Part shown: positions 1 through 64,000 of the stretch, in pieces
Layout: each line of letters opens with the position of its first letter
Position numbering within the stretch: position 1 is the stretch's first letter
Notes under the pieces: generated by a model
Told to the model about the DNA's origin: nothing
The model's database searches: none
The model's input: only the letters and a program-made list of their open reading frames with translations
Program-made: the position numbers and the translations under genes
Virus record (IMG/VR): IMGVR_UViG_3300047157_000174
Location: 32,095 to 96,094 of that record
Strand: one strand, 5' to 3'
DNA length: 64,000 nucleotides
Source: a virus

Positions 1-928
1 TATGTGTAAGTGTAATGTTAGAACCCGATACAAACTTAATATCTTGATTACCTGAACCTGCACCACTTTCTGTTAATCTTAACATTATATCGCCCGAATC
101 ATGGCCTATGAGTGTAGAAGTATCTACAAAAGAGGTAGCATATTCATTTTGTGTATTTGTATCAGTGTTAGCAATATAAGCAGGTATTCCGAAAGTTCCG
201 TCATGTTTTAAGAAATGCCCCGCCGTTCCCGCCGAAGGAACTAGACCGTTATTTCCTGTGGAAATAGCAGAAGAATATGCTACATCAGCAGTTCTCGCCA
301 AAGTTCCTGTCGTAGATGGAAGAGTAATAGTAGCAGAACCTTTTGTTAATGTTCCATCAGGATTAATTCTAGTAGTTTCAGCACCACCATTTATTGCAGA
401 AAAGCCTCTAGAAGTTTGTACATTTCCTGTTAGCCATTGTACATCTCTATTAGTAGCATTATTTGCAGAACCCGCAGTGTATTTAATCAAAGCAATTGGT
501 ATATCTCCATCCTTCAATTCTGCTACTGTTTCAGTAGTAGTGTTAGCCTTGCCTGTTACTGCCCCTTCCCTGAAATACAAGTTGTTTAACGTTTCACCGC
601 TTTCTGTACCGTCTGCAATTACAATTAAACCGTACCAATTTTTAGATGCGTTTGCTGTACTTGTTGTTGTGATATTTTTATATGGTACGGACACAACAAG
701 ACCATTTCTAATTGCTGTTAAAGCATCACTACCATTGTTTGTTTTTTCAACTTCATAAGCAGTATAACTACTACTAGTACCCTGAGTAAGAACAGCAGTA
801 CTGATTAATCTATTTTGACCCATAGCAGTATTAAGAGTTTTAATTATACCAGTATGTATTGCATCTGTTCCATCTACTAATTGTGTTGTAGCGCCTAATC
901 TACTGATAAATCCTGTATTGTCAACCAT
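1..928 (-). CDS. tail fibre-like structural protein, C-terminal part beyond window
   Basis: The minus-strand frame is open from the ATG at 928 to the left edge, so the gene is cut. The product begins MVDNTGFISRLGATTQLVDG and continues Gly/Ser/Thr/Asn-rich, with a stretch reading TGTLARTADVAYSS followed by GLVPSAGTAGHFLKHDGTFG. That is the style of repeated beta-structured phage tail fibre and tip proteins. Its ATG overlaps the stop of the gene upstream (TAATG), so the two are translationally coupled. It lies last in the tail gene run, where host-recognition fibres usually sit. The fibre role is inferred from composition and position. Opposite-strand open frames here are shadows. Confidence 0.7.
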   Translation of the reverse strand, partial: MVDNTGFISRLGATTQLVDGTDAIHTGIIKTLNTAMGQNRLISTAVLTQGTSSSYTAYEVEKTNNGSDALTAIRNGLVVSVPYKNITTTSTANASKNWYGLIVIADGTESGETLNNLYFREGAVTGKANTTTETVAELKDGDIPIALIKYTAGSANNATNRDVQWLTGNVQTSRGFSAINGGAETTRINPDGTLTKGSATITLPSTTGTLARTADVAYSSAISTGNNGLVPSAGTAGHFLKHDGTFGIPAYIANTDTNTQNEYATSFVDTSTLIGHDSGDIMLRLTESGAGSGNQDIKFVSGSNITLTH

Positions 929-1290
929 TATTTCAACTCCACTCTAATTGTAAAAGACACCGTATCAGATGCCGCGACTACGCCTGTGCTAGTGAATGTT
1001 ACTCTTGTTAACATTGCGCCCGCATTAGAACCACTTCCTGTACCGTCATGGAATATACCTAATTCACTAACTCCCGAAGTTGGTATTTGAGAACCTAAGA
1101 AATCTACATTCCAAATTAAAGTAGAACCAACTCTAGTCGGAGTTACATTAGTAGCGTGTGTATAAACAACATGGTCTAAATTAAGTTGTGATGGAGAAGT
1201 GCTATCCGAACCATCACCTATCTTAATAACCGTATATTTAGACATAATATAATTCGCCATTATTTCTTCTTTACCTGTATTCACTATCAT
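928..1290 (-). CDS. small tail tip or fibre-associated protein
   Basis: A 120-residue protein of beta-strand character, ending in LTRVTFTST and SFTIRVELK. Motifs such as ELGIFHDGTGS resemble the short beta domains of phage fibre and baseplate accessory proteins. The ATG at 1290 follows a GGATG-type ribosome site. It is packed between the giant tail protein and the fibre-like gene with overlapping stops and starts, so it is probably made with them. No specific family is recognised. Confidence 0.55.
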   Translation of the reverse strand: MIVNTGKEEIMANYIMSKYTVIKIGDGSDSTSPSQLNLDHVVYTHATNVTPTRVGSTLIWNVDFLGSQIPTSGVSELGIFHDGTGSGSNAGAMLTRVTFTSTGVVAASDTVSFTIRVELK

Positions 1291-1292
1291 AC

Positions 1293-4200
1293 TTATACAT
1301 CCTTTTCACTCTTGTAGGTTTTTAATGTTGTTGACCCTGCCCCGAATCCTAACAACGTATCGAAACCTAATGCACTATCAAAACCTAAATTAGCACTAGA
1401 CCTAGTTATTTTATATTCTATTGTGCCGTTTTGTATTGTAAACGAATCAAATACACTCTTTCCTACAACACTTTGTACTGAGTTTTTACCGAATAAAGTA
1501 AATGAACTGCTTGTTTGTTTACTGGAAAGTTCTCCCAATCTTTCAGCAATTGTTTTATTAAAAGTTCCAACGGTAATAGTTGATACTCCATCCAAGATAT
1601 TTTCAATTTCAAAGACTTGATAATCATTAATTGGTATGTCGTGATTCGGGAAATCTAAAGTTAAAATATCTCCCGCCTCTAATAATTCTAATCCTTCTTT
1701 TTGTATTTTTAATTTTATTTTTCTTATATCTGCATTGTGTATTTCTAACAATTGTGTTGCTTTTATTTTCGCATCTGATAATGATTTAATTGAAGAATCT
1801 ACATGACGAATAGTTCTAGTCCTTTTAGTAGTAGGTATTTCTGATTCTGCTTTGACACCATCACCAACTACAATTATTTTATTTGCTTTATCCAATAAAG
1901 ATTTATTACTTTCTACTGAAATTAAATTATGTCCCGATTTATAACTAATAGAAAATCTCCTAAGACTGTGAACATCTTCTACGTTCTTCGCTATTATTTC
2001 ACCATTAGATATTTTATAATCTAATCCTCTTTTACTAGCCAAATGATTAATTGCAGTGAATGAATCTACGTCTTCAAATTGTGCATCTGAAATAAATATT
2101 TTATTATTACGTTTAATTAATTCGTCATACGAAGAAGGACTAAAAACAATATTATCAAATGTTATAGTAGTATTGCTAACGACAGTAACCTTACCTACTA
2201 AATAACCTTCTTGAGTGTAAATAACATCATTTACATCAACTCCAATCGGTTTATTTACACAAGTTATTACATTACCATTAACTGAATCTACTAAATTAGT
2301 CGTATATTCTTTAAGACTTTGTTCATAATTCATATCTAAACCGGATTCTTTTGCTATCTCTTCAATAGCATTATTTATTTTAGAACTAATATTTACTATT
2401 GTACCCATAAAACATTTTTTAGGTTTTATGTTTATTTTTTTAGGAACGGTTATAGTATTTATCTTACCAAAAGAAACACAACCATTTCCTGTTATAGTGC
2501 CATCGTATTCAAATTTAAGTGAAGTGTTAGTTTTAGTAACAGACAAAGATTTCTTTTGTTCATTTATACCATCACTAATAAAACAATCAATCTCTTCTCC
2601 ATCGGTAAACATACCCATGTTAGTAAATAGCCTTCTTTCTAAATATGTATTAGTCGTATCTATTTCTAATAGCATTTGCATAGAATACACACCTTCCGAA
2701 TCAGTAGATTTAGTCCCCTCAGTACCTCCTGTTTTAAAGTCGGCAAATACCTTATCATGTTGTAAGCCTGAGTCATCCATTACATTAATTTCAAAGAAAT
2801 CAGGTGTTTCATCAAATGTGGTTTCTGATATTCTCATTAATCTATATGTACCCACAACACTCAAATCTTTATCAAAAGTAATTGTATGTTGCCATTTGTT
2901 ACTAACTACTTTTTTCGTATGGCTAATTATTTTACCAATATATGATGGAGTACCTCTTGCAGTTATATTTGGCCCAACTATATATTGTCCTGTTAAATCT
3001 ACCATATAGTGTAACCAATGATGTGTAGAACTACTATCCATAGTTCTAGTAATCACATTAGGAGAACTACTATAATCACCCGACACAATATTAAATCGTG
3101 GTTTAATTAACATCTGAGCAGCAAATATTTTTCCATGCTCATCATCATTAGAAACCTCATTATGTATAGTATCGGCATCATTATCTCCACTTATTTTATT
3201 TATATTTAGAAATTTATTCGCATTAATTAAAGGGTAGTTTTCTGTTTTCATTCCTATAAATGAGGCGGGTAAATGTCTTTGCCCACCTAAATTATATCCT
3301 TTTCTGACTAAAAGGTTTTTAGAATGTTGATTCTGAGAATTTGTGGATAAATCAATATTTGTGTTATTATAATCATTATCTATGGTAAGTAAAGAACTAG
3401 AATCAAAATCATATAAATTACTTGCATCTTTACTAGTTATATTTTTAATATTTCTAAATACAGCAACACAATTATCATAGATAGTTTTAGACGGAAAATC
3501 AGCATAATAATGTGGAGTTACAATTCCATTACTATTACCCAATAAAGGTGAGGATAAACCCGACAAAACTGCTGAACGATGATACAGGCTTCCGTTAGCA
3601 CCGCCCTCTACCGAGCCAGTAGGCGCACCCATTATGCCGTAATGTACTCCCGATTTAACAAATGCCTTAGTATTAGAAGTACCATCATTAGTAAATGTTT
3701 TAGATATAATTGGTAAAAATACATTATGAACATCATAACCAAAATTACTACCATTTTTTAGAGCATTGTAAGCAAAATACTGTTCTCCTCTATGTGTTAA
3801 TGCTAAATTAGGTAAAGCAAAATATGCAAGAGTAAAATTAACACCCTCACTACTGTATGTAGCAGCATCACCAACACTATACAAGTAATCATCCGAAGAC
3901 AATAATAATGGCGATTGAGGTCTATTTGTATTGTTCCAAATAACCCCACTTTCTTTATCTGAAAACCTACTTAACTGTGTAATAGGAACTTTAGATATTT
4001 CATCCCTATTTTTTAACGAATCTGAATCTATTGGATTAAAATGCCAGTCAAATGTTGATTCAACCAATCTAATAATACCCCATCTTCTCAAATCTTTAGT
4101 ATTTGTTATTGCTGATTCAGTTATAGAAGAGGTATCATAATCTTTGTCTTGAATAGATACTGAACTAGTTTTACCTTGATAATTACTATGTGATATTTGG

Positions 4201-7200
4201 TCTGTATTAGTTCCGATACCTTCCCACAACATTCCATAATTAACAACTTGATTTGATTTTCCATTATATGAAATATGATTGTAACGTAAATACGAATCAG
4301 GAAATAAATCACCCGCTACAAAAAATTCATACGTTCTAGTCCTGTAATCTTTCTGAACAAATAACTCAACTTTATCATCGAAAGTATTATTCAATACACT
4401 AGCATTAAATCTTGTATCTGTTGAAAGAGCATTCATTTCCCAATAGTTACTAGTTGCACTATTAGATTGACCGTCTGTAACCATAACATTTGAAGTTCTT
4501 ATTGTGTTGGTTGTGCCTGTTTCTGTAAAGTTTTGAATCAAATTATTATTAGTTACAATTGATGTGTCCTTATCCATTCCTTCAAATGTAATATTATGTG
4601 CTAAAGTATATCCACTTATTTTACTAGGTTTTTTACCATCCAAATATATACTATCAGAATCATTAAAATTAATTGTTCCAGAATTAAAGGATTGTAAATC
4701 AATATATCTAAAAATATCATTTGATGTGTAAAAATTATTAAACGTATTATCTAGTTTATGTATATAGCCACCTCTAGGTAAATTAGTATTTAATAAATAT
4801 ATACTAGCAGATTTAGTGTGATTAGAATTAATTCTAGTATCGGAAGAATTTTCATCTATTAACCCTAAAGAAACTGGAAAAATAGGACTAACGTTTATAC
4901 TAGTTTTATTTGTTTCCGATTCAATTATATCTACAACAGACATATAATTAGAACTTTGAATCATTTTTATTGCTTTATTAACATATATTTCATTTTCTTC
5001 TGCTAGTTGAAATAAAAATTTAGAATCAAATTCACTAATTGAATTGATACTATGTAAATCATAACCCATTTTATCTTCTGTTTGGAGTAAAGTATTCTTA
5101 CTAATGTCTTCTAATTCTAAAGATTGATTAAAAGAAAATCCTTGTTCTATTCCTATTCCTTTTTCAGAAGCCCCTTCTAAAGTAGTTGGTCTCAATGACA
5201 TTAATTTATTAGATGACATGGCTTTGTTGAGAGATAAATAATTACCTGTTGTAAATGGATTATAATAGTAATATGTTGTTCCATTACTTATAGAAATATA
5301 TGAATTATCTAATAATGTTATTGTGCTAGTTCCTGATGAATGGGTTATATTATCAACTTCTCCTATCAAAACTTTGTTTGTGTTAAACAATAAAGTATAT
5401 TTTGTAAATAAACTAGTCTTATCACCGCTTACGGTAACAGTCGTGTTTGTAGTATTGCTATTAATACTAGTAGCAATTTCATCTATCGTTCCGGTAACTT
5501 GAGTTAATGTTAAATTAGGATTTAATGAAGATTTGATAATATCTGAAGAAAAATTAAGATTTTTATTAACAGTAGTAGTCAACAATTTAGCAACATCATC
5601 CCTTCCCGAAACTGTATAAGTCATCATCCCATTTTCATTTTTAGATTCTATATCTTCCACATTACCGTTGAATATTTCTTCATTTAATGTAAAACTACCA
5701 TTGTAATAATACATTCTAGAAATGGGTGTCTTCTGATAATACTGTTTCGTTGATTCTAAAACTGTCAAATATTTATGTGTCTTATCTCCATAATTCACTC
5801 TTAAATCATGTCCTCGTCTATTAGTTATTGACAATCTAGAATTGTATAGTTTTGTATTCTCCACTTCTATTGTTCTATCCTCTAGGGTTAATCTATCGCT
5901 TTGGTCGTGTCTTACTGTTGTATCTGCTGCGAACTCAACATTTAGTTTATTGTTAGAATAAGGAACTATGTAACAATCAGCACTAGTAAAAGTATGAACA
6001 GTAGCACCACCAACAAAAACATTACTGTTTACAGTTTTTCTAGCATCTATTGTAAAAGTTTGAGTTGTTAATGTATAATTTCTAGCAGCAACCGACTCTA
6101 CAACATAATGATAACCGTCTATTTCTAAGATAGTATTATCTGATAGTATTGAAGAATAATCATATTCTCCGGTTAAACCATTTATAGTAATAGTATTAGA
6201 ACTAGAACTTACTTTGTGTTCAATTTTTTTAAGTTTCATACTATCCGAGAATAAACCATTTCTAACTACCATTTTAGAATCTTCTGTAACTTTCAAATGT
6301 TGAGTACCGCTATTATCTAAAGTAGTAACAGTAGCAATTTTACTCATTTTATTTTTAGGATTATTTACTATTGTATCTAATGTTGTAGGTATTTTATCAT
6401 TCTTTAAGGAAGCAGTTTCAAATGTTATATATTTCATAGCACCGTTTAAATTTTCACTTTCAGTCCAAACATTACCCGAAAAAGAATGTGCATCGGTAGA
6501 ACTTCTTTTCATTAAAGGGAACGCTTTATTCCAATACAATGGGTCGAAACTACTATCATCTTCATCATCTATTAATGTATTATCAACTAATACGGCATCC
6601 ATCAATCCTCGACCCTTATTTTGTATGGTATTGTCATATTTTTTTTCTGTTTTGAAAACTACATTTTGTATTGTATGTCCTATTTTTAAGTCGGCATCTG
6701 TTGAGGCCGATATTGCTATTCTAGCAAAGTCTAACCTAGCATTATACACCCTACTTTCAATTGCTCCACCGTCATCTCCTAAAGATTCTATGTTACCAAT
6801 ATATGTTCCGCTTGAATTAAACAATGACATTCCTTCTGTCAACTTATCCCAATTTGCTTTTTTAGCCGTAGAAAATTGAATTTGTCTCCCACCTCCACCA
6901 ATTGCATAAACATCATGTTCATTAATTACACTAGTAGAAATTGTAGATAAAGTAGTTTCCCAAATTCTATTAGATGTTACAGTGTATTTTTCATTGTAAT
7001 CTAATTGGTCTTTTTCTTCTAATCTATCATTATAAAAATAAAATGTAGGAGTATTTACATTACATATTTTATCATATTTATTTGTTGTAGCAGAAGTATC
7101 TCCTCTAAGACCGTATGATACTGCTACTAAATCTGTATCTGTTTTTGCTGCACCCTTGTATATTTCAAACTTAGTTCCTTTCGGTATTTCACCATTATAT

Positions 7201-7748
7201 TTAGGACTGAACTCTACACCATCACCAAACTCATCAAAGGAAACTATTCTAGTTATTTTAGCAAAATGTGCGTTAACAGAATCAACCCCCATTCCATTTT
7301 TAGTATCTACAATATCATGGTTTAAAATTATAAAATAATCATAATCTTCTATATCAAAACCTACTCTATTAGGAGGGAAATTTAAACTAGAATGATAAGT
7401 TGCCCGAAGGTTAGTAGCAACATTACTAACAGTTTCATCATCAAAATTAGAATCATATATTTTCACTTTGAAAGAAGGGGTAGTTTCTTTGTTTGTAGTT
7501 CCAACTATTTTTGTTTGAACTGTTCCATCTTTTCTAGGTGATTTTCTTATTTCAGTAAATATAGTTGAGGCAACTGGATTCGTGGAATCGGATTCTTCTT
7601 GTAATCCGGCAGTATATAATGTAGGATTTACTGAAACATTTTTGAATGCTTTAGCCTTTGCATTAGTTCCATTTCTATCAGTATAAGTAGCAGTAACATC
7701 AGATTCACTTACACCCGTATTCAAAGGAAATAACATTCGACCTGACAT
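1293..7748 (-). CDS. giant tail hub/tip protein (2151 aa)
   Basis: The longest gene in the window has no internal interruption. Most of the protein is Ser/Thr/Asn-rich and beta-like. The last 350 residues look like a tail hub (gp27/gpD-type) module: around NGEIIAKNVEDVHSLRRF a compact alpha/beta stretch leads to NKIIVVGDGVKAESE and then LEAGDILTLDFPN. This resembles the IVxVxG and 'GD' strands of siphophage tail-associated hub proteins. It lies between a lectin-like gene and small tip proteins, so it probably builds the tail tip and may contact the host. The large N-terminal part is unrecognised. Hub assignment is an inference from short motifs and position. Confidence 0.6.
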   Translation of the reverse strand: MSGRMLFPLNTGVSESDVTATYTDRNGTNAKAKAFKNVSVNPTLYTAGLQEESDSTNPVASTIFTEIRKSPRKDGTVQTKIVGTTNKETTPSFKVKIYDSNFDDETVSNVATNLRATYHSSLNFPPNRVGFDIEDYDYFIILNHDIVDTKNGMGVDSVNAHFAKITRIVSFDEFGDGVEFSPKYNGEIPKGTKFEIYKGAAKTDTDLVAVSYGLRGDTSATTNKYDKICNVNTPTFYFYNDRLEEKDQLDYNEKYTVTSNRIWETTLSTISTSVINEHDVYAIGGGGRQIQFSTAKKANWDKLTEGMSLFNSSGTYIGNIESLGDDGGAIESRVYNARLDFARIAISASTDADLKIGHTIQNVVFKTEKKYDNTIQNKGRGLMDAVLVDNTLIDDEDDSSFDPLYWNKAFPLMKRSSTDAHSFSGNVWTESENLNGAMKYITFETASLKNDKIPTTLDTIVNNPKNKMSKIATVTTLDNSGTQHLKVTEDSKMVVRNGLFSDSMKLKKIEHKVSSSSNTITINGLTGEYDYSSILSDNTILEIDGYHYVVESVAARNYTLTTQTFTIDARKTVNSNVFVGGATVHTFTSADCYIVPYSNNKLNVEFAADTTVRHDQSDRLTLEDRTIEVENTKLYNSRLSITNRRGHDLRVNYGDKTHKYLTVLESTKQYYQKTPISRMYYYNGSFTLNEEIFNGNVEDIESKNENGMMTYTVSGRDDVAKLLTTTVNKNLNFSSDIIKSSLNPNLTLTQVTGTIDEIATSINSNTTNTTVTVSGDKTSLFTKYTLLFNTNKVLIGEVDNITHSSGTSTITLLDNSYISISNGTTYYYYNPFTTGNYLSLNKAMSSNKLMSLRPTTLEGASEKGIGIEQGFSFNQSLELEDISKNTLLQTEDKMGYDLHSINSISEFDSKFLFQLAEENEIYVNKAIKMIQSSNYMSVVDIIESETNKTSINVSPIFPVSLGLIDENSSDTRINSNHTKSASIYLLNTNLPRGGYIHKLDNTFNNFYTSNDIFRYIDLQSFNSGTINFNDSDSIYLDGKKPSKISGYTLAHNITFEGMDKDTSIVTNNNLIQNFTETGTTNTIRTSNVMVTDGQSNSATSNYWEMNALSTDTRFNASVLNNTFDDKVELFVQKDYRTRTYEFFVAGDLFPDSYLRYNHISYNGKSNQVVNYGMLWEGIGTNTDQISHSNYQGKTSSVSIQDKDYDTSSITESAITNTKDLRRWGIIRLVESTFDWHFNPIDSDSLKNRDEISKVPITQLSRFSDKESGVIWNNTNRPQSPLLLSSDDYLYSVGDAATYSSEGVNFTLAYFALPNLALTHRGEQYFAYNALKNGSNFGYDVHNVFLPIISKTFTNDGTSNTKAFVKSGVHYGIMGAPTGSVEGGANGSLYHRSAVLSGLSSPLLGNSNGIVTPHYYADFPSKTIYDNCVAVFRNIKNITSKDASNLYDFDSSSLLTIDNDYNNTNIDLSTNSQNQHSKNLLVRKGYNLGGQRHLPASFIGMKTENYPLINANKFLNINKISGDNDADTIHNEVSNDDEHGKIFAAQMLIKPRFNIVSGDYSSSPNVITRTMDSSSTHHWLHYMVDLTGQYIVGPNITARGTPSYIGKIISHTKKVVSNKWQHTITFDKDLSVVGTYRLMRISETTFDETPDFFEINVMDDSGLQHDKVFADFKTGGTEGTKSTDSEGVYSMQMLLEIDTTNTYLERRLFTNMGMFTDGEEIDCFISDGINEQKKSLSVTKTNTSLKFEYDGTITGNGCVSFGKINTITVPKKINIKPKKCFMGTIVNISSKINNAIEEIAKESGLDMNYEQSLKEYTTNLVDSVNGNVITCVNKPIGVDVNDVIYTQEGYLVGKVTVVSNTTITFDNIVFSPSSYDELIKRNNKIFISDAQFEDVDSFTAINHLASKRGLDYKISNGEIIAKNVEDVHSLRRFSISYKSGHNLISVESNKSLLDKANKIIVVGDGVKAESEIPTTKRTRTIRHVDSSIKSLSDAKIKATQLLEIHNADIRKIKLKIQKEGLELLEAGDILTLDFPNHDIPINDYQVFEIENILDGVSTITVGTFNKTIAERLGELSSKQTSSSFTLFGKNSVQSVVGKSVFDSFTIQNGTIEYKITRSSANLGFDSALGFDTLLGFGAGSTTLKTYKSEKDV

Positions 7749-8858
7749 TTACTCACCAAATGTATAATAAAATAAAATGTTACTGTAACTAGGCGTTAAA
7801 GTATTGATTGTCAAACTTGGTTCTTTTCCTTTGTGCATTGAGATTTCAAAAAGTTCTCCCATAAATTGTTCACTAGTAAGAGTCCCTTTACCTATCCTAG
7901 ATTCACCATTATTAGTAGTTGAATCAAACTCAAAAGTAGGAACTGAAAGAGTTTGAGTTTTAATAGATTGATTGTTAACATACAATTCTATTTGTCCGTT
8001 TTTCCTATACGAACAAGAAACCTTGTAAACTTCTTCTAAATACAATGCTTCTCTAGGTTGTGAAACATACACATCTCCTGTAATTGTGGAAGATTGAGAT
8101 AGAGATAATGTAGCAGTAGTAGCATTTTTACTAATAACTTTGCCTAAACTAACTCCACCACTACTAAATATTTCACTACCACCATTACTATGTGTTCCTA
8201 ATTTTCTCATTATTGCTGTTTTTTCAGCAGATGTACCGCTAGTAAAACTAAGTTGTGTTCCTGTAATACTAGCAACAGAAGTTAATTTAGTTAAACTAGT
8301 GTTATGTTTTTCATAATAACCATTAGAATCATAATAACCGTGTAAAGTATTAACAGCAGTAATAATAGGATTATCGCTAGAAATAGTAGTAGTTAAACCC
8401 GAAGTGTTTGTAAAATCAACACATAATTTATATTCAGCAGGTTGGTTATAATTAGTAGTTGTAGTATTCTGCAAATAAAACTTAAACTTATTATTGTAAA
8501 ACAGCATCATTTTATGAGATAGCCTATTAGTAACGTGGTTTGTATAATCTCCTGTTCCAAAGTATCTAGAACTTTGATATAAGTTAAAATTGGAGGGCGA
8601 ATTATCTGTCGGTGTGGGTGGAGTTCTAGTGGAAGTTATTGTATCTTCTCTAATACTTATATCATCTTCTTGAAATCTCCCGTTTCCATTAACGTCATAT
8701 GGCGTTATTATTGCTTCAATGGTAAAACTATCAGTATGATTCCAAAAGTTGCCTTTAGAAGCGGCTGTGCCTACTGTATCGGCATCTAATTTTAAATAGC
8801 CATCACACATAACAGGAAATACTAATGCTTTAGAATCTCCAATATATACGTTAGCCAT
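7749..8858 (-). CDS. LamG/concanavalin-like tail protein
   Basis: A 369-residue protein whose ends fit a LamG/ConA-type jelly-roll lectin domain: an early FTIEAIITPYDVNGNGRF strand, late strands YKVSCSYRKNGQIELYVNN and then ESRIGKGTLTSEQFMGELFE. This fold is common in viral proteins that bind surface glycans. A roughly 150-residue insert rich in Ser/Thr lies between. It directly abuts the giant tail hub gene. A receptor-binding or tip-decorating role is inferred. The start is the ATG at 8858. Confidence 0.6.
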   Translation of the reverse strand: MANVYIGDSKALVFPVMCDGYLKLDADTVGTAASKGNFWNHTDSFTIEAIITPYDVNGNGRFQEDDISIREDTITSTRTPPTPTDNSPSNFNLYQSSRYFGTGDYTNHVTNRLSHKMMLFYNNKFKFYLQNTTTTNYNQPAEYKLCVDFTNTSGLTTTISSDNPIITAVNTLHGYYDSNGYYEKHNTSLTKLTSVASITGTQLSFTSGTSAEKTAIMRKLGTHSNGGSEIFSSGGVSLGKVISKNATTATLSLSQSSTITGDVYVSQPREALYLEEVYKVSCSYRKNGQIELYVNNQSIKTQTLSVPTFEFDSTTNNGESRIGKGTLTSEQFMGELFEISMHKGKEPSLTINTLTPSYSNILFYYTFGE

Positions 8859-8869
8859 TTTTCTTCACC

Positions 8870-9568
8870 TCAATCAAAGAAATTATCGCCTATCACTTTT
8901 GCTTCTTCAAAATTTAAACTAAACCCAACTTTAGGAAATTCGGAAGCAACTATGTTTGTTGTAAATGAACGCATAAATCCTGTAATTCCTGTATGATTAT
9001 TACTTTTACTAGCATCGTCAAAAATTTTGGATTGACTATCCATTGTATTTCCTGTACCAAAAGCAAATGAATTATCATAAGCCCTGTTTTTAAAAGTAAA
9101 CGGTATAATCGGCAAGTCTTCTATTGGAGTATTTTCTGTTACATTAGTTCTATAATCAAATTCATTATTAACTCTACTAGGATAAAAGAATAATATTTTA
9201 CTAATATTTTGGTCGTCTTGTAACGCACTAGAATCCGCATATGAATGTATTAATTGTGCTATTTCAAATGAAGTCATAACCACGTTTTTTACACTTCCTG
9301 TCCCTGTTGTTTTCTTGATAGTTTGTTCAGTTAAAACTCCTTGAATATCTATTGTCTTAGATGCAAGCCCCATGTCAAAAGCAATATTCAAAGATTCGCC
9401 CCTAACCGCACCCGAAAGAGGAATTGGAATATTAGGTACAGTTTTATTAGTAGCAATATTAATAGTTTCAACGTGTAAGGCTATTCTATTAGTGATAGCA
9501 TCACTACCAACTTCATTTCTTCTAGACAATTCTAACATTACCATATTGTTCGCATCTTTAGCACTCAA
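8870..9568 (-). CDS. distal tail / tail tip protein, function unassigned
   Basis: A 232-residue mixed alpha/beta protein directly after the tape measure gene, overlapping it by 4 bases (9565-9568). In siphoviruses this slot is normally taken by the distal tail protein. The sequence (NIAFDMGLASKTIDIQGVLT, later TGFMRSFTTNIVASEFPKVG) shows alternating strands compatible with that role, but no diagnostic motif was seen. The assignment rests on gene order. Confidence 0.45.
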   Translation of the reverse strand: MSAKDANNMVMLELSRRNEVGSDAITNRIALHVETINIATNKTVPNIPIPLSGAVRGESLNIAFDMGLASKTIDIQGVLTEQTIKKTTGTGSVKNVVMTSFEIAQLIHSYADSSALQDDQNISKILFFYPSRVNNEFDYRTNVTENTPIEDLPIIPFTFKNRAYDNSFAFGTGNTMDSQSKIFDDASKSNNHTGITGFMRSFTTNIVASEFPKVGFSLNFEEAKVIGDNFFD

Positions 9569-11127
9569 AAGTTATTCACCCCACTACTTGTTCTACTCAT
9601 TCTTAGATTGATTTCTCTAGCAACCTTATTTGCTATATCTCTTATTTCTGCATCTGATGCACCAACTCTACCATTGACATGAACATTAATTGTATTTCCA
9701 CCCGAACTTGCTACCATTCTTTTACTATCTGCATTGGAATGTACTCTTGAACCTCTAGGTAAAGATACTAATTCAGCACCTCTTTCTCCTACTAATTGCA
9801 TATCAGAATTAACAACTCCACCTGCATGGAAACCAAGAACGTCTAAAGCCCTTCCACCCATATTAACAAATTCTTTAGCATTGGATAAAATTGCACCACC
9901 TATTGCTAGGGCAATCCATTGTCCTAGAGTCAATATCCAAGCACCTGATGTAAACCATACAACAGCAACTCCAATTAAACCTGCTACTAACATCACTTGT
10001 CCTATGGCTTTTAAAATACCGTTTAACGCTTCGAACGATTTTATACCATTTTCCTCTATATCTCTAACCGCATCGTATATCCCACCTAAAATTAATGACC
10101 CTAAAGCCGCTATTGCTGTTCCAAGTATTGTAACTGCCAACATTAAACTAACAACAACTGCACTAACCATTAATTGTATCAGTCCTTCTAACACCATAGC
10201 AAAATCTCCCGTAAACATTCCCATTAGTATTTTGCCTAAACCTTCAAAGGCAAATACTATCCAAGTACCAAACCAACTAAACCAATCTTGTATTATTTCT
10301 ATTTCGGTAAATATATATTTAAACATAGGTAAAGCAGTACGAAATATTAACATTAGCCCCGTAAAAACAAGCATTCCTATTAAGAGAGCCTTACCAAATG
10401 CTAACATTATAGGAAGTGTTGCCTTTAACCAAGGCCCGATTGCTTTGAAAAAATTACTAATTTTAATTTTCTTTTCCAATAAAAACTTTCTAAACTTATC
10501 TTTAGAGTCATCATCTGCATCCATACCATATATTTTCATTTGGTCTCTAAAGTTTTTTCTAAACTTGCTTGCTTTTTCAGACTGTATTTTTCGTAAGTTT
10601 AGTTCATCCATTTGTGGTTGGATAAAACCTTTAACTGCTTTCAAAACTTCTCTTCTGTCATCAATATTTTTCGGTTTCTTACCACCTAAAACATCTTCTT
10701 CAATTTTAGAAAATCCCGCTATCTTTTTACTAAGCGATACATACTGTGCTTTTGTTAAATTAAACTGACCTTTTTTAGCACCTGATTGATATACACTTTT
10801 AGCATCAAATAATTTTTTAACTCCACTTTTATCCATTATTCTTTCCATTTTTTCTAAATCTGCGTATGCGGCCATAGCCTCCGCGTGGTCTTTAGCGGCT
10901 TTTTCCTGTCGTTTGTAATATTGTTGAAAAATAACTGTTATGGCTCGCATTTTGTTTTGTACAGACCAAAAATTAGGAAAAATACCTGAAGACATTCGGC
11001 TAATAATACCCCATGTTGGAGACTTAGCGAGACTATCCATAGTGTCTTCAAACTTACCGGAAGTTCTTTCGAGTTCTTCCATAGCCTTTTGAATATTGTA
11101 AATATTATCAGCAGGGGTTTTAGCCAT
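9565..11127 (-). CDS. tail tape measure protein
   Basis: 520 residues with a charged helical N-terminal half, then several long hydrophobic segments (for example LPIMLAFGKALLIGMLVFTG and VSAVVVSLMLAVTILGTAIA). The C-terminal part carries the well-known tape-measure signature GFHAGGVVNSDMQLVGERGA followed by ELVSLPRGSRVHS. It sits just downstream of the frameshifted chaperone pair, the usual order. If the length rule of about 1.5 angstrom per residue holds, the tail would be short, near 80 nm. The hydrophobic segments may let the protein enter the host membrane during DNA delivery. A 344-aa open frame on the opposite strand is a shadow. Confidence 0.85.
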   Translation of the reverse strand: MAKTPADNIYNIQKAMEELERTSGKFEDTMDSLAKSPTWGIISRMSSGIFPNFWSVQNKMRAITVIFQQYYKRQEKAAKDHAEAMAAYADLEKMERIMDKSGVKKLFDAKSVYQSGAKKGQFNLTKAQYVSLSKKIAGFSKIEEDVLGGKKPKNIDDRREVLKAVKGFIQPQMDELNLRKIQSEKASKFRKNFRDQMKIYGMDADDDSKDKFRKFLLEKKIKISNFFKAIGPWLKATLPIMLAFGKALLIGMLVFTGLMLIFRTALPMFKYIFTEIEIIQDWFSWFGTWIVFAFEGLGKILMGMFTGDFAMVLEGLIQLMVSAVVVSLMLAVTILGTAIAALGSLILGGIYDAVRDIEENGIKSFEALNGILKAIGQVMLVAGLIGVAVVWFTSGAWILTLGQWIALAIGGAILSNAKEFVNMGGRALDVLGFHAGGVVNSDMQLVGERGAELVSLPRGSRVHSNADSKRMVASSGGNTINVHVNGRVGASDAEIRDIANKVAREINLRMSRTSSGVNNF

Positions 11128-11131
11128 ATTA

Positions 11132-11352
11132 TCACTTCTTGTTCTGTATTTTTTGTATTTCTTCTTGTTCTATATCCTTTACTACTGATTCTATCAGTAA
11201 CATTCTTTTCATTAATTCTACGGGAGTTTCTAACGCATCCTTTGGGTTAATACTAAACGCTTTACAATAAGAGTAAAACAATATATCCAAAATTATTTTT
11301 GGATTTTTAACATTGCTTCCCTTTAAGACTCGTTTGTACTGTTTTCGTTTCC
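11132..11352 (-). CDS. tail assembly chaperone, T-part reached by -1 frameshift
   Basis: Downstream of the G-type chaperone the -1 frame stays open from the slippery site to a TGA at 11132-11134, giving about 73 residues with helical content (NPKIILDILFYSYCKAFS, ETPVELMKRMLLIESV). It has no good start of its own near its beginning. This is the layout of lambda gpG/gpGT: a minority of ribosomes slip and make a longer fusion, here about 192 residues from 11709. The next gene, the tape measure, starts 5 bases after it. Known biology: gpGT-type proteins coat the tape measure while the tail tube assembles. Confidence 0.7.
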
Positions 11353-11709
11353 CGTATCATCCCCCATCATATCGGTGAAAGGATTAGGGAGAATTTCTTT
11401 AAGTTGTGCGCCAACATAAGGGCTTAATCGTAGTAAATCAACAGACGTTAAAACTGGGTCTGTTTTTTCAACAAAGTTTTCAACCATAAATCTGTACATT
11501 TTATTCAAATCTAAATCAAAAGATTTACTTGTTGAATCAATGTTCATCACGCTTGACAACGCTTGTTCTACCTGTAACCAAGTTGGTTCTTTAATCCAAA
11601 CTTGGAGGTATTCATCACTATCAGGGGCTACCCTTATGTGATGGCATTCTGTATTTACTGCGGCAAATAGCCTACTCTTATCTGTTATTGCTTTCTTTTC
11701 TTCTACCAT
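11323..11709 (-). CDS. tail assembly chaperone (gpG-like)
   Basis: A 128-residue mostly helical protein located between the tail tube and tape measure genes, the standard position of the gpG-like chaperone. It contains YLQVWIKEPTWLQVEQALS, a pattern (charged strand then W..ve.A) typical of phage tail chaperones, and ends in an acidic/Asn-rich tail that holds the slippery heptamer. The short form comes from normal termination at 11323 and the long form from frameshifting. The chaperone call rests on position, length and the frameshift. Sequence similarity was not tested. Confidence 0.75.
   Translation of the reverse strand: MVEEKKAITDKSRLFAAVNTECHHIRVAPDSDEYLQVWIKEPTWLQVEQALSSVMNIDSTSKSFDLDLNKMYRFMVENFVEKTDPVLTSVDLLRLSPYVGAQLKEILPNPFTDMMGDDTGNENSTNES
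11347..11353 (-). promoter_or_regulatory. programmed -1 ribosomal frameshift site GGGAAAC
   Basis: Read on the minus strand the heptamer is G-GGA-AAC, in the exact X-XXY-YYZ register of the upstream gene (codons ACG GGA AAC). It lies eight codons before that gene's stop and opens the -1 frame that continues to 11132. Lambda-type tail chaperones use GGGAAAG; GGGAAAC is another classic slippery heptamer. Confidence 0.75.
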
Positions 11710-11723
11710 GTTTTTCCACCTAA

Positions 11724-11790
11724 CTATATACTAACAAACAAACGATGTTAGTGGAATGTGATATTGAACTATTATCTAATTTAATAGTCC
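11724..11790 (-). promoter_or_regulatory. intergenic hairpin and TATA-like element before tail chaperone
   Basis: The gap between the tail tube and chaperone genes holds a perfect inverted repeat, ACTATTA / TAATAGT with a 7-base loop (about 11768-11788). Closer to the chaperone is a TATA-like run (GTATATAG on the minus strand) about 20 bases before its ATG. This could end tube transcripts and restart chaperone/tape-measure transcription, which would separate highly and weakly expressed tail genes. It rests on sequence only. Confidence 0.35.
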
Positions 11791-11796
11791 TCCGTA

Positions 11797-13542
11797 TTAA
11801 TGCATTAAAGCCCATTTACCTTTATATTGTGCATTGTTTAATGTTCTTGCTGATGCTGTAAATGAAACCTCTATTGCACCTTTATCTTCGGGGAAAGGAA
11901 TATCAACAGTGTTTATTATAAAATCTGTTAATTTTAATTTAATAAATTCTCCTGATTCCTTAGTAAAGTTCAATTCAATAAAACCTACTGATTCATTATC
12001 TTTTCTTAATTCATCCCAAAGTGTTGTATCTGTAATCAATGCTGTCATTGAAATCTCATATGTTCTTTGTGCAGGTATATGTTCATTCATAACTTGCCTA
12101 CTTGTATTTCCGATGTATCTAGCAGGTGTAATATTATTATTTATAGTGATAGAACCTGATTTAACTCTAGCATATGTTTCACTAAACACTTTCAACGCAC
12201 CATCAGAAAACATAAATGGGTAATTATCTGAAGCAGTAGCACTAAAGTTTTGTAAATCACTTGTGTTTAATTTACCATTATGCGGCACATAATCATCTGC
12301 TTCAAGCATAACAATTGCTCCAACCGGAAAACTAGAAGTTAATGCTGTAATTGTTAAGGTGTTAGTTGATTTTGCAGACCATGTAAACTCAACTCCGTTA
12401 ATAGTACCTCTACCTGTACTTCCAAAGCCACTAGCGTCAGCAAGAACTAATGATGTAGCGTTAGCAGTATAAGCAGTAGCGACGGTATTTTGAACTACGG
12501 AATTAGAAGGTGCATCAAAAACTCTCCTACAAACTAAATCTAAACTAGTTTTTAATTCTGATTCTGATTCAAAATTAAGAGTTAAGGTATTAACTTGACA
12601 ACCCGTAAATATCCGAGAATATATATTCTCATGTGGGGTTAGATTATCAACGGGAGTGCTTGCAGACACACCTGCTTTTCTATATGATACATCTAACCCG
12701 AAAGAAGGAAGGGAAGCACCGTTGGTTTCGTCAAAAGTATAAGTCAAAAAATCAGCAGAAGCAATTTCATCATAAGCAGGTAAGTTACTAAGAGTGCCTT
12801 CGACAGTATCGGTTGTCGTTGAAAGAGGTGGGTATTCTATTCCCCCTGTTATCACTCTCGAAATACCAACCCCCCCACTATTGTAGATAAATTTATTTTC
12901 AGTTGAGGCATCCCATGCTTCCGAACTATCACTGCCACTATTTGTTAATGCAGATACTTTTCCTAAAGCATAAAATAACCAAGAACCGTTATTCATTGAT
13001 ATATCTAAAGAACCTCCACTAACGGTTTCTGCACCTTTATATTGTAAACCAATATTTCTAGTATTTCCTCCTACTAAGTTTAGTGAAACTAACTGAGCGT
13101 CAACGCTAGGAGGTGAGAATGAATTAACTAACCCTAACCAATTATCTGACAATAATTTAGGACTTCCTAATGCACTATTAGTATAACTAGTAGGTGCAAT
13201 AACAGGAGCGCCAAAACTCAATAATGTAACATGAACGACTTCTGTACCTGTGGTTATCACCGATACATCACTATCTAAAGTAAAACTTTTAGAATCATTA
13301 GAATTGACACTAGCGTAGAAAACAGCCCCTCCTGTTCCGCTTACAACCTTTACCCTACATCCTTGATATAAATTAGTAATAAGTTTAAATTTTTCTTGGT
13401 CGGTTGTTTCCAAAACTACAATGTTTAAATTAGGAACTTCGGCTGAACCAAAAGTAACTACACAATCATCAAAATACATATCCATTTCAGGCACTAAAGT
13501 AGCCATTGTCCCTGCGCCTACAAACACTTCATTACTTACCAT
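11797..13542 (-). CDS. major tail (tube) protein
   Basis: A 581-residue beta-rich protein upstream of the chaperone gene, as expected for the tail tube. The C-terminal part reads like a tube-protein core: EISMTALITDTTLWDELRKD, then FIELNFTKESGEFIKLKLTD, then INTVDIPFPEDKGAIEVSFT. The pattern of strands with a late 'edkGaieVsftasA' is seen in many siphophage tubes. It is longer than usual tubes (150-300 aa), so extra decorating domains are likely. No sheath gene lies nearby, so the tail should be non-contractile. Confidence 0.7.
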   Translation of the reverse strand: MVSNEVFVGAGTMATLVPEMDMYFDDCVVTFGSAEVPNLNIVVLETTDQEKFKLITNLYQGCRVKVVSGTGGAVFYASVNSNDSKSFTLDSDVSVITTGTEVVHVTLLSFGAPVIAPTSYTNSALGSPKLLSDNWLGLVNSFSPPSVDAQLVSLNLVGGNTRNIGLQYKGAETVSGGSLDISMNNGSWLFYALGKVSALTNSGSDSSEAWDASTENKFIYNSGGVGISRVITGGIEYPPLSTTTDTVEGTLSNLPAYDEIASADFLTYTFDETNGASLPSFGLDVSYRKAGVSASTPVDNLTPHENIYSRIFTGCQVNTLTLNFESESELKTSLDLVCRRVFDAPSNSVVQNTVATAYTANATSLVLADASGFGSTGRGTINGVEFTWSAKSTNTLTITALTSSFPVGAIVMLEADDYVPHNGKLNTSDLQNFSATASDNYPFMFSDGALKVFSETYARVKSGSITINNNITPARYIGNTSRQVMNEHIPAQRTYEISMTALITDTTLWDELRKDNESVGFIELNFTKESGEFIKLKLTDFIINTVDIPFPEDKGAIEVSFTASARTLNNAQYKGKWALMH

Positions 13543-13554
13543 TTTTTAATCACC

Positions 13555-14082
13555 CTATGTATTCCGTCCAATCCGTTTCATTTCAACTGATAACTTGTAC
13601 CCTAATAGTCTTTTACCTCTATCATTAGCCTCGCTTCTACTTGTTAACTTTAGTAACTCGGCACTTTCCTCTATCGTTCCTGAAGTTCCCCCACCAACAT
13701 AAACAGTTGGACGTAGGGAGTTATGTTCTAAAATGTATCGCGCGATTCTATACAAGGCTTGTAGTCTATCTCTAGAATAAGTAGCATTAGGAAAATCTCT
13801 TCTGTGTAAAACTCGTATGTGTAAAGTAAAGGTAAAAGTTTCATTTCTAACTGCATAATCTATTGTAGGATATTCTGTATTCGCACTCTCTTCAAACACC
13901 ACAATTACCTCTTGAGAATCAATATCAACTCTTCTCCCTTCCTTTGGTTCTATTGAACGTACATCAATAAACTTTGGAGTTACTGCATGACTTGCAATAA
14001 TACTACCATTATTTGTTAGAGTTGTAGCAGTAGAAGCCCAATTATCATTAAGTAATCTAACAATAAAAGTTACTTCATCCAT
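13555..14082 (-). CDS. tail terminator / tail completion-like protein
   Basis: A 175-residue alpha/beta protein between the connector genes and the tail tube gene, where tail terminators are encoded. Sequence features agree: an N-terminal helix, strand EVIVVFEESA, strand TFTFTLHIRVLHRRD, then helix RDRLQALYRIARYILEHN and a final strand KLSVEMKRIG. This order of helices and strands is typical of gpU/tail-terminator folds. No diagnostic residue exists, so the call is by gene order and predicted fold. Confidence 0.5.
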   Translation of the reverse strand: MDEVTFIVRLLNDNWASTATTLTNNGSIIASHAVTPKFIDVRSIEPKEGRRVDIDSQEVIVVFEESANTEYPTIDYAVRNETFTFTLHIRVLHRRDFPNATYSRDRLQALYRIARYILEHNSLRPTVYVGGGTSGTIEESAELLKLTSRSEANDRGKRLLGYKLSVEMKRIGRNT

Positions 14083-14276
14083 GCACTCATCTCCTTTTCA
14101 ATATCCTTAACTAATTCTGCACTAAGAACATCTATTGCATTATTCAAAATATCATCTTCTGAAAAACTAATATCGAACCCCAACTCTGATTCTAATTCCT
14201 TTAGAATTAGATTACGTTCCTCTTGTATTCTAATTAATTCAGTAAGTCTTTGATGAAAGTTTCTCATATTAATCAC
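14070..14276 (-). CDS. small helical neck-region protein
   Basis: A 68-residue highly charged helical protein (LTELIRIQEERNLILKELES) overlapping both neighbours, by 4 bases upstream and 13 bases downstream. Tight overlap with connector genes suggests it is co-translated with them. Function unknown. Confidence 0.5.
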   Translation of the reverse strand: MINMRNFHQRLTELIRIQEERNLILKELESELGFDISFSEDDILNNAIDVLSAELVKDIEKEMSAWMK

Positions 14277-15349
14277 GAAATAAAATGTATTAGATTTTTC
14301 TTACCATCAATAATTTTATTTGCCTCTTCAAGTAAAATATCATGTTTAGTTTTCAAATCTATGTTAGAACCTGTCTCTGCAATCATAATAGAATTATCAT
14401 CATGTCGAATAACTTCTGCTGCTACTAATTTAGTAGCGGCTTCGTGTATAGGAGCAGGTACTCTTCCATCTCCGGCTACATAAGTTACTCTAATAGAATG
14501 GTTTTGTACATACGGAAACTCTCTTCTAAAAAATATCTTACCTTCACTATCAATAGTCCAATAATCTCCCATTCTATTTTGGTCTTGATTATCAGTAAAA
14601 CTTGTAACTGAACCAAAGTTAGAAGTCAAAGTACAGGCTGAACCATCCTCACCCATTAATAAAGAAGAAATAATTACAGTTTTACTATCTTCTGAATCAG
14701 TAGTTGCATAAAAGAAATCCGAAATATGCACATTAGTATTACCATTTGCAGTAACAGATTTAGGTGCTACCTCTCCTGTAAACTTAGCAGTTTTATGTGG
14801 GAAAACTTCATTGATAGCATCCACTAACTGACTAGCAGTAGTTTTAGGGCCGAAGTTATCATAAAAATGCGTACTCTCAACTAAGTTAAAAGTGTAAGAA
14901 CCTACTGTTAATGAAATAGTCCAAGCACTATTTGTTACAGATGTTGGTAATGTTATTTTAGCAGTAGCAGAAGCCAAATCTTTGTATTCATTTCCCTGCC
15001 AAACTTCTAATCTTACTATTTTCTGAACTTTAGGTTGCGACAATTGAACAAAACCAACATAATCTTTCCATATAGATACAGGATAAGCCCCTTTATTCCA
15101 ACCATCAAAAGAAAAATATTCATCCTTATGTATTATAGGACGATATGATTGTTTGATACCGTCATCTATTTTTTCTTCTACTCTTTTTATTATCTTACCA
15201 ACTTCTGCTCTTGTAGGAGTAGTACTATCACTAAAAGCACTAATTTGTAATAGATTAGAAACATCTGTATGAGTAGTATAATACCCAAATCCAATATTAT
15301 AATTTACGTCTATATTTGTGAAATCGCTTGGTGAACTTACTTTACCCAT
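14273..15349 (-). CDS. head-tail connector/adaptor protein
   Basis: 358 residues. The helical part near the N-terminus (EVGKIIKRVEEKIDDGIKQS) and the segment VTYVAGDGRVPAPIHEAATK followed by LVAAEVIRHDD match the pattern of phage head-tail adaptors: a Y.aG...vP..i..A...La...i helix that plugs under the portal. A beta-rich domain is inserted between (about residues 120-250). Its location between head and tail gene groups agrees. The adaptor role is inferred from this motif and order. Confidence 0.6.
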   Translation of the reverse strand: MGKVSSPSDFTNIDVNYNIGFGYYTTHTDVSNLLQISAFSDSTTPTRAEVGKIIKRVEEKIDDGIKQSYRPIIHKDEYFSFDGWNKGAYPVSIWKDYVGFVQLSQPKVQKIVRLEVWQGNEYKDLASATAKITLPTSVTNSAWTISLTVGSYTFNLVESTHFYDNFGPKTTASQLVDAINEVFPHKTAKFTGEVAPKSVTANGNTNVHISDFFYATTDSEDSKTVIISSLLMGEDGSACTLTSNFGSVTSFTDNQDQNRMGDYWTIDSEGKIFFRREFPYVQNHSIRVTYVAGDGRVPAPIHEAATKLVAAEVIRHDDNSIMIAETGSNIDLKTKHDILLEEANKIIDGKKNLIHFIS

Positions 15350-15353
15350 ACTA

Positions 15354-18300
15354 TCATACCCTTCCTTCTTCTCTCGAATATCTGTTTCTTGCAGGTAATA
15401 TTATATCAGTAATTGCGTCTCTTTCCGGTTGACTTAATCTTTCGGGAACATAATCTATTACCTCAATCATTTTATTGTTCACTTCCCTTTTCCTTCCGGT
15501 AGGTTTTGCAACTTTTTTAGGAGGTCTTCTATCAGAACTCCTAAACTTATTAGTTTGACCTGCGGGTTCAAAATCTATTTTATCCATAGAATCAAAAGTA
15601 GATTTATTTTCCTTCAAAATGGGTATAAAAGAAACATCCTCCAAAACTTCAGCAAATCCTTTTTGTTCTATTTTTTTATTATATATTTCCTTTAAAAACA
15701 TTATACTATACGCTGCTTTGATACCGTCTATATCATACTGTCCTTCTGTTTTTTTAGGTAAACTTCCACTAAGATTAGATGTAAAATCAGGGTCTAATAA
15801 ATCAATCAATCTAACATTTTTACTATCATCAAAAGTAAACTTTAATAGTGAAAAATCTTGGAAAGCAGCCTTTACATTTTCTCTAACGCTATCACTCATC
15901 CAAAAGAACATCCAATAAAATACATCGTCTTCATATCCGCTTTCTATATCTGCTTTTAATAACATTTTACCAAACTGTTCATAATAATTATTTTCTTTCG
16001 CTTTCTTTCTTCTAGCAAGTTCAGCCTGACTTTCTGCATATTCATCACTTGCTATATTTTTACTAGGTTTGGGTGGCTGTGTCATCTCAAATCTTTTAGC
16101 ATCTCTATCATATCTATCTTGAGCAGTTTCCATATCCATCTGTTGTTCAGGATTTTTAAATTCATCTGTTGAACCATCATCTATATCATCGAGGTCTAAT
16201 TTTTTATTCTTATTATAATTATATTTTATTGTTTCTAATATATTCTTTATATAATCCTCGTTTTGTTTATCTAAAAATTCCTTATTTTTTTCAAAGTATT
16301 TTTTAGCATCTTGACTCAAACCAAACATTATATCTAAAACTTTTTTCCATGTGTTTAAACCAAAAATTTCGTTGTCAAATTCTTTAATTTGTTTTTCATT
16401 TAAGGTCTCAAACCATTTTATAAAAGGCTCATTTCTTACTTTATAATATTCATAATATGCCTCATAATCATCGGGTCTTATTGTATATTCTCCACCGCCA
16501 CTATAAATTTCCTTTCCTCTAAGTTCTTCAGCAGTTCTAGGACTATCTTTGTAACGTGTCGTAACGTATTCGCCTGTTTCGGGGTCTTTCTCTAATTGTA
16601 AAACATCCTCAAAAGACACAGTTTTTTCTTTGAAGTATTTTTCCGGCATCCCTAAATTTTTAATCTCTTCAATATACATTTCTATTGCTTCTATTAATTT
16701 AGGCTCATTTAATTTATTAGTGTTAACTAATTCTGTAATGTTAATTCCTTGTTTTTCCTCGATACTTTCTATTTTTCTATCTAAGACAGTCAAATCCCTA
16801 TTTATTGCGCTTAATAGTGTTTTAATATTTTGAGACTTTTTACTTCCTGTTCCATAAAAGAACCCCAATACAAAATCATCTAAATCTTCATCGTTAATTT
16901 CTTCCTTTAAAGGAGTTGCTTTACCTTTAGTATATTCAAAGAATTTAGTATTTTCAAATGCACCTTCTAAAGAATCCTTTAAGTTTTGAGTACCTACTAA
17001 TATTTTATCAATTTGATTGATTGCTTTCTTTTTTGCATCAATTTCAGATTGGTTTTCTTTATCTTCATAAGTTTCTAAATATTTTTTCAATCCTTCTACT
17101 AATTTATCATCCAAAATATTTTTTTTCTCTGTATTAATCCCACCCTTAGCATCTGCACCTTGATGTTCGTTAATATCTTTTTTACTAATAAAATACTTAT
17201 AATTTAATTTCATTTTACCGACTTCTAATTTTCTATTAACAGGAGTTAATCTCAGTAAAATATCACTTCTAATATCTGCTAATCCTTTTATTGGCTTAAC
17301 TTCGTCTAACAATATTTTTTGTATTCTTAGTTTTACTTTATCTTCATCTGATAAGTTTTCAACCTCCTTTTTAAGTTCTTTAATGACATCTCGCGTGGAA
17401 AGTTTTTGTTTTTTTGTATTTGACATTATAGAATAAAGTGTATAGCCACCATATTCATTACCGCTTTTTCCCATCCAATCTTGCACATGAGTTATTAATC
17501 TGTCATCTTTTTTTGCCAACATTTGTTGTGCTACCATTCGGTCTTTTACTTTAACAGGTATTGCGGGCAGTATAATGTTGCCTAGTTCATTAGTACCCAA
17601 AACTTCTCTCATAGTCTCAAATAAAATCTCTCTTTTTTCCTTTTCCGGTATTGCATTTATTGCCGCTTCTAATATATTTTCTTCCTTTCTAATATCAAAT
17701 ATTCTTTCTATCAATATAAGAGAACCCTTCGGTGTAGATTTACTTTCCACCAATTTACCTACTCTTTCTTCTTGTTTAATAATAGTAATAGTTTCTAATA
17801 CTGATTTCAATAACTGTTTAGAAAAATCCATTTTTTCTTCTTCATCCTCTTCAGGATTTTTATACGCTAACAGACCTTCTGAATCTAATTCGACATCATC
17901 ATCAGTATTGCCTTCTTCGTCACCATACTCCCCTTCTACTGTTTCAGAATACTCAGAATCTCCACCTTCTTTTTCTCTGTATATTTCCTTTATTTTGTTT
18001 ACTATTTCTTTAATATCATCAACGTCTAATTCTTTTTCTTTAATGTAAGTATTACTATTATCTTGCATTAAACCAATAACATCTTTAATCATATTTTCAG
18101 AAAAATCTATTTCTTTTAACGCATTAGTAGTATTACTTAGAGATTCCTTTTTACGTTTAATTTCTTCTTCTCTTTCATTTTGATATTTTTTATATTTAGC
18201 ATCAGATTCTCCTTTCTTTTGTTCTCTTTCTGTTCTAACAAAAACTCTTCCTTCAATTATATTATCCAACCAATCATATATTTCACCATTGTTGTTACCA

Positions 18301-19334
18301 AAATTGTTAAACTCTTCAAAAGCCTCTTCAAAATTCTCATCCTCATCTTTACCCGAAGAAGTAAATACAAAACTATCTGTACCTAATGTTCCCATATTTG
18401 CTTCTATCATCAACTCTTTCATATATTCATATGTATCTACTGTGATAGAAAATTCAGTATCATTTGTAGTTATTTTAATATGTTTCATTAGTTTTTTAGG
18501 ATTAAAAATTGGATTAGATTTATCAGCAGCATTGATTATTTTGTTATCCATCCTCGCCCCGATATTCTTTATTCTTTTTGTTTCTTTTCTTAAATCTTTT
18601 TTTGTCATAGGATTATCAGTTTCCTGAGAATCATCATACTGTTGATTGAGTTTTTCCAATTCTCTTTCTAGATAATCCTTTTTTTCTTCACTCGTTTTAT
18701 ATTCCTGTCGTTTACCCGTCTTAGTATAATCTTCATCAACTGCTTGGTTAATTTTTTCAGAGTTTAAATCTGCTAGTTTTAAATCCTTCAAACGCTCAGT
18801 TATGTTTACAGTAAGTACAGTTTTACCATTTGGTTTAATTAAAAAATCATTATCCTCCAATGTTTTTAATACCGCAATTATTTCAGATTTCCCTATTATT
18901 TTATTAACTTCTTTAATACAGTCTTCTAATTCGTTTAGCATTTCATCTGCATTATTAGGATATTCTCCTTCAATATCATCTTCATCTATATTCAAATATT
19001 GAGAATATCTTTTCTCACTATCTTTCGCTTTGTTTGTATTGTTTTTGTTTCCTATAAAAGTTTTTGAAATCAAGAAATCTAAAAAGAATCCTTTTACGCC
19101 ATCAGAAACTCCTTCAAAACTTTTATCCACAACAATACTATAATTTGCGGGCTTATTTGTTATATTTTTGAGTTCCTTTTCATCAGTTATTGTAACTAAT
19201 TCACCTTCCACTCTTTTCTTATAAACAGGTTTTAATGTAGAAGTTAAAGGTTTTATTTTTTTAACTTCTTTTAAAGTTAAATTAAAAGAAACAGGTACGT
19301 CATTAATTCCAATGTCAGTACTAATTTCTACCAT
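15354..19334 (-). CDS. giant Lys/Glu-rich helical protein (1326 aa), unknown
   Basis: A continuous 1326-residue frame dominated by Lys, Glu, Asp, Asn and Ile, with long runs expected to form coiled coils (for example TSEEKKDYLERELEKLNQQY) and an acidic, low-complexity middle (YSETVEGEYGDEEGNTDDD). No enzymatic motif was seen. It lies between neck and GTPase-cluster genes, so it is probably made late and may be a virion protein. Similar style proteins occur at 29829-31667, 37575-40265 and 40262-42649, but this one lacks the terminal W-tag found on two of those. Function unknown. Confidence 0.6.
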   Translation of the reverse strand: MVEISTDIGINDVPVSFNLTLKEVKKIKPLTSTLKPVYKKRVEGELVTITDEKELKNITNKPANYSIVVDKSFEGVSDGVKGFFLDFLISKTFIGNKNNTNKAKDSEKRYSQYLNIDEDDIEGEYPNNADEMLNELEDCIKEVNKIIGKSEIIAVLKTLEDNDFLIKPNGKTVLTVNITERLKDLKLADLNSEKINQAVDEDYTKTGKRQEYKTSEEKKDYLERELEKLNQQYDDSQETDNPMTKKDLRKETKRIKNIGARMDNKIINAADKSNPIFNPKKLMKHIKITTNDTEFSITVDTYEYMKELMIEANMGTLGTDSFVFTSSGKDEDENFEEAFEEFNNFGNNNGEIYDWLDNIIEGRVFVRTEREQKKGESDAKYKKYQNEREEEIKRKKESLSNTTNALKEIDFSENMIKDVIGLMQDNSNTYIKEKELDVDDIKEIVNKIKEIYREKEGGDSEYSETVEGEYGDEEGNTDDDVELDSEGLLAYKNPEEDEEEKMDFSKQLLKSVLETITIIKQEERVGKLVESKSTPKGSLILIERIFDIRKEENILEAAINAIPEKEKREILFETMREVLGTNELGNIILPAIPVKVKDRMVAQQMLAKKDDRLITHVQDWMGKSGNEYGGYTLYSIMSNTKKQKLSTRDVIKELKKEVENLSDEDKVKLRIQKILLDEVKPIKGLADIRSDILLRLTPVNRKLEVGKMKLNYKYFISKKDINEHQGADAKGGINTEKKNILDDKLVEGLKKYLETYEDKENQSEIDAKKKAINQIDKILVGTQNLKDSLEGAFENTKFFEYTKGKATPLKEEINDEDLDDFVLGFFYGTGSKKSQNIKTLLSAINRDLTVLDRKIESIEEKQGINITELVNTNKLNEPKLIEAIEMYIEEIKNLGMPEKYFKEKTVSFEDVLQLEKDPETGEYVTTRYKDSPRTAEELRGKEIYSGGGEYTIRPDDYEAYYEYYKVRNEPFIKWFETLNEKQIKEFDNEIFGLNTWKKVLDIMFGLSQDAKKYFEKNKEFLDKQNEDYIKNILETIKYNYNKNKKLDLDDIDDGSTDEFKNPEQQMDMETAQDRYDRDAKRFEMTQPPKPSKNIASDEYAESQAELARRKKAKENNYYEQFGKMLLKADIESGYEDDVFYWMFFWMSDSVRENVKAAFQDFSLLKFTFDDSKNVRLIDLLDPDFTSNLSGSLPKKTEGQYDIDGIKAAYSIMFLKEIYNKKIEQKGFAEVLEDVSFIPILKENKSTFDSMDKIDFEPAGQTNKFRSSDRRPPKKVAKPTGRKREVNNKMIEVIDYVPERLSQPERDAITDIILPARNRYSREEGRV

Positions 19335-19347
19335 TCATTAAACCACC

Positions 19348-20061
19348 TTAAGCAAGCCATTTGGCCCATGCAACTGCTTTACCCAATCCTTGTGCTAGAC
19401 CTAGACCACTTTGAGGTGGAGTATATGTTGGTTGACCTGTTTGTGGGTCAATCCAATAAGGATTATTCATGTTGTCATAACCACTAGGAGGAATAGGATA
19501 ACCGCTACCGTTGTTCATAGCCATTTGTTGTTGGTTTAGAGTATTGTTAAAATTAGTACTCATGTTTCCTCCTTGTATTTGACTTGGATTTAACCCTTGA
19601 GGATTCATACCCATTTGAGGATTCATACCCATGTTGGTAGAAGGAGCAGGTGCAGATGGAGAACTAAACCCTTGTGCTTCGAGATACTGTTGTTTAGCCA
19701 TTCTTCTTTGCATTACAACTTCACTATTGATAGCAGTAGCCAATAGATTTTGTATATCTAAATCAATATTTTCTTGCGTTATAGCAGTAAATTCATTTAA
19801 CGCATCGGGTGTAATAGAAAGGTTTCCACTAGAACTTTGACTAAATTCTAATTTAACTAACATCTGACTAACACTTCTAGTAACTGTATCTTCAATTAGT
19901 TTTTCTAATGCCGTTAAGAATGATTCTCCATGATATTGAAAGAAATCTTCTACATGGTTTTCTTGTAAAGTTAGAAGATTATTCATTGCCTTGAATTGTG
20001 TTTGTTGTTGCGCTCCTATTTGAGTCGCAAGGTTACTATTACTTGTACCAAATAATCCCAT
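19348..20061 (-). CDS. Gln/Asn/Pro-rich protein with helical N-terminus
   Basis: 237 residues. The first half is helical (ENHVEDFFQYHGESFLTALE, then KLIEDTVTRSVSQMLVKLEF). The second half is a low-complexity Met/Gly/Asn/Pro/Gln linker with near-repeats of MGMNPQ. The extreme C-terminus, GLGLAQGLGKAVAWAKWLA, could form an amphipathic membrane-binding helix. It is the last gene of the cluster with the GTPase and two membrane proteins, so a membrane-linked virion role is possible. No family recognised. Confidence 0.5.
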   Translation of the reverse strand: MGLFGTSNSNLATQIGAQQQTQFKAMNNLLTLQENHVEDFFQYHGESFLTALEKLIEDTVTRSVSQMLVKLEFSQSSSGNLSITPDALNEFTAITQENIDLDIQNLLATAINSEVVMQRRMAKQQYLEAQGFSSPSAPAPSTNMGMNPQMGMNPQGLNPSQIQGGNMSTNFNNTLNQQQMAMNNGSGYPIPPSGYDNMNNPYWIDPQTGQPTYTPPQSGLGLAQGLGKAVAWAKWLA

Positions 20062-20064
20062 TAA

Positions 20065-20742
20065 TCACTCCCCCCCTGTTTCAACATTGACAACGTTAAC
20101 GCCTTCGGTTAATAGAGTTTTGACTCTTTCATTAATATTGTTAGTTTCAATAATTAATCTAAATAATTCTTCTTCTTTATTTTCAACACCGTTGTTTGGA
20201 GGTCGGATAGTCCAACCCATAGCAGAAAGAGATTGCATATCTGTTTGTTTTAATGTTGTCATTGGGCCTGATGTTACTAAGTTAACAGGATTTAAACTTT
20301 TAGCAGATGGAATATATGCACTAAAAGAAAGACCATGTTCCTCTGCTAATATTTGCTGTTCTAACATCTCATATTGTCTATGAATTGCAGCGTGTTTTTC
20401 ACAATATGTTCCTCTCATGGGATAGCCTTTTCTTACTTTATGTAAAGGTAGAGGAGGTCTCCTAACATCACCTGATTCCCAAACTTTTTGTGAACCACAA
20501 ACCACACATCTATCTTTTAAATTATATTTGAATCGGTATGGTATTTTCAAAAATTTCTTTTTTTCGGGCATCAAAACTTTGATTATTTCTTTCAATTGTT
20601 TTTTGGGCTTTAGGTTTTTATACTCATATTGTATAATTGAACCTGCTGCTCTTGCGGCAGAAAATCTATCTAAAAATGGGTTAGTTCCCACATGGGCTGA
20701 CTGTGCGCCAATAAGGTTTGTTGGGTTGTAGTTCATTGTCAT
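20065..20742 (-). CDS. zinc-binding protein of the GTPase cluster
   Basis: About 225 residues from the ATG at 20742, which sits 9 bases after a GGGTGA ribosome site; an in-frame GTG lies 12 bases further upstream. It holds a likely zinc site, CVVCGSQKVW, then PMRGTYCEKHAAIH (Cys-x2-Cys ... Cys-x2-His-x3-His). The upstream region is basic (KNLKPKKQLKEIIKVLMPEK). It follows the GTPase gene by 14 bases. The partner of the zinc site is unknown. It could bind nucleic acid or act as a scaffold for the GTPase. Confidence 0.5.
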   Translation of the reverse strand: MTMNYNPTNLIGAQSAHVGTNPFLDRFSAARAAGSIIQYEYKNLKPKKQLKEIIKVLMPEKKKFLKIPYRFKYNLKDRCVVCGSQKVWESGDVRRPPLPLHKVRKGYPMRGTYCEKHAAIHRQYEMLEQQILAEEHGLSFSAYIPSAKSLNPVNLVTSGPMTTLKQTDMQSLSAMGWTIRPPNNGVENKEEELFRLIIETNNINERVKTLLTEGVNVVNVETGGE

Positions 20743-20756
20743 GTGGTAATTCACCC

Positions 20757-21425
20757 TTAGTAGTCCTTTATCATTGTTAGGATTCCTCTATATACCATCT
20801 CTGAATCAGATTTGGCACTTACTATATATTTGTAGCATGGTATTCCTTTATCATTTAACTTCTGCATACCATTTCTAAAGGATTCAAATATTGGATGTTT
20901 TTCTATTGTTTCATAATCATATTTGTCTTTCCACAAATCATGTTTGTTAGCCCAAAGACCAACTGCTACGGGATAATCATGTAACTTTTTCTTTTTTCTT
21001 TTTCCGCCAATATTCCAATAAGGACTACAAATAGTATCTACCAAAAAAGTCCAACATAATTGTTGTTCTATATCATAGTGCTTATCCATATGTCTATCAT
21101 CTAACATAAAAATTATATATTTAACTTTTCGAGTTCTCATATCTTCTACCCACTCTTGCCAAAATACTGTTTCACCTCCGACATCAGCAGTTTTAACAGT
21201 ATGAGCATCACCGTCTAATTTTACATATTTTCTTGAGGCTCTATGTAGCCCTACGGTTCTATCTGTAATAGAAGGAACTTCACCTCTAGTTCTTAATTGA
21301 TGATGTAATGTAGTTTTACCTGCTTTACTTGCTCCATATACCCCAAATGGTATAGAATGTAATCTTTGGTAAACTTTATTCATACCTTCTACTAATAGAA
21401 TAGCGAAGCCCGCCATTACTGACAT
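20757..21425 (-). CDS. Arf/Ras-like small GTPase
   Basis: 222 residues with a full set of small-GTPase motifs: P-loop GASKAGKTT (31-39), switch-I-region Thr in SITDRTVG, switch-II DVGGE (81-85, like the DVGGQ of Arf/Sar proteins but with Glu in place of the catalytic Gln), NKHD (160-163) and SAK (203-205). The first 15 residues are hydrophobic (MAGFAILLVEG) and could anchor it to a membrane. A basic insert GGKRKKKKLHD lies before the NKHD strand. It is flanked by two small membrane proteins and a zinc-finger protein beside the capsid genes. GTP binding is well supported. The biological role is unknown. Confidence 0.8.
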   Translation of the reverse strand: MSVMAGFAILLVEGMNKVYQRLHSIPFGVYGASKAGKTTLHHQLRTRGEVPSITDRTVGLHRASRKYVKLDGDAHTVKTADVGGETVFWQEWVEDMRTRKVKYIIFMLDDRHMDKHYDIEQQLCWTFLVDTICSPYWNIGGKRKKKKLHDYPVAVGLWANKHDLWKDKYDYETIEKHPIFESFRNGMQKLNDKGIPCYKYIVSAKSDSEMVYRGILTMIKDY

Positions 21426-21431
21426 TATATA

Positions 21432-21656
21432 TCACCATAAATGATGCCATAAATTAACTATCCCATTCCATGTAGAAGTAAACAAATTATAACCAAACAA
21501 AGATATTGCATGGCCGACCAAGAAACTAATTCCACAAGCAATACCACTCCAAAGAAAAAATCTTGCTCTTAAAAACCAAATATCAGCAGAATGCGCTCTT
21601 TGTAAATCATAGGCTAATGTGGATTCATCGAACCCCATTAGGATTTCTCCTACCAT
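21432..21656 (-). CDS. small membrane protein next to the GTPase
   Basis: 74 residues with one clear transmembrane stretch (LWSGIACGISFLVGHAISLF) and a Trp-rich C-terminus (WNGIVNLWHHLW) that may lie at the membrane surface. The gene ends 6 bases before the GTPase start, so the two are co-expressed. It could be a membrane receptor for the GTPase, or a virion membrane-active protein. No family recognised. Confidence 0.6.
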   Translation of the reverse strand: MVGEILMGFDESTLAYDLQRAHSADIWFLRARFFLWSGIACGISFLVGHAISLFGYNLFTSTWNGIVNLWHHLW

Positions 21657-21664
21657 ATAATCAC

Positions 21665-22090
21665 CTACTCATTGAACCCTGTTAAAAATGTTGGGCTAAT
21701 TGTATTCCCTTCAAACTGTTGTGATTGTTGTTGCATTGCAGGTAAATTAGCATCTCCATAGAAAGGTTGACCGAATGATTGATTGAAACTTCTAAGTGAT
21801 TCTCTAACTCTTTTACGATTTTCCTCATCTCTTGCTTTTCTATTCCAATAAGCATCTATTTTTCTTTGTAATAAAAAATCTTCAATAATATCATTTAACA
21901 TTAAATCAAATAATGCCTTCAATAACATAATACCTCCTACTGTACATATTCCAAACAGTACTGCGTGGGATAATCCCGTGTATGGAAAGTCAACTCCATA
22001 TATAGTGTAAAAATAAATGTTAGTGCCACTAATAGCACCAACGAAAAGTATAGTCATTACTAATCTTGTATCTGTATCAATACTAGGCAT
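21665..22090 (-). CDS. two-pass membrane protein of the GTPase cluster
   Basis: 141 residues. Two hydrophobic segments (LVMTILFVGAISGTNIYFYT and SHAVLFGICTVGGIMLLKAL) are followed by a charged helical arm (RKIDAYWNRKARDEENRKRV) and a Gln/Asn-rich tail. It is spaced 8 bases from the downstream small membrane protein. Membrane proteins inside the head gene block of a tailed virus are unusual. It may serve entry or assembly at the membrane. Confidence 0.6.
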   Translation of the reverse strand: MPSIDTDTRLVMTILFVGAISGTNIYFYTIYGVDFPYTGLSHAVLFGICTVGGIMLLKALFDLMLNDIIEDFLLQRKIDAYWNRKARDEENRKRVRESLRSFNQSFGQPFYGDANLPAMQQQSQQFEGNTISPTFLTGFNE

Positions 22091-22094
22091 TGTT

Positions 22095-22370
22095 TCAACT
22101 CCATGTGCAAGAGTATGAACCGCCCGAACCTGTTAGAATTGCAGTTATTCCTGTACCCATTGACCTATTGTGCATATCAAATTCTATTGTGCTATTAGCA
22201 GTTAGAATTAATCTAGCAACCTCATCTGCTGAACCAACAGATGTATTGTTATGGTCGTATATTTTTAATGTAGCAGTTCCGGTAGAACAAAAATGGATGC
22301 TTGTTAATTTGCACCTGCCATCATTTACTACTGCACTTGCAGTTTTTACAGGACTACCTGCGGAAACCAT
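22095..22370 (-). CDS. small beta-sandwich virion protein
   Basis: 91 residues, beta-rich, with the pattern LTSIHFCSTGTATLKIYDHN, then ARLILTANSTIEFDMH and a final TGITAILTGSGGSYSCTW. Short proteins of this type, which resemble the cell-surface or spike beta-sandwiches of marine tailed phages, are usually minor virion proteins. Its ATG overlaps the stop of the upstream gene by one base. Role inferred from composition and location. Confidence 0.5.
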   Translation of the reverse strand: MVSAGSPVKTASAVVNDGRCKLTSIHFCSTGTATLKIYDHNNTSVGSADEVARLILTANSTIEFDMHNRSMGTGITAILTGSGGSYSCTWS

Positions 22371-22816
22371 TACTTCACTTCCTTTTTAGTAGTAGTCTTT
22401 TTTGCAGGGGTTTTCTTTTTTGCAGGGGTTTTCTTAGCGGCAGGTTTTTTCTCTATTACTTTTTCTTCCTTCGGCAATATAGTTTCAGTTACAGTATCCA
22501 CAACATTTTCTACTGCTGCTTCAACCTTTTTCTTTACAGGAGTTTTTGCTTTCTTAGGATATAATATATCAAGAATATCTCCCTCAACACCTAAGTGCCT
22601 ACGAATTGCTTTTACTCTATTTTCCGGTAAGTTTGCAATATCCTTTTTATCATCTTCTGTAAAGTCTATTTCTATTGATTCATCTCCTAAATACAATGCT
22701 GCGATTCTTGCAGGTACTTCGCAAGGAGCATTTGCATTAATGGAATACAGTGTTTCCCCTGCCCCTCTTATTACTAGTTCGCCATTTCTATGTGTTTTCA
22801 ATTTTACTAAAGCCAT
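22370..22816 (-). CDS. capsid-adjacent protein with histone H1-like Lys/Ala tail
   Basis: About 148 residues from the ATG at 22816; a TTG nine bases upstream is also in frame. The N-terminal 90 residues form a small alpha/beta domain (FTEDDKKDIANLPENRVKAI). The C-terminal 30 residues are repeats of KKPAAKKTPAKKKTPAKK, as in histone H1 tails and some nucleoid proteins. It sits directly after the capsid gene. It could bind packaged DNA on the inner shell, or be a head-completion protein. The tail is certain; the role is a guess. Confidence 0.55.
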   Translation of the reverse strand: MALVKLKTHRNGELVIRGAGETLYSINANAPCEVPARIAALYLGDESIEIDFTEDDKKDIANLPENRVKAIRRHLGVEGDILDILYPKKAKTPVKKKVEAAVENVVDTVTETILPKEEKVIEKKPAAKKTPAKKKTPAKKTTTKKEVK

Positions 22817-22837
22817 AATTATCAACCCTTTTTTATA

Positions 22838-22870
22838 GGGTAGTAATCCCTACCCCGATACTTCGGAGTA
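22838..22870 (-). terminator. hairpins after the capsid gene
   Basis: The 93-base gap behind the capsid gene holds two inverted repeats: CTACCC with GGGTAG (22838-22855) and TACT-tcgg-AGTA (22859-22870). Placed just after the capsid gene, they may end or stabilise its transcript so that capsid mRNA outnumbers downstream mRNA. No U-tract follows in the minus direction, so this is a weak terminator call. Confidence 0.4.
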
Positions 22871-22909
22871 GAGACTACTACTTTACGTTTTCACTTATTA
22901 CCAAGTACC

Positions 22910-24313
22910 TTAAGCACTCTTTAGGTTTGTAATTTTACCTTGTCCCTTGAAGAAAGAACAGCAAGTTTCTCCCATAGTGCGGTACATTCCTTGATTTCCA
23001 AGTTTACCAACACCGAATGGGTTTCCACTAGTAATACCATCTTCGAAGTATTGTGTAGGTTTCATTACAGATAGCCATAGGTGGTCGGTATCTAGAACTA
23101 ATATATCACTAATTCTGTTAGATGTGGACTTACCTGTTGACGGCATATCTTTAGCAGGGATGATTGGTATGTCATAGTATGTTGCAACTCTGAAACCAAC
23201 TTCTTGACCCTTGACACCACGAACACCATTATGGGAAGGAACGATTTCTTTCCTATCCATAAATCTCTCTTGTGATTGTAGTAAATCGGAGATTTTCTGA
23301 ATGGTATCGTATCCTGTAATGATAACTTTAGGGTTTCCACCGTTAGTACGGATTCTTCTAATCATATCATTAAGAATACTTAGTGTTAGAACTCTACATT
23401 CACCTGATGTATAACCTGCACCGAAATCAACTTCTGCATCTAGGAAAGATGGAACACCTGTGTAGGTATATGCTCCACTTCCTCCTGATGTGTTAACAGT
23501 AACAGTTCTAGTTGAACCAAAGATAGTAGTAGCATCAGCAAGTTGTGCTGCTGTACCGTTATTTGTTTGGTTGTGGTAGAATACGTCATCATCGGCCATA
23601 GTTGCAATTTCAACAGCAGAAGAAACTATCTTCATCAAAGAAGTGTAGTTCTTCTCAATACCAGTAGTACCGTTCTCTGAGTATTTCTCAAGAGGCATAA
23701 CTAACATTTTGCTCTGAACCTCTGCGTGTAATTTACCCATGTCTTCTCTTACAATAGCACGAATATCACCAACACCATCATCTATTGCAGCCATTTCCAT
23801 TCCTAGTTCTGAGAACTCGAATAGATGTGCAATAGTCTTAGGGCTAACATATAGTTTAGTATATTCAGGAGCAATTGCTCTGAAACCATCTGCACCACCT
23901 AATGTTGCGTTTTCTCCAACACCACCAATTTGGTCTGCTCTAGGAGTTGCTGCATCTGCTGATGAAATACTAGCGGTAACTGCATTAGTACCTGTACCGA
24001 ATGCTGCGTCACTACCACCAATAGGTCGTGATTTCAGAACTCTCCATCCACTAGATGTGTATGGTCTCTTAGCAAGCATTGCTAGAGGGTTTACTTCTTG
24101 GTTTAATACAGACCAAACTTTCTGTCCATATAGTAGGTTGTACAAATCACCTAGACCTGCTGCACCCGTAAATGCATTAGCACTAGTATCGTGAGGAGTA
24201 CCGAAACCACCTACAACTCCACCTGCTTTAAGCAAGGCATTGCCGCTTCCTGTTCCGCCATATCCGTATGTTGCTGCTTCTAAATCTTTCATTGTTTTAA
24301 TATATCCACTCAT
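22910..24313 (-). CDS. HK97-fold major capsid protein
   Basis: 467 residues, directly after the protease-scaffold gene. Features expected of HK97-type shells are present: a flexible Gly/Ala-rich N-arm, a long spine-helix-like run with SPKTIAHLFEFSELGMEMAA, an E-loop-like region, a helix with LTLSILNDMIRRIRTNGGNP followed by strand KVIITGYDTIQKISDLLQS, and a late P-domain strand RISDILVLDTDHLWLSV. The text is less AT-rich than its neighbours with preferred codons, as usual for a highly expressed gene. The capsid call is strong from order and pattern. Confidence 0.85.
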   Translation of the reverse strand: MSGYIKTMKDLEAATYGYGGTGSGNALLKAGGVVGGFGTPHDTSANAFTGAAGLGDLYNLLYGQKVWSVLNQEVNPLAMLAKRPYTSSGWRVLKSRPIGGSDAAFGTGTNAVTASISSADAATPRADQIGGVGENATLGGADGFRAIAPEYTKLYVSPKTIAHLFEFSELGMEMAAIDDGVGDIRAIVREDMGKLHAEVQSKMLVMPLEKYSENGTTGIEKNYTSLMKIVSSAVEIATMADDDVFYHNQTNNGTAAQLADATTIFGSTRTVTVNTSGGSGAYTYTGVPSFLDAEVDFGAGYTSGECRVLTLSILNDMIRRIRTNGGNPKVIITGYDTIQKISDLLQSQERFMDRKEIVPSHNGVRGVKGQEVGFRVATYYDIPIIPAKDMPSTGKSTSNRISDILVLDTDHLWLSVMKPTQYFEDGITSGNPFGVGKLGNQGMYRTMGETCCSFFKGQGKITNLKSA

Positions 24314-24325
24314 AATTTCACTTCC

Positions 24326-25510
24326 TTAATTTCCCCTCACAAGAGAATGTACGTCATCCCAAGTCATATTGGCTGCTGCCTCTAAACTTGTAGGTATTCC
24401 TTCCGGTAATGCCATTGACATTTCCGCGCTCTTGCGAATTGTTTCGTCTTTCTCTGATAGAGATTTTCGTAGTAGAGCAAACTCTTCTTTTAGTGCTGCT
24501 ACATCTGTTCTAGCATCGTATGATGCGGATTCTGCTGCTGATTTCTTAACTGCAAGTTCTTCTGAAAGTCTTGCTTCAAATTGCTTAGAAAGATTATCGT
24601 ATGCAAGTTTTTCCATCTGCTCTGCTTTGAATTGTGCATATGCTTTCTCAACATTTTCTGCACTTAGGTTAAGAGTACTAAAGTCCGAAGCCTCTAAGCC
24701 TTCACTCTTTAGTTCAGTAGGTGCAGCAGTAGGCTTACCGCCACTTACTACTAATTCACCTGCTTCGTAGTCTCTAGTTGAATCTTCATCAAGAGCCTTC
24801 TCTTCCATTTCAGATTCATCCATAGATTCTTTTTCCATTTCCTCATCATCATCGGCATCCATATATGCCATTTCATTCTTCGTTACTTCGTCATATTTTC
24901 CTTCCTCTCCGAGTCCGTTAACTTGTTTCATCAAGTCATTCAACTCTTCGAGTGCTTTTTCCAACTTCTCACTCATTGTTTTATCCTCCATTTTTAAAAT
25001 GTCGAATTTTGCTTCGGGATTAATCCCCTTTTCACAGATAGTTACTTCGTGTAACTCCAATCTGTCTATCTCATTGTATTCACCGAACTCATCCGATGTT
25101 TTTTGTTTCTTAGAAATCGCTTGACCTCCAATACTAAAAGAACGTAAAGTTCCTTTTCTAATACTTCTTGAAATTTCTTTTGCTTTTTCTATGTCATCTC
25201 TTAATTTAATAACAACATAAAACCCTACATCATCTACTCCTGTCTTGTGTAGAGTACCATTAGTATCTCTATACTTTTCAATGACTTCTCCTACCTGTAC
25301 ATTAGAATGATTAGACATAACATTCCTATATTTCTTTTCAGACATATATTTTTCAACTGCTTCATCTAACGCCTTCAATGTAATTAAATCATTTTGCTTA
25401 TCTACAATTTCTATTGAAGCATAGCCTCCAATAACTAAATCATCAGACTTGAGAATAGTAAACTCATGTTCTTTATCTACTTGCATTAAAATAGATGGCT
25501 GCATGAGCAT
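24326..25510 (-). CDS. prohead protease fused to scaffold, with C-terminal W-tag
   Basis: 394 residues. Residues 1-170 fit an HK97/herpes-type prohead serine protease: NVMSNHSNVQVGEV with the likely catalytic His68, TLRSFSIGGQA with Ser126 (or Ser124), and ELHEVTICEKGINPEAKF. Residues 180-390 are acidic and coiled-coil-like, a scaffold. The very end reads ANMTWDDVHSLVRGN, the same W-x-D-I/V motif that begins many small proteins here. Scaffolds normally touch the capsid shell through one end, so this end may be the shell-binding element. Fusion of protease and scaffold in one chain is known in tailed phages. Confidence 0.8.
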   Translation of the reverse strand: MLMQPSILMQVDKEHEFTILKSDDLVIGGYASIEIVDKQNDLITLKALDEAVEKYMSEKKYRNVMSNHSNVQVGEVIEKYRDTNGTLHKTGVDDVGFYVVIKLRDDIEKAKEISRSIRKGTLRSFSIGGQAISKKQKTSDEFGEYNEIDRLELHEVTICEKGINPEAKFDILKMEDKTMSEKLEKALEELNDLMKQVNGLGEEGKYDEVTKNEMAYMDADDDEEMEKESMDESEMEEKALDEDSTRDYEAGELVVSGGKPTAAPTELKSEGLEASDFSTLNLSAENVEKAYAQFKAEQMEKLAYDNLSKQFEARLSEELAVKKSAAESASYDARTDVAALKEEFALLRKSLSEKDETIRKSAEMSMALPEGIPTSLEAAANMTWDDVHSLVRGN

Positions 25511-25543
25511 TATTTTTTTGTCTTTTTAGTTTTACTATATTAA

Positions 25544-28153
25544 CTAATCGTTAATTTTAGGTGGAAATTCTAAATTGGAATATTTATCCTCTTGAATATT
25601 CCAAACATCTACGTCATCTTCATCCTTCAACATATCTTGTTTTTTACCTGTCCAAACTATCCATGTTTTTTTCTCATTAAGAGGCACTACTCTAACGTGT
25701 ATTCTAGTGTCGAACTTATCTCCTTCTAATTTATATTCATGGTAGCCATCCTTTTGGACTCCTAGAATAACATTTCCCTTGTCTATAACTTTACCACCGT
25801 TTATTTTTTCTGCTACAATAGCAGGGTATTTATTCGATTTACCAAATAAATTATACACATCATCAGTATCTTCAATGTCTATTAACCAAGCAAACCGTTT
25901 TTTCTTATAATCAATTATAAAATTAAGATTGCCGTCTTCTTGTTTAGTTATTGTAAACTCGCCCGTTCTAGATTCTTCTTTATGAATAACCATATCATCT
26001 GTATCTTTTTCTAAAACTTCTTCGTTAGACATGAAAGTATTAGGGTGTTTGTAAATGAACGAATCTTGTTTTTTCATCCAATTCATTAATTTAGATTCGA
26101 GTGAATCAAAAAGACTTTGGTATAAATCCATATGATTTTTTCTAACAAATAGTAATATTTTATCAAACTCTAGAGCATCTTTACCACTATCTAATATTTC
26201 ATTACGAATTGATATTCTTAATTCGGAACGTTTACTTTTTATTAATTGATTTAATTCTTCTTTCCACAAATCAATATTATGCAGAGCATTTTTCTCCATT
26301 AAATTATCGCCCTCAAATCCATATAAAGTATAGCCTTCTAAATTTTCCTTTAATATTATTTCAGCAACACCGTGCGTATCATCTGTAATATAATATCCTT
26401 TCTTAAGTTTTTTAGGTTTTACTAAATCGGATTCCATACCACTCATAATTCTAAATGGCTTAGGAACTTTACCTGCAAGACCCTGTACTAAAGTGCTAAG
26501 AGATTTCTTACTTTTGCTTGCTAATTTTTCTAAAGTAGCAATATTATCAGATTGTGTTACTTCCGGTATTTCTATTACTTTAGCAGAATACAAACTGAAT
26601 CCGTTTTTCTTCTTAGTTACTTCATCAACTTTAACTCTAACAATAGAGCCTATGTCAACATTTATTTTTGTGTTGAGAGCCTTACCAACTTCTAAATATG
26701 CTTTATCTTCATAATCAACAGTAGAATAGTTTCTAGCAACTTCTGCTGTAACAGGGCCGATTCCCATAGTATAAGAATGTAGATTACTTTTTGTCTTTCT
26801 ATCGTTTAATACCACTACATCTAAATCAACAAATTTTTTCCACTTAATCCACTTTGGATTTTTTCTATTTCCTATGTAATATGTAGATTCAATGTCTTTG
26901 ATAACCACACCTTCTGACGCAGGTAGTTTCATAATATCTTGAGAATAGTTTTCAACTTCTTTCTTTGAATCTGCTATTCTAGTATCTTTCTTAGATGGGA
27001 ATGCTAGTTTTTCTGAGGAATGTTGAGCGTATTGATATAATAAAATATTAATTCTTTCTCTTAATGGAGTATCTGTAATATCTTTACCTTCGTGTAACAT
27101 AATATCAAAAACGTGAGCCTTCAATGTGCCTTCTGTTTTTTTGTGGAATACATGAGTGATAGTATCTGCTCGGTGTAACGGTTCATCTTCCATAAACAAC
27201 ATTAATTCTGCATCTAAAATACAATCTCCAAACTGTTTCTTTTCCATATGCTTAACTTGTTCTGAACATTTAGAAGTAATATCCTTTTGATTAAAGGAAT
27301 ATATTTTAACTTCATCATTGAACTTGTGTATTTGTATTCTCATACCATCGTATTTTTCTTGAACAACAAACTCTCCCGTTAACCCCTTAATGTCATCTAA
27401 ATCATCTATCTCGAAAATCCGATACATTGGTTTGTTAGGTTTAATAAAATCTATACCTGCTTTTTTTTCTTGTTCATCATCTGCCTTTGAAATGTCTAAT
27501 TCTAATAATGAATCCCATTGTTCTTCATTATATTTTTCTAGATATATTTTTTCTAATTGTTTAAATCCCTTTTTACATTTAGATTCTATTCTTCTGTTAT
27601 CAGAATCTTCATCACCATAATGTTCCAATATGTAAATAGGTACATCTTTAGGTTCTAAGTCTAACCCCATATATCCCTGCGTTATTTCATCGGGTTTCAT
27701 ACCATGTGCTTTCCAAGATTTTTCCGGTATAGTATTAGCATGAGACCTTACAGCATAATGAATAAATGCTAATAACATTGATTCATTTTTTAGAAACTCT
27801 TTGATTACATTATCTCCTAATTGTTTAGAAAAAGGGTCTGATATTTTATCTGATTTAAACCTAAGATTTTTTACTCCTTCATATATTTCCTTTGCCTGTC
27901 TTGAAGTAGGGTCATATGCCTCATCGGAAAAAGCAGTATCTTCTTTTAGATGTCTTTTCAATTCTCTAGTAAAATCTCCCAAAGAATCATATTGGTCTCT
28001 TACTTCTTTAACTGTTTTTTTCCATTTATTTCCATACTCGGAAGGATTCTCTTTTGCAGAAAGATATGAATATCTTACCCTTTCAAAAAAGTCTAGAACT
28101 CTTTTAGTTAAAGAACTCTTTTCCTTTTCAAATAAAAGTCCTGTTTGTGGCAT
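25544..28153 (-). CDS. ATP-dependent DNA ligase with long C-terminal extension
   Basis: 869 residues. The nucleotidyltransferase core is clear: EKYDGMRIQIH with nucleophile Lys267, LDAELML, HVFDIML, EGVVIKD and KWIKWKK. An N-terminal domain of about 250 residues fits the DNA-binding domain of archaeal/eukaryal ligase I, and an OB domain follows the core. Residues from about 570 on are extra. The last part (GEFTITKQEDGNLNFIIDY, later YKLEGDKFDTRIHVRVVPL and TWIVWTGKKQ) faintly recalls the phosphoesterase-type beta domain of LigD, but this is uncertain. It lies inside the head gene block, not in a replication block. Confidence 0.85.
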   Translation of the reverse strand: MPQTGLLFEKEKSSLTKRVLDFFERVRYSYLSAKENPSEYGNKWKKTVKEVRDQYDSLGDFTRELKRHLKEDTAFSDEAYDPTSRQAKEIYEGVKNLRFKSDKISDPFSKQLGDNVIKEFLKNESMLLAFIHYAVRSHANTIPEKSWKAHGMKPDEITQGYMGLDLEPKDVPIYILEHYGDEDSDNRRIESKCKKGFKQLEKIYLEKYNEEQWDSLLELDISKADDEQEKKAGIDFIKPNKPMYRIFEIDDLDDIKGLTGEFVVQEKYDGMRIQIHKFNDEVKIYSFNQKDITSKCSEQVKHMEKKQFGDCILDAELMLFMEDEPLHRADTITHVFHKKTEGTLKAHVFDIMLHEGKDITDTPLRERINILLYQYAQHSSEKLAFPSKKDTRIADSKKEVENYSQDIMKLPASEGVVIKDIESTYYIGNRKNPKWIKWKKFVDLDVVVLNDRKTKSNLHSYTMGIGPVTAEVARNYSTVDYEDKAYLEVGKALNTKINVDIGSIVRVKVDEVTKKKNGFSLYSAKVIEIPEVTQSDNIATLEKLASKSKKSLSTLVQGLAGKVPKPFRIMSGMESDLVKPKKLKKGYYITDDTHGVAEIILKENLEGYTLYGFEGDNLMEKNALHNIDLWKEELNQLIKSKRSELRISIRNEILDSGKDALEFDKILLFVRKNHMDLYQSLFDSLESKLMNWMKKQDSFIYKHPNTFMSNEEVLEKDTDDMVIHKEESRTGEFTITKQEDGNLNFIIDYKKKRFAWLIDIEDTDDVYNLFGKSNKYPAIVAEKINGGKVIDKGNVILGVQKDGYHEYKLEGDKFDTRIHVRVVPLNEKKTWIVWTGKKQDMLKDEDDVDVWNIQEDKYSNLEFPPKIND

Positions 28154-28163
28154 ACTACCTCAC

Positions 28164-28379
28164 TCAGTTAGAATCTTTCTTTTCTTTTCCTTCTATATTA
28201 CTAGTTTTAGGTAGCGGCACTTCTTTAGGATTTTCTTTAGGTCTTTTCACTTTAACTTCTTCACCTGTTAATGGTTCATCTATTTCCATTGTATTTACAT
28301 TAGCCTCTTGTAATACTTCCTTTGCTTTAGCGATTGCTAGTTCTAATAATTTCTCTTCTCTTGTTACTTTTTCCGGCAT
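28164..28379 (-). CDS. small charged helical protein
   Basis: 71 residues from the ATG at 28379; upstream in-frame codons overlap the previous gene and are ignored. A helical start (TREEKLLELAIAKAKEVLQE) is followed by a Lys/Pro/Glu-rich tail. It lies between two genes of the scaffold/ligase region, 3 bases after the tagged coiled-coil gene. Unknown function; assembly factor is possible. Confidence 0.45.
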   Translation of the reverse strand: MPEKVTREEKLLELAIAKAKEVLQEANVNTMEIDEPLTGEEVKVKRPKENPKEVPLPKTSNIEGKEKKDSN

Positions 28380-28381
28380 AC

Positions 28382-28612
28382 TTATCTCTCCATAGTAGTT
28401 ACTAGTTCGTGTATGTCTTCCCAAGCCATACTCTTTTTGATAGTATTATCCATTGGAATATTATTACTATCCATTCTAGGAGAAGGGGAATCCACCACAA
28501 CTAATCCTGATTTCATAAGTAGGTTATCTTTGTGATAAACTGCTTGTTCTAAATGTTTCACTTTAGATACCAATTCTTTCAATAACATTAACATTTCACT
28601 ATCTTCACTCAT
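28382..28612 (-). CDS. coiled-coil protein with C-terminal W-tag (scaffold-like)
   Basis: 76 residues from the ATG at 28612. A short coiled coil (MLLKELVSKVKHLEQAVYHK) is followed by a linker and the C-terminal motif KSMAWEDIHELVTTMER. The end closely matches the end of the protease-scaffold protein (TWDDVHSLV). It may be a small scaffold or plug that meets the capsid shell through the same site. The place beside ligase and scaffold genes fits an assembly role. Confidence 0.55.
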   Translation of the reverse strand: MSEDSEMLMLLKELVSKVKHLEQAVYHKDNLLMKSGLVVVDSPSPRMDSNNIPMDNTIKKSMAWEDIHELVTTMER

Positions 28613-28685
28613 ACAAACCATTCCTAATTAATAACGCTACTAGTTCTTCTCTTAATAAAGTTTTAAGTTCTGCTTTCATATTCAT
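28605..28685 (-). CDS. 26-aa microprotein
   Basis: A frame of 26 codons (MNMKAELKTLLREELVALLI then RNGLYE) sits between two small genes and overlaps both: its ATG overlaps the preceding stop (GATGAAT) and its end overlaps the next ATG. Tight coupling on both sides favours a real, helical microprotein, but it could be a coupling frame only. Confidence 0.35.
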   Translation of the reverse strand: MNMKAELKTLLREELVALLIRNGLYE

Positions 28686-28834
28686 CTCTTACTCACCATC
28701 TCTTCAACTGCCTGTTTTAAATCATCTATAATTTTTCTAAGTTTCATTCTAAAAGTCAAAGGAATTTCCATAGTGCTTATAGTTTCTATAATTGTTTTTA
28801 ATGTTTGAATTGTTCTTTGGTCGTATTTTGTCAT
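28682..28834 (-). CDS. 50-aa helical protein
   Basis: A 50-residue frame, MTKYDQRTIQTLKTIIETIS onward, ending VEEMVSKR. It is preceded by the same GGTGATTTAGA leader found before the tagged genes upstream, although its own start is MTKYDQ and not the W-tag. Predicted helical. Unknown function. Confidence 0.5.
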   Translation of the reverse strand: MTKYDQRTIQTLKTIIETISTMEIPLTFRMKLRKIIDDLKQAVEEMVSKR

Positions 28835-28845
28835 TCTAAATCACC

Positions 28846-29169
28846 TCAATAATAATCCCACGCTAAGTATTTTCTTGTTAACTTACCTCTTTTATCGAAC
28901 TTATAAGTAGCAACTGTATATTCTGGAATAGGTTCACCATCATCTATACCAACATCAAGATAATATGCCTCATCTTCATCAAGATAACTTATATCAAGAA
29001 TGTAGTCTTTTAATTCATCTACATCATAACTTTTTTCCCTTAATTCTTCTAATTTGGTTTCATTGTAATCATCTTCGCCAAATATATGTTGATTAAAGAA
29101 ATCATCTACTGCTTTATCTAATTTCTTCGGATGCAATCTTTTTATTTTTAGTATATCTTCCCAACTCAT
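28846..29169 (-). CDS. W-tagged small acidic protein
   Basis: 107 residues opening with MSWEDILKIKRLHPKKL. The rest is acidic, with many Asp/Glu/Tyr (DELKDYILDISYLDEDEAYY) and a final strand-rich part. The first 31 bases around the start are identical to those of the next gene upstream. The tag suggests it joins the same compartment as the other tagged proteins. Body unrecognised. Confidence 0.6.
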   Translation of the reverse strand: MSWEDILKIKRLHPKKLDKAVDDFFNQHIFGEDDYNETKLEELREKSYDVDELKDYILDISYLDEDEAYYLDVGIDDGEPIPEYTVATYKFDKRGKLTRKYLAWDYY

Positions 29170-29185
29170 TCTAAATCACTCCACA

Positions 29186-29455
29186 TTACCTAATCTGACT
29201 TTTATTGATACCTACACCTCTGACGGTGAATTTCGCTGTCTCTCTAGGTCTATCTTTTGTTCCCATTAGACATCTAACAAAAATAGGCAGGTCAAAACCA
29301 AGAACAGGTTGTGAGGAAGAGGAATAAATAACGTCGGATTTAACACCAAACTTCTCATCTATCATTTTCATGATATCTTCTAAATCCCCCTCTTCTCCTA
29401 TCAGTTCCTCTAACTCTGCCATTACATCTTTCTTTAGTATATCTTCCCAACTCAT
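29186..29455 (-). CDS. W-tagged small protein
   Basis: 89 residues opening with MSWEDILKKDVMAELEELIG. A short helical region follows, then a beta-like region (PVLGFDLPIFVRCLMGTKDR) and TAKFTVRGVGINKSQIR. Overlaps the upstream gene's stop by 4 bases. Body unrecognised. The tag is the only shared feature. Confidence 0.6.
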   Translation of the reverse strand: MSWEDILKKDVMAELEELIGEEGDLEDIMKMIDEKFGVKSDVIYSSSSQPVLGFDLPIFVRCLMGTKDRPRETAKFTVRGVGINKSQIR

Positions 29456-29778
29456 TCTAAATCCCCCTTACTCTTTGGATAAACCAAGTCTCGTATTTGC
29501 CGATACAAAGTTTCGTAATCTTTTCTAAGTTCTGCTGCTGATGAAACTATTTCTAGATTCTTTTCATCAAAGCCCTCGAACTTTTTTTGAAGTCTTTTAT
29601 CAGACTTAATTAAGTCTAATTTTTTCATCTCATCTAACAGGTCTGAAAGATGTGTCATCTCTTGACCCATGTATTCAGTAGGCTGAGTTTTTTGAAGAAG
29701 TTTCTTAAGTTTCTTCTTTTGTTTAGCATCAATTTTTTCTAAAATTGAAGGTGATTTTAGTATTTCTTTCCAACTCAT
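29452..29778 (-). CDS. W-tagged helical basic protein
   Basis: 108 residues from the ATG at 29778 (an in-frame TTG lies 6 bases upstream). It opens MSWKEILKSPSILEKI and then becomes a Lys-rich helix (DAKQKKKLKKLLQKTQ), ending KGDLE. Its last codons (GGGGATTTAGAATGA) supply the leader and start of the next gene, so stop and start overlap. Unknown role. Confidence 0.6.
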   Translation of the reverse strand: MSWKEILKSPSILEKIDAKQKKKLKKLLQKTQPTEYMGQEMTHLSDLLDEMKKLDLIKSDKRLQKKFEGFDEKNLEIVSSAAELRKDYETLYRQIRDLVYPKSKGDLE

Positions 29779-29828
29779 ACTCAACCACTTTGTTTATCCG
29801 TTCCTACAACTAGTTTATCAAATTATCT

Positions 29829-31667
29829 TTATTCTTTATTTTTCTTAGAAGTAATGTTGTTGCCAAATGTTTTATCGGCAAGTTGCCTTGCTTCTTCCGA
29901 TGTTATCTTAGATTTAGATTTATATTTCTTTTTTCTTCGTCTATATTTACCTGTATCTAATTTTGGTAATTTTTTCCTAGCCTCTTTCTGTTCCTTATTA
30001 TTAGGTTTAATAGTAAATTTATCTCCATTTAACCGTCTTAATTTGGTCTCTTCTACTTCCTCCATATATTCATCAGAAGGAATAAATGAAGACAATTCTT
30101 TAGGGTCATATTCTTTTTTTGGTTTTCTTTCATTAGGCATTGTTTTATATTCTTCAACATTTATTCTTTCACCAAAAGGTCTAGGGGGAAGTTTAAGTTT
30201 TGTCTGTCTGAGTCCATAATCAGAAAGCCAATCTCTTCCAGTTCTTTCTAGTTCCTTTATGTCTTCTTGAGAAATGCTATCAAAGGTAAATTTGTCTTGA
30301 TGTATCTTCTTCTTCGGTGAGTTTGTTTGTTTAGGTTTAGTTTCTTTAAATTTAGTTCTTTGAGAATATTCTGCTTTATCTGAACCGAGTTTGAGTTTGT
30401 AAGGTAGTATATTTTTCTCAACAAGTTCGATGTATGTCTTCATTAAATTTTCTATTTCTTTATTTTGTACTTCTCTATCCTCGAAAAACTTTAAAGTTTT
30501 ATCTGAATATTCATCTGAATACTTATCTTCTTCGGACAAACCTTCTTTTTCTTTCAAAAAATCTCCAAGTGTTTTTGTTAATGATTCAAGTTTTTCCTTT
30601 ATATCCCTTTCAATGTTTTCCATTTCGGCATCTTGTTCAAAAATTCTTTTTACATCTTTTCCTTCTGAATTATCTGCAATACTATCAGAAATTCTATTTC
30701 TTAAATTTACATAAACTTCAAATTTATTTTCAACCTTTGTAAGATTTTTTATTTCAGCACTTATTTTTATAAGTTCTTCATTTATGTTCGCTTTAAAATC
30801 CTTTTCTCTTTGTTCAGCGTTTTCATCAACAACAAGGTTTCCCTCTCCCGATGGTGATTGTGTTCTTCTAAACGATTGAGGATTCTCTAGTTTTTTCTTG
30901 TATAGATTTCTTAATAAATCCATTTTTTCTTCCGGTAAGAATAGACTAGAATCAAGAACAACCCCCCTCGTACTCATATAGTCTAAATCTTTTTGTAAAT
31001 TACTAAGACTTCTAGCAGATATTCTATACGAAGGTACTTTACTTATCTTAGCCATAACGTCTAATGCATTATTCAAATACACAATTATTTCGAAATTAGA
31101 TTCTAATGTATCTTTAGCCTCAGATAATACCTTACTACCTTGCAATCTAGTGTCTTCTCTAATATCATCTTCCAAAATCGCAATTCTAGAAATTAATTCT
31201 AAAACTAAAAATTTATTTTCTGAATTGAACAGAATAGATATTTCAGAATCTTTCATAGCATCTAATAAAGATTCGGGATTCGATGTGCTTAATCTTTTAA
31301 TAATAGGTTTTAATTCTGTTAATTTAGAATCATATTTAAAATTAATATAATTATTGAATGCTTCTCTATTTGGGTTTTTAGTGGCATACTTATTTTTCTG
31401 TTTAATACCTAACTTTTTAAACAAACGATATAATTTTTTTTCATTGTTATCTCTGTCTGCTTCAATTAATTCACTATATCGTTTAGGTAGAATACCACCT
31501 CTTAAAAAATAATTATTTAAGTCTTTATACAAATTTCTAAGAAGTTTTTCTTTCTCTTCATCTAGAGAATCTTTGTTTAATATTTCCTTAAACAACCTTA
31601 GTTCTTTTTTTAATTTAGATTCTTTATCGTCCCTTTTTTTATTTTTTAAAATATCCATGAACGACAT
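29829..31667 (-). CDS. large Lys/Glu-rich coiled-coil protein with variant tag
   Basis: 612 residues opening MSFMDILKNKKRDDKESKL, a variant of the W-tag with Phe for Trp. Most of the chain is helical and strongly charged (for example EKEKLLRNLYKDLNNYFLR), with a very basic C-terminus (KYRRRKKKYKSKSKITSEEA). No enzyme motif is visible. It resembles the 795- and 896-residue proteins to the right in composition. An internal virion protein or scaffold-associated protein is plausible. Confidence 0.55.
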   Translation of the reverse strand: MSFMDILKNKKRDDKESKLKKELRLFKEILNKDSLDEEKEKLLRNLYKDLNNYFLRGGILPKRYSELIEADRDNNEKKLYRLFKKLGIKQKNKYATKNPNREAFNNYINFKYDSKLTELKPIIKRLSTSNPESLLDAMKDSEISILFNSENKFLVLELISRIAILEDDIREDTRLQGSKVLSEAKDTLESNFEIIVYLNNALDVMAKISKVPSYRISARSLSNLQKDLDYMSTRGVVLDSSLFLPEEKMDLLRNLYKKKLENPQSFRRTQSPSGEGNLVVDENAEQREKDFKANINEELIKISAEIKNLTKVENKFEVYVNLRNRISDSIADNSEGKDVKRIFEQDAEMENIERDIKEKLESLTKTLGDFLKEKEGLSEEDKYSDEYSDKTLKFFEDREVQNKEIENLMKTYIELVEKNILPYKLKLGSDKAEYSQRTKFKETKPKQTNSPKKKIHQDKFTFDSISQEDIKELERTGRDWLSDYGLRQTKLKLPPRPFGERINVEEYKTMPNERKPKKEYDPKELSSFIPSDEYMEEVEETKLRRLNGDKFTIKPNNKEQKEARKKLPKLDTGKYRRRKKKYKSKSKITSEEARQLADKTFGNNITSKKNKE

Positions 31668-31679
31668 AATCTAACCTCC

Positions 31680-31910
31680 TTAGAATGGTATATTTTCACT
31701 ACGCATATTCTTTCTTTTAGGAGTTATCATAACGTCAGGAATATTACTAGGTGCATCATCAGTTTTATTTTTTAATGTTGTACTTGGGTCAACACCTACA
31801 ACAGAATAATCCCTACTAATAGTAACATTATTCTTCTGCTCTGCACCTTCTTTAATTCTCGCTTGCTTTAATTCTCTTTCTAATTGTCTTACACTTTTTT
31901 CTTCACTCAT
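31680..31910 (-). CDS. small charged protein
   Basis: 76 residues from the ATG at 31910; a GTG nine bases upstream is also in frame. It starts with a helix (MSEEKSVRQLERELKQARIK) and has a disordered, basic C-terminus (TPKRKNMRSENIPF). It has no W-tag. Its ATG overlaps the stop of the tagged 58-residue gene upstream. Unknown. Confidence 0.45.
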   Translation of the reverse strand: MSEEKSVRQLERELKQARIKEGAEQKNNVTISRDYSVVGVDPSTTLKNKTDDAPSNIPDVMITPKRKNMRSENIPF

Positions 31911-32079
31911 CTTTTTCACCTCTTACTTTTTTATTTCTAGCCATTATTTCTGCTAATAAATCTGCTTCGTTTTTCTTTGTTCTTTCTGCCGCTTCCTCAT
32001 CTTGGGGAAGTTTGGAAGCAGTAGTTGAAACTCTATCCATAGGAGTTTTATTTTTCTTGAATATATCTTTCCAACTCAT
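31903..32079 (-). CDS. W-tagged 58-aa protein
   Basis: A short frame, MSWKDIFKKNKTPMDRVSTT onward, then a charged helix (DEEAAERTKKNEADLLAEIM) and basic end. The leader GGTGATTTAGA before its ATG is the same as that of three neighbours. The stop overlaps the next ATG (GATGAGTGA). It is an especially small carrier of the tag. Confidence 0.6.
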   Translation of the reverse strand: MSWKDIFKKNKTPMDRVSTTASKLPQDEEAAERTKKNEADLLAEIMARNKKVRGEKDE

Positions 32080-32085
32080 TCTAAA

Positions 32086-32448
32086 TCACCTTCCATCTTT
32101 TCTTTCCGATGGAGGAACCATCTCCGGTGGATATTCATTAAAATGTTCCATATCATTCCATTCATTCTCTTCTATCTGTCGCTCAGACATTCCTTCATTT
32201 CTTGAATCTTCTAACATTTGTTCATATTGATTTCTTTCTTCTTGTGGAGTTTGTTCTCTACCCTTCTGATTCATCACATTGCGTGGTTGTTCATTTCCTG
32301 TTGCATTAATCATGTCTTGTATCTCTCTCCGTTTTTTGGTCTTTTGTCTTTCATTAGTAAAAGAAACTGGACTACCATTTACCTTTCTATTCAGACTTAA
32401 TTTTTTTCTTGTCGTATTTTTTCTTTTAACAATGTCAAACCAACTCAT
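32086..32448 (-). CDS. W-tagged basic/acidic disordered protein
   Basis: 120 residues opening MSWFDIVKRKNTTRKKLSL. The N-terminal third is basic (RQKTKKRREIQDMINATG). The rest is Gln/Glu/Asn-rich and probably disordered. The ATG overlaps the stop of the microprotein upstream (GAATGAG). The body has no recognised domain. Confidence 0.55.
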   Translation of the reverse strand: MSWFDIVKRKNTTRKKLSLNRKVNGSPVSFTNERQKTKKRREIQDMINATGNEQPRNVMNQKGREQTPQEERNQYEQMLEDSRNEGMSERQIEENEWNDMEHFNEYPPEMVPPSERKDGR

Positions 32449-32522
32449 TCTAAATCACCTGCTATTGGTAAATTCATTCCTACTTGCCACACTATTATAT
32501 CTGAAAATAATCTTAATTTCAT
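32445..32522 (-). CDS. 25-aa microprotein/coupling frame
   Basis: A 25-codon frame, MKLRLFSDIIVWQVGMNLPI then AGDLE, lies between the portal end and the tagged gene. Its start overlaps the portal-frame stop and its stop overlaps the next ATG. The ending GDLE matches the ending of the gene at 29452. The matching DNA (GGTGATTTAGAATGAG) is the shared leader of the tagged genes. Confidence 0.35.
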   Translation of the reverse strand: MKLRLFSDIIVWQVGMNLPIAGDLE

Positions 32523-34196
32523 CCTACTCTCCTCTCTGTTCTCTTATCCACATTTTGATTACCTGCATCTTTAGGTAATCCCTTAAATCTTTTATCCGGC
32601 CCAGTATTCATACTAGGTTTGTTTCTAGTCTTAGGTGGTTCATCAGATTTTACTTTTTCAGGTTGACCTGCTTCTGCTAAACTAGGTTTAGTTCCCGCTT
32701 CCATCATTTGACCTAATTGACTAGCATCAATATCTGTTCCCGCATATGGGTCTGTTTTAAAATCGTCATCACCAGTTTGAGTTTTTCCTTGCTCATCACC
32801 CTCAACAGGTTTGGGCTTAGTATAAATAAATCTACCTTCATCATCCATTTCTACTTCAAATCCTAAGTTCTTTAATTGACCTGCAATGTTAACTTCTATT
32901 TCTCTCTTTCGTAAAACTGCAATTTCATCTTCTTCTTCTGATGGAGGTAAGTTTAAGTTCCCAATCAGTTATTCCAAACTTGAGTTGTAACAAATGGAAA
33001 CACATAATTATTCCAAATAGTTTGAGCCATTTCTACTGCTCTATTAGTAACAAGTATTTGCATACCTTCGTTATTTAATCCTCCACTAGCAGAAGCATCA
33101 GACATAAACACTTTACTAACTCCATAGAAACCCTGAAATCCTATCTCTCAAATCATCTTTAACAGAAATATAGTCCATTTCTTTTAGACTGTCCATAAAC
33201 TTAACCCATTCAATAGAACCCTTACCATTTTCTGCTTCTATTCCCATTACAGGAATAAAGTGTGGGTCTTGTTCCATCTTTTCTTTAACGCCTCTCCAAA
33301 ATGATTTCATAGAATCAATGTTTCTTGTTTGAACAGCCAATAATCCTCTTCGGCATTCTTGCCTTAGAATAAGAAGAATTGACATAATTTTCCATAGCCA
33401 ATAGTGTTGTAATATGATTCCACAGTGTAATTATCGGAGACATCCCATACAAACGTGAAGGAGAATATTTACTGAAATGTACTACTTCTCCCTTAACAAA
33501 ATACTGTTCCTCTCCATTCACTCTATTTACATAATGAACAGGATATAATTCCGAACTACAAGTTTCACATAATTCAGTTTGATGTTGATGTACTCTATCT
33601 CGATGCCTTAAACACACAAATCCGCCTTTACCTCTTTCACCTAATTCATTTGAATAAATATGCATAGTAACAGGGTCTCCTCTGAACACTTCTTTTATTC
33701 GATGCATTCTAACTTTAGAGTTATTATCTAAATAATATTCCTTTACTAATACTAAGTAAGCATCGTCCATTATGTTCAAATCGTCTTCTAATTCTTTAAG
33801 AACATCAATAAATAATTGCTCTGAACAATTAACATATCCATCTAAAAACTTTTTAGCGTATTCTAATTGTTTTGGGTCGGGTTTCTTTAAGTTAGTAGAA
33901 GAACAATCAGAACACATCTTTACTGGTGAAGAGTGTTCTTTACCACAATCTTGACATTTAACTACGAACTTTTCCTCCCAAGTATATCCCCTTCTAAATA
34001 TTTCTTGTTTTAATTGAGTAATACAAGTTCTAACAATAGTGGATTGTTGTACTATGTGGTAAATAATAGGACTTGTCAAAAGATAAGAATTATCTCTTTC
34101 TTGTATTCCCAAATTGTAAACTGTTCTATCAGCAGGTTTAGGAGTGCTATTTCTGAACAAATTAGTGAAGGCAAATCTTCTTTTTTCTTCCGCCAT
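32519..34196 (-). pseudogene. portal protein gene broken by three frameshifts
   Basis: Four successive frames together give one portal-like protein. Frame A runs from 34196 and includes CTITQLKQ-type helices, a zinc site (CQDCGKEHSS ... CSDC), a second CxxC and VVHFSKYSPSRLYGMSPI, a classic portal core. It goes out of frame near 33370 after KARMPKR. Frame B continues RGLLAVQTRNIDSMKSFWRG to about 33130. Frame C continues YGVSKVFMSDASASGGLNNE to about 32985. Frame D continues LPPSEEEDEIAVLRKREIEV to 32519. The shifts are +1, +1 and -1. Either the assembly has errors or the gene is inactive; a portal is essential, so errors or variation in a virus population seem likelier. Confidence 0.7.
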
Positions 34197-35428
34197 TAAG
34201 CAATCACTCCTTCTAATTTATCCATCTCAAACATTTTACATTTATCATGCAGTTTAGCGACAGTAGTAATATCTATTCCATCTTTAGAAAAGTCATAGCC
34301 AACATGGTCTTTATGATTTTCATATTTCATCAATTGAAATAATTCAGTTTTCCTTTCATTATACCATTCTGCTTTTTTATAGGATTTTTTCATTCTTAAT
34401 AACTCCAATAATATATCTGCGTTTTTCCCTTTCATTTTAAAATGTGGGCGACATTTCGTTAATAGTTCTACAACATCATCGTGCGAATAAAAGTTTAACC
34501 TATTTACTGGCCTAGTGTCTTGTGGAGATTTTTGGTCTAAATGTAGTCTTCCACATCCTAATGATTTATGCATTTCCATCATAAATGCTTTTCCTCTCTC
34601 ACCCGTAGCCACTAATCCTACTCTCGGATTAAATTTTTTATCCATAGTAATATATCCATCAGAATCTATGAAAGCAGCAGTATAAGCATAAATATCCTTT
34701 TTAATATCATCACTAAACTTATAGAAAGCCCCGTTAACATTAGTAACATTGCAAGATATAGCCATTTTAGAAATTATACTTGGAGTAGTTTTATTGAATA
34801 GATTTTTAGGTAATCTTTCGTGAATCTGTCTAGCAGATATTCCCGATTCTTCACTAACTAATTTTGCAATATTATGTTTGATTATTTCCTTTTTGTCTAT
34901 ACTTTTCATATGTTTTTTAATTAATGCTTTGAAGGCTCTTTTGGATATTGACATCTCTTTAGACAGATTACAATATTCTTGATTATAATTTATAGTATTT
35001 CTATCTATTTTCGCTTCCCAATATTTACACAATGTATCTACCATTTCTCTTCTTGTATTTTCATCATCTACATATGATAGTTTGATTAGTTGGTCTTCGC
35101 TACAAGTCATATCTTGTACTTGAGGTTTATATTTACTTAACCAATAAATATTATCAATACTATTTTCTAAATGATTAGCGTAACCGTCAATTAAATTATC
35201 AATTGATTTTGACATTTGTATTCTATCTTCTCCTTTCAGAGTTCTTCTATACTTACGCATTTTTTTAACCATCTTAGGGATATCTGTTCCTTCGACTTCA
35301 TATTTTTTAAGTTTATATTCAAGATGTTTTCTTGCATCTGTTAAAGATAAATCAAACTCTTTAGCAAATGTTTTTTCCAATTGAGTATGGTCTGATATAG
35401 AAGAATCAACTAACCAACTTCTCTTCAA
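34196..35428 (-). CDS. LAGLIDADG-type homing endonuclease
   Basis: 410 residues with a LAGLIDADG helix, YAYTAAFIDSDGYITMDKKF, followed by a typical beta sheet and the closing RLNFYSHDDVVELLTKCRPH. One motif is clear, so it may work as a dimer. The N-terminal half is helical and may bind DNA. The first start in frame is TTG at 35428, yet the frame remains open for at least 40 codons upstream, overlapping the terminase end, so the true start is unsure. It separates the terminase and portal genes and is probably a free-standing mobile gene. The stop overlaps the portal ATG. Confidence 0.7.
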   Translation of the reverse strand: MKRSWLVDSSISDHTQLEKTFAKEFDLSLTDARKHLEYKLKKYEVEGTDIPKMVKKMRKYRRTLKGEDRIQMSKSIDNLIDGYANHLENSIDNIYWLSKYKPQVQDMTCSEDQLIKLSYVDDENTRREMVDTLCKYWEAKIDRNTINYNQEYCNLSKEMSISKRAFKALIKKHMKSIDKKEIIKHNIAKLVSEESGISARQIHERLPKNLFNKTTPSIISKMAISCNVTNVNGAFYKFSDDIKKDIYAYTAAFIDSDGYITMDKKFNPRVGLVATGERGKAFMMEMHKSLGCGRLHLDQKSPQDTRPVNRLNFYSHDDVVELLTKCRPHFKMKGKNADILLELLRMKKSYKKAEWYNERKTELFQLMKYENHKDHVGYDFSKDGIDITTVAKLHDKCKMFEMDKLEGVIA

Positions 35429-35544
35429 ATCTTCTGTTATTCTTTTTTGTTGTTCTTCGAGGGATTCTTCTTCATCGGCAAGGTCTCCGAGTTCTCTTAA
35501 TTTGTCTCCCTTTTCACTAATACTCTCACCTCCGCTACTTGCCT

Positions 35545-36978
35545 CTAGAAGTTCAGTCCTAGCATACCGCCTAAAGAGTTATTCGTAGGTTTAGGACTAT
35601 CGAACAACCCCATATCATCTAACAACATAAATACATCTTGTGAATTTTGGGTGGCGGCATTGGCTAAAGCCAAACTCATTACTAAGTCATCGTGTGCGCC
35701 CACACCTTCAAACTTTCCTGAATGAGTAATAGAAAACATTGACAATTCTTCAATTAACATATTGGTTAATTTTTTACTAGAGTTATCACCATAGGGAAAG
35801 TTAATTTTTCCATTTTCTATGTTCATTTGTAGGTTGAGAATTATTTCCTGTTTTCTTTTTCTTGTTGTGTTAAAATCTGTTACGTTCAAATCTGAAACGT
35901 TCCTTAGTTCTTGAGTAAATGCCTTAGCAAACGTATTTGTTTCGTATAGGATTTCTTCGGGTTCAAATATTTTACCTATCAATCTAATCTTATCTATATT
36001 TTCTCTAAACTCAACATTTTTAGCCCTATCAACATGAACTATTGTTTTGTTCTTATTCTCATCCACTTCTAAAACAGTAATTACGTTATAATCTCCATCA
36101 GTTGAGATAGCAGGGTCAACACCTACATAATATTTGTATCCCTTATCCTTTCTATGTCCTAATTTCAAAACATAATCCTTATTTTTACATTTCATAACAA
36201 ACTCAGGATTAAATAATGCAGTTCCGGTAGAAATAGGCACACAAAGATATTCTCTTGTAAACTTCAAAGAACCAATTTCTGCTTTTCTACGCATAAGAGC
36301 ATCGTAGTCCCATCTTTCCGGCCATAACGGTTCATTTAGTGCATTAAGACAGGGATATTTAGTAACATTATATGCCTCATTTTCTTCTAATTGCGAAAAT
36401 ATATCAGTATATGTAAATGGTGTACCAATCATTCTCAATTTAGAAGTGTGGTGTAATGTCGGTATCATATCTCCGAAAAACCAATCTGTAACTTTCTCAA
36501 TACCTACTAAACTGAACTCTTTCAAAGGGTCATCAATTATAATTTCTTGAGGGTGAAGTCCTCTAATCTGAGAACCAACAGAACGTTCTAAAATTGCGTT
36601 ACCATTTGTTAATTGAATGTTACCGATAGCCCAACCCCTGCTAGGTTTAAACTGTTTAAGTGCCGGATGATTAAAATACCTATCAATTTCTCTCATGTGA
36701 ACTAAAGTCTGCTTTTGGTTGGAAGAAATATACAACATTTGGAAAGGCGGTTCTTGAAATATAAGATTCCATACTACCCAACTATGCATAAAGACAGATT
36801 TCCCATGGTCACGACTACAAATAATAACTGTTCTATCAGTAGTATTCATAGATTCTAACCATTCTTGCATATATTCGGGATACATCATACCTAAAACATT
36901 TTTAAAAAAATATGGAAAGGAAGTTTTAGATAATTCCATATCCATTTGAGTTACAAAATCTAATTCGTTTAACTCCAT
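35545..36978 (-). CDS. terL: large terminase subunit
   Basis: 477 residues with both expected domains. The ATPase has the Walker A variant CSRDHGKS (54-61) and Walker B IIIDDPL. The RNase H-like nuclease has VGVDPAISTDGDYN and the late acid motif GAHDDLVMSLALA. Length is normal for the family. It cuts and pumps the viral genome into the prohead. The acetyltransferase gene ends 1 base before its start, so the two are coupled. Confidence 0.9.
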   Translation of the reverse strand: MELNELDFVTQMDMELSKTSFPYFFKNVLGMMYPEYMQEWLESMNTTDRTVIICSRDHGKSVFMHSWVVWNLIFQEPPFQMLYISSNQKQTLVHMREIDRYFNHPALKQFKPSRGWAIGNIQLTNGNAILERSVGSQIRGLHPQEIIIDDPLKEFSLVGIEKVTDWFFGDMIPTLHHTSKLRMIGTPFTYTDIFSQLEENEAYNVTKYPCLNALNEPLWPERWDYDALMRRKAEIGSLKFTREYLCVPISTGTALFNPEFVMKCKNKDYVLKLGHRKDKGYKYYVGVDPAISTDGDYNVITVLEVDENKNKTIVHVDRAKNVEFRENIDKIRLIGKIFEPEEILYETNTFAKAFTQELRNVSDLNVTDFNTTRKRKQEIILNLQMNIENGKINFPYGDNSSKKLTNMLIEELSMFSITHSGKFEGVGAHDDLVMSLALANAATQNSQDVFMLLDDMGLFDSPKPTNNSLGGMLGLNF

Positions 36979-36979
36979 A

Positions 36980-37570
36980 TTAATTCTCCATTAACATAAA
37001 AGAAATTGCTTCTGATTCAGTTAAAGATTTTAATATATTCCAAGCCTTGTTCATAGAATTAGGATTCCAAACTAATATTTTATCCCCGCCAATTCTTTTT
37101 CTTTCACTTTCAACTGCTTCCATTGGTAATCCTTCAGGAACTTCTTCATCGGTAGGATTTTTAATCCAACCTCTTCTTTCAAATGCAGCCATCCAACCAC
37201 TATCGGGTATAGTTTTATTATTTATACTAACTAAAATAGGTTTATCCTTTATCAATTGCATTCTTTTATCTATTAAATTAGAAGCAATTCTTTTTCCTCT
37301 ATATGGAGTAGCAATGTTGCTTCCGGCTAAAACCACATAACTATTTTTTTCAGACCAACCCGAATAACCCACAATCATATCTCCGTCTAATGCAATTAGA
37401 TATTTTACATTATCAACAGAATATGGACTTAAAGTGGGGCGTGTTTTTCTAGGGTTTTTATTTTGAGCATATATTTTTTGCCAATTTTCTTCGCGGGATT
37501 CTCCCCATTGACTATTCCATAGTTCTAACATCTCTGCTTCTGTATATATTTTACTAGGGTATGTTATCAT
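36980..37570 (-). CDS. GNAT-family acetyltransferase with possible C-terminal tag
   Basis: 196 residues. The GNAT core is visible: strand VKYLIALDGDMIVGYSGWSE, strand SYVVLAGSNIATPYRGKRIA with the acetyl-CoA loop R-G-K-R-I-A, helix SNLIDKRMQLI, and GWMAAFERRGWIKNP. The end, MNKAWNILKSLTESE, resembles the W-x-I-L-K tag of the other proteins, though with extra residues after it. It could modify a host or viral protein. It is coupled to the large terminase. Confidence 0.7.
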   Translation of the reverse strand: MITYPSKIYTEAEMLELWNSQWGESREENWQKIYAQNKNPRKTRPTLSPYSVDNVKYLIALDGDMIVGYSGWSEKNSYVVLAGSNIATPYRGKRIASNLIDKRMQLIKDKPILVSINNKTIPDSGWMAAFERRGWIKNPTDEEVPEGLPMEAVESERKRIGGDKILVWNPNSMNKAWNILKSLTESEAISFMLMEN

Positions 37571-37574
37571 AATA

Positions 37575-40265
37575 TCACCTAAAGTTAGCCTTTAAGAAAT
37601 ATACACTTTCTTTAGGAACTCCATGTTTAATCCCTATTTCTCCAAAAGAATCTACTTCATTAACAATAGAACTTATTTCATAGGCCGAAACATCTACATT
37701 ATAATCACTCTTCATTATATCAATAGCAGCATTAACATGGTTAAAATTACTTAAACTAGAAGTATTGTAATAAATAGGTTTACCAACCATCTTCCTTATG
37801 TTATCGTGAGCCTCTAACATTTTTGCAACTACATCTTCTTGTTTATTTCTTAATGATTCAACAATATCTACAAACTCATAGATAATAGAACTGCGCCCGC
37901 CTTGACTATCCATTTGTTCTAGAGAACCTCTATTATTATATATCTCTTTAATAATATAATTTAAGGGGTATATTTTATTTTGATTATATTTTTCAGCCCA
38001 TTCTTTAGGAGTTTTTCCGTTACTATTAGGAAACTTTCCCTGTGGATTTTTTTTACTCTCTTCCGCCCATATTTTATAATCATCCATTAAATTATTTTTA
38101 GTCAATATATTATGTAAAATATTACCAAACTCTTCATTTACCCCTTCTTTAGTTATCTTATCCCTTCTATCTAAATTTGCTATTCGTATTACTAAATTTC
38201 TACCTTCTTTAATTCCATCAACTAATTTTCTAATATTTTGTATTTTACTTGGGGTGGAAATGAAGGTTAAATATGCTGTCAACTCTTTAATATGTCTCGG
38301 TTCATATTTAGTATATCCTTTAGTTTTATCTTCGGACATCACATACGAAAATACTGATTCATTAGGATTATGACTTTCTATTATTCTAAATATTCTTTTT
38401 TCAAGTCCATCTACATCTAAACCAAAATTATCATCAAAGGGCAAATTTGTAGAATACATTGGAGTTATGAAGAAGTTACTAACTTCTATTAACAACTCGT
38501 CCAGTTCTTCTTTTACATTTTCTAATTTCTCATATTCATTTTCACTAGCAACATTCCCTAGATTTTCTATTACAGGTCTAATTAATTCACTAGTCTGCGT
38601 TGGGTCTCCACCCTTACCTCCGTATGGTTTTGTTCCGGTTTTAGAAGGCGCTACACTTTTGAAATCATCAGGCTCAAACAATTTAGAAAAGGCTTTCAAG
38701 AAGCCTATAATATATTTGATATTTTTATCAGACCCTTTTCCTTCTCCTTGTACTAATTTAGACATAGTTGTTTTTGTTAGTGGGAGGAAGTATTTTCCGT
38801 CTTCACTTACATCAGATGCTAACTCCTTAAGTCGTTTTATGTATTCAATAATTTCAAAATCTATATTAGTATTCATAGCGGCTTCATATTTTTCACCTTC
38901 TATTAATAATAATTTTTCTAATCTTTTTACTTCTGTTTCAAAAACAGGGGTAGGTTCTTTAAACGCCTTATCATTATATTCTACATAATAAATCGGGTCA
39001 ACTTCAATTTTTTCTATTCCATCTAATACTCTTCCTAAAGTTATTAATCGCTGTTGGTCTAACTTACCCTTACCTTGACTAGAAGAAACCTCTTCTGTTA
39101 TACCTGTCCTTTCATCGTCTTTCCCGTAAGTATTTACAGTTATACTTCCACCATCAGATTCATTTTCAAATTCTTTTTCTGCTTGAACTAACAAACCGTT
39201 TTCATCTAAAATGTTATTAAAAAGAGCAACGTGTTTGTTGGCTTTCTTGTGTGATTCTACTTGCATAGGTTTGAAAGCACGAATATAATTCAACTCACCA
39301 TTGGTAATTTCATTTGAATAAGATTTCAAATCTTTAATAGCGTCTTTCAAATCCCCTTCAATTCCTTCAATCCCTTCTATTGCAGAAATAAAATCTAAAT
39401 ATGCTTTTTCAAAATCTTTATATTCACCGTGTTTCTCTTTCCAAAAAGCATAAACATCCTTTCTATTTTGTAATGATTTAAAATCCAAATCTCCGATAAT
39501 ATCCACTTTATCAATATTAATAGTAAAACGACCTCCCTTTTTTTCGTTTGAATATTGTCTTAGTATTTCTCTAATTGGTCGTAGAGTTGATTTTTCATCA
39601 GCATTTAAATTATCAATGGTAAGTAAATAATTATCTATTTGCGGTTGTGTTAAAGTGCCGCTACTTAATGAGGCAGTTTTTACATCCAATTTATTTTTAT
39701 TTGTAAATACATTTCTATATGTAAGTTTCCTACCTGCATAATCTTCAAACTTTCCAAGCATTTCATTTACATCTTTACTTTCATCAGTATATTCTTTTCT
39801 ATCCCGAAGAGTGGTAGTAGTTTCTAGACCTTTATCAGAAGAATATCTTCGAATAACTTCGGTAAGCATTTCTTCTATTTTATCCTCATAGTTTTCAATT
39901 CTATTACTTCCTTGCCCTAAACCTATGATACCATATTGTAAAGGAAGTGCTTTGGTTCTCATCATATTTTTTAGTCCCTTGACATTCCTATTAGTAAAAT
40001 TAACTCCATCTTCTTTAATTGTTTTTTTAATATACTCTCTTAACTCATTGTCCTTTTTAACTAATTTATGTAATCTACTTTTATCACTATAAATATCTGT
40101 CAGTATTTCTGATAATACTATTTTTTGTTCACTTGTAGGTAAAGAAGGATTTTTTTCTTCTATTATGTCTTTAATTTCAGGAATAATACTCTTGACCCCT
40201 TTTTCATGTTTAACAGCATCTTCAAAAAGCCGTTGTTTTTCATTTTCATTTTTAATATATTTCAT
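37575..40265 (-). CDS. large Lys/Glu-rich protein (896 aa), unknown
   Basis: A continuous 896-residue charged, helical protein starting MKYIKNENEKQRLFEDAVKH. No catalytic motif seen. It overlaps the upstream 795-residue gene by 4 bases. A repeated style of long helices (for example YIEKRLKE-like stretches such as EIIEYIKRLKELASDVSEDG) suggests a structural or scaffold role. Unlike its neighbour it has no W-tag. Confidence 0.55.
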   Translation of the reverse strand: MKYIKNENEKQRLFEDAVKHEKGVKSIIPEIKDIIEEKNPSLPTSEQKIVLSEILTDIYSDKSRLHKLVKKDNELREYIKKTIKEDGVNFTNRNVKGLKNMMRTKALPLQYGIIGLGQGSNRIENYEDKIEEMLTEVIRRYSSDKGLETTTTLRDRKEYTDESKDVNEMLGKFEDYAGRKLTYRNVFTNKNKLDVKTASLSSGTLTQPQIDNYLLTIDNLNADEKSTLRPIREILRQYSNEKKGGRFTINIDKVDIIGDLDFKSLQNRKDVYAFWKEKHGEYKDFEKAYLDFISAIEGIEGIEGDLKDAIKDLKSYSNEITNGELNYIRAFKPMQVESHKKANKHVALFNNILDENGLLVQAEKEFENESDGGSITVNTYGKDDERTGITEEVSSSQGKGKLDQQRLITLGRVLDGIEKIEVDPIYYVEYNDKAFKEPTPVFETEVKRLEKLLLIEGEKYEAAMNTNIDFEIIEYIKRLKELASDVSEDGKYFLPLTKTTMSKLVQGEGKGSDKNIKYIIGFLKAFSKLFEPDDFKSVAPSKTGTKPYGGKGGDPTQTSELIRPVIENLGNVASENEYEKLENVKEELDELLIEVSNFFITPMYSTNLPFDDNFGLDVDGLEKRIFRIIESHNPNESVFSYVMSEDKTKGYTKYEPRHIKELTAYLTFISTPSKIQNIRKLVDGIKEGRNLVIRIANLDRRDKITKEGVNEEFGNILHNILTKNNLMDDYKIWAEESKKNPQGKFPNSNGKTPKEWAEKYNQNKIYPLNYIIKEIYNNRGSLEQMDSQGGRSSIIYEFVDIVESLRNKQEDVVAKMLEAHDNIRKMVGKPIYYNTSSLSNFNHVNAAIDIMKSDYNVDVSAYEISSIVNEVDSFGEIGIKHGVPKESVYFLKANFR

Positions 40266-42649
40266 TCAAACAACCCCTTTCCTTTAAGCCATGTCAAAGG
40301 CTCAAACCGAACCCCTTTTGTTCCACCAGTAGTCTTGCTTCTAAGAGTATTTTCTTCTAACGTTTGAATTACAGATTCTTGTATTTCTTTCAATAATGCT
40401 TTTCTCATATCATTATATCTAAGTAAAACCTGTCTTCTAAAATCTCTAAGAGGGGCTTCAGCATTTTCATCTGCATCTATTTTTTCATTTTTATTCTTAT
40501 CTATCTTATTGTATAAATCATTCAAATTTTTATTACCGTTTAAGTTACTATCTAACCCCTTACAAAACTTTGCAAATTTCTCAAATAACGTGGTAAAAAC
40601 ATATTCGTTAACTTCAATATCAGGAGTAGTCCCTGCCTCTTCTTCTTCATCAAGTTCTTGTTTTATTTTTGTAAGAAGTTGTTTAGGTTTAGATGCTATA
40701 CCTTTTCTTGGACTATAAACATCCCCACTTAATACCATACTTTCTAAAATAGTTTTTATATTTTTATGTGTTTCCTTCGGTAAAAAATCTTCAAGAACTT
40801 CGTCAACCTCCACAAAATAAATTCTGTCTATGGTATCCGGCAGAGGTATCTTTTTATCATTTTCTAATAATTCTATATAATACAAAATTGCATTCCTCAA
40901 ATCTTCTGAAATTGTAAGTGTACCGGAAAGAGACTCTTCTATTTCAGGTAATAAATCAAGAAGTCTAGTTTTAATATCTTGAGTGTCTTCATCATCTCTA
41001 TTCGAGGGTTTTATTATTTTATACCATTCTATATTTGAAACAGAACCTTTAGATTTTATTCTTTTATATTCATTCGTTAAGAAATCTATAATATCATCAT
41101 CCATATCAACATAAGACCTAATTCTATCTCTATCATTTAGTGATGCTAGTGTTTTTAATTTTTCTAAAACAACATTTGTTTTTACAGAAGTAGTTTCCGT
41201 TTTCAATATAGAATCAAGCACCGATTCTAATTCTTTACTGTTTTTATTATCGAAAAATATGTCAAATACTCTAATGTAAGAATCAAAATTTCCTATCTGA
41301 TACCTAAACCATTTACCTGTTCCCTTTAAAAATTTCAGTTGTTCTTGTTTTTTTGCTGATTTTGCACCCGAACGCATAACTTCATAAAAATATTCAATTA
41401 ATATTTCTTCATTTATTTTTCTATCTCTACTAATGGTCTTTGGTTTAGAAATAGTTTTCCTATCACCTGCAATAATTTGAGATTTTTGAGGTTTTCTTCT
41501 AAATTCAATATAGGGTTGTAGTTGAAGTACCTTAGCAATAGGAGTGCGATTAACACTTATTTTTTTTCCTGTTTTAAAATTTTCTATCATATCTAAATCT
41601 AAAGTTGTTTCTTTGGATTCATCTTCAAAACTAGGTAACTTAAAATTACTATCCAAAACAACACCCCCTGCGAATGGGAGTATTTGTTCTCTAGTTACAT
41701 ATTCAGGAAATCCTGTAAAACCAAAAGCAATTTTTCCGAAAGAGATTTCTTCTTCCAAATATTTACGAGATTTGGGGTCTTCGTCTTTTCTAGCCCTTTC
41801 TTTAGCCTTTCCTTTAGATTTTTTTGAACCTACTCGACCTACGCCACCTTCTCTTACTATTTTACTAGATAAAGTAGCAGTTATGTCCTTGCCTTCCATC
41901 ATCATTTTTCCATCTTTATTTTTGACAACGGGTATAACGGGTTTTAATTTTAATCCGCTATTATCTATAATACTATCAATTTCTTCACTATCAACAGGTA
42001 AAACAATAATAGTGCCTTTCTCTATTTTATATCCTACAACTTCGGGTTTTGAAAACGCTTCTGCATTGAGTAGTTTTTGTCTTGCGGATTTGTTGTTTTT
42101 TAAGAGAGAAGAAAAATTCTTTAATCTCTTTTCAATACCACTTTCATTAACTTCTTTTTTAGTTTCAACTAATTCTTTTTGGTGTTGAAACTTAAGTCTA
42201 TCAAAACTAATCTCCCCATTTAGATATTGAACCATCTTATCGTATTCTTCATCTTCATAGAGTTTCTTAATTATTTTACTATTTTCTATAATATTACCCT
42301 CTTTGTCTATACTTTTTATGATTGTTTCAATTTTAGAAAGTTTGTTCATAAAAGGACTAAGTTTACTTTTGTTTTCATAGACATTTTTAATGTTAAAGGG
42401 TTCTTCATTGAAATAATCCCCTCTAGGAATATTTCTATAATCCCTATCGTAGCCCTCTCTTAATCTTCTGTCCAATCTAGTAACTGCTTCCAGTATTTTT
42501 GGGATTGACATATTCTTTTTATTCACGAAATCCACAACACCTTCTTCTAACTTATCATCACTAAGAGAAAGTAATGCTCTAGCAACTTTTCTCATATCAT
42601 CAGAAAGTTGTTTTTTTCTAGGTGCTTTTAGAATATTTTGCCAACTCAT
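40262..42649 (-). CDS. W-tagged large Lys/Glu-rich protein (795 aa)
   Basis: Opens MSWQNILKAPRKKQLSDDMR. The chain is charged and helical with no recognised domain. A long basic run around SKKSKGKAKERARKDEDPKS separates two parts. It overlaps the small terminase-like gene's stop by 4 bases. It is the longest protein with the terminal tag, which suggests that the tag is not limited to tiny proteins. Confidence 0.6.
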   Translation of the reverse strand: MSWQNILKAPRKKQLSDDMRKVARALLSLSDDKLEEGVVDFVNKKNMSIPKILEAVTRLDRRLREGYDRDYRNIPRGDYFNEEPFNIKNVYENKSKLSPFMNKLSKIETIIKSIDKEGNIIENSKIIKKLYEDEEYDKMVQYLNGEISFDRLKFQHQKELVETKKEVNESGIEKRLKNFSSLLKNNKSARQKLLNAEAFSKPEVVGYKIEKGTIIVLPVDSEEIDSIIDNSGLKLKPVIPVVKNKDGKMMMEGKDITATLSSKIVREGGVGRVGSKKSKGKAKERARKDEDPKSRKYLEEEISFGKIAFGFTGFPEYVTREQILPFAGGVVLDSNFKLPSFEDESKETTLDLDMIENFKTGKKISVNRTPIAKVLQLQPYIEFRRKPQKSQIIAGDRKTISKPKTISRDRKINEEILIEYFYEVMRSGAKSAKKQEQLKFLKGTGKWFRYQIGNFDSYIRVFDIFFDNKNSKELESVLDSILKTETTSVKTNVVLEKLKTLASLNDRDRIRSYVDMDDDIIDFLTNEYKRIKSKGSVSNIEWYKIIKPSNRDDEDTQDIKTRLLDLLPEIEESLSGTLTISEDLRNAILYYIELLENDKKIPLPDTIDRIYFVEVDEVLEDFLPKETHKNIKTILESMVLSGDVYSPRKGIASKPKQLLTKIKQELDEEEEAGTTPDIEVNEYVFTTLFEKFAKFCKGLDSNLNGNKNLNDLYNKIDKNKNEKIDADENAEAPLRDFRRQVLLRYNDMRKALLKEIQESVIQTLEENTLRSKTTGGTKGVRFEPLTWLKGKGLFE

Positions 42650-43302
42650 TGTAACTTACTCTCCATTTGTTTTCTAACATCTAGCCAAACTTCAGGGTGA
42701 TTTTGTGCTAAGACTTCCTTGATAACTTGCATCTGATGAACAATAATTGTATCTTGTCTCTTGTGAACTAACTTACCTTTGAACTCCATCAAGTATCTCA
42801 AACTCTCACGGACTTCCTTTGCTAACTTAGTTAATGAATCTATATGTTTTGGGTCTAACTCATCTGATTGGAAAAGTAAATCTAATTTAGTATCTAGCCT
42901 AGAAATGTTAGCACTCAATGTATCTACTTCATTTATTTCTTTCATAGCAATCATGTTTGCTGCTGATTGTTGAACTAAAGGTTGTACATGATTTTTCATA
43001 TGACGAACTACTTGGTCGGGAGTACATTCTAACATTGACCCAACTTCTTCGGGTGTAATTACAGAATCATGTATTTGTAATTCGATTGCACTTCTATGTT
43101 CGCTAGTGCAAACTTTACATTTTGGATTAGAAGAATTGACATATCCTTCCATGTGATTTCTTTGGTGTCTTGAAGCAGTACCGCTAGGCCAATCCATTTG
43201 AATATCTAATTCATCAGCAGTAATTATCATGTTATCTAATTCATCTTCTAGGCTCTGCCTATTTTCTAAATTACAAAAAACACAACGCTTTCTAGTTACC
43301 AT
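42646..43302 (-). CDS. zinc-finger DNA-binding protein, candidate small terminase
   Basis: About 218 residues from the ATG at 43302. Two similar modules each hold a Cys-x2-Cys and a later His: KRCVFCNLENRQSLEDEL with SRHQRNH, and PKCKVCTSEHRSAIELQI with VVRHMKNH. Both look like a zinc knuckle joined to a helix-turn-helix (ITADELDIQM, ITPEEVGSMLE). A long helical C-terminal part follows. Tandem DNA-binding modules plus an oligomerising helical tail, upstream of the terminase block, fit a small terminase. The duplication is clear; the function is inferred. Confidence 0.5.
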   Translation of the reverse strand: MVTRKRCVFCNLENRQSLEDELDNMIITADELDIQMDWPSGTASRHQRNHMEGYVNSSNPKCKVCTSEHRSAIELQIHDSVITPEEVGSMLECTPDQVVRHMKNHVQPLVQQSAANMIAMKEINEVDTLSANISRLDTKLDLLFQSDELDPKHIDSLTKLAKEVRESLRYLMEFKGKLVHKRQDTIIVHQMQVIKEVLAQNHPEVWLDVRKQMESKLQ

Positions 43303-43313
43303 GTTATCACTTT

Positions 43314-43625
43314 TTATTGACTCCAAACTAATTCATATTCATCGGAATAATTGATTAGTTCCGATGGACTTAACTTTCCATATATATCGGGAGAATCTTC
43401 ATTAATTTTATCAATATCATCCTGTTCAAGTTTTGTTCCATCGGGCAATATAATATCAGTAACATAAACTCCAATTTCTCTCATATATGTTTCTCTTTGT
43501 CCGAAGGAAAACTCCCACTCAATTATTGCCTTTCCTTCATCCTCATAATCCACAGGTGTTCTAAATGCGAACCCATGCATTGCACTTTCCGGCTGTAAAC
43601 GTTTTACTATTTTTTCCCAACTCAT
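43314..43625 (-). CDS. W-tagged small protein
   Basis: 103 residues from the ATG at 43625, chosen because it has a GGAG ribosome site (GTGGAGAGTATTAAG) and starts the tag, MSWEKIVKRLQPESAMHGFA. A longer in-frame start would add 17 odd residues. The body is beta-like and acidic (AIIEWEFSFGQRETYMREIG). Unknown role. Confidence 0.6.
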   Translation of the reverse strand: MSWEKIVKRLQPESAMHGFAFRTPVDYEDEGKAIIEWEFSFGQRETYMREIGVYVTDIILPDGTKLEQDDIDKINEDSPDIYGKLSPSELINYSDEYELVWSQ

Positions 43626-43626
43626 C

Positions 43627-43704
43627 TTAATACTCTCCACAATAACTACACATACAACAAGAATAATTATCCTCATCTATTTCCATATTACAACATTCTA
43701 ACAT
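43627..43704 (-). CDS. 25-aa cysteine-rich microprotein
   Basis: The frame reads MLECCNMEIDEDNYSCCMCS then YCGEY: six or more cysteines in 25 residues, arranged CC ... CCxCxxC, which could bind zinc or an iron-sulfur cluster. Its ATG overlaps the stop of the preceding gene (TAATG), and the next ATG lies just after its stop. Small size limits certainty. Confidence 0.45.
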   Translation of the reverse strand: MLECCNMEIDEDNYSCCMCSYCGEY

Positions 43705-44861
43705 TATGTCACCTTCAATATATCAGCCCAACTTCTAACGGGTTGGTTGAAACTAGTTTTTTTCTCTTCTGAAAAGTTTTTCAGTTTAACAGTATTGTCC
43801 TTTCTTCCTGTTTTTGGTAATTCATATTTTTGATTTTTCTCATCTAACAATATTACTGCCGCTTGATTTATTACACCACGACTTATTTTGAAATACCCTC
43901 TATTTACTGTAAGAGTTTCGGGTATTCCTAATGTTTGTCTAACTCTATCTTGGAAATCTTTTCTTCTTGGTATAGTCCACTCTTTTCCTAAAATCAAATC
44001 TCTAACCTTTTTATGTGGAAAATTACCTGCGGGAGTAGCCATGTTCGGGTTAAGATGAACTGTTATCAGTCTTCTAATACTGTTGATTTCTAATATTTTT
44101 TTAGCCCAACCTTTCTGTCCCTTTGTTCCTAATACAATAGGATTTTCTTCTGATGTCCCCAAAGGTTTTTCTAATTCTTCTATCGCTTGTTCTACAATTT
44201 CATGTAAACTTTTAGTATTTGCAATTTTAACTTCTCCACCCCTACCATAAATTACTTGCCAAAATGGAGGAGTTGATGTTCCCCTAGCACCATACCAAGA
44301 ACTAGGACACGCTGGCATAGGTGCTAATTCGGGTAATCCCTTTTCTCTACGTTTCATATTTTTGAACTCTCTTTTTTCCTGATAGTTGTCAGTACGATAG
44401 TGTCCGTATATTTCCTCTTCATTAACAACTTTACCACTTGTAGAATCTATTTCTTTATCAGTAAATAAAATATTTCTAGGGTTATTGTCATGTTCGTCAT
44501 CTGAATATTCATCCATCAATTCTTTAAGTTTAGTTAACTCATCAATTTCAGATATTTCTATTTCACCACCATCAATAATATTTCTAATCATTCTATCTAT
44601 TTCTACTCCGCCTTCATTCTGATTATTAGGCATTGGATTTCCCATCAACCTACCTGTTACTCCCTGTTTCAAAAACATCTGAAATAAATTAATTTCGTTA
44701 ACCATAAATACATCATCACCACTAACCTTTCCTAATGCAGAAGCCCATTCAGAATAGAGTTTTTCTAATCCTTCTAAATCAGGATTTCCTTCTAATACAG
44801 TACCGGAAGGAGTATTAATTAAAACACTATTTGTCTTTCCTAACTTTTCTTTTTTTGCCAC
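43704..44861 (-). CDS. W-tagged (C-terminal) protein of 385 aa
   Basis: The GTG at 44861 has an excellent GGAGGT ribosome site 7 bases upstream, so the start is placed here and not at the longer frame. The protein starts VAKKEKLGKTNSVLINTPSG. It ends NQPVRSWADILKVT, with the W-x-D-I-L-K motif at the C-terminus. A middle segment (PACPSSWYGARGTSTPPFWQ) and a Lys/Arg-rich late part give no clear family. Having the tag at the opposite end from its neighbours argues that the motif works as a portable end tag. Confidence 0.6.
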   Translation of the reverse strand: MAKKEKLGKTNSVLINTPSGTVLEGNPDLEGLEKLYSEWASALGKVSGDDVFMVNEINLFQMFLKQGVTGRLMGNPMPNNQNEGGVEIDRMIRNIIDGGEIEISEIDELTKLKELMDEYSDDEHDNNPRNILFTDKEIDSTSGKVVNEEEIYGHYRTDNYQEKREFKNMKRREKGLPELAPMPACPSSWYGARGTSTPPFWQVIYGRGGEVKIANTKSLHEIVEQAIEELEKPLGTSEENPIVLGTKGQKGWAKKILEINSIRRLITVHLNPNMATPAGNFPHKKVRDLILGKEWTIPRRKDFQDRVRQTLGIPETLTVNRGYFKISRGVINQAAVILLDEKNQKYELPKTGRKDNTVKLKNFSEEKKTSFNQPVRSWADILKVT

Positions 44862-44988
44862 GTTTTTTACCTCCTTTTGATGAAATAGATTTATTGTTAA
44901 ATAAAGATGAAGTTCCACTATTACCAGTAGTAACAGCCCCCGCCATTCGTAGTATAGTAAACCATTTACTGTTAGGGATAGTTGCCAC
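44827..44988 (-). CDS. 53-aa basic protein with tag near N-terminus, overlapping
   Basis: From a GTG at 44988: MATIPNSKWFTILRMAGAVT, ending in a very basic KGGKKRGKKRKVRKDK. The segment KWFTILR fits the tag motif. The last 35 bases overlap the beginning of the gene at 43704-44861 in another frame, and the ribosome site of that gene lies inside this frame. The start is not certain (an ATG inside would give 39 residues without the tag). Confidence 0.45.
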   Translation of the reverse strand: MATIPNSKWFTILRMAGAVTTGNSGTSSLFNNKSISSKGGKKRGKKRKVRKDK

Positions 44989-45114
44989 TTGTCTAAGCGC
45001 AACAACAATTAGACTATGAATGTTTCACTAATTACTATTGTTTTTTATTTTTCCTAACTGCAACCCATACCCAAAATTCATTTGATAAAGTCCAAAAAAA
45101 TTTCTCTATTCTAT

Positions 45115-45447
45115 TCAAGAACCTTTTCTCCACTTCTTGTTTTTCTTTTCCTTAGTTTTACTAGGACTCCACTTTACTTTATCAGCCCAGTAAGCGGCAG
45201 ACATTTTACCACGTTTAATATTCTTAGCGTGTCTAGATTTGAATGCTTTTCTTTGTCCGGCAGTTTGATTAGTCTTTACTCCTTTTTGACCGAACCTAAT
45301 AGTTTTAACTTTATCTCCATCTTTTACAACAACAATGTGAGATTTAGTTTTGTGCTTAATTCTCTTAGGTTTACTAAAGCCACTCACACCTGCTCTTTTC
45401 AACGCAGGGTGTTTGCCCTTCTTTTTTAGAACATCAAACCAAGTCAT
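45115..45447 (-). CDS. W-tagged strongly basic protein
   Basis: 110 residues opening MTWFDVLKKKGKHPALKRAG. The body contains KTKSHIVVVKDGDKVKTIRF, then GQRKAFKSRHAKNIKRGKMS and AAYWADKVKWSPSK. Basic proteins with 'RkaFkaRH ... k...aayWa.k..W' occur in marine phages as virion-associated proteins; this comparison is from memory. It is very rich in Lys/Arg and may bind packaged DNA. It overlaps the next gene by 4 bases. Confidence 0.6.
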   Translation of the reverse strand: MTWFDVLKKKGKHPALKRAGVSGFSKPKRIKHKTKSHIVVVKDGDKVKTIRFGQKGVKTNQTAGQRKAFKSRHAKNIKRGKMSAAYWADKVKWSPSKTKEKKNKKWRKGS

Positions 45448-45899
45448 TTATTTCCCGCCTTTTTCTTAGCACATTCTTTACAAATAGGAACACCACTTTC
45501 AGAAACAGTCATATGTCTTCTAGACAACACCTTAGTACACCAACCACATTTATTTTTAGGCATATTGGTAACATTTCTTCGTCTAGATTTTCTTCCGCTA
45601 AAGTTAGGATTACCTACTCTAACATCTCCCTCTTCGGCTTTACCACTACCTGCTCTAGTATTTACTTCACGAACTAATTTTTTACCTGCCCTTCTAACAG
45701 TTTTTTTCGGTAATTCTATTCCCCTACCTATCGGTCTTTTATTTCCTTCGGGCGCTTGACCTCTTTCTTTAATTGCCTTTATTCTTTTTGATTCGGGCAT
45801 TTTTTCTCCACCCATAATATCAGGAGGTCTATCTTTAGGTCTCCCTCTCCCTCTATTTTTCCTACTTCCTTTATTTTTAATAACATCAAACCATGTCAT
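45444..45899 (-). CDS. W-tagged basic protein with C-terminal zinc ribbon
   Basis: 151 residues opening MTWFDVIKNKGSRKNRGRGR. A long Arg/Lys/Gly/Pro-rich disordered region leads to a zinc ribbon, CGWCTKVLSRRHMTVSESGV then PICKECAKKK (two Cys-x2-Cys pairs). This is a likely nucleic-acid-binding cargo protein. The ATG is in strong tag context. Function beyond DNA/RNA binding is unknown. Confidence 0.6.
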   Translation of the reverse strand: MTWFDVIKNKGSRKNRGRGRPKDRPPDIMGGEKMPESKRIKAIKERGQAPEGNKRPIGRGIELPKKTVRRAGKKLVREVNTRAGSGKAEEGDVRVGNPNFSGRKSRRRNVTNMPKNKCGWCTKVLSRRHMTVSESGVPICKECAKKKAGNK

Positions 45900-45911
45900 T
45901 TTTATTCCTCT

Positions 45912-46433
45912 TTACTCTATTCTTTCAGAAGGTATGTTAAAATCGAAATCATCCACTTCTGATAAAGTTCCTAAATCTGTACTCAATTTACTTAAGTTAA
46001 TTTCTATTTGCAATAGGAGTTCTCTAATTGCATCATGGTCGTATTGATTGTCTTCGGTTTTAGGTGTATTATGCAAAGCCCTTCTTGTAACGTCAATACC
46101 CTCGATTAAAACATTTAAGTTTTTCATCATCTCTTTCATACTGCCCGCATCTATTTTTTGTTTTATTACAGTAGTTTCTTTACTTAGGTGTTTCAATGCC
46201 TTTTGGCTTAACTCATTAAAATGATACAGTTTTTTACTTTCTCCTTCAACGTGTTTACTACCACTCATAAGTGTTCCATCGGGATGTTTATGTGTATCTC
46301 CAATATACTGTTTTCCATCTTCAAAGAAATGTCTTTCACCCTTTCCTTTCTTTACTTCTACAACCATACCATAAGTTTTGCATGGGTCTTTTCCACAACC
46401 ACAATTTTTCTTAAGTATATTTTCCCAACTCAT
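45912..46433 (-). CDS. W-tagged protein with Cys cluster
   Basis: 173 residues from the ATG at 46433 (a GTG three codons upstream is also possible). It opens MSWENILKKNCGCGKDPCKT: the tag is followed at once by CGCGKDPC, a small metal-binding-like cluster. A His/Gly-rich part (GDTHKHPDGTLMSGSKHVEG) and a helical C-terminal part follow. Body unrecognised. Confidence 0.55.
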   Translation of the reverse strand: MSWENILKKNCGCGKDPCKTYGMVVEVKKGKGERHFFEDGKQYIGDTHKHPDGTLMSGSKHVEGESKKLYHFNELSQKALKHLSKETTVIKQKIDAGSMKEMMKNLNVLIEGIDVTRRALHNTPKTEDNQYDHDAIRELLLQIEINLSKLSTDLGTLSEVDDFDFNIPSERIE

Positions 46434-46438
46434 ACTAA

Positions 46439-46783
46439 TCACTTCTGCGAGAACTTCTTTCCGGTAGGAACGTGTTGTTTCCCCTTTTTAGTTCCTTCTC
46501 TTTTTTTCCTATCTTGATATTTCAATCTAGACTTAGAGGTTTTCTTGTAAGTTCCCTTTGGCATATACCTACCCTTAGTTTTAGACTTAGGAGTTTTGCC
46601 TTTTTCTTTTGCACTATGTTGTTCGGCACTACCCCACTCTTCATTAGTCCAATTCTGTAAATCTCTTTGTGCGGGTTTTAATGTTCCCTTATTTTTATTT
46701 CTTCTCTGTTTTTTCTTATAGGATTTAGCACCCTTTCTTCTTCGGGGTTTGTTTTTTTTCCTAATTACATCAAACCAATTCAT
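46439..46783 (-). CDS. W-tagged Lys/Arg-rich protein
   Basis: 114 residues opening MNWFDVIRKKNKPRRRKGAK. About a third of the residues are Lys or Arg, with little hydrophobic core, so the body is a disordered polycation such as RRNKNKGTLKPAQ. It would bind nucleic acid strongly. One short ordered stretch reads LQNWTNEEWGSAEQHSA. It could neutralise DNA in the virion. Confidence 0.6.
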   Translation of the reverse strand: MNWFDVIRKKNKPRRRKGAKSYKKKQRRNKNKGTLKPAQRDLQNWTNEEWGSAEQHSAKEKGKTPKSKTKGRYMPKGTYKKTSKSRLKYQDRKKREGTKKGKQHVPTGKKFSQK

Positions 46784-46784
46784 T

Positions 46785-47210
46785 TTATCGCCTTTCTATT
46801 TCTAACTTAACATTTGGAGTTCCAAACAAACCATCAATAATTCGCCTGTATGGTTTACGAATATAACTATTGTATGCAACAAAATCTATTAATTCTTGTA
46901 CGGAACTAAATTCTGTCTTAGTTAAATATTGTTCTATTTCTTCAGAATCCCACATAAAATGCCCCCCGTTAGAAAACGAATTACCATCCGGTCTTTTAGG
47001 AGAACCACGCTCATCATATTTTTTATATTGTAATCCTAATCTAGATGCTGTGTTTTTAATTTCTTCTTCAATTCCATTAGACCAAGCGATAGGAATATAA
47101 CCGATTGCTTTTTGTTGATTTGAATTAAACATATTTTCTAATTTATTTAGTTCATTTAGATTATGTTCTTTGTCGAACCTTGTATTTTTAATAACATCAA
47201 ACCAATTCAT
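46785..47210 (-). CDS. W-tagged alpha/beta protein
   Basis: 141 residues opening MNWFDVIKNTRFDKEHNLNE. The body has strand and helix patterns (KAIGYIPIAWSNGIEEEIKN and FSSVQELIDFVAYNSYIRKP), so it is a folded domain and not a polycation. A toxin-like or enzymatic body cannot be excluded. It shows that tagged proteins differ in everything but the tag. Confidence 0.55.
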   Translation of the reverse strand: MNWFDVIKNTRFDKEHNLNELNKLENMFNSNQQKAIGYIPIAWSNGIEEEIKNTASRLGLQYKKYDERGSPKRPDGNSFSNGGHFMWDSEEIEQYLTKTEFSSVQELIDFVAYNSYIRKPYRRIIDGLFGTPNVKLEIERR

Positions 47211-47484
47211 AATCCCCTCTCGGATTTAACCAATCTCTTTTCTTACCTTCTGCTGTAATTTCATGCCAAATGTAGCCATTAACTGTTCCTATATTATCTC
47301 CAATCCATTCTAATAATTCATCTTCAATATCTTCTTGTGTAAAATCTTCTTCAATACCTAATTCTTTAGCAGTAAGAAAAGCATTTACAGTAATATCCTC
47401 GTAGGGTTCATCTTCGGTGGAATAAGATTCGATTACAAAAACTCGTTCTTGTTTTTTAACAATTTCAAACCAACTACTAATCAC
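47197..47484 (-). CDS. W-tagged acidic protein
   Basis: About 95 residues from the GTG at 47484: MISSWFEIVKKQERVFVIES. A run of acidic residues follows (YSTEDEPYEDITV, then EEDFTQEDIEDELLEWIGDN). A GTG start gives the tag near residue 5. It overlaps both neighbours. Body unrecognised. Confidence 0.55.
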   Translation of the reverse strand: MISSWFEIVKKQERVFVIESYSTEDEPYEDITVNAFLTAKELGIEEDFTQEDIEDELLEWIGDNIGTVNGYIWHEITAEGKKRDWLNPRGDYELV

Positions 47485-47680
47485 GATAACCACCACCTGC
47501 TTTTTTGTAAGCGGCTGCAAGCATCTGTGCTTTTCTTGCAGACCATTGACCTGCTGCTCCTCCTTTACTACCTGCCTTAATTCTTTGAAATTGTCTCTTT
47601 CTCATTTTTGGCTTAGTATAGTTACCTGCTGAATTAACAGTAGATTTCTTTTTCTTCTTAAGAACTTCAAACCAAGTCAT
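47477..47680 (-). CDS. W-tagged 67-aa basic protein
   Basis: Opens MTWFEVLKKKKKSTVNSAGN from the ATG at 47680. The rest is basic and Ala/Gly-rich: KMRKRQFQRIKAGSKGGAAG, QWSARKAQMLAAAYKKAGGG. The C-terminal half resembles short basic helices of DNA-bound proteins. It overlaps the upstream gene at the same base (47680). Confidence 0.6.
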   Translation of the reverse strand: MTWFEVLKKKKKSTVNSAGNYTKPKMRKRQFQRIKAGSKGGAAGQWSARKAQMLAAAYKKAGGGYRD

Positions 47681-48528
47681 CACAAACCTCTCCATTTTCT
47701 TTCTGCTTCTGACATTGGCCTATACGATTTAGCCCGCATTTCTATTAATCTGCCTAATTGTTCATCATCTTTTTTATTCCACTTAGTTCCTAAATCTCTA
47801 TGGTCTATTCCTAATTCATCATGAATAGTATATTTAGTTATATCTTTAGGTGCAACACCTCTACCTATGAGTTGGTTTATTATTGTCATTATTGTAGTTT
47901 CATCTTGCATTGGAATATCTGTACGCCTTAGTCCATCTTTCCATTTTTCATTATTTTGTTCTTTTGTTTCTGAAGGCATTAAACCGATAATACCTTCTAT
48001 TGCTTCGGGTGTAACTCCATGAATCACATCTAACGTTCTAAGGAATGAGTCTAATTCATAGGGCAAGTTCCATCCATATTCGTTTGCCATATCAATAAAC
48101 TCTTTACCCGATTGATTATATCGTCTATAAGATTCCAAATCTTGTTCTGCTCTTTTTTTCTCATTTTCTAAACGTGATAGTTCATCTCTGAATGGCCGCG
48201 CTTGTTTTTTATATTGTTCTTCAAAATCTCTAATTTTACTCATTTCAGTTTTTTCAGCAATAAGTTTTCTGTGATTATCCTTAAATGCCCTTTTCATATC
48301 TCTTATACTTATACTCAAATCATTATGTTGGTTTTCAAACGATTTCATTCTTTGCTCTATTTCGGGCAACTCTAACTCTGCATTATTTGCTATTATTTGT
48401 AAAAACGCATCTCTATTTTTATTTTCTAAATCAACCCTTTCTCTGCTATCATAGTCTCTTCGATTAAACCAAGACCAAGACCCATCTGAATTACGTACAT
48501 AATATTTCAAAATACTAAACCAATCCAT
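47680..48528 (-). CDS. W-tagged coiled-coil protein (282 aa)
   Basis: Opens MDWFSILKYYVRNSDGSWSW. A long coiled coil (EQRMKSFENQHNDLSISIRD through LSRLENEKKRAEQDLESYRR) is followed by an acidic helical part with LDSFLRTLDVIHGVTPEAIE and GVAPKDITKYTIHDELGID. The coiled coil is of a scaffold-like kind. Leader GGTGATAAA directly precedes the ATG. Confidence 0.6.
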   Translation of the reverse strand: MDWFSILKYYVRNSDGSWSWFNRRDYDSRERVDLENKNRDAFLQIIANNAELELPEIEQRMKSFENQHNDLSISIRDMKRAFKDNHRKLIAEKTEMSKIRDFEEQYKKQARPFRDELSRLENEKKRAEQDLESYRRYNQSGKEFIDMANEYGWNLPYELDSFLRTLDVIHGVTPEAIEGIIGLMPSETKEQNNEKWKDGLRRTDIPMQDETTIMTIINQLIGRGVAPKDITKYTIHDELGIDHRDLGTKWNKKDDEQLGRLIEMRAKSYRPMSEAERKWRGL

Positions 48529-48674
48529 TTTATCACCAAACCTGTGGGTACTGAAATGTTTTACCTAATGAAAACTGAAAAATGGGCTGTAATTTTTTTA
48601 CCACTAGCGCGAATTTTAATTTTAAGTAGTATCCATAACCAGAATAAGAATAATACTTTAACATTTTTTAACAC

Positions 48675-48920
48675 CTAGAAAAGTTTTTTTTGTTTTGAAT
48701 TAGGCTTAATTTTATTAGCACTAGCAGGTTTGCTAGGTTTAGGCTTACGATTAAAATTAAGGTGTTTAATAGGTTTACCTTTATCATCCACAGCGACAGA
48801 AGCCCCGTCAGTTAATTCTTTAGGCAATTTTGTTTGTTTTGTATTCTTTTTATTCATTGGATTTTTATTATTATTTTCGTCCTTTATTATGCTAAACCAA
48901 ATAGGGTCAGCAGACGACAT
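48675..48920 (-). CDS. first tagged gene of the leftward late region (81 aa)
   Basis: Read from the ATG at 48920: MSSADPIWFSIIKDENNNKN, then a basic disordered tail (NFNRKPKPSKPASANKIKPN). The tag WFSIIK lies at residues 8-13. About 80 bases upstream is the inverted pair of palindromes (48999-49036), with an A/T-rich TATA-like run between. The long gene series to its left may therefore be switched on here. Confidence 0.5.
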   Translation of the reverse strand: MSSADPIWFSIIKDENNNKNPMNKKNTKQTKLPKELTDGASVAVDDKGKPIKHLNFNRKPKPSKPASANKIKPNSKQKKLF

Positions 48921-48998
48921 GGTGTCGCCTAGAGTGCTGATGTTAATTAATTTAGTGATAGTAAATAAAAAAAAAATAAAAAAAATTTTAATGCAAAG

Positions 48999-49036
48999 CA
49001 TATGGTTGGAGATATTATTTGGTTATCCAACCATAT
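48999..49036. promoter_or_regulatory. 12-bp inverted repeat of the CATATGG palindrome
   Basis: CATATGGTTGGA (48999-49010) and its exact reverse complement TCCAACCATATG (49025-49036) face each other with 14 bases between. Both are copies of the AACCATATGGTT element that marks the small-gene promoters to the right. It sits upstream of the first gene of the leftward structural region. It may be the control site for late transcription, or a hairpin ending transcripts from the right. Confidence 0.5.
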
Positions 49037-49064
49037 GGAGGGGTAGCGTCTTACACTATACTTA

Positions 49065-49262
49065 GTTTTCTTCATCATCAAACATTAACGGTACACCTCC
49101 TGATGTGGTAGCGCATCTATACTGATGCTACCATATGGTTGGGGGGATACTCCCATGTGGTAGACTTAAATTATTTATTTAATCTTCTTCATCGAACATT
49201 AGTATCCCTCCCGAATAACCCCGTGTGGTAGCACAATTATTCATTGATGCTACCATATGGTT
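49065..49262 (-). repeat. two degenerate direct repeats encoding a CATT..SGG..MFDEED peptide
   Basis: Two units of about 80 and 125 bases share, in order on the minus strand: AACCATATGGTAGCATCA, GCTACCACA, GGAGG, and TAATGTT-C/T-GATGA. Translated in the same frame they read CATTRGYSGGILMFDEED and CATTSGGVPLMFDDEEN, both ending at a TAA. A third partial copy (GGIMFDEED) sits at 50794-50820. They look like promoter-plus-tail remnants of a duplicated small-gene cassette. Confidence 0.5.
49179..49244 (-). CDS. 21-aa peptide MNNCATTRGY..MFDEED
   Basis: The upstream repeat unit has an ATG at 49244 and reads MNNCATTRGYSGGILMFDEE then D and stop. The second unit has no ATG in the same place, so it may be decayed. 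An inner ATG (49199) would leave MFDEED. It stands about where the other cassettes begin their genes, 12-57 bases behind the palindrome. A real product is uncertain. Confidence 0.3.
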   Translation of the reverse strand: MNNCATTRGYSGGILMFDEED

Positions 49263-49282
49263 GTAACTTTGTGTTACACTAA

Positions 49283-49319
49283 CCCCGAAGGGCTACTATT
49301 CCTAAGAGAAATAGTAGTT
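49283..49319. terminator. stem-loops between cassettes
   Basis: CCCCGAAGGG (on the minus strand a UUCG-loop hairpin, CCC-TTCG-GGG) at 49283-49292 is followed by CTACTATT / AATAGTAG, an 8-base perfect stem with loop. A run of T follows on the plus strand. The same CCCCGAAGGG recurs at 50198-50207, and related forms (CCCCGATGGTC...) follow other small genes, so each cassette seems to end with a hairpin. Confidence 0.5.
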
Positions 49320-49339
49320 TTTCGTGTTCAAATCTTCAT

Positions 49340-49642
49340 TTAGTCCCTATATATTGTTACAGGTGGTGTTGACATAACGTGAAGAAGATACTTGCCAAAA
49401 TCATAGCCATCACGGTAGTATTTCCAAAGATACTCACTCCCATCTCCTATATTAACAATGAAGCGGGAACAATCATCGGCTACCTGTGCATATTCTTCGG
49501 AGTGAACCATCCCTTGTTCTATAAGGCCATCCTGTATCCCGCGTTTGAATGCTAGATTAAGTCTGTATGCAAAGTCCAAGTCAATCATCAATCTAACAAC
49601 CCCATTTCTTCCATCCATTTCAGGGTGTTCGGCTGCCAACAC
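49340..49642 (-). CDS. small protein of the early cassette region
   Basis: 100 residues from a GTG at 49642 (LAAEHPEMDGRNGVVRLMID); the ATG at MDGRNG is an alternative. Helical, with LAFKRGIQDGLIEQGMVHSE. No palindrome lies directly upstream, so it probably shares the transcript of the gene at 49686-50090. Unknown function. Confidence 0.45.
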   Translation of the reverse strand: MLAAEHPEMDGRNGVVRLMIDLDFAYRLNLAFKRGIQDGLIEQGMVHSEEYAQVADDCSRFIVNIGDGSEYLWKYYRDGYDFGKYLLHVMSTPPVTIYRD

Positions 49643-49685
49643 TTGTGTAACAAACTTGGGTTATTCTTTGACTTTATCCTAGTCA

Positions 49686-50090
49686 TTAATAGACCCCCGC
49701 ATCCTTAAATGAGTCTGTCATTTCAATACCTTCTTTTGCTAACATATAGTGTTTCCACGCTCTGTTAGCGCGATACTGTTGTTCTTGTTGTCTTCCATAT
49801 TCCCATTCTTCTTCTAATTCATACCAAGTCATATCGGTTGCTTCGGATAATTGTTCTTTAGCGAGTTGGTCGATTGATTCGTTATCAACATATTTAGATA
49901 AGGAATAAACACCCGACTTTTCTACATAATCTCTAATAAACTTACGTTCGATAGGTTCGTAATGTATTGAAACACTGCCATCTTCATGCTTTACTCCTAT
50001 ATATCCTATATTCATCCAAGTTCCGCTATGAACTATCACATCGTTTGAAGTATCACTCCATTTCTCTCTTTCTTCATTCATCTTCATCAT
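49686..50090 (-). CDS. small acidic protein of the early cassette region
   Basis: 134 residues starting MMKMNEEREKWSDTSNDVIV. A beta-like part (GTWMNIGYIGVKHEDGSVSI) precedes an acidic Trp/Tyr-rich helix (DMTWYELEEEWEYGRQQEQQ). The promoter element lies about 60-100 bases upstream with a TATA box at 50129-50137. Unknown function; small early proteins of viruses often bind host proteins. Confidence 0.55.
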   Translation of the reverse strand: MMKMNEEREKWSDTSNDVIVHSGTWMNIGYIGVKHEDGSVSIHYEPIERKFIRDYVEKSGVYSLSKYVDNESIDQLAKEQLSEATDMTWYELEEEWEYGRQQEQQYRANRAWKHYMLAKEGIEMTDSFKDAGVY

Positions 50091-50128
50091 ATCCTATGCT
50101 TATCTGCATATTATTAGTAAATTTTCAA

Positions 50129-50187
50129 CATATATGAGGTAATAACAGCACAAAGTTACTTACCATATGGTTGTGTTTAACTTTGTG
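50129..50187 (-). promoter_or_regulatory. dyad element and TATA box of the 50090 gene
   Basis: CACAAAGTT (50149-50157), TACCATATGGTT (50161-50172) and AACTTTGTG (50179-50187) form a three-part palindrome. The TATA box (CATATATG, 50129-50137) lies on the gene side about 33 bases from its centre, and the ATG follows about 42 bases further. The TATA-side arm spacing is 4 bases as in the other copies. Confidence 0.6.
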
Positions 50188-50215
50188 TTAACTAAGACCC
50201 CGAAGGGTTAGGTTA

Positions 50216-50467
50216 TCAGGCGACTAAATAATCGCCCGAATTAACCTTTTTTCGTATTTCCTTAATTGAATCTTCCTCTAAGAATTGAAGGAGATAATAG
50301 TTTGTAGTCATTGAATACATATCCCAATATGGGTTATACAATGTTACTTCATCGCCGTTAATTGTTGCGATTTGTGAACCGTAAGACATGAAATGTTTAC
50401 CATGTTCATCGAATACCTCAAATTGATTTTTCGCAGGTTTTCCCTTTTTTGTTATCATTGCTCTCAT
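50216..50467 (-). CDS. small protein of cassette region
   Basis: 83 residues, MRAMITKKGKPAKNQFEVFD onward, beta-rich at first (MSYGSQIATINGDEVTLYNP), helical at the end. It overlaps the stop of the upstream 61-residue gene by 4 bases, so both come from the promoter at 50685-50729. Unknown function. Confidence 0.5.
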   Translation of the reverse strand: MRAMITKKGKPAKNQFEVFDEHGKHFMSYGSQIATINGDEVTLYNPYWDMYSMTTNYYLLQFLEEDSIKEIRKKVNSGDYLVA

Positions 50468-50649
50468 TGTTTCACCTTCGGCCTTTTATTAAAATCACCT
50501 GTTAAGATGAAATTATTTCTCCTGATGGTTTTTTGTTGTTCAGTCCAATAAGGACTTCTTAACATAGCATCAAGAGATAACTGTGCGTTCTTTTTTAGTT
50601 GTATATTATTTTCAAGACATTTAGGTCTAGGTAATTTCACTCCTTCCAT
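50464..50649 (-). CDS. small basic protein of cassette region
   Basis: 61 residues starting MEGVKLPRPKCLENNIQLKK. The segment AMLRSPYWTEQQKTIRRNNF suggests a short helical DNA- or protein-binding domain. It is the first gene behind the promoter with palindrome at 50697-50708. Unknown function. Confidence 0.5.
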   Translation of the reverse strand: MEGVKLPRPKCLENNIQLKKNAQLSLDAMLRSPYWTEQQKTIRRNNFILTGDFNKRPKVKQ

Positions 50650-50668
50650 ACTATTAGGAGTTTTTTAC

Positions 50669-50729
50669 AATATGTAAGGTATATCACAAAGTTCCCTACC
50701 ATATGGTTCGAGCATCGTATAACTTTGTG
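50669..50729 (-). promoter_or_regulatory. dyad element and TATA box of the 50649 gene
   Basis: CACAAAGTT (50685-50693), TACCATATGGTT (50697-50708) and AACTTTGTG (50721-50729) with a TATA-like CATATTG at about 50669-50676. The start codon lies about 20 bases beyond the TATA box, so the transcript is leaderless or nearly so. The distal arm is 9 bases further out than in the divergent copy. Confidence 0.55.
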
Positions 50730-50813
50730 CTTTACGATGTGCGAAGAACCCCGATGGTCTTTTCAGACCAAAGGGCTACCACACTTTTCGAGTTTAATCT
50801 TCTTCATCGAACA

Positions 50814-51152
50814 TTATTCCACCTCAATTTCTCTAATTTCAAAGAATTGCGTGTTTATTAAATCTCTAATTTGATTAAATCTATCATATCCACTACCTCT
50901 TCTAGTTTTGAATCCAGCAAGACCAATAATTTCATCCATCATGTTACTAGTCATTTTAGTTTGAATTTTATTTACAGTTTCAGTTGCTTTACTTTTTGAT
51001 GAATACAACTTTTCCATCATTTCACTAATTCGATAACTTCTAACTGCTTTTGTAACTTCGACATATGCCGGATACAAGTGATGTTCGATATCATCACTAA
51101 ATTCTTTCGCTTTTATTTCATATACTACTTTTGGGTCTCTACCACTTCTCAT
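50814..51152 (-). CDS. small protein of cassette region (112 aa)
   Basis: Read from the ATG at 51152 (MRSGRDPKVVYEIKAKEFSD) because the TATA box lies only about 20 bases upstream; the longer frame would start inside the promoter. Helical, with KAVRSYRISEMMEKLYSSKS. Its stop overlaps an ATG that begins MFDEED, and a one-base shift would give the ending GGIMFDEED seen in the repeat peptides, so the original C-terminus may have been lost by frameshift. Unknown function. Confidence 0.55.
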   Translation of the reverse strand: MRSGRDPKVVYEIKAKEFSDDIEHHLYPAYVEVTKAVRSYRISEMMEKLYSSKSKATETVNKIQTKMTSNMMDEIIGLAGFKTRRGSGYDRFNQIRDLINTQFFEIREIEVE

Positions 51153-51170
51153 AGTATGTGTCGAGATTGG

Positions 51171-51230
51171 ATATATATAAGGTAAATAATGACACAAAGT
51201 TACTTACCATATGGTTGGAAATACTTTGTG
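51171..51230 (-). promoter_or_regulatory. dyad element and TATA box of the 51152 gene
   Basis: CACAAAGTT (51193-51201), TACCATATGGTT (51205-51216) and ACTTTGTG (51223-51230). The TATA box ATATATAA (51171-51180) stands about 20 bases in front of the ATG at 51152, a leaderless archaeal promoter layout. Confidence 0.6.
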
Positions 51231-51261
51231 CTTTCAAACCCTATATGTAAAACTCTTAACA

Positions 51262-51530
51262 CACAATAGGGCTTCAAGGGATAATTAACGGTAAAACATA
51301 TAGAATATGTTCAGAGTTAACTGATAAATTACTGTTTTCCGTGTATAACCGTTTGACTTATTGGTAGATGATTGGATTACTAACCGAAAAGACTCTAATC
51401 TAGAATAGTCTACATAGTTTTCATTTCACAATATCGAATCCTCAGTTCTAAGTTATACACTCGGATTTGTGCCTTAAGGTCACGTTTCCTGTGAGAGTAT
51501 AATTACCTCTATCCGCCCTATTGGTGTTGT
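51262..51530. ncRNA. candidate structured RNA closed by a long helix
   Basis: The 330-base gap between two small genes has no gene frame but many matched arms. CAATAGGGC (near 51265) pairs with GCCCTATTG (near 51526), extended by GGATA with TATCC. Inside are TCCGTGTATAAC (51338-51349) with GTTATACAC-t-CGGA (51452-51465), TTAAC with GTTAA around ACATAT-aga-ATATGT, AGACT with AGTCT, and AGAG with CTCT. Nested helices of this number are unlikely by chance. The strand is not settled, since few wobble pairs occur. It could be a separate RNA or the 3' end of the 51562-51783 transcript. Confidence 0.5.
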
Positions 51531-51561
51531 TCGTTTCGCGTTGAACGTACGCTTGGGAATT

Positions 51562-51783
51562 TTACATTTGATTTAATGCATCAAGATAAGTCTTGAGTAC
51601 ATTAAGTGCTTTACCTGTTTCTTCAACAACTTCTGAAGGTGAATCGCCTCTAATTTTAAGAGACTTAACAATGTAAACATGATTTGAACCCGACTTAGAT
51701 TGAGAAATCTCAATCTCGTAGGGGTAACTCAAGTTTAGTATCTGTTCAGGCGTTGTCGTTTGCTGTATTGTATTGGTTGACAT
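51562..51783 (-). CDS. small protein, first leftward gene at the strand switch
   Basis: 73 residues starting MSTNTIQQTTTPEQILNLSY. A strand pair (EIEISQSKSGSNHVYIVKSL) is followed by a helix, the pattern of a small ssDNA- or protein-binding domain. It is transcribed leftward from the symmetric promoter at 51803-51874. Unknown function. Confidence 0.55.
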   Translation of the reverse strand: MSTNTIQQTTTPEQILNLSYPYEIEISQSKSGSNHVYIVKSLKIRGDSPSEVVEETGKALNVLKTYLDALNQM

Positions 51784-51802
51784 ACTCTAAGGAGTCAAAA
51801 AT

Positions 51803-51874
51803 GGTATATGAGGTATGTCCGACAAAGTGTCCAACCATATGGTTCGTTACTTTGTACACGTTAACCCCATATAC
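51803..51874. promoter_or_regulatory. symmetric divergent promoter at the strand switch
   Basis: AACCATATGGTT (51833-51844) is a perfect 12-base palindrome. ACAAAGT (51822-51828) and ACTTTGT (51849-51855) flank it at exactly 4 bases on each side. TATA boxes face outward at about 51805-51810 and 51869-51874. The left one serves the 51783 gene and the right one the 51935 gene. The symmetry suggests a dimeric regulator bound between two promoters. Confidence 0.65.
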
Positions 51875-51934
51875 TAATTCTTGGGTCTAATAGTGTGTCA
51901 AGGGTATGACCCTAATTATACGGAAGTGAATAAA

Positions 51935-52366
51935 ATGGCTAAAATGGAAATAACAGAAATAAAAGAAAAAATTAACGCATATATAGAAACAGGAGCAAAC
52001 CCTTCATGGTTTGCTGATGCATGGGAGGCTAATTTGGCTAACCTTGAAAGTGAAGCAGTGAGTGAATCCCAATTCACAACAGCAGTTACAGGACTTTGCC
52101 GTTCTCTAACATCTGCAAACCCACTTATGCAAAGACGTAGGGCTTCATTAAGCACTGCAAGGCAAGAAAGAGTGAATGCTCACGCTCAATTCTTAATTGA
52201 CATTGAGACCGCATTCAATGCTATACCTGAAGGTGAAACTTTAGTATTAGCAAAAACTTCGAAGGTTCGACCTACCGGAGTGTATGTTGACGGAGCAGAT
52301 TTCGCATCTGTTTTCGCGACAAAAATCGAGAGTGCTGCTAAGGCACTTGACAAGGAGGACAATTAA
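51935..52366 (+). CDS. small helical protein, first rightward gene
   Basis: 143 residues from the ATG at 51935; upstream in-frame codons lie within the leader. Starts MAKMEITEIKEKINAYIETG and is Ala-rich and helical. Later segment GETLVLAKTSKVRPTGVYVD reads as a small beta part. Composition differs from its AT-rich neighbours, with more Ala codons, which suggests strong expression. It comes from the divergent promoter. Unknown function. Confidence 0.6.
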   Translation: MAKMEITEIKEKINAYIETGANPSWFADAWEANLANLESEAVSESQFTTAVTGLCRSLTSANPLMQRRRASLSTARQERVNAHAQFLIDIETAFNAIPEGETLVLAKTSKVRPTGVYVDGADFASVFATKIESAAKALDKEDN

Positions 52367-52456
52367 TTAGGTTGTCCTCCCCTTGACACACCTACTTTAA
52401 TTCTGAGTAAAATTAATACCTTTACTCAAAATTAGAGTACTAGGGTTGGGATGTAC

Positions 52457-52506
52457 AAAGTAATCCAACCATATGGTATGTTAAAATATACTAGTCAGAA
52501 TATAGG
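52457..52506 (+). promoter_or_regulatory. palindrome and TATA-like element ahead of the noncoding region
   Basis: ACAAAGT (52457-52463) and AACCATATGGTA (52469-52480) repeat the regulatory element of the small-gene promoters, followed by AATATACT and AATATAGG runs that could serve as TATA boxes. No protein gene follows for 1.5 kb on the plus strand. The element may therefore drive a noncoding transcript, or be an orphan copy. The second arm (ACTTTGT) is missing. Confidence 0.4.
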
Positions 52507-52639
52507 TACATCGGGTGTTGGTCTGCCCTTTATATATGAATCTGAGGGTATAGGGGTATATCATGGGAATCAAGGTCATTTGACCGAGAGTTCCTAATAC
52601 TACATATAATGACTCATCAGTAGTAGTTATAACATTTTA

Positions 52640-53000
<361 letters not shown>

Positions 53001-53059
53001 TCAAACATTGTCTCTCTCAAATGAGTGAGAAGTGCTTGAGAATTACATCATACTCACAC

Positions 53060-54000
53060 ATAAGGACTGTCCCGTAAATCTAGGACTTGAAACTACTTCG
53101 GTAGCAGAAGGTGTTAGTTGGCCTTGTGGGAACTAGGGGTTTTTACAGTAATAAGAACCGAACCCTATTCTTGAAAACAAATGCAAAAGAAACAACAGAG
53201 TAACCATCTAATGAACCTTAGCGGGGGATGCAGTTGGTAAAATAAGAATATAACAACATTTGTTGGATAGATGTGGGTTCAGAAGAAGATGCAGAAGTTT
53301 GCATTAGAGAACCTAAAACTAAACAGTTGAGATTCAATCAACAGAATAACAAGTAGCGAAAAATGCCTTCGGGAGTGAAGTAGTAAAAATTGTTCAAGAG
53401 CGAATTAATTCTTAGTCGGTTTATGGTAATCTAAAAAATGCTTTCTTAGGAAAAGGTATTTCCTGAGAACTAAGCGCAATAATGATGAAAGCAATTTTTT
53501 TAGTCATGGTCTTGCGAGACTATGCAGTTGTAAGTAATATTAGTAGTCGGCATGAGCAATAAAATATCATTGATAACACATGACTAACGTTATCATACCA
53601 CCTTCGTGTAAAGCGGCATAGTACGTTTTTTCTTTCCCCTTTCATACTCAAAATTTATCACTTTCGGGGCATACCCGACTTGGGGCATACTACTGTTTAG
53701 CCATAGTAGTATGTCCCTTCACACTCCATTGAGTTAGGTTTTAGATAATAATAAATTGGAAAATTCGTTCTCTGTTCGGTAACGTGTTGACATCTCCTAT
53801 CTAGTCGTGTGGTGCGACCCAATTTCCCTAACTATTCACACTCATATGATTCTTTTCTTACTACCACTGGGACTAGAACAAAAGAATCATTTATACGATA
53901 TGAGTAGAGTTTGCTAAAATAAAAAAGATACTTGAAGTTCCAAAGGGTTGTTCGCCTCATAATGCTTCGATAGCAATTGGTATCTTTCTCTACTATTCAC
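53060..54000 (+). ncRNA. candidate large structured noncoding RNA
   Basis: About 0.95 kb without a gene frame holds many perfect helices. Examples: CTAC-ttcg-GTAG (53093-53104); GGGTTC/GAACCT around ATGCA/TGCAT (53275-53314); GTTGA/TCAAC (53326-53342); TTCTTAGGAAA/TTTCCTGAGAA (53443-53469); CATGGTCT/AGACTATG (53505-53524); TGATAAC/GTTATCA (53571-53595); GGGGCATACTACT/AGTAGTATGTCCC (53682-53717); ATGATTCTTTT/AAAAGAATCAT (53846-53890); AGTAGAG...AAAGATAC/GTATCTTTCTCTACT (53903-53994). At least four helices contain G-U pairs only if the plus strand is the RNA, which fixes the strand. It could be a stand-alone RNA or the leader of the helicase gene. Confidence 0.6.
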
Positions 54001-54037
54001 ATTCCCAAATATAACAATAAAAAAAGAGGAAATAAAA

Positions 54038-55477
54038 ATGAAAATAAAAGGAACAAATGAACAAGAAGAAATATGGAAAGAAATGACTTACGGTGATTCT
54101 CACATGATGGTCTATGCAGGTGCAGGTACGGGTAAAACCTTTACAATTGTAAATGGTGCTGAACACGTTGTTGGTAGAAAATGCTTTTTAGCATTTAACA
54201 AAGCAATCGCAACAGAATTAGCAAACCAATTACCTGATGATTGTGAAGCAAAAACGTTTCACAGTTTAGGACTTGCAGCGATTAAATCAGAGAGAAGAAA
54301 CTGTAAAATTGATAATAAGAAAACATACAAGATTGTAGAAAACTTACTTGGTAAGAAATTTAAATCAAAGACACAATTGGTTAAACTAGTTAGTCTGATT
54401 AAATCATCAATGGTTGAATGGGATGATAGAGAATCAATTATCTCAATTATGCAAGAATACAATATCGAGTTCGATGGTGTATTAGAAATGAATAATGCTT
54501 TGAAGTACTTACCTACAATTAAGAATAATTGTATGGATTTATCAGTAGTTGACTTCGATGATATGATTTGGCTACCTGTCGAATTAGATATGAATGTCAA
54601 ACATTATGATGTAGTCTTTGTTGATGAAGCACAAGATTTCAATGAAGTCCAAAGACAATTAATTTTGAAGACTTGTAATGGTGGACGAATGATTGTAGTT
54701 GGAGACCCTAAACAAGCAATCTATGGATTCAGAGGTGCTGATTCAGCATCAATGAAATTATTCCAAGATACATTATCTGAATCTCCTAGAGGTGTAAAAG
54801 AGTTTACTCTTAGCATTACTTGGAGATGTCCTAAGACAGTAGTTGCAGAAGCAAATCGTTTCTTTAGTGATTACTCATGTAGAGAGGATGCAGAAGATGG
54901 TGAAGTAAATGTTAATGTAGCCTTTGACCCTAAAGTTGGTGATATGGTTTTATGTAGAACAAATGCTCCACTAATCCAAAACTGTTTCCAATTAATTTCA
55001 GAAGGAATACCTGCCTTTGTATTGGGTAGAGATATTGGTTACAGTCTGCAATTATTAGTTGGTAAGGTAACTAAGAATAACGATATGTTAGTATCTGATT
55101 TCTTACCATTACTTAACAAACATATCGAATACCAAATGGATGTATTTAGAAAAGCAGACAAAGAAAGATTAGTTCAATCTCTTGATGATAAGAGACAATG
55201 TATTACTTATCTAACTAGAAATGCAAATACCGTTCAAGGTATTCTCGATAACATCAAAGCAATCTTTGGTGATGGAAAGAAACGTGGTGTTATCTTTGCT
55301 ACTATTCACAAAGCAAAGGGATTAGAAAAAGATAACATTTGGATTTTAGAGCCTCAACTTATGCCTCATCCTATGGCTAAGTCTGATGCAGACAAACAAC
55401 AAGAGACTAACCTTTGTTATGTGGCAATCACAAGAGCAAAGAAGACTTTGAATTATGTAGGTGAAAGAATTGGTTAA
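54038..55477 (+). CDS. UvrD/Rep-like superfamily 1 helicase
   Basis: 479 residues with SF1 helicase motifs in order: Q/I region TNEQEEIW, motif I AGAGTGKTFT, II FVDEAQDFNE, III GDPKQAIYGFRGAD, IV ITWRCPK, and late V/VI IHKAKGLEKDNIWI and CYVAITRAKKTL. Shorter than cellular UvrD (about 720 aa) but with the full motif set. It should move along ssDNA and unwind duplexes during replication or repair. It is preceded by GAGGAAATAAAA, a ribosome site. It stands next to the proposed origin and RNA. Confidence 0.9.
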   Translation: MKIKGTNEQEEIWKEMTYGDSHMMVYAGAGTGKTFTIVNGAEHVVGRKCFLAFNKAIATELANQLPDDCEAKTFHSLGLAAIKSERRNCKIDNKKTYKIVENLLGKKFKSKTQLVKLVSLIKSSMVEWDDRESIISIMQEYNIEFDGVLEMNNALKYLPTIKNNCMDLSVVDFDDMIWLPVELDMNVKHYDVVFVDEAQDFNEVQRQLILKTCNGGRMIVVGDPKQAIYGFRGADSASMKLFQDTLSESPRGVKEFTLSITWRCPKTVVAEANRFFSDYSCREDAEDGEVNVNVAFDPKVGDMVLCRTNAPLIQNCFQLISEGIPAFVLGRDIGYSLQLLVGKVTKNNDMLVSDFLPLLNKHIEYQMDVFRKADKERLVQSLDDKRQCITYLTRNANTVQGILDNIKAIFGDGKKRGVIFATIHKAKGLEKDNIWILEPQLMPHPMAKSDADKQQETNLCYVAITRAKKTLNYVGERIG

Positions 55478-55640
55478 ATGTAAAGAATGTAATGATAGAG
55501 GAATTATAGCAGTACAGCAAGCAGAAGGTGGTATTGAAATAGAACAATGCTTACCATGTTCTATGAAAGATTATGTTGAATATATTGATTCAGTAGATTT
55601 CTTTGATAAACACGGTATTGACGAAGAGGGGGTTGAGTAA
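55461..55640 (+). CDS. 59-aa zinc-ribbon protein
   Basis: A frame from the GTG at 55461, inside the end of the helicase gene: MKELVKCKECNDRGIIAVQQ, then IEQCLPCSMKDYVEYIDSVD. The pairs CKECNDRG and CLPC match DnaJ-type zinc-ribbon halves. Overlaps the helicase by 17 bases and couples to the next gene. Likely a small binding protein for DNA, RNA or a partner. Confidence 0.55.
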   Translation: MKELVKCKECNDRGIIAVQQAEGGIEIEQCLPCSMKDYVEYIDSVDFFDKHGIDEEGVE

Positions 55641-55641
55641 G

Positions 55642-55941
55642 TTGAGAAAAGTCTTGACTTACTCTTCCCTGCTTTTTTTTGGTTTTTTGGGAATTTTCAA
55701 CTCAACGAAACTAGAACTAAGACAAGAGACAGATAGTAATTTAGAATTACTTTTTCAAAATGCACAAATTATTTCTATTTCTGTTATCTCTGTAACACTA
55801 TTAGTAATGTTAAAGGATATTAGAAAGTTTAGAAAAAGTGTGCGAAACGAAAAAAGTGGAGACAATAATGTAGCAATCGGAAAAACCGATAGCGAAGTTT
55901 TGATTTCCACACCTAAAATAGAAATAGAGGAATTAAAATGA
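55642..55941 (+). CDS. small membrane protein
   Basis: About 99 residues from the TTG at 55642 (MRKVLTYSSLLFFGFLGIFN); the exact start is uncertain. Two hydrophobic segments (LTYSSLLFFGFLGIF and AQIISISVISVTLLVMLKDI) indicate a two-pass protein with a charged C-terminal tail. Its end overlaps the next ATG by 4 bases. Unknown function; possibly lysis or membrane remodelling. Confidence 0.5.
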   Translation: MRKVLTYSSLLFFGFLGIFNSTKLELRQETDSNLELLFQNAQIISISVISVTLLVMLKDIRKFRKSVRNEKSGDNNVAIGKTDSEVLISTPKIEIEELK

Positions 55942-56522
55942 ATATATTTATCTTATCAGAAGATGCAGAAGAATGTGCTAAGATGATGTGCAATAAACAC
56001 GTTGTTAAAATGCCAACTGAGAGCCTACAAATGTTATCAACAATAGCAGACCATTTGGGATATGAAAATGTACCATTCAAACCTGTAATGTTGAATCATC
56101 CCTGTACTATTTGGGCTAGGGAAAGCCAACAAAACTTCTCTTTCCTACTAACACATACCGCAGCATTATGTGCTGAATATACAGTTAGATATGGAAAGAA
56201 ACATAAGGTTCAGAAATTATTATTATTACATAATGACTTATGGGCTAATGTTCTCAATGATTTACCCGACATTGGTTTAACACCATTTGCAGTAGCAATA
56301 TCAGAAGATATGAATTGTAGAAAAGTGGAAGGTTTCAATGATATGACCGTAGTAGAAAAATATCGCCAATACTATCTAGAAGATAAATGGCATATAGGAG
56401 ATTGGAAAAATAGCCCTCCTTCTTGGTGGCCTAAAGACCATACCGATATTAAAACAAAACAAAGAAAACAAGTCTATGCAAATATGCTTGAAGAGTTCAG
56501 GAGAATTAAAGATGCGCTTTAA
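55938..56522 (+). CDS. conserved viral protein of the 'HVVKMP..S.QML' type
   Basis: 194 residues with a recognisable motif set: CNKHVVKMPTESLQMLSTIA, NHPCTIWARESQQNFSFLL, YTVRYGKKHKVQ, LTPFAVAISEDMNC, VVEKYRQYYLEDKWHIGDWK and PSWW. Proteins with this pattern are common in large phages and viruses and usually annotated as hypothetical; the family's function is unknown to me. Conserved His, Glu, Trp and Lys suggest an enzyme. It is in the early plus-strand series. Confidence 0.55.
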   Translation: MNIFILSEDAEECAKMMCNKHVVKMPTESLQMLSTIADHLGYENVPFKPVMLNHPCTIWARESQQNFSFLLTHTAALCAEYTVRYGKKHKVQKLLLLHNDLWANVLNDLPDIGLTPFAVAISEDMNCRKVEGFNDMTVVEKYRQYYLEDKWHIGDWKNSPPSWWPKDHTDIKTKQRKQVYANMLEEFRRIKDAL

Positions 56523-56799
56523 GAATGTAAAACACGCAGAATATGAAATAATAAGAGCAATATTACACAACCCTAACAATGAAAACTTTATTGTTTCCAT
56601 CGAAAAAGTTAGGGAAAGAGGTATTCCAAAAGGAGATAGTGTTGCTGAAAAACGCTTTACTAAAGCAGCAGCAAATATTATCTCTATTTTGAGAAACCTT
56701 CAAGGTAGTAGGTTATCATCACTACCTGAAGACCACATGGATTATGGTCTTACATTAGAACAAATGATAAAAGAAAGTAAAAGGAGAAATAAAAAATGA
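56512..56799 (+). CDS. small basic protein
   Basis: 95 residues from the ATG at 56512 (MRFKNVKHAEYEIIRAILHN), which overlaps the upstream stop by 11 bases. Helical, with KRFTKAAANIISILRNLQGS, and a basic C-terminal end. Resembles small DNA-binding or winged-helix-like domains, but no family is certain. Confidence 0.5.
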   Translation: MRFKNVKHAEYEIIRAILHNPNNENFIVSIEKVRERGIPKGDSVAEKRFTKAAANIISILRNLQGSRLSSLPEDHMDYGLTLEQMIKESKRRNKK

Positions 56800-56978
56800 A
56801 TATAGAAGAATATAGATTAAAAATACAACAGCAAATAGAAAATGGAGAGAGGAAACCGAGACCGTTATGTTTACCCGATGAACCCGTGTTAAACGCAAAC
56901 GGCAATCCTATATCTCGATACCAACATTTAGGAAATTTGTTGTTACATCGTAAAAGTATTAGAATTAATAGGAAGTAA
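56796..56978 (+). CDS. 60-aa protein
   Basis: MNIEEYRLKIQQQIENGERK onward, a helix then a Pro-rich stretch with PLCLPDEPVLNANGNPISRY. Overlaps the upstream stop by 4 bases and has a GGAG site before it. Function unknown. Confidence 0.5.
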   Translation: MNIEEYRLKIQQQIENGERKPRPLCLPDEPVLNANGNPISRYQHLGNLLLHRKSIRINRK

Positions 56979-56983
56979 TTCGT

Positions 56984-57100
56984 ATGGTTTTCATTATTGA
57001 AAAATGTGTAACCTGCAATAAAATCCGAAAGATTTGGAGTAATCAATACGGTTTTCAATGTAAGAAATGTTTTGACCCTAAACCCACTCGGAGTGATTGA
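56984..57100 (+). CDS. 38-aa zinc-ribbon microprotein
   Basis: ATG at 56984, MVFIIEKCVTCNKIRKIWSN then QYGFQCKKCFDPKPTRSD. Two Cys-x2-Cys pairs make a complete zinc ribbon. The next gene begins 11 bases later. Likely a small zinc-binding protein. Confidence 0.55.
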   Translation: MVFIIEKCVTCNKIRKIWSNQYGFQCKKCFDPKPTRSD

Positions 57101-57110
57101 GTTGTCAATC

Positions 57111-57398
57111 ATGGTTGAGGATTTTAGTAGAAAACACTATGCAAGATTTACAAATGGTGTTGTTTGCTTGGACGATGTTCAAGCCTTTACTTGGAGTAAA
57201 TTAAAACCTAGTGATGATTTAACTAAGTTTATTTATCCGGCCACTAAATCGGGAGATGTCTATAAAATAGTTATCTTTCTCAAAGGTGGACAGAATTTTA
57301 TTACAGCAACTAGCCCTAAGAATCTAAAAAAGGTCATTAGTAGATTCAAGGAACAAAAAACCCTTCTTGGAGAAGATGAACTATGGGAAGAGGAATGA
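57111..57398 (+). CDS. small protein
   Basis: 95 residues from the ATG at 57111 (MVEDFSRKHYARFTNGVVCL). Strand-rich (SGDVYKIVIFLKGGQNFITA) with a final charged helix. Unknown. A longer frame from an upstream TTG is less likely because it would overlap the zinc-ribbon gene. Confidence 0.5.
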   Translation: MVEDFSRKHYARFTNGVVCLDDVQAFTWSKLKPSDDLTKFIYPATKSGDVYKIVIFLKGGQNFITATSPKNLKKVISRFKEQKTLLGEDELWEEE

Positions 57399-57592
57399 CC
57401 GAAGAATTAATACAAAATCTAGAAGCAATGAAACATCACTACAATAAGTTAGTGGAGGCTTATGAAAAACTCCCTCATCTATCCATGATGAGGAGAGTAA
57501 TTCTAGATGATGCACTTACAGTAATAGGTGCAACAATGGATGGTGTAGTTAACGAATTAAAAGATTACACCGATATGTATAAGGAAGAATAA
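57395..57592 (+). CDS. 65-aa helical protein
   Basis: From the ATG at 57395, which has the ribosome site GGAAGAGGA directly before it: MTEELIQNLEAMKHHYNKLV. All-helical with a possible coiled coil; function unknown. It overlaps the upstream stop by 4 bases. Confidence 0.5.
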   Translation: MTEELIQNLEAMKHHYNKLVEAYEKLPHLSMMRRVILDDALTVIGATMDGVVNELKDYTDMYKEE

Positions 57593-57594
57593 AA

Positions 57595-57822
57595 ATGAAA
57601 ATGACAAAAGAAGAAATAAAAATATGGAGAGAAAGCCAAAACTACGAGATAGGTCACAAAGGTTGGTCAGTAGTAGGCGATAAATGGTATCAAGTTGAAG
57701 TTATCGGTAGAGACTACTATCCCATTACGGGAAATTTTCGTAGGCATATTGTACAAATACCAAATACCAAATATAAATGTAAAAGAATTACATTATACAC
57801 AAGAAAAGAAAAAGAGGAATGA
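57595..57822 (+). CDS. 75-aa small beta protein
   Basis: MKMTKEEIKIWRESQNYEIG then WSVVGDKWYQVEVIGRDYYP: a helix then strands, with a Lys-rich tail. It is spaced 2 bases from the previous stop, so the two are coupled. Function unknown. Confidence 0.5.
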   Translation: MKMTKEEIKIWRESQNYEIGHKGWSVVGDKWYQVEVIGRDYYPITGNFRRHIVQIPNTKYKCKRITLYTRKEKEE

Positions 57823-57825
57823 AAA

Positions 57826-58068
57826 ATGAATATAGAAGAAAGAAAGAAACGAAATGAAGAATTAGAGAGAAACGCCCCAATACCTATTGGTATTGAAAAT
57901 TTGATAGGTATTACTTGGATTAACAAGTATAATCAATCAGTAATAGAGATAGTAAGAAGTAGGGTCACAAACACAGGATTAGTATGTTGGTATAGTGGCA
58001 CAGATGAAATGTTTTTTACTAGAGAATTAAATAATCATTGGCGTAGAGTATCAAAGGAAGAGGAATGA
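57826..58068 (+). CDS. 80-aa small protein
   Basis: MNIEERKKRNEELERNAPIP then a strand-rich body (SVIEIVRSRVTNTGLVCWYS). Preceded by GAGGAATGAAAA. It overlaps the next gene by 4 bases. Function unknown. Confidence 0.5.
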   Translation: MNIEERKKRNEELERNAPIPIGIENLIGITWINKYNQSVIEIVRSRVTNTGLVCWYSGTDEMFFTRELNNHWRRVSKEEE

Positions 58069-58301
58069 ATATGGAAAGAAATGTAGAATTTAGAATGGTG
58101 AATGATGATGAGATGCCTCCGTTAGTAATAACGATGAATGAGGATGATGAAGTTAAGGTTGTATTAAACCAAAATCATTTGATTTGGTTATCATTAAATC
58201 GTAAAACAATCGGTGGTTTACCCGAAGCATTGTATAAGAATATAGATATCTTACTAGATGGTTTTCTTAGAGAACAACGTCAAAATGAGAGGATGGAATA
58301 A
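58065..58301 (+). CDS. 78-aa small acidic protein
   Basis: MNMERNVEFRMVNDDEMPPL onward, acidic, with a strand pair (ITMNEDDEVKVVLNQNHLIW) and a helix at the end. Overlaps neighbours by 4 and 1 bases. Function unknown. Confidence 0.5.
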   Translation: MNMERNVEFRMVNDDEMPPLVITMNEDDEVKVVLNQNHLIWLSLNRKTIGGLPEALYKNIDILLDGFLREQRQNERME

Positions 58302-59305
58302 TGTCTACTTATAGTAGATTAACTAACAAGTTATTAGCATTATCTAATTCTGACGATTACGAAGAAGCAAAGAAAGAATGGAGAATAACAGGAAAAGTTT
58401 GGAAGGAAACTCCCAGTGTAAGAACAAGGAATCATGTTTCCGGCCATCCTAATTCTTGTCTTTGTGGGCATGATATCGTTTATCATTTTGAAATTGAGAA
58501 TACTGAAAATGGAACATTAGAAATTGTAGGTTCAACTTGTATCAACAATTGGATGGTTCTTCGACACATGGAAGAGAAATTAAAAATTGATAGAAGAACT
58601 ATCACTGAAAAGATGATTGAAGAATGGAAGCAAAATGCTGTTCAAACTTTAATAAAAGATGCTTGGTGGGAAGAAAACGGAGAAGAATTTACTAACACTT
58701 TCAATCAAATAAAGGAATTAGATTTAAGAATCAATGTTAAAAAAACAGGTAAAACATATTGGGACGAAACTCTCAAAGATTACAGACCTGAAACTTTCAT
58801 TCGTAAAAGTAGTGACGGTTTATATGGTACTCCTACTTATGAAATGGCCTCTATTGTATGGAGATGGAATCATCCCGACAACACTAGAAGGCAGAGAGAC
58901 AGTAAAAGAGGTACTCCAAACAATAAACTTATGGAAGATTTAGTTTTATTTAAAATAAATATGCAGAAAAATCTAGACGTTATCAACAAAGAAGACTCTA
59001 TTGATTCAGATAGAATAATCCATCTAGAAAATATTGATTCGTATATTTCTAAAAAATTAGTTGCAGTAAATGATAATGATTTAGACCAACAGAAGTTCCT
59101 ACATAGTTGTAAATTTTACGGCATTAGACCCTTTACAACAGGTGAAGCGGTGAATAGTTGGGAAAGAAGATTTCTAAGAGATATGAGAAGAAAGATTGTG
59201 AGAATGGAGAGACCTTCACCTAAACAATGCGATAGTCTTATTAATATCTTACAAAGACGTAATGATGTTCTCTTAGGAGACAACGAGGTGCATGAAAATG
59301 GCTAA
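58301..59305 (+). CDS. zinc-binding protein of 334 aa
   Basis: Has a Cys/His set, NSCLCGHDIVYHFEIENTEN followed by EIVGSTCINNWM, of the type 'C.CGh.I...I.N..ng....iG..Ci..wm' seen in hypothetical proteins of many large phages. Further parts are charged helices. It may bind nucleic acid. Ends 14 bases inside the next gene. Function unknown. Confidence 0.5.
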   Translation: MSTYSRLTNKLLALSNSDDYEEAKKEWRITGKVWKETPSVRTRNHVSGHPNSCLCGHDIVYHFEIENTENGTLEIVGSTCINNWMVLRHMEEKLKIDRRTITEKMIEEWKQNAVQTLIKDAWWEENGEEFTNTFNQIKELDLRINVKKTGKTYWDETLKDYRPETFIRKSSDGLYGTPTYEMASIVWRWNHPDNTRRQRDSKRGTPNNKLMEDLVLFKINMQKNLDVINKEDSIDSDRIIHLENIDSYISKKLVAVNDNDLDQQKFLHSCKFYGIRPFTTGEAVNSWERRFLRDMRRKIVRMERPSPKQCDSLINILQRRNDVLLGDNEVHENG

Positions 59306-59558
59306 AAAGAAAGAAAAGGAAGAAGAAAAACAACCGGAAATAACTAGCGAGCAGATTATTGAGAGCATGAAAGGAGATTACACAAATCTTTTAACATACG
59401 CTCAAAGTCTAGAGAAAACAGTGCAAGATTTGCGTCAAAAGATAGAAGTTTATGAAGCAATGCAAACACAACTCCTCGGTGATAAAAGAGAATTAAAATC
59501 TTACATATCATCGTTAGAGAACACGCTTAATCAAGCGAGACAATCAACACAGTCTTGA
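59292..59558 (+). CDS. 88-aa coiled-coil protein
   Basis: Starts MKMAKKKEKEEEKQPEITSE, then a clear coiled coil (SLEKTVQDLRQKIEVYEAMQ through ISSLENTLNQARQS). The start overlaps the end of the upstream gene. Unknown function, perhaps an oligomerising adaptor. Confidence 0.5.
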   Translation: MKMAKKKEKEEEKQPEITSEQIIESMKGDYTNLLTYAQSLEKTVQDLRQKIEVYEAMQTQLLGDKRELKSYISSLENTLNQARQSTQS

Positions 59559-59594
59559 ACATAGTTGAAACTAAAAAAAAAGGAAGTAATAAAA

Positions 59595-59798
59595 ATGAAG
59601 TTAAGAATAATGAATGAAAAAGGACATACAGAATTAGATGTTACGACATCTGAGATGATTGAACAGATAGCAGAACACCCAACTCATTGGGTTTATGTTG
59701 ATAATGACATGGTTAGCCGTGAATCTATTAACGACATAAATTGGAATGAAGTTGAAACTGTTAACTTAGTTCAAGCAATTGTTGGCGGAAACCAATAA
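59595..59798 (+). CDS. 67-aa small protein
   Basis: From the ATG at 59595 with AGGAAG ahead: MKLRIMNEKGHTELDVTTSE, then HPTHWVYVDNDMVSRESIND. Ubiquitin-like or small alpha/beta shape is possible but not shown. Function unknown. Confidence 0.5.
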   Translation: MKLRIMNEKGHTELDVTTSEMIEQIAEHPTHWVYVDNDMVSRESINDINWNEVETVNLVQAIVGGNQ

Positions 59799-59825
59799 TT
59801 CTGTAATGATATTTAATATCGGCTT

Positions 59826-59931
59826 ACCATAGATATAATCTCTATCGGTAATTACTATATGGTGTTTAACATCGTTAAGTAATCCCAGTAACGGGAGATG
59901 TTACCAAACGGGTGCGAAGCCCGTAAAAAAC
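59826..59931 (+). ncRNA. structured leader ahead of the 59949 gene
   Basis: Three or more hairpins in about 105 bases: ATAGA with TCTAT (59829-59845), CCATA with TATGG (59827-59862), TAACATC with GATGTTA (59867-59903) around TCCC with GGGA, and ACGGGT-gcgaa-GCCCGT (59908-59924) followed by AAAAAA. G-U pairing in the last stem fits the plus strand. The TATATGGTGTTTAAC part (from 59857) resembles the palindrome promoters. It may control the genes 59949-62580, including TFB, or end upstream transcripts. Confidence 0.4.
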
Positions 59932-59948
59932 TAAAGATGGGAATTAAA

Positions 59949-60218
59949 ATGAAATGTAGAAATTGTAATAAAAAACTAGGAACAAGAAACCATACAGCAA
60001 GAAAAAACTCAACAACAAATCTTTGTTTTTCTTGTATTAGAAATCCCCCACTAGAAGACAGGTGCGTTGGGATTACCGCAAAAGGACATAGATGTAAAGT
60101 AATTAAGTATAGAAATACTGAATATTGTAAAATACATCTAAATCAAAAAAATAAAATTCAAATAACTAAAGGAGAAATTAAAAATGAAAATAAAATATAT
60201 AATACCAACAGTAGGTGA
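59949..60218 (+). CDS. zinc-finger protein (89 aa)
   Basis: MKCRNCNKKLGTRNHTARKN from the ATG at 59949; an ATG 12 bases upstream is an alternative. Zinc sites CRNCNKK with LCFSCIRNPP, and a second, DRCVGITAKGHRCKVIKY with YCKIH. The second module resembles small C-x6-C zinc folds of phage proteins. Basic, likely nucleic-acid-binding. Its end overlaps the following start by 35 bases. Confidence 0.5.
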   Translation: MKCRNCNKKLGTRNHTARKNSTTNLCFSCIRNPPLEDRCVGITAKGHRCKVIKYRNTEYCKIHLNQKNKIQITKGEIKNENKIYNTNSR

Positions 60219-61566
60219 TGGTGGAAATCAAATAACATCAAGCCTTCTATTAAGAATCGAAAACAAAAACAAGAACATATTCCGCACATTATATGAGCGA
60301 AATATAAACCGTCCCAAAAGTACATTACTTGCTAAAAAAATGGGTCTAGACTCATATAGACACTTGCGTAATGCGGATAAGATTTATGATTATAACACAA
60401 AAAATCTAAATTCTTTCGGTGAAAGAATTATTACTTGTAGAAGAACACACATGAATACCACAGTAGAAGGTGCTGACCCCGTTCTAGAATCTCTTTCTAA
60501 AAAGGTTGAGGAAGTACTTTTTCCTCACAAACTTTACGATACGAATAAAGATAATTTTATGAATACTATATCATTCAAATATTACAACGGACAGACTAAA
60601 ATATTCTACGGCAGAACGAATAAAAGATATTATATCAATGGCCTACCTAGAAACAAAGCAGATGTAGTCAAGGCGATTAGTAAGATAATTCTAAGAGCAG
60701 CATTAACAAGATGTTCAAAACAATTAACTACTTACACATTAAAGGTTACTACCTTCCCCCACAATGTTCTGTATGCTTTGGAAAATAGAACACCATATCA
60801 TTTCAATCATCAATTGAGACAGACAGAAGTTGTTATTAATACCAAATTAATTAGTGATGATGAATGTGTATTAGAAATATCTGACAGTGTTTGGGGCGTT
60901 TTATCTACTAAAGAATTGAGTACATTTATTGATTACTTTAAGTTCGGTAAGAAAAGAAGTAAGAAGTGGAATGTTGGCGTTACCAATGAGTTCCTTTGGG
61001 AGCAAACGATGGGTAGTAAACCAACCTCTACCGAATTAGAAAAGATGACACAATGGTTGTTACAACATAGAACTTCGGACATTGTAGAAGATAGGGCAAC
61101 TAAATTATTGTTCGACATTGCAGCAGAAACACCCGAAATTGATTTCGTACAATTTAGAAATCCTAAGAATAAAGCGTTGTTTGTTCATGGTAAATATTGT
61201 GATTGGCTTATTACTTATACAGGTGATGGGATGAAAAGAGGTAATCAAGATGTTTCTACACATCAGATTGTTGGTTTTTCCGAAGATAAAGGAAATTGGC
61301 ATGGTATGAAACTTTCCGGTTCTATCTGTATTGACAATGTTTCTAAAGGGGCTAGTATCGGAGACCAATTAACTGCAAGAGCATTAGCATTGATAAATGA
61401 AGATATAGCAGCACATCACCTATACACAATTAGGCCATTAATAACAGAAGAATTAAGAAACGGAAGTAAGGTTATGGCTAGGTTGGACAGAAGTAAATTA
61501 AACCATTGGTCTCAAAGAAAATGTGACGAGTACTTACACAAGAAAAGAATGAAGGAGAATAAATAA
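60184..61566 (+). CDS. 460-aa protein, unknown
   Basis: Starts MKIKYIIPTVGDGGNQITSS with a ribosome site AAAGGAGAAA. The N-terminal part is basic and helical, the middle alpha/beta (YFKFGKKRSKKWNVGVTNEF), and the last part holds CDWLITYTGDGMKRGNQDVS and IDNVSKGASIGDQLTARALA. The gene overlaps the zinc-finger gene and ends just before the TFB region. It could be a replication or transcription protein, but no motif set decides. Confidence 0.45.
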   Translation: MKIKYIIPTVGDGGNQITSSLLLRIENKNKNIFRTLYERNINRPKSTLLAKKMGLDSYRHLRNADKIYDYNTKNLNSFGERIITCRRTHMNTTVEGADPVLESLSKKVEEVLFPHKLYDTNKDNFMNTISFKYYNGQTKIFYGRTNKRYYINGLPRNKADVVKAISKIILRAALTRCSKQLTTYTLKVTTFPHNVLYALENRTPYHFNHQLRQTEVVINTKLISDDECVLEISDSVWGVLSTKELSTFIDYFKFGKKRSKKWNVGVTNEFLWEQTMGSKPTSTELEKMTQWLLQHRTSDIVEDRATKLLFDIAAETPEIDFVQFRNPKNKALFVHGKYCDWLITYTGDGMKRGNQDVSTHQIVGFSEDKGNWHGMKLSGSICIDNVSKGASIGDQLTARALALINEDIAAHHLYTIRPLITEELRNGSKVMARLDRSKLNHWSQRKCDEYLHKKRMKENK

Positions 61567-61567
61567 A

Positions 61568-61654
61568 ATGAAAATATGTAATAAATGTAAAAAAGAATTA
61601 GGAGACCTTCGGGTCAAAGATGGCGATTGTTGTAGGATAATGGTGATGAAATGA
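61568..61654 (+). CDS. 28-aa zinc-knuckle microprotein
   Basis: MKICNKCKKELGDLRVKDGD then CCRIMVMK: CNKC and CC can bind a metal. Begins 1 base after the upstream stop, and its stop overlaps the TFB start by 4 bases. Small size makes it tentative. Confidence 0.4.
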   Translation: MKICNKCKKELGDLRVKDGDCCRIMVMK

Positions 61655-62580
61655 AATGTGTTGAATGTAATTGCACCACCACAACTTTCGATGAAAGAAT
61701 GGGTGAAACTATTTGTGCTGATTGTGGTTTGATATTATCAGTAAATATATTTGAAGAAACTACTAAAACTATTTTTATTCAAGATGATGGTAAAAGTGGT
61801 AGCGGAGGGGTTTACTCTAGAACTAGTGACCTAAGTAAATTAGGTTCTATTATTCAAAGGAAGGATGTTAAAAGTAAAACTGATTATAGTTTGATAACAA
61901 ACAATATAAGAATTAATCATAATGATTCAGAAAATAAAGTATTAGTTGCTACGGGTATTTATCTTTCATATTACAATGGCGGTAAATTAAAAAACGAAGT
62001 TATTAAAAAATATAGAATATTAAAAGATGAACATTTAGTTAGAGGTTTACCTTTAGATGATGTAGCAGCAGGTATTGTATATTATGTACTAAAAGAAAGA
62101 GGAGTTCCCGTCTCTCTCAAAGATTACTCTAAGAGAACTAAAGTTCCAATAAAGAATATTATGAGAACTACTAAAAGAGTAACTAGAAAGTTTGGTAAAC
62201 CGCACATATTTAGTCAACTAAATACAGACGAAATAGTTTCTAGTATTATAGATAAACTAAACTCTAGAGAAAAAACTAGATTTAAAGAAAAGATAGAAGG
62301 TGATATTAGAATGGATTGTTATAATTTTGTGGATTATGCAAAACAATGTTATGACAATTTTGATTTAACCTTTACTACTAGTGATATAGTAGCAGCATTA
62401 TGGATTGTAGGACAGACCTACAATTCACGAAGTATTACACAACTAGGACTTGCAGATTGCAGTACAGTTAGTGAAGTAACAATAAGAGAAAAAGCAAGAA
62501 AAATGTGTAATAATCTTAATTTAAATAAGAATAAATTAAGGTCTTATACAACAAAAAATATAATGAATGGAGTAAGATAA
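61651..62580 (+). CDS. tfb: transcription factor B (TFB)
   Basis: 309 residues. The N-terminus is a zinc ribbon, MKCVECNCTTTTFDERMGET then ICADCGLIL (Cys3, Cys6, Cys22, Cys25), which in TFB/TFIIB docks to RNA polymerase. A linker with SRTSDLSKLGSII resembles the B-reader/linker. The rest forms two cyclin-like folds (PLDDVAAGIVYYVLKERGVP, TTSDIVAALWIVGQTYNSRS). TFB bridges TATA-bound TBP and polymerase. A viral copy could redirect host RNA polymerase to viral promoters, where the TATA boxes and dyad elements stand. Confidence 0.9.
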   Translation: MKCVECNCTTTTFDERMGETICADCGLILSVNIFEETTKTIFIQDDGKSGSGGVYSRTSDLSKLGSIIQRKDVKSKTDYSLITNNIRINHNDSENKVLVATGIYLSYYNGGKLKNEVIKKYRILKDEHLVRGLPLDDVAAGIVYYVLKERGVPVSLKDYSKRTKVPIKNIMRTTKRVTRKFGKPHIFSQLNTDEIVSSIIDKLNSREKTRFKEKIEGDIRMDCYNFVDYAKQCYDNFDLTFTTSDIVAALWIVGQTYNSRSITQLGLADCSTVSEVTIREKARKMCNNLNLNKNKLRSYTTKNIMNGVR

Positions 62581-62581
62581 A

Positions 62582-62866
62582 ATGATAAGAAGAAAAATGA
62601 CAATGGAAACAACAACAGGAAGAACTACAATAGATATTAATTATTGTACTGCTTTTTCCATAAGAGAAATAACAAAGAAAGGAGTCTTGTCTAAGGCAAA
62701 GTATGAATTAGATATTCATATGCAAAGCGGTACTATTTTTACCGCTACTGTTACAGATAAAGAACTACTAATCTTTACAAACTTATGGGAAACAGAACGA
62801 GAATATCACTTGTCTCTTTCTGAAACAGAACCAAAAGAAATATATGAAAAAGAGGAATTAGAATGA
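62582..62866 (+). CDS. 94-aa protein between TFB and ThiF-like genes
   Basis: MIRRKMTMETTTGRTTIDIN onward, beta-rich (AKYELDIHMQSGTIFTATVT) with an acidic helical end. The start follows the TFB stop by 1 base and the stop overlaps the next ATG by 4 bases, so the three genes are one transcript. Function unknown. Confidence 0.5.
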   Translation: MIRRKMTMETTTGRTTIDINYCTAFSIREITKKGVLSKAKYELDIHMQSGTIFTATVTDKELLIFTNLWETEREYHLSLSETEPKEIYEKEELE

Positions 62867-63492
62867 AAACAAAGAAATTAAAACAAAGAAAATTATTGAT
62901 AATTGGAGCAGGTGGAATAGGTAGTTACCTAGCATCCTTCCTAGAAAGAATTAGCGAAGGAAGACAGGCATTGTATGATATTACAATCTACGATGATGAT
63001 AAGGTAGAAGAAAAGAACCTATCCTATCAAAACTTTAGTGTAGAAGATATTGGTAAAGCCAAAGTAAAGGTGCTTGGTAATAAAATTGGAATACAATCTG
63101 CTATCAACGATAAAAGAGAACACCAAGTTCTTACTGCTAAACAATTAACTGAAAAGAAGTATGATTTAGTTATCTGTTGTGTAGACAATTTAGCGGCTAG
63201 AAGACTCCTTTACAAAACAGGACACGGTGAAGACAGTGCTGTTAAGTGGTTAGACCTTAGAGCGCAAGGTAGGAACGGAGTATTGATTTCTTACAAAGTT
63301 AATCCAATACTAATACCGGATTTACTTGTCGGTGCAGAAGGTTCATTCAGTTGTCAAGGTGGAGATTGGGATGGTTCGGCTAAAGATATTAGTACTATGC
63401 ACATTGCCATAGCAGGTATTGCAACCCAATGGATTCAACGTTGGTTTAATGATAATAATGACGTAGCAGATAAAATGGTAGTGAATGTATGA
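62863..63492 (+). CDS. ThiF/E1-like adenylyltransferase
   Basis: 209 residues with E1/ThiF features: Rossmann loop IIGAGGIGSYLASFLE, DDDKVEEKNLSYQNFSVEDI (the D.D.Ve..Nl.rQ.f..dig stretch), GKAKVKVL, and CVDNLAARRLL. The closest remembered pattern is the ThiF protein of PRTRC mobile-element systems ('D.V...N.grQ.F...D.G..Ka'). A catalytic Cys is not obvious, though SFSCQGGDW lies in a possible place. It could activate a ubiquitin-like or other small protein. The target is unknown. Confidence 0.75.
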   Translation: MKTKKLKQRKLLIIGAGGIGSYLASFLERISEGRQALYDITIYDDDKVEEKNLSYQNFSVEDIGKAKVKVLGNKIGIQSAINDKREHQVLTAKQLTEKKYDLVICCVDNLAARRLLYKTGHGEDSAVKWLDLRAQGRNGVLISYKVNPILIPDLLVGAEGSFSCQGGDWDGSAKDISTMHIAIAGIATQWIQRWFNDNNDVADKMVVNV

Positions 63493-63731
63493 GTGAAGAA
63501 GATACAGAAATAGATGATTTAATAGAAGAAGATGTAGGTAATATAATGAATGTTATTGCAACAGATGGTTTTTACTTACAAGCAGAAATAGTAAAGGTAT
63601 GTTGTCCTGTTTGTCTAGAAGAGTTCATGGGAACTAAAAGACACGCAGGTGGTTTCATAGCCGGACATAGAGCATTCCATGAGTTTGAGAACTCTCAAGA
63701 CTTTATGGTAGAACAAATGGGGGGAATATAA
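63489..63731 (+). CDS. 80-aa C2H2 zinc-finger protein
   Basis: An acidic N-terminus (MSEEDTEIDDLIEEDVGNIM) followed by KVCCPVCLEEFMGTKRHAGG and FIAGHRAFHEF, with Cys-x2-Cys and His-x4-His spaced as in C2H2 fingers. Overlaps the ThiF-like gene by 4 bases, so it may work with it. Could bind DNA or be a protein adaptor. Confidence 0.6.
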   Translation: MSEEDTEIDDLIEEDVGNIMNVIATDGFYLQAEIVKVCCPVCLEEFMGTKRHAGGFIAGHRAFHEFENSQDFMVEQMGGI

Positions 63732-63733
63732 AA

Positions 63734-64000
63734 ATGAAAGAAGAAAATAAAGAAGAAATGAATAATGAAGAAAATAAAGAAGCAATGAAGGACTTTGATT
63801 GGAAAGAACACATTAGGAGTGTTTACAAAGATATGTCTAATAGTGAAGGTGGTGTTAATTTTGTTAGACCATGTGCAGATACAGAAATGTTTCTATCCGC
63901 TATTTGGCAAATGTCTGATGAAGTATTAGAGGGCATGGAAGTACAAGTAGTAATAGATGACAAAGATGATTTGTATATTAGTAGCGGTACACCCGCTTTC
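63734..64000 (+). CDS. acidic protein, C-terminal part beyond window
   Basis: The frame from the ATG at 63734 stays open to the right edge: an acidic Lys/Glu/Asn start (MKEENKEEMNNEENKEAMKD), then KEHIRSVYKDMSNSEGGVNF and FLSAIWQMSDEVLEGMEVQV. Follows the zinc-finger gene after 2 bases. Partial; unknown function. Confidence 0.55.
   Translation, partial: MKEENKEEMNNEENKEAMKDFDWKEHIRSVYKDMSNSEGGVNFVRPCADTEMFLSAIWQMSDEVLEGMEVQVVIDDKDDLYISSGTPAF

Follow-up and report, generated by a model that had tools for sequence, protein, structure and literature searches.

A modular array of structured RNA domains ahead of a viral helicase gene

Within the 64,000-nucleotide stretch of viral DNA analyzed here (the window), we confirm a stretch of structured RNA on the plus strand at 53,053–54,004 that contains no gene. 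Rather than one homogeneous RNA of 0.95 kb, the region comprises several RNA domains in an array: a large lead RNA (~53,053–53,639), a hairpin (53,682–53,717), and two small modules of common design (53,733–53,843 and 53,904–54,004). Changes seen across related viruses show that selection maintains base pairing on the plus strand in the helices of both the lead RNA and the modules, and comparison of close relatives demonstrates that modules have been gained, lost or shuffled. An initial annotation of this DNA had noted, at 53,060–54,000, at least nine helices and described a gene-free structured RNA, which is borne out by compensatory changes and by the lack of any ORF longer than 43 aa wholly within the stretch. 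Its picture of a single large RNA of ~0.95 kb holds for the structured RNA itself but gives way to a modular array that runs to 54004.

Pairing and folding strand

The evidence for structure comes from covariation and not from folding energy. Comparison of folding energy with shuffled sequence, one of the checks proposed in the initial annotation, gives a weak result: the minimum free energy (MFE) of the 991-nt region has a z-score of -1.72 on the plus strand, where 2 of 20 shuffles fold equally well, and of -1.16 on the minus strand, where 3 of 20 are equally good. Coding controls reach z-scores as low as those of the array, and MFE z-scores, for the whole region and for its segments, were thus dropped as evidence of structure because they do not discriminate. 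By itself, folding energy gives no convincing sign of structure in the array.

The second check, for covarying pairs in relatives, is passed clearly. In a set of five close relatives covering five helices and 40 pairs, 11 pairs are changed on both sides, compared with a mean of 3.2 in shuffled alignments (0/500 reach the observed count) and 1–2 when the helices are slid; 96.5% of the cells are paired, versus 34–51% when slid. For the module stems, an alignment fitted to the covariance model has 97.7% of cells paired and two-sided changes in 8 of 12 pairs, a count reached by 2/500 shuffles, and the covariation score of this fitted alignment exceeds all 500 shuffles. An unfitted alignment of five module sequences gives 8 two-sided pairs out of 13 (0/500). 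The initial annotation had also argued for the plus strand from G-U pairs, and we agree: because the five helices hold 15 G-U cells and 0 A-C cells, the plus strand is the folding strand, while the fitted small-module alignment, with three of each, is strand-neutral by itself.

Because MAFFT misaligns the stems of distant relatives, the analysis relied on covariance models and on alignments of close relatives, and in the distant relatives the arms of helix Px and those of the 5' domain were matched by hand. A sequence descriptor with 5-bp stems was rejected as too loose when compared to shuffles. The covariance model built from five modules matches, at E ≤1 in 241 kb, only array modules, and it recovers three modules on which it was not trained (two in contig L010 and one in L106). 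A model of the lead-RNA core, built only from near relatives of the window, finds L007 at 7e-6 and next ranks L086, L009, L008, and L106 at exactly the expected site (E 0.06–0.43, individually weak); it ranks no homologous site in helicase relatives that lack the RNA. Helix Px (53571–53577/53589–53595) retains its pairing with different bases in ten viruses, with 64 of 65 pairs kept. The permutation result for this helix (0/20,000) is supportive only, as its arms were hand-picked, and a helix of this length is by itself unremarkable in single sequences. Between L008 and L009, which form a close pair, a C-G pair of Px is replaced by U-A, and the hairpin tips differ in length.

Anatomy of the lead RNA and the small modules

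The boundaries of the lead RNA (53053–53639) are placed at the outermost conserved pairings. Its 5' domain (53053–53130) is closed by the helix CUCACA..AGG / CCU..UGUGGG (CUCACA..CCUUGUGGG), which is kept with other bases in L005 and L106 when read by hand, and holds the CUAC-UUCG-GUAG hairpin at 53093–53104. The 5' arm of the core (53136–53157) consists of GGGG, a bulge made of a U-run and AAUAA, and AAGAA, and its partner at 53630–53639 reads UUCUU-U-CCCC, such that the GGGG/CCCC core stem is followed, on the 5' side, by the bulge and then by the inner stem AAGAA/UUCUU. Equivalents of this stem are found in L106 (GAGG/CCUC with AAAGCA/UGCUUU) and in L007 (AAAGG/CCUUU).

A variable subdomain (53160–53280) has GAACCC/GGGUUC arms around a C-UUAGC-G hairpin at 53216–53224. 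The stem annotated at 53275–53314 stands in part: its inner hairpin AUGCA/UGCAU (53289–53304) is kept in relatives, with the version AUAAA/UUUAU in L005, but the outer part is not conserved as drawn. Its GGGTTC more likely pairs with the GAACCC at 53160–53165, a pairing that, as read from alignments, is replaced by other complementary arms in L003 and L011 (GAGT/ACTC) and in L005 (GAATGGAA/TTCCATTC). Further along lie an 11-bp hairpin (53443–53469), in which six pairs are changed on both sides among five viruses, and an 8-bp hairpin (53505–53524), in which three pairs are changed on both sides in relatives. These two stems, together with the UUCG hairpin and the hairpin at 53682–53717, are present in the sequence as initially annotated. 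The conserved 3' core (53542–53625) contains AGUAGUCG, (A/G)UAAAA, helix Px, and GGCAUAG(U/C)ACG. Across the lead RNA, the blocks GCGCUAUAA, AGUAGUCG, (A/G)UAAAA, and GGCAUAG(U/C)AC are near-constant while the helices around them vary.

Downstream of the lead RNA, module B is a 13-bp hairpin (53682–53717), in place of which L003 and L011 have a different hairpin. The small modules that follow share one architecture with differing stem sequences: an outer stem, a one-sided bulge of 14–16 nt that begins with UUU(U) and ends in an A-rich, AAUAA-like sequence, an inner stem, a variable apex, and a 3' tail, UUCACA(C/U)UC, i.e., UAUUCACA(C/U)UC. Module C (53733–53843) has the outer stem GUUAGG/CCUAAC, the bulge UUUUAGAUAAUAAU, the inner stem AAAUUGG/CCAAUUU, and the tail UAUUCACACUC, while module D (53904–54004) has the outer stem GUAGAG/CUCUAC, the bulge UUUGCUAAAAUAAA, the inner stem AAAGAUAC/GUAUCUUU, and the tail UAUUCACAUUC. 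They are joined by a linker hairpin (53842–53903; ACUCAUAU..AUAUGAGU), whose helix extends a few bases into each of the two modules. The ACUC of the tail pairs with a GAGU ahead of the next module, fully so at 11 of 12 junctions, the twelfth (in L008) having been entered out of register.

The number of modules varies among relatives. Two clear small modules of this design are present in L010 and three in L106. In L002, L003, L004, and L011, module D is absent at this position and C joins the helicase leader directly; in L004 and L011, a linker hairpin like the one that precedes D stands before C. The modules thus act as cassettes, with the tail sequence as their boundary.

Distribution and genomic setting

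Relatives were retrieved as viral contigs via the helicase encoded downstream of the array. Besides the record that contains the window, 12 contigs bear the RNA (L002–L011, L086, and L106), with only its 3' part in L002, L004, and L006. The helicase relatives L012–L023 (46–51% identity) have no match to the lead-RNA core. Scans of 2.9 million viral contigs with exact patterns of this core return these RNA-bearing contigs only, and the arrays of the window, L008, and L106 have no match by DNA similarity among 50,697 phage records. The array represents a new RNA family, apparently limited to one virus clade. An upstream 161-aa gene, tried as a handle for further relatives, gave no useful relative. 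A scan of bacterial and archaeal genomes with the helicase yields three matches, the best of which is 49% identical; the contig L123 (NZTP01000027.1), assigned to an Altibacter (bacterial) MAG, has a helicase with 49% identity and is probably a misbinned virus. The relative L020, which lacks the lead RNA, has ahead of its helicase a hairpin GAGAGAGGG/CCCTCTCTC and, after it, TTCATATTCAC (L020:5780–5870); this may be a distant module.

The initial annotation had placed the DNA in an archaeal virus, and the gene content accords with this. The major capsid protein has 11 matches in the phage collection, for which all 11 named hosts are archaea (haloarchaea or methanogens), and a TFIIB zinc ribbon, an RFC-like ATPase, a split family B polymerase, and ATP-dependent ligases agree with such an assignment. 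By these genes, we identify the source as a tailed virus of archaea. For the host, we can offer only a guess, marine Poseidoniales, which are hosts of magroviruses (PMC10160649). The family B DNA polymerase is encoded in two genes (L138:10794–12494 and L138:13197–14123, record G000) with small ORFs between them, and an intron was rejected since the gap contains these ORFs. The structural gene block includes a gene (window 25544–28153, minus strand) for a protein of 869 aa that contains an ATP-dependent DNA ligase domain, and a full ligase is encoded in addition at L138:2758–4302.

Left of the array, positions 52768–52970 form an origin-like element, in which TTTCTCA/TGAGAAA repeats stand on both sides of an A+T-rich core; it includes a (CT)n tract (52898–52935) and a direct repeat (52815–52843/52942–52970). 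Two gene blocks diverge at this element. Computed over the 96-kb record in 1-kb bins, cumulative GC skew has its maximum at ~22 kb of the record and its minimum at ~51.0 kb of the window, within about 2 kb of the element and the divergence. These features suggest that the element is a replication origin, with the caveat that skew also follows gene direction. The layout recurs with other repeats at L020:4253–4512, L018:3860–4060, and L007:3640–3850; the flanking repeats are lineage-specific (TGAGAAA, TGAGACGAG, GTAGAAA), and the microsatellite unit differs by lineage as well (CT, ACT, CATT, ATCT). Further left are a site, ACAAAGTNNNNNNACCATATGGT (52455–52477), that contains the palindrome ACCATATGGT and is conserved both in RNA-bearing and in RNA-less relatives (L007, L008, L086, L106, L012, L018, L020), and a TATA-box-like sequence, CTTTATATATG (52528–52538), that is kept in L003, L011, and L005 and is a candidate archaeal promoter. 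Directly downstream of the array is the gene of a UvrD/Rep-type superfamily 1 helicase (54038–55477, plus strand). In L086 alone, a gene of 302 aa that has a TATA-like box of its own (L086:3855–4763) stands between the array and the helicase gene, and because another gene follows the array there, the array is not tied to the helicase.

Possible functions and comparison with known RNAs

The reading we favor, to which we give about an even chance, is a multi-unit RNA scaffold or stability array within an early leader. The leader would be transcribed at the start of the rightward replication-gene block, next to the probable origin, and would fold as independent domains: one large RNA with unpaired, conserved core motifs, and then small modules set apart by short linker hairpins and by the tail UAUUCAC-ACUC, which is conserved and single-stranded. 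In each module, the one-sided bulge, with its U-run and A-run, may dock through U.A-U triples on the inner stem at its A-U base, so that a single protein, viral or host, would meet an identical surface on every module. Both the U-run and an A-U (AAA/UUU) inner-stem base occur in most modules, the base being missing in those of L007, L008, L010_0, and L086. The array RNA could be released by processing at the tails or retained on the early transcript, and repeated modules would provide more binding sites, whose number would be tuned by gain and loss. Three observations lead us to prefer this reading: one core recurs in modules whose stems differ, unpaired motifs are kept in the lead RNA, and in L086 the array is followed by a different gene. 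A related but rather unlikely proposal is that the lead RNA, in view of its near-constant blocks, is catalytic or ligand-binding and the small modules are exchangeable cassettes excised at the UAUUCAC tails; if true, this would be a modular RNA system of archaeal viruses without a known counterpart.

Two less likely readings exclude neither each other nor a scaffold. The array may be a cis-acting 5' leader of the helicase or early operon that regulates only the downstream genes, at the level of translation, transcript stability, or elongation, a possibility that we rate clearly below the scaffold. Only 33 nt separate the end of the array from the helicase ATG, leaving no room for another promoter; this gap holds a Shine-Dalgarno-like GAGGAAAU and neither a promoter nor a T-run, and gene order is the same in RNA-bearing relatives with the exception of L086. 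However, the gene after the array is not constant, as the L086 array precedes the 302-aa gene with a TATAAATA box between them, and relatives with 46–51% identical helicases have no array. The A+U-rich Shine-Dalgarno stretch is also not seen paired into a conserved helix of the array, and the array, at ~1 kb and with an unpaired core that is conserved, is larger than a simple leader would call for.

The second reading, which we consider improbable, is that a transcript from the origin-like element serves as a primer or R-loop whose folding controls initiation, as for ColE1 RNA II. It is consistent with the position of the array directly right of the element in every RNA-bearing virus read, with the divergent gene blocks and nearby skew minimum, and with the superfamily 1 helicase that comes next, but the origin is itself putative given that skew tracks gene direction. 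Furthermore, the RNA-less relatives read from among L012–L023 keep the origin-like element, and the RNA is hence not required at the element in these sister viruses. DNA-level hairpins, such as cruciforms or recombination or packaging sites, are already disfavored and very improbable: the array does contain inverted repeats and adjoins a probable origin, and TTCACACTC boundaries seem to be sites of recombination between modules, but G-U pairs far outnumber A-C mismatches, and the large one-sided bulges, long-range pairings, and strand-specific conserved unpaired motifs all argue against a role as DNA.

When compared to known RNA families, the array has no match in Rfam at the gathering score. 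Even at E ≤10, a search of 52300–54100 that included GOLLD, ROOL, and OLE returns none of these three, in keeping with the initial annotation, which could not match the RNA to GOLLD or ROOL; it returns only chance-level miRNA and snoRNA matches, nearly all at the (CT)n tract, which is not part of the array. On the loci of relatives, Rfam finds nothing except three tRNA genes in the RNA-less L012 (9434–9677), and no tRNA is present in the window, in bases 1–32200 of the record, or in the RNA-bearing loci of relatives that were tested. Group I and group II introns, RNase P, tmRNA, and SRP RNA were ruled out by the lack of Rfam or ARAGORN matches, and the location of the array outside any gene also counts against an intron. 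An integron attC site, a BHB tRNA-intron, and a group I core were dropped by reasoning, as the motifs do not fit. A limited literature search finds no description of a large ornate RNA from an archaeal virus, nor of this RNA.

Several likenesses to known systems can nevertheless be drawn. Structured RNAs transcribed beside an origin are exemplified by ColE1 RNA II, to which the array is similar in its position by a probable origin, with no sequence relation seen. ENE/triple-helix stability elements of the MALAT1 and PAN type have a U-run opposite an A-U stem beside an asymmetric internal loop, an arrangement that the array modules resemble, although in the modules the 5' side carries both the U-run and the A-run, several modules have no A-U base, and the triples are putative. 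GOLLD and ROOL RNAs, which form homo-oligomeric RNA cages and are often, but not obligatorily, found beside tRNA islands, come closest in character. Like these RNAs and OLE, the array is a long, covarying noncoding RNA with unknown function, and like GOLLD and ROOL it belongs to a tailed virus; it differs from all three in lacking a covariance-model match even at E 10 and in not being near tRNAs. In GOLLD, the 3' region is conserved and the 5' region less so, and other large viral noncoding RNAs likewise have unknown function (PMC12286853). The lead RNA similarly has a conserved 3' and a less conserved 5' region. Large ornate RNAs were previously known from bacteria and their phages, whereas the setting here is an archaeal virus, and the location by a probable origin and replication genes makes the array testable as a replication or takeover RNA. 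Unlike GOLLD and ROOL, the array adds small modules of one design to its large RNA, and this organization, in which tandem modules that have one core in common and differ in their stems are shuffled between relatives, is one not described for those families.
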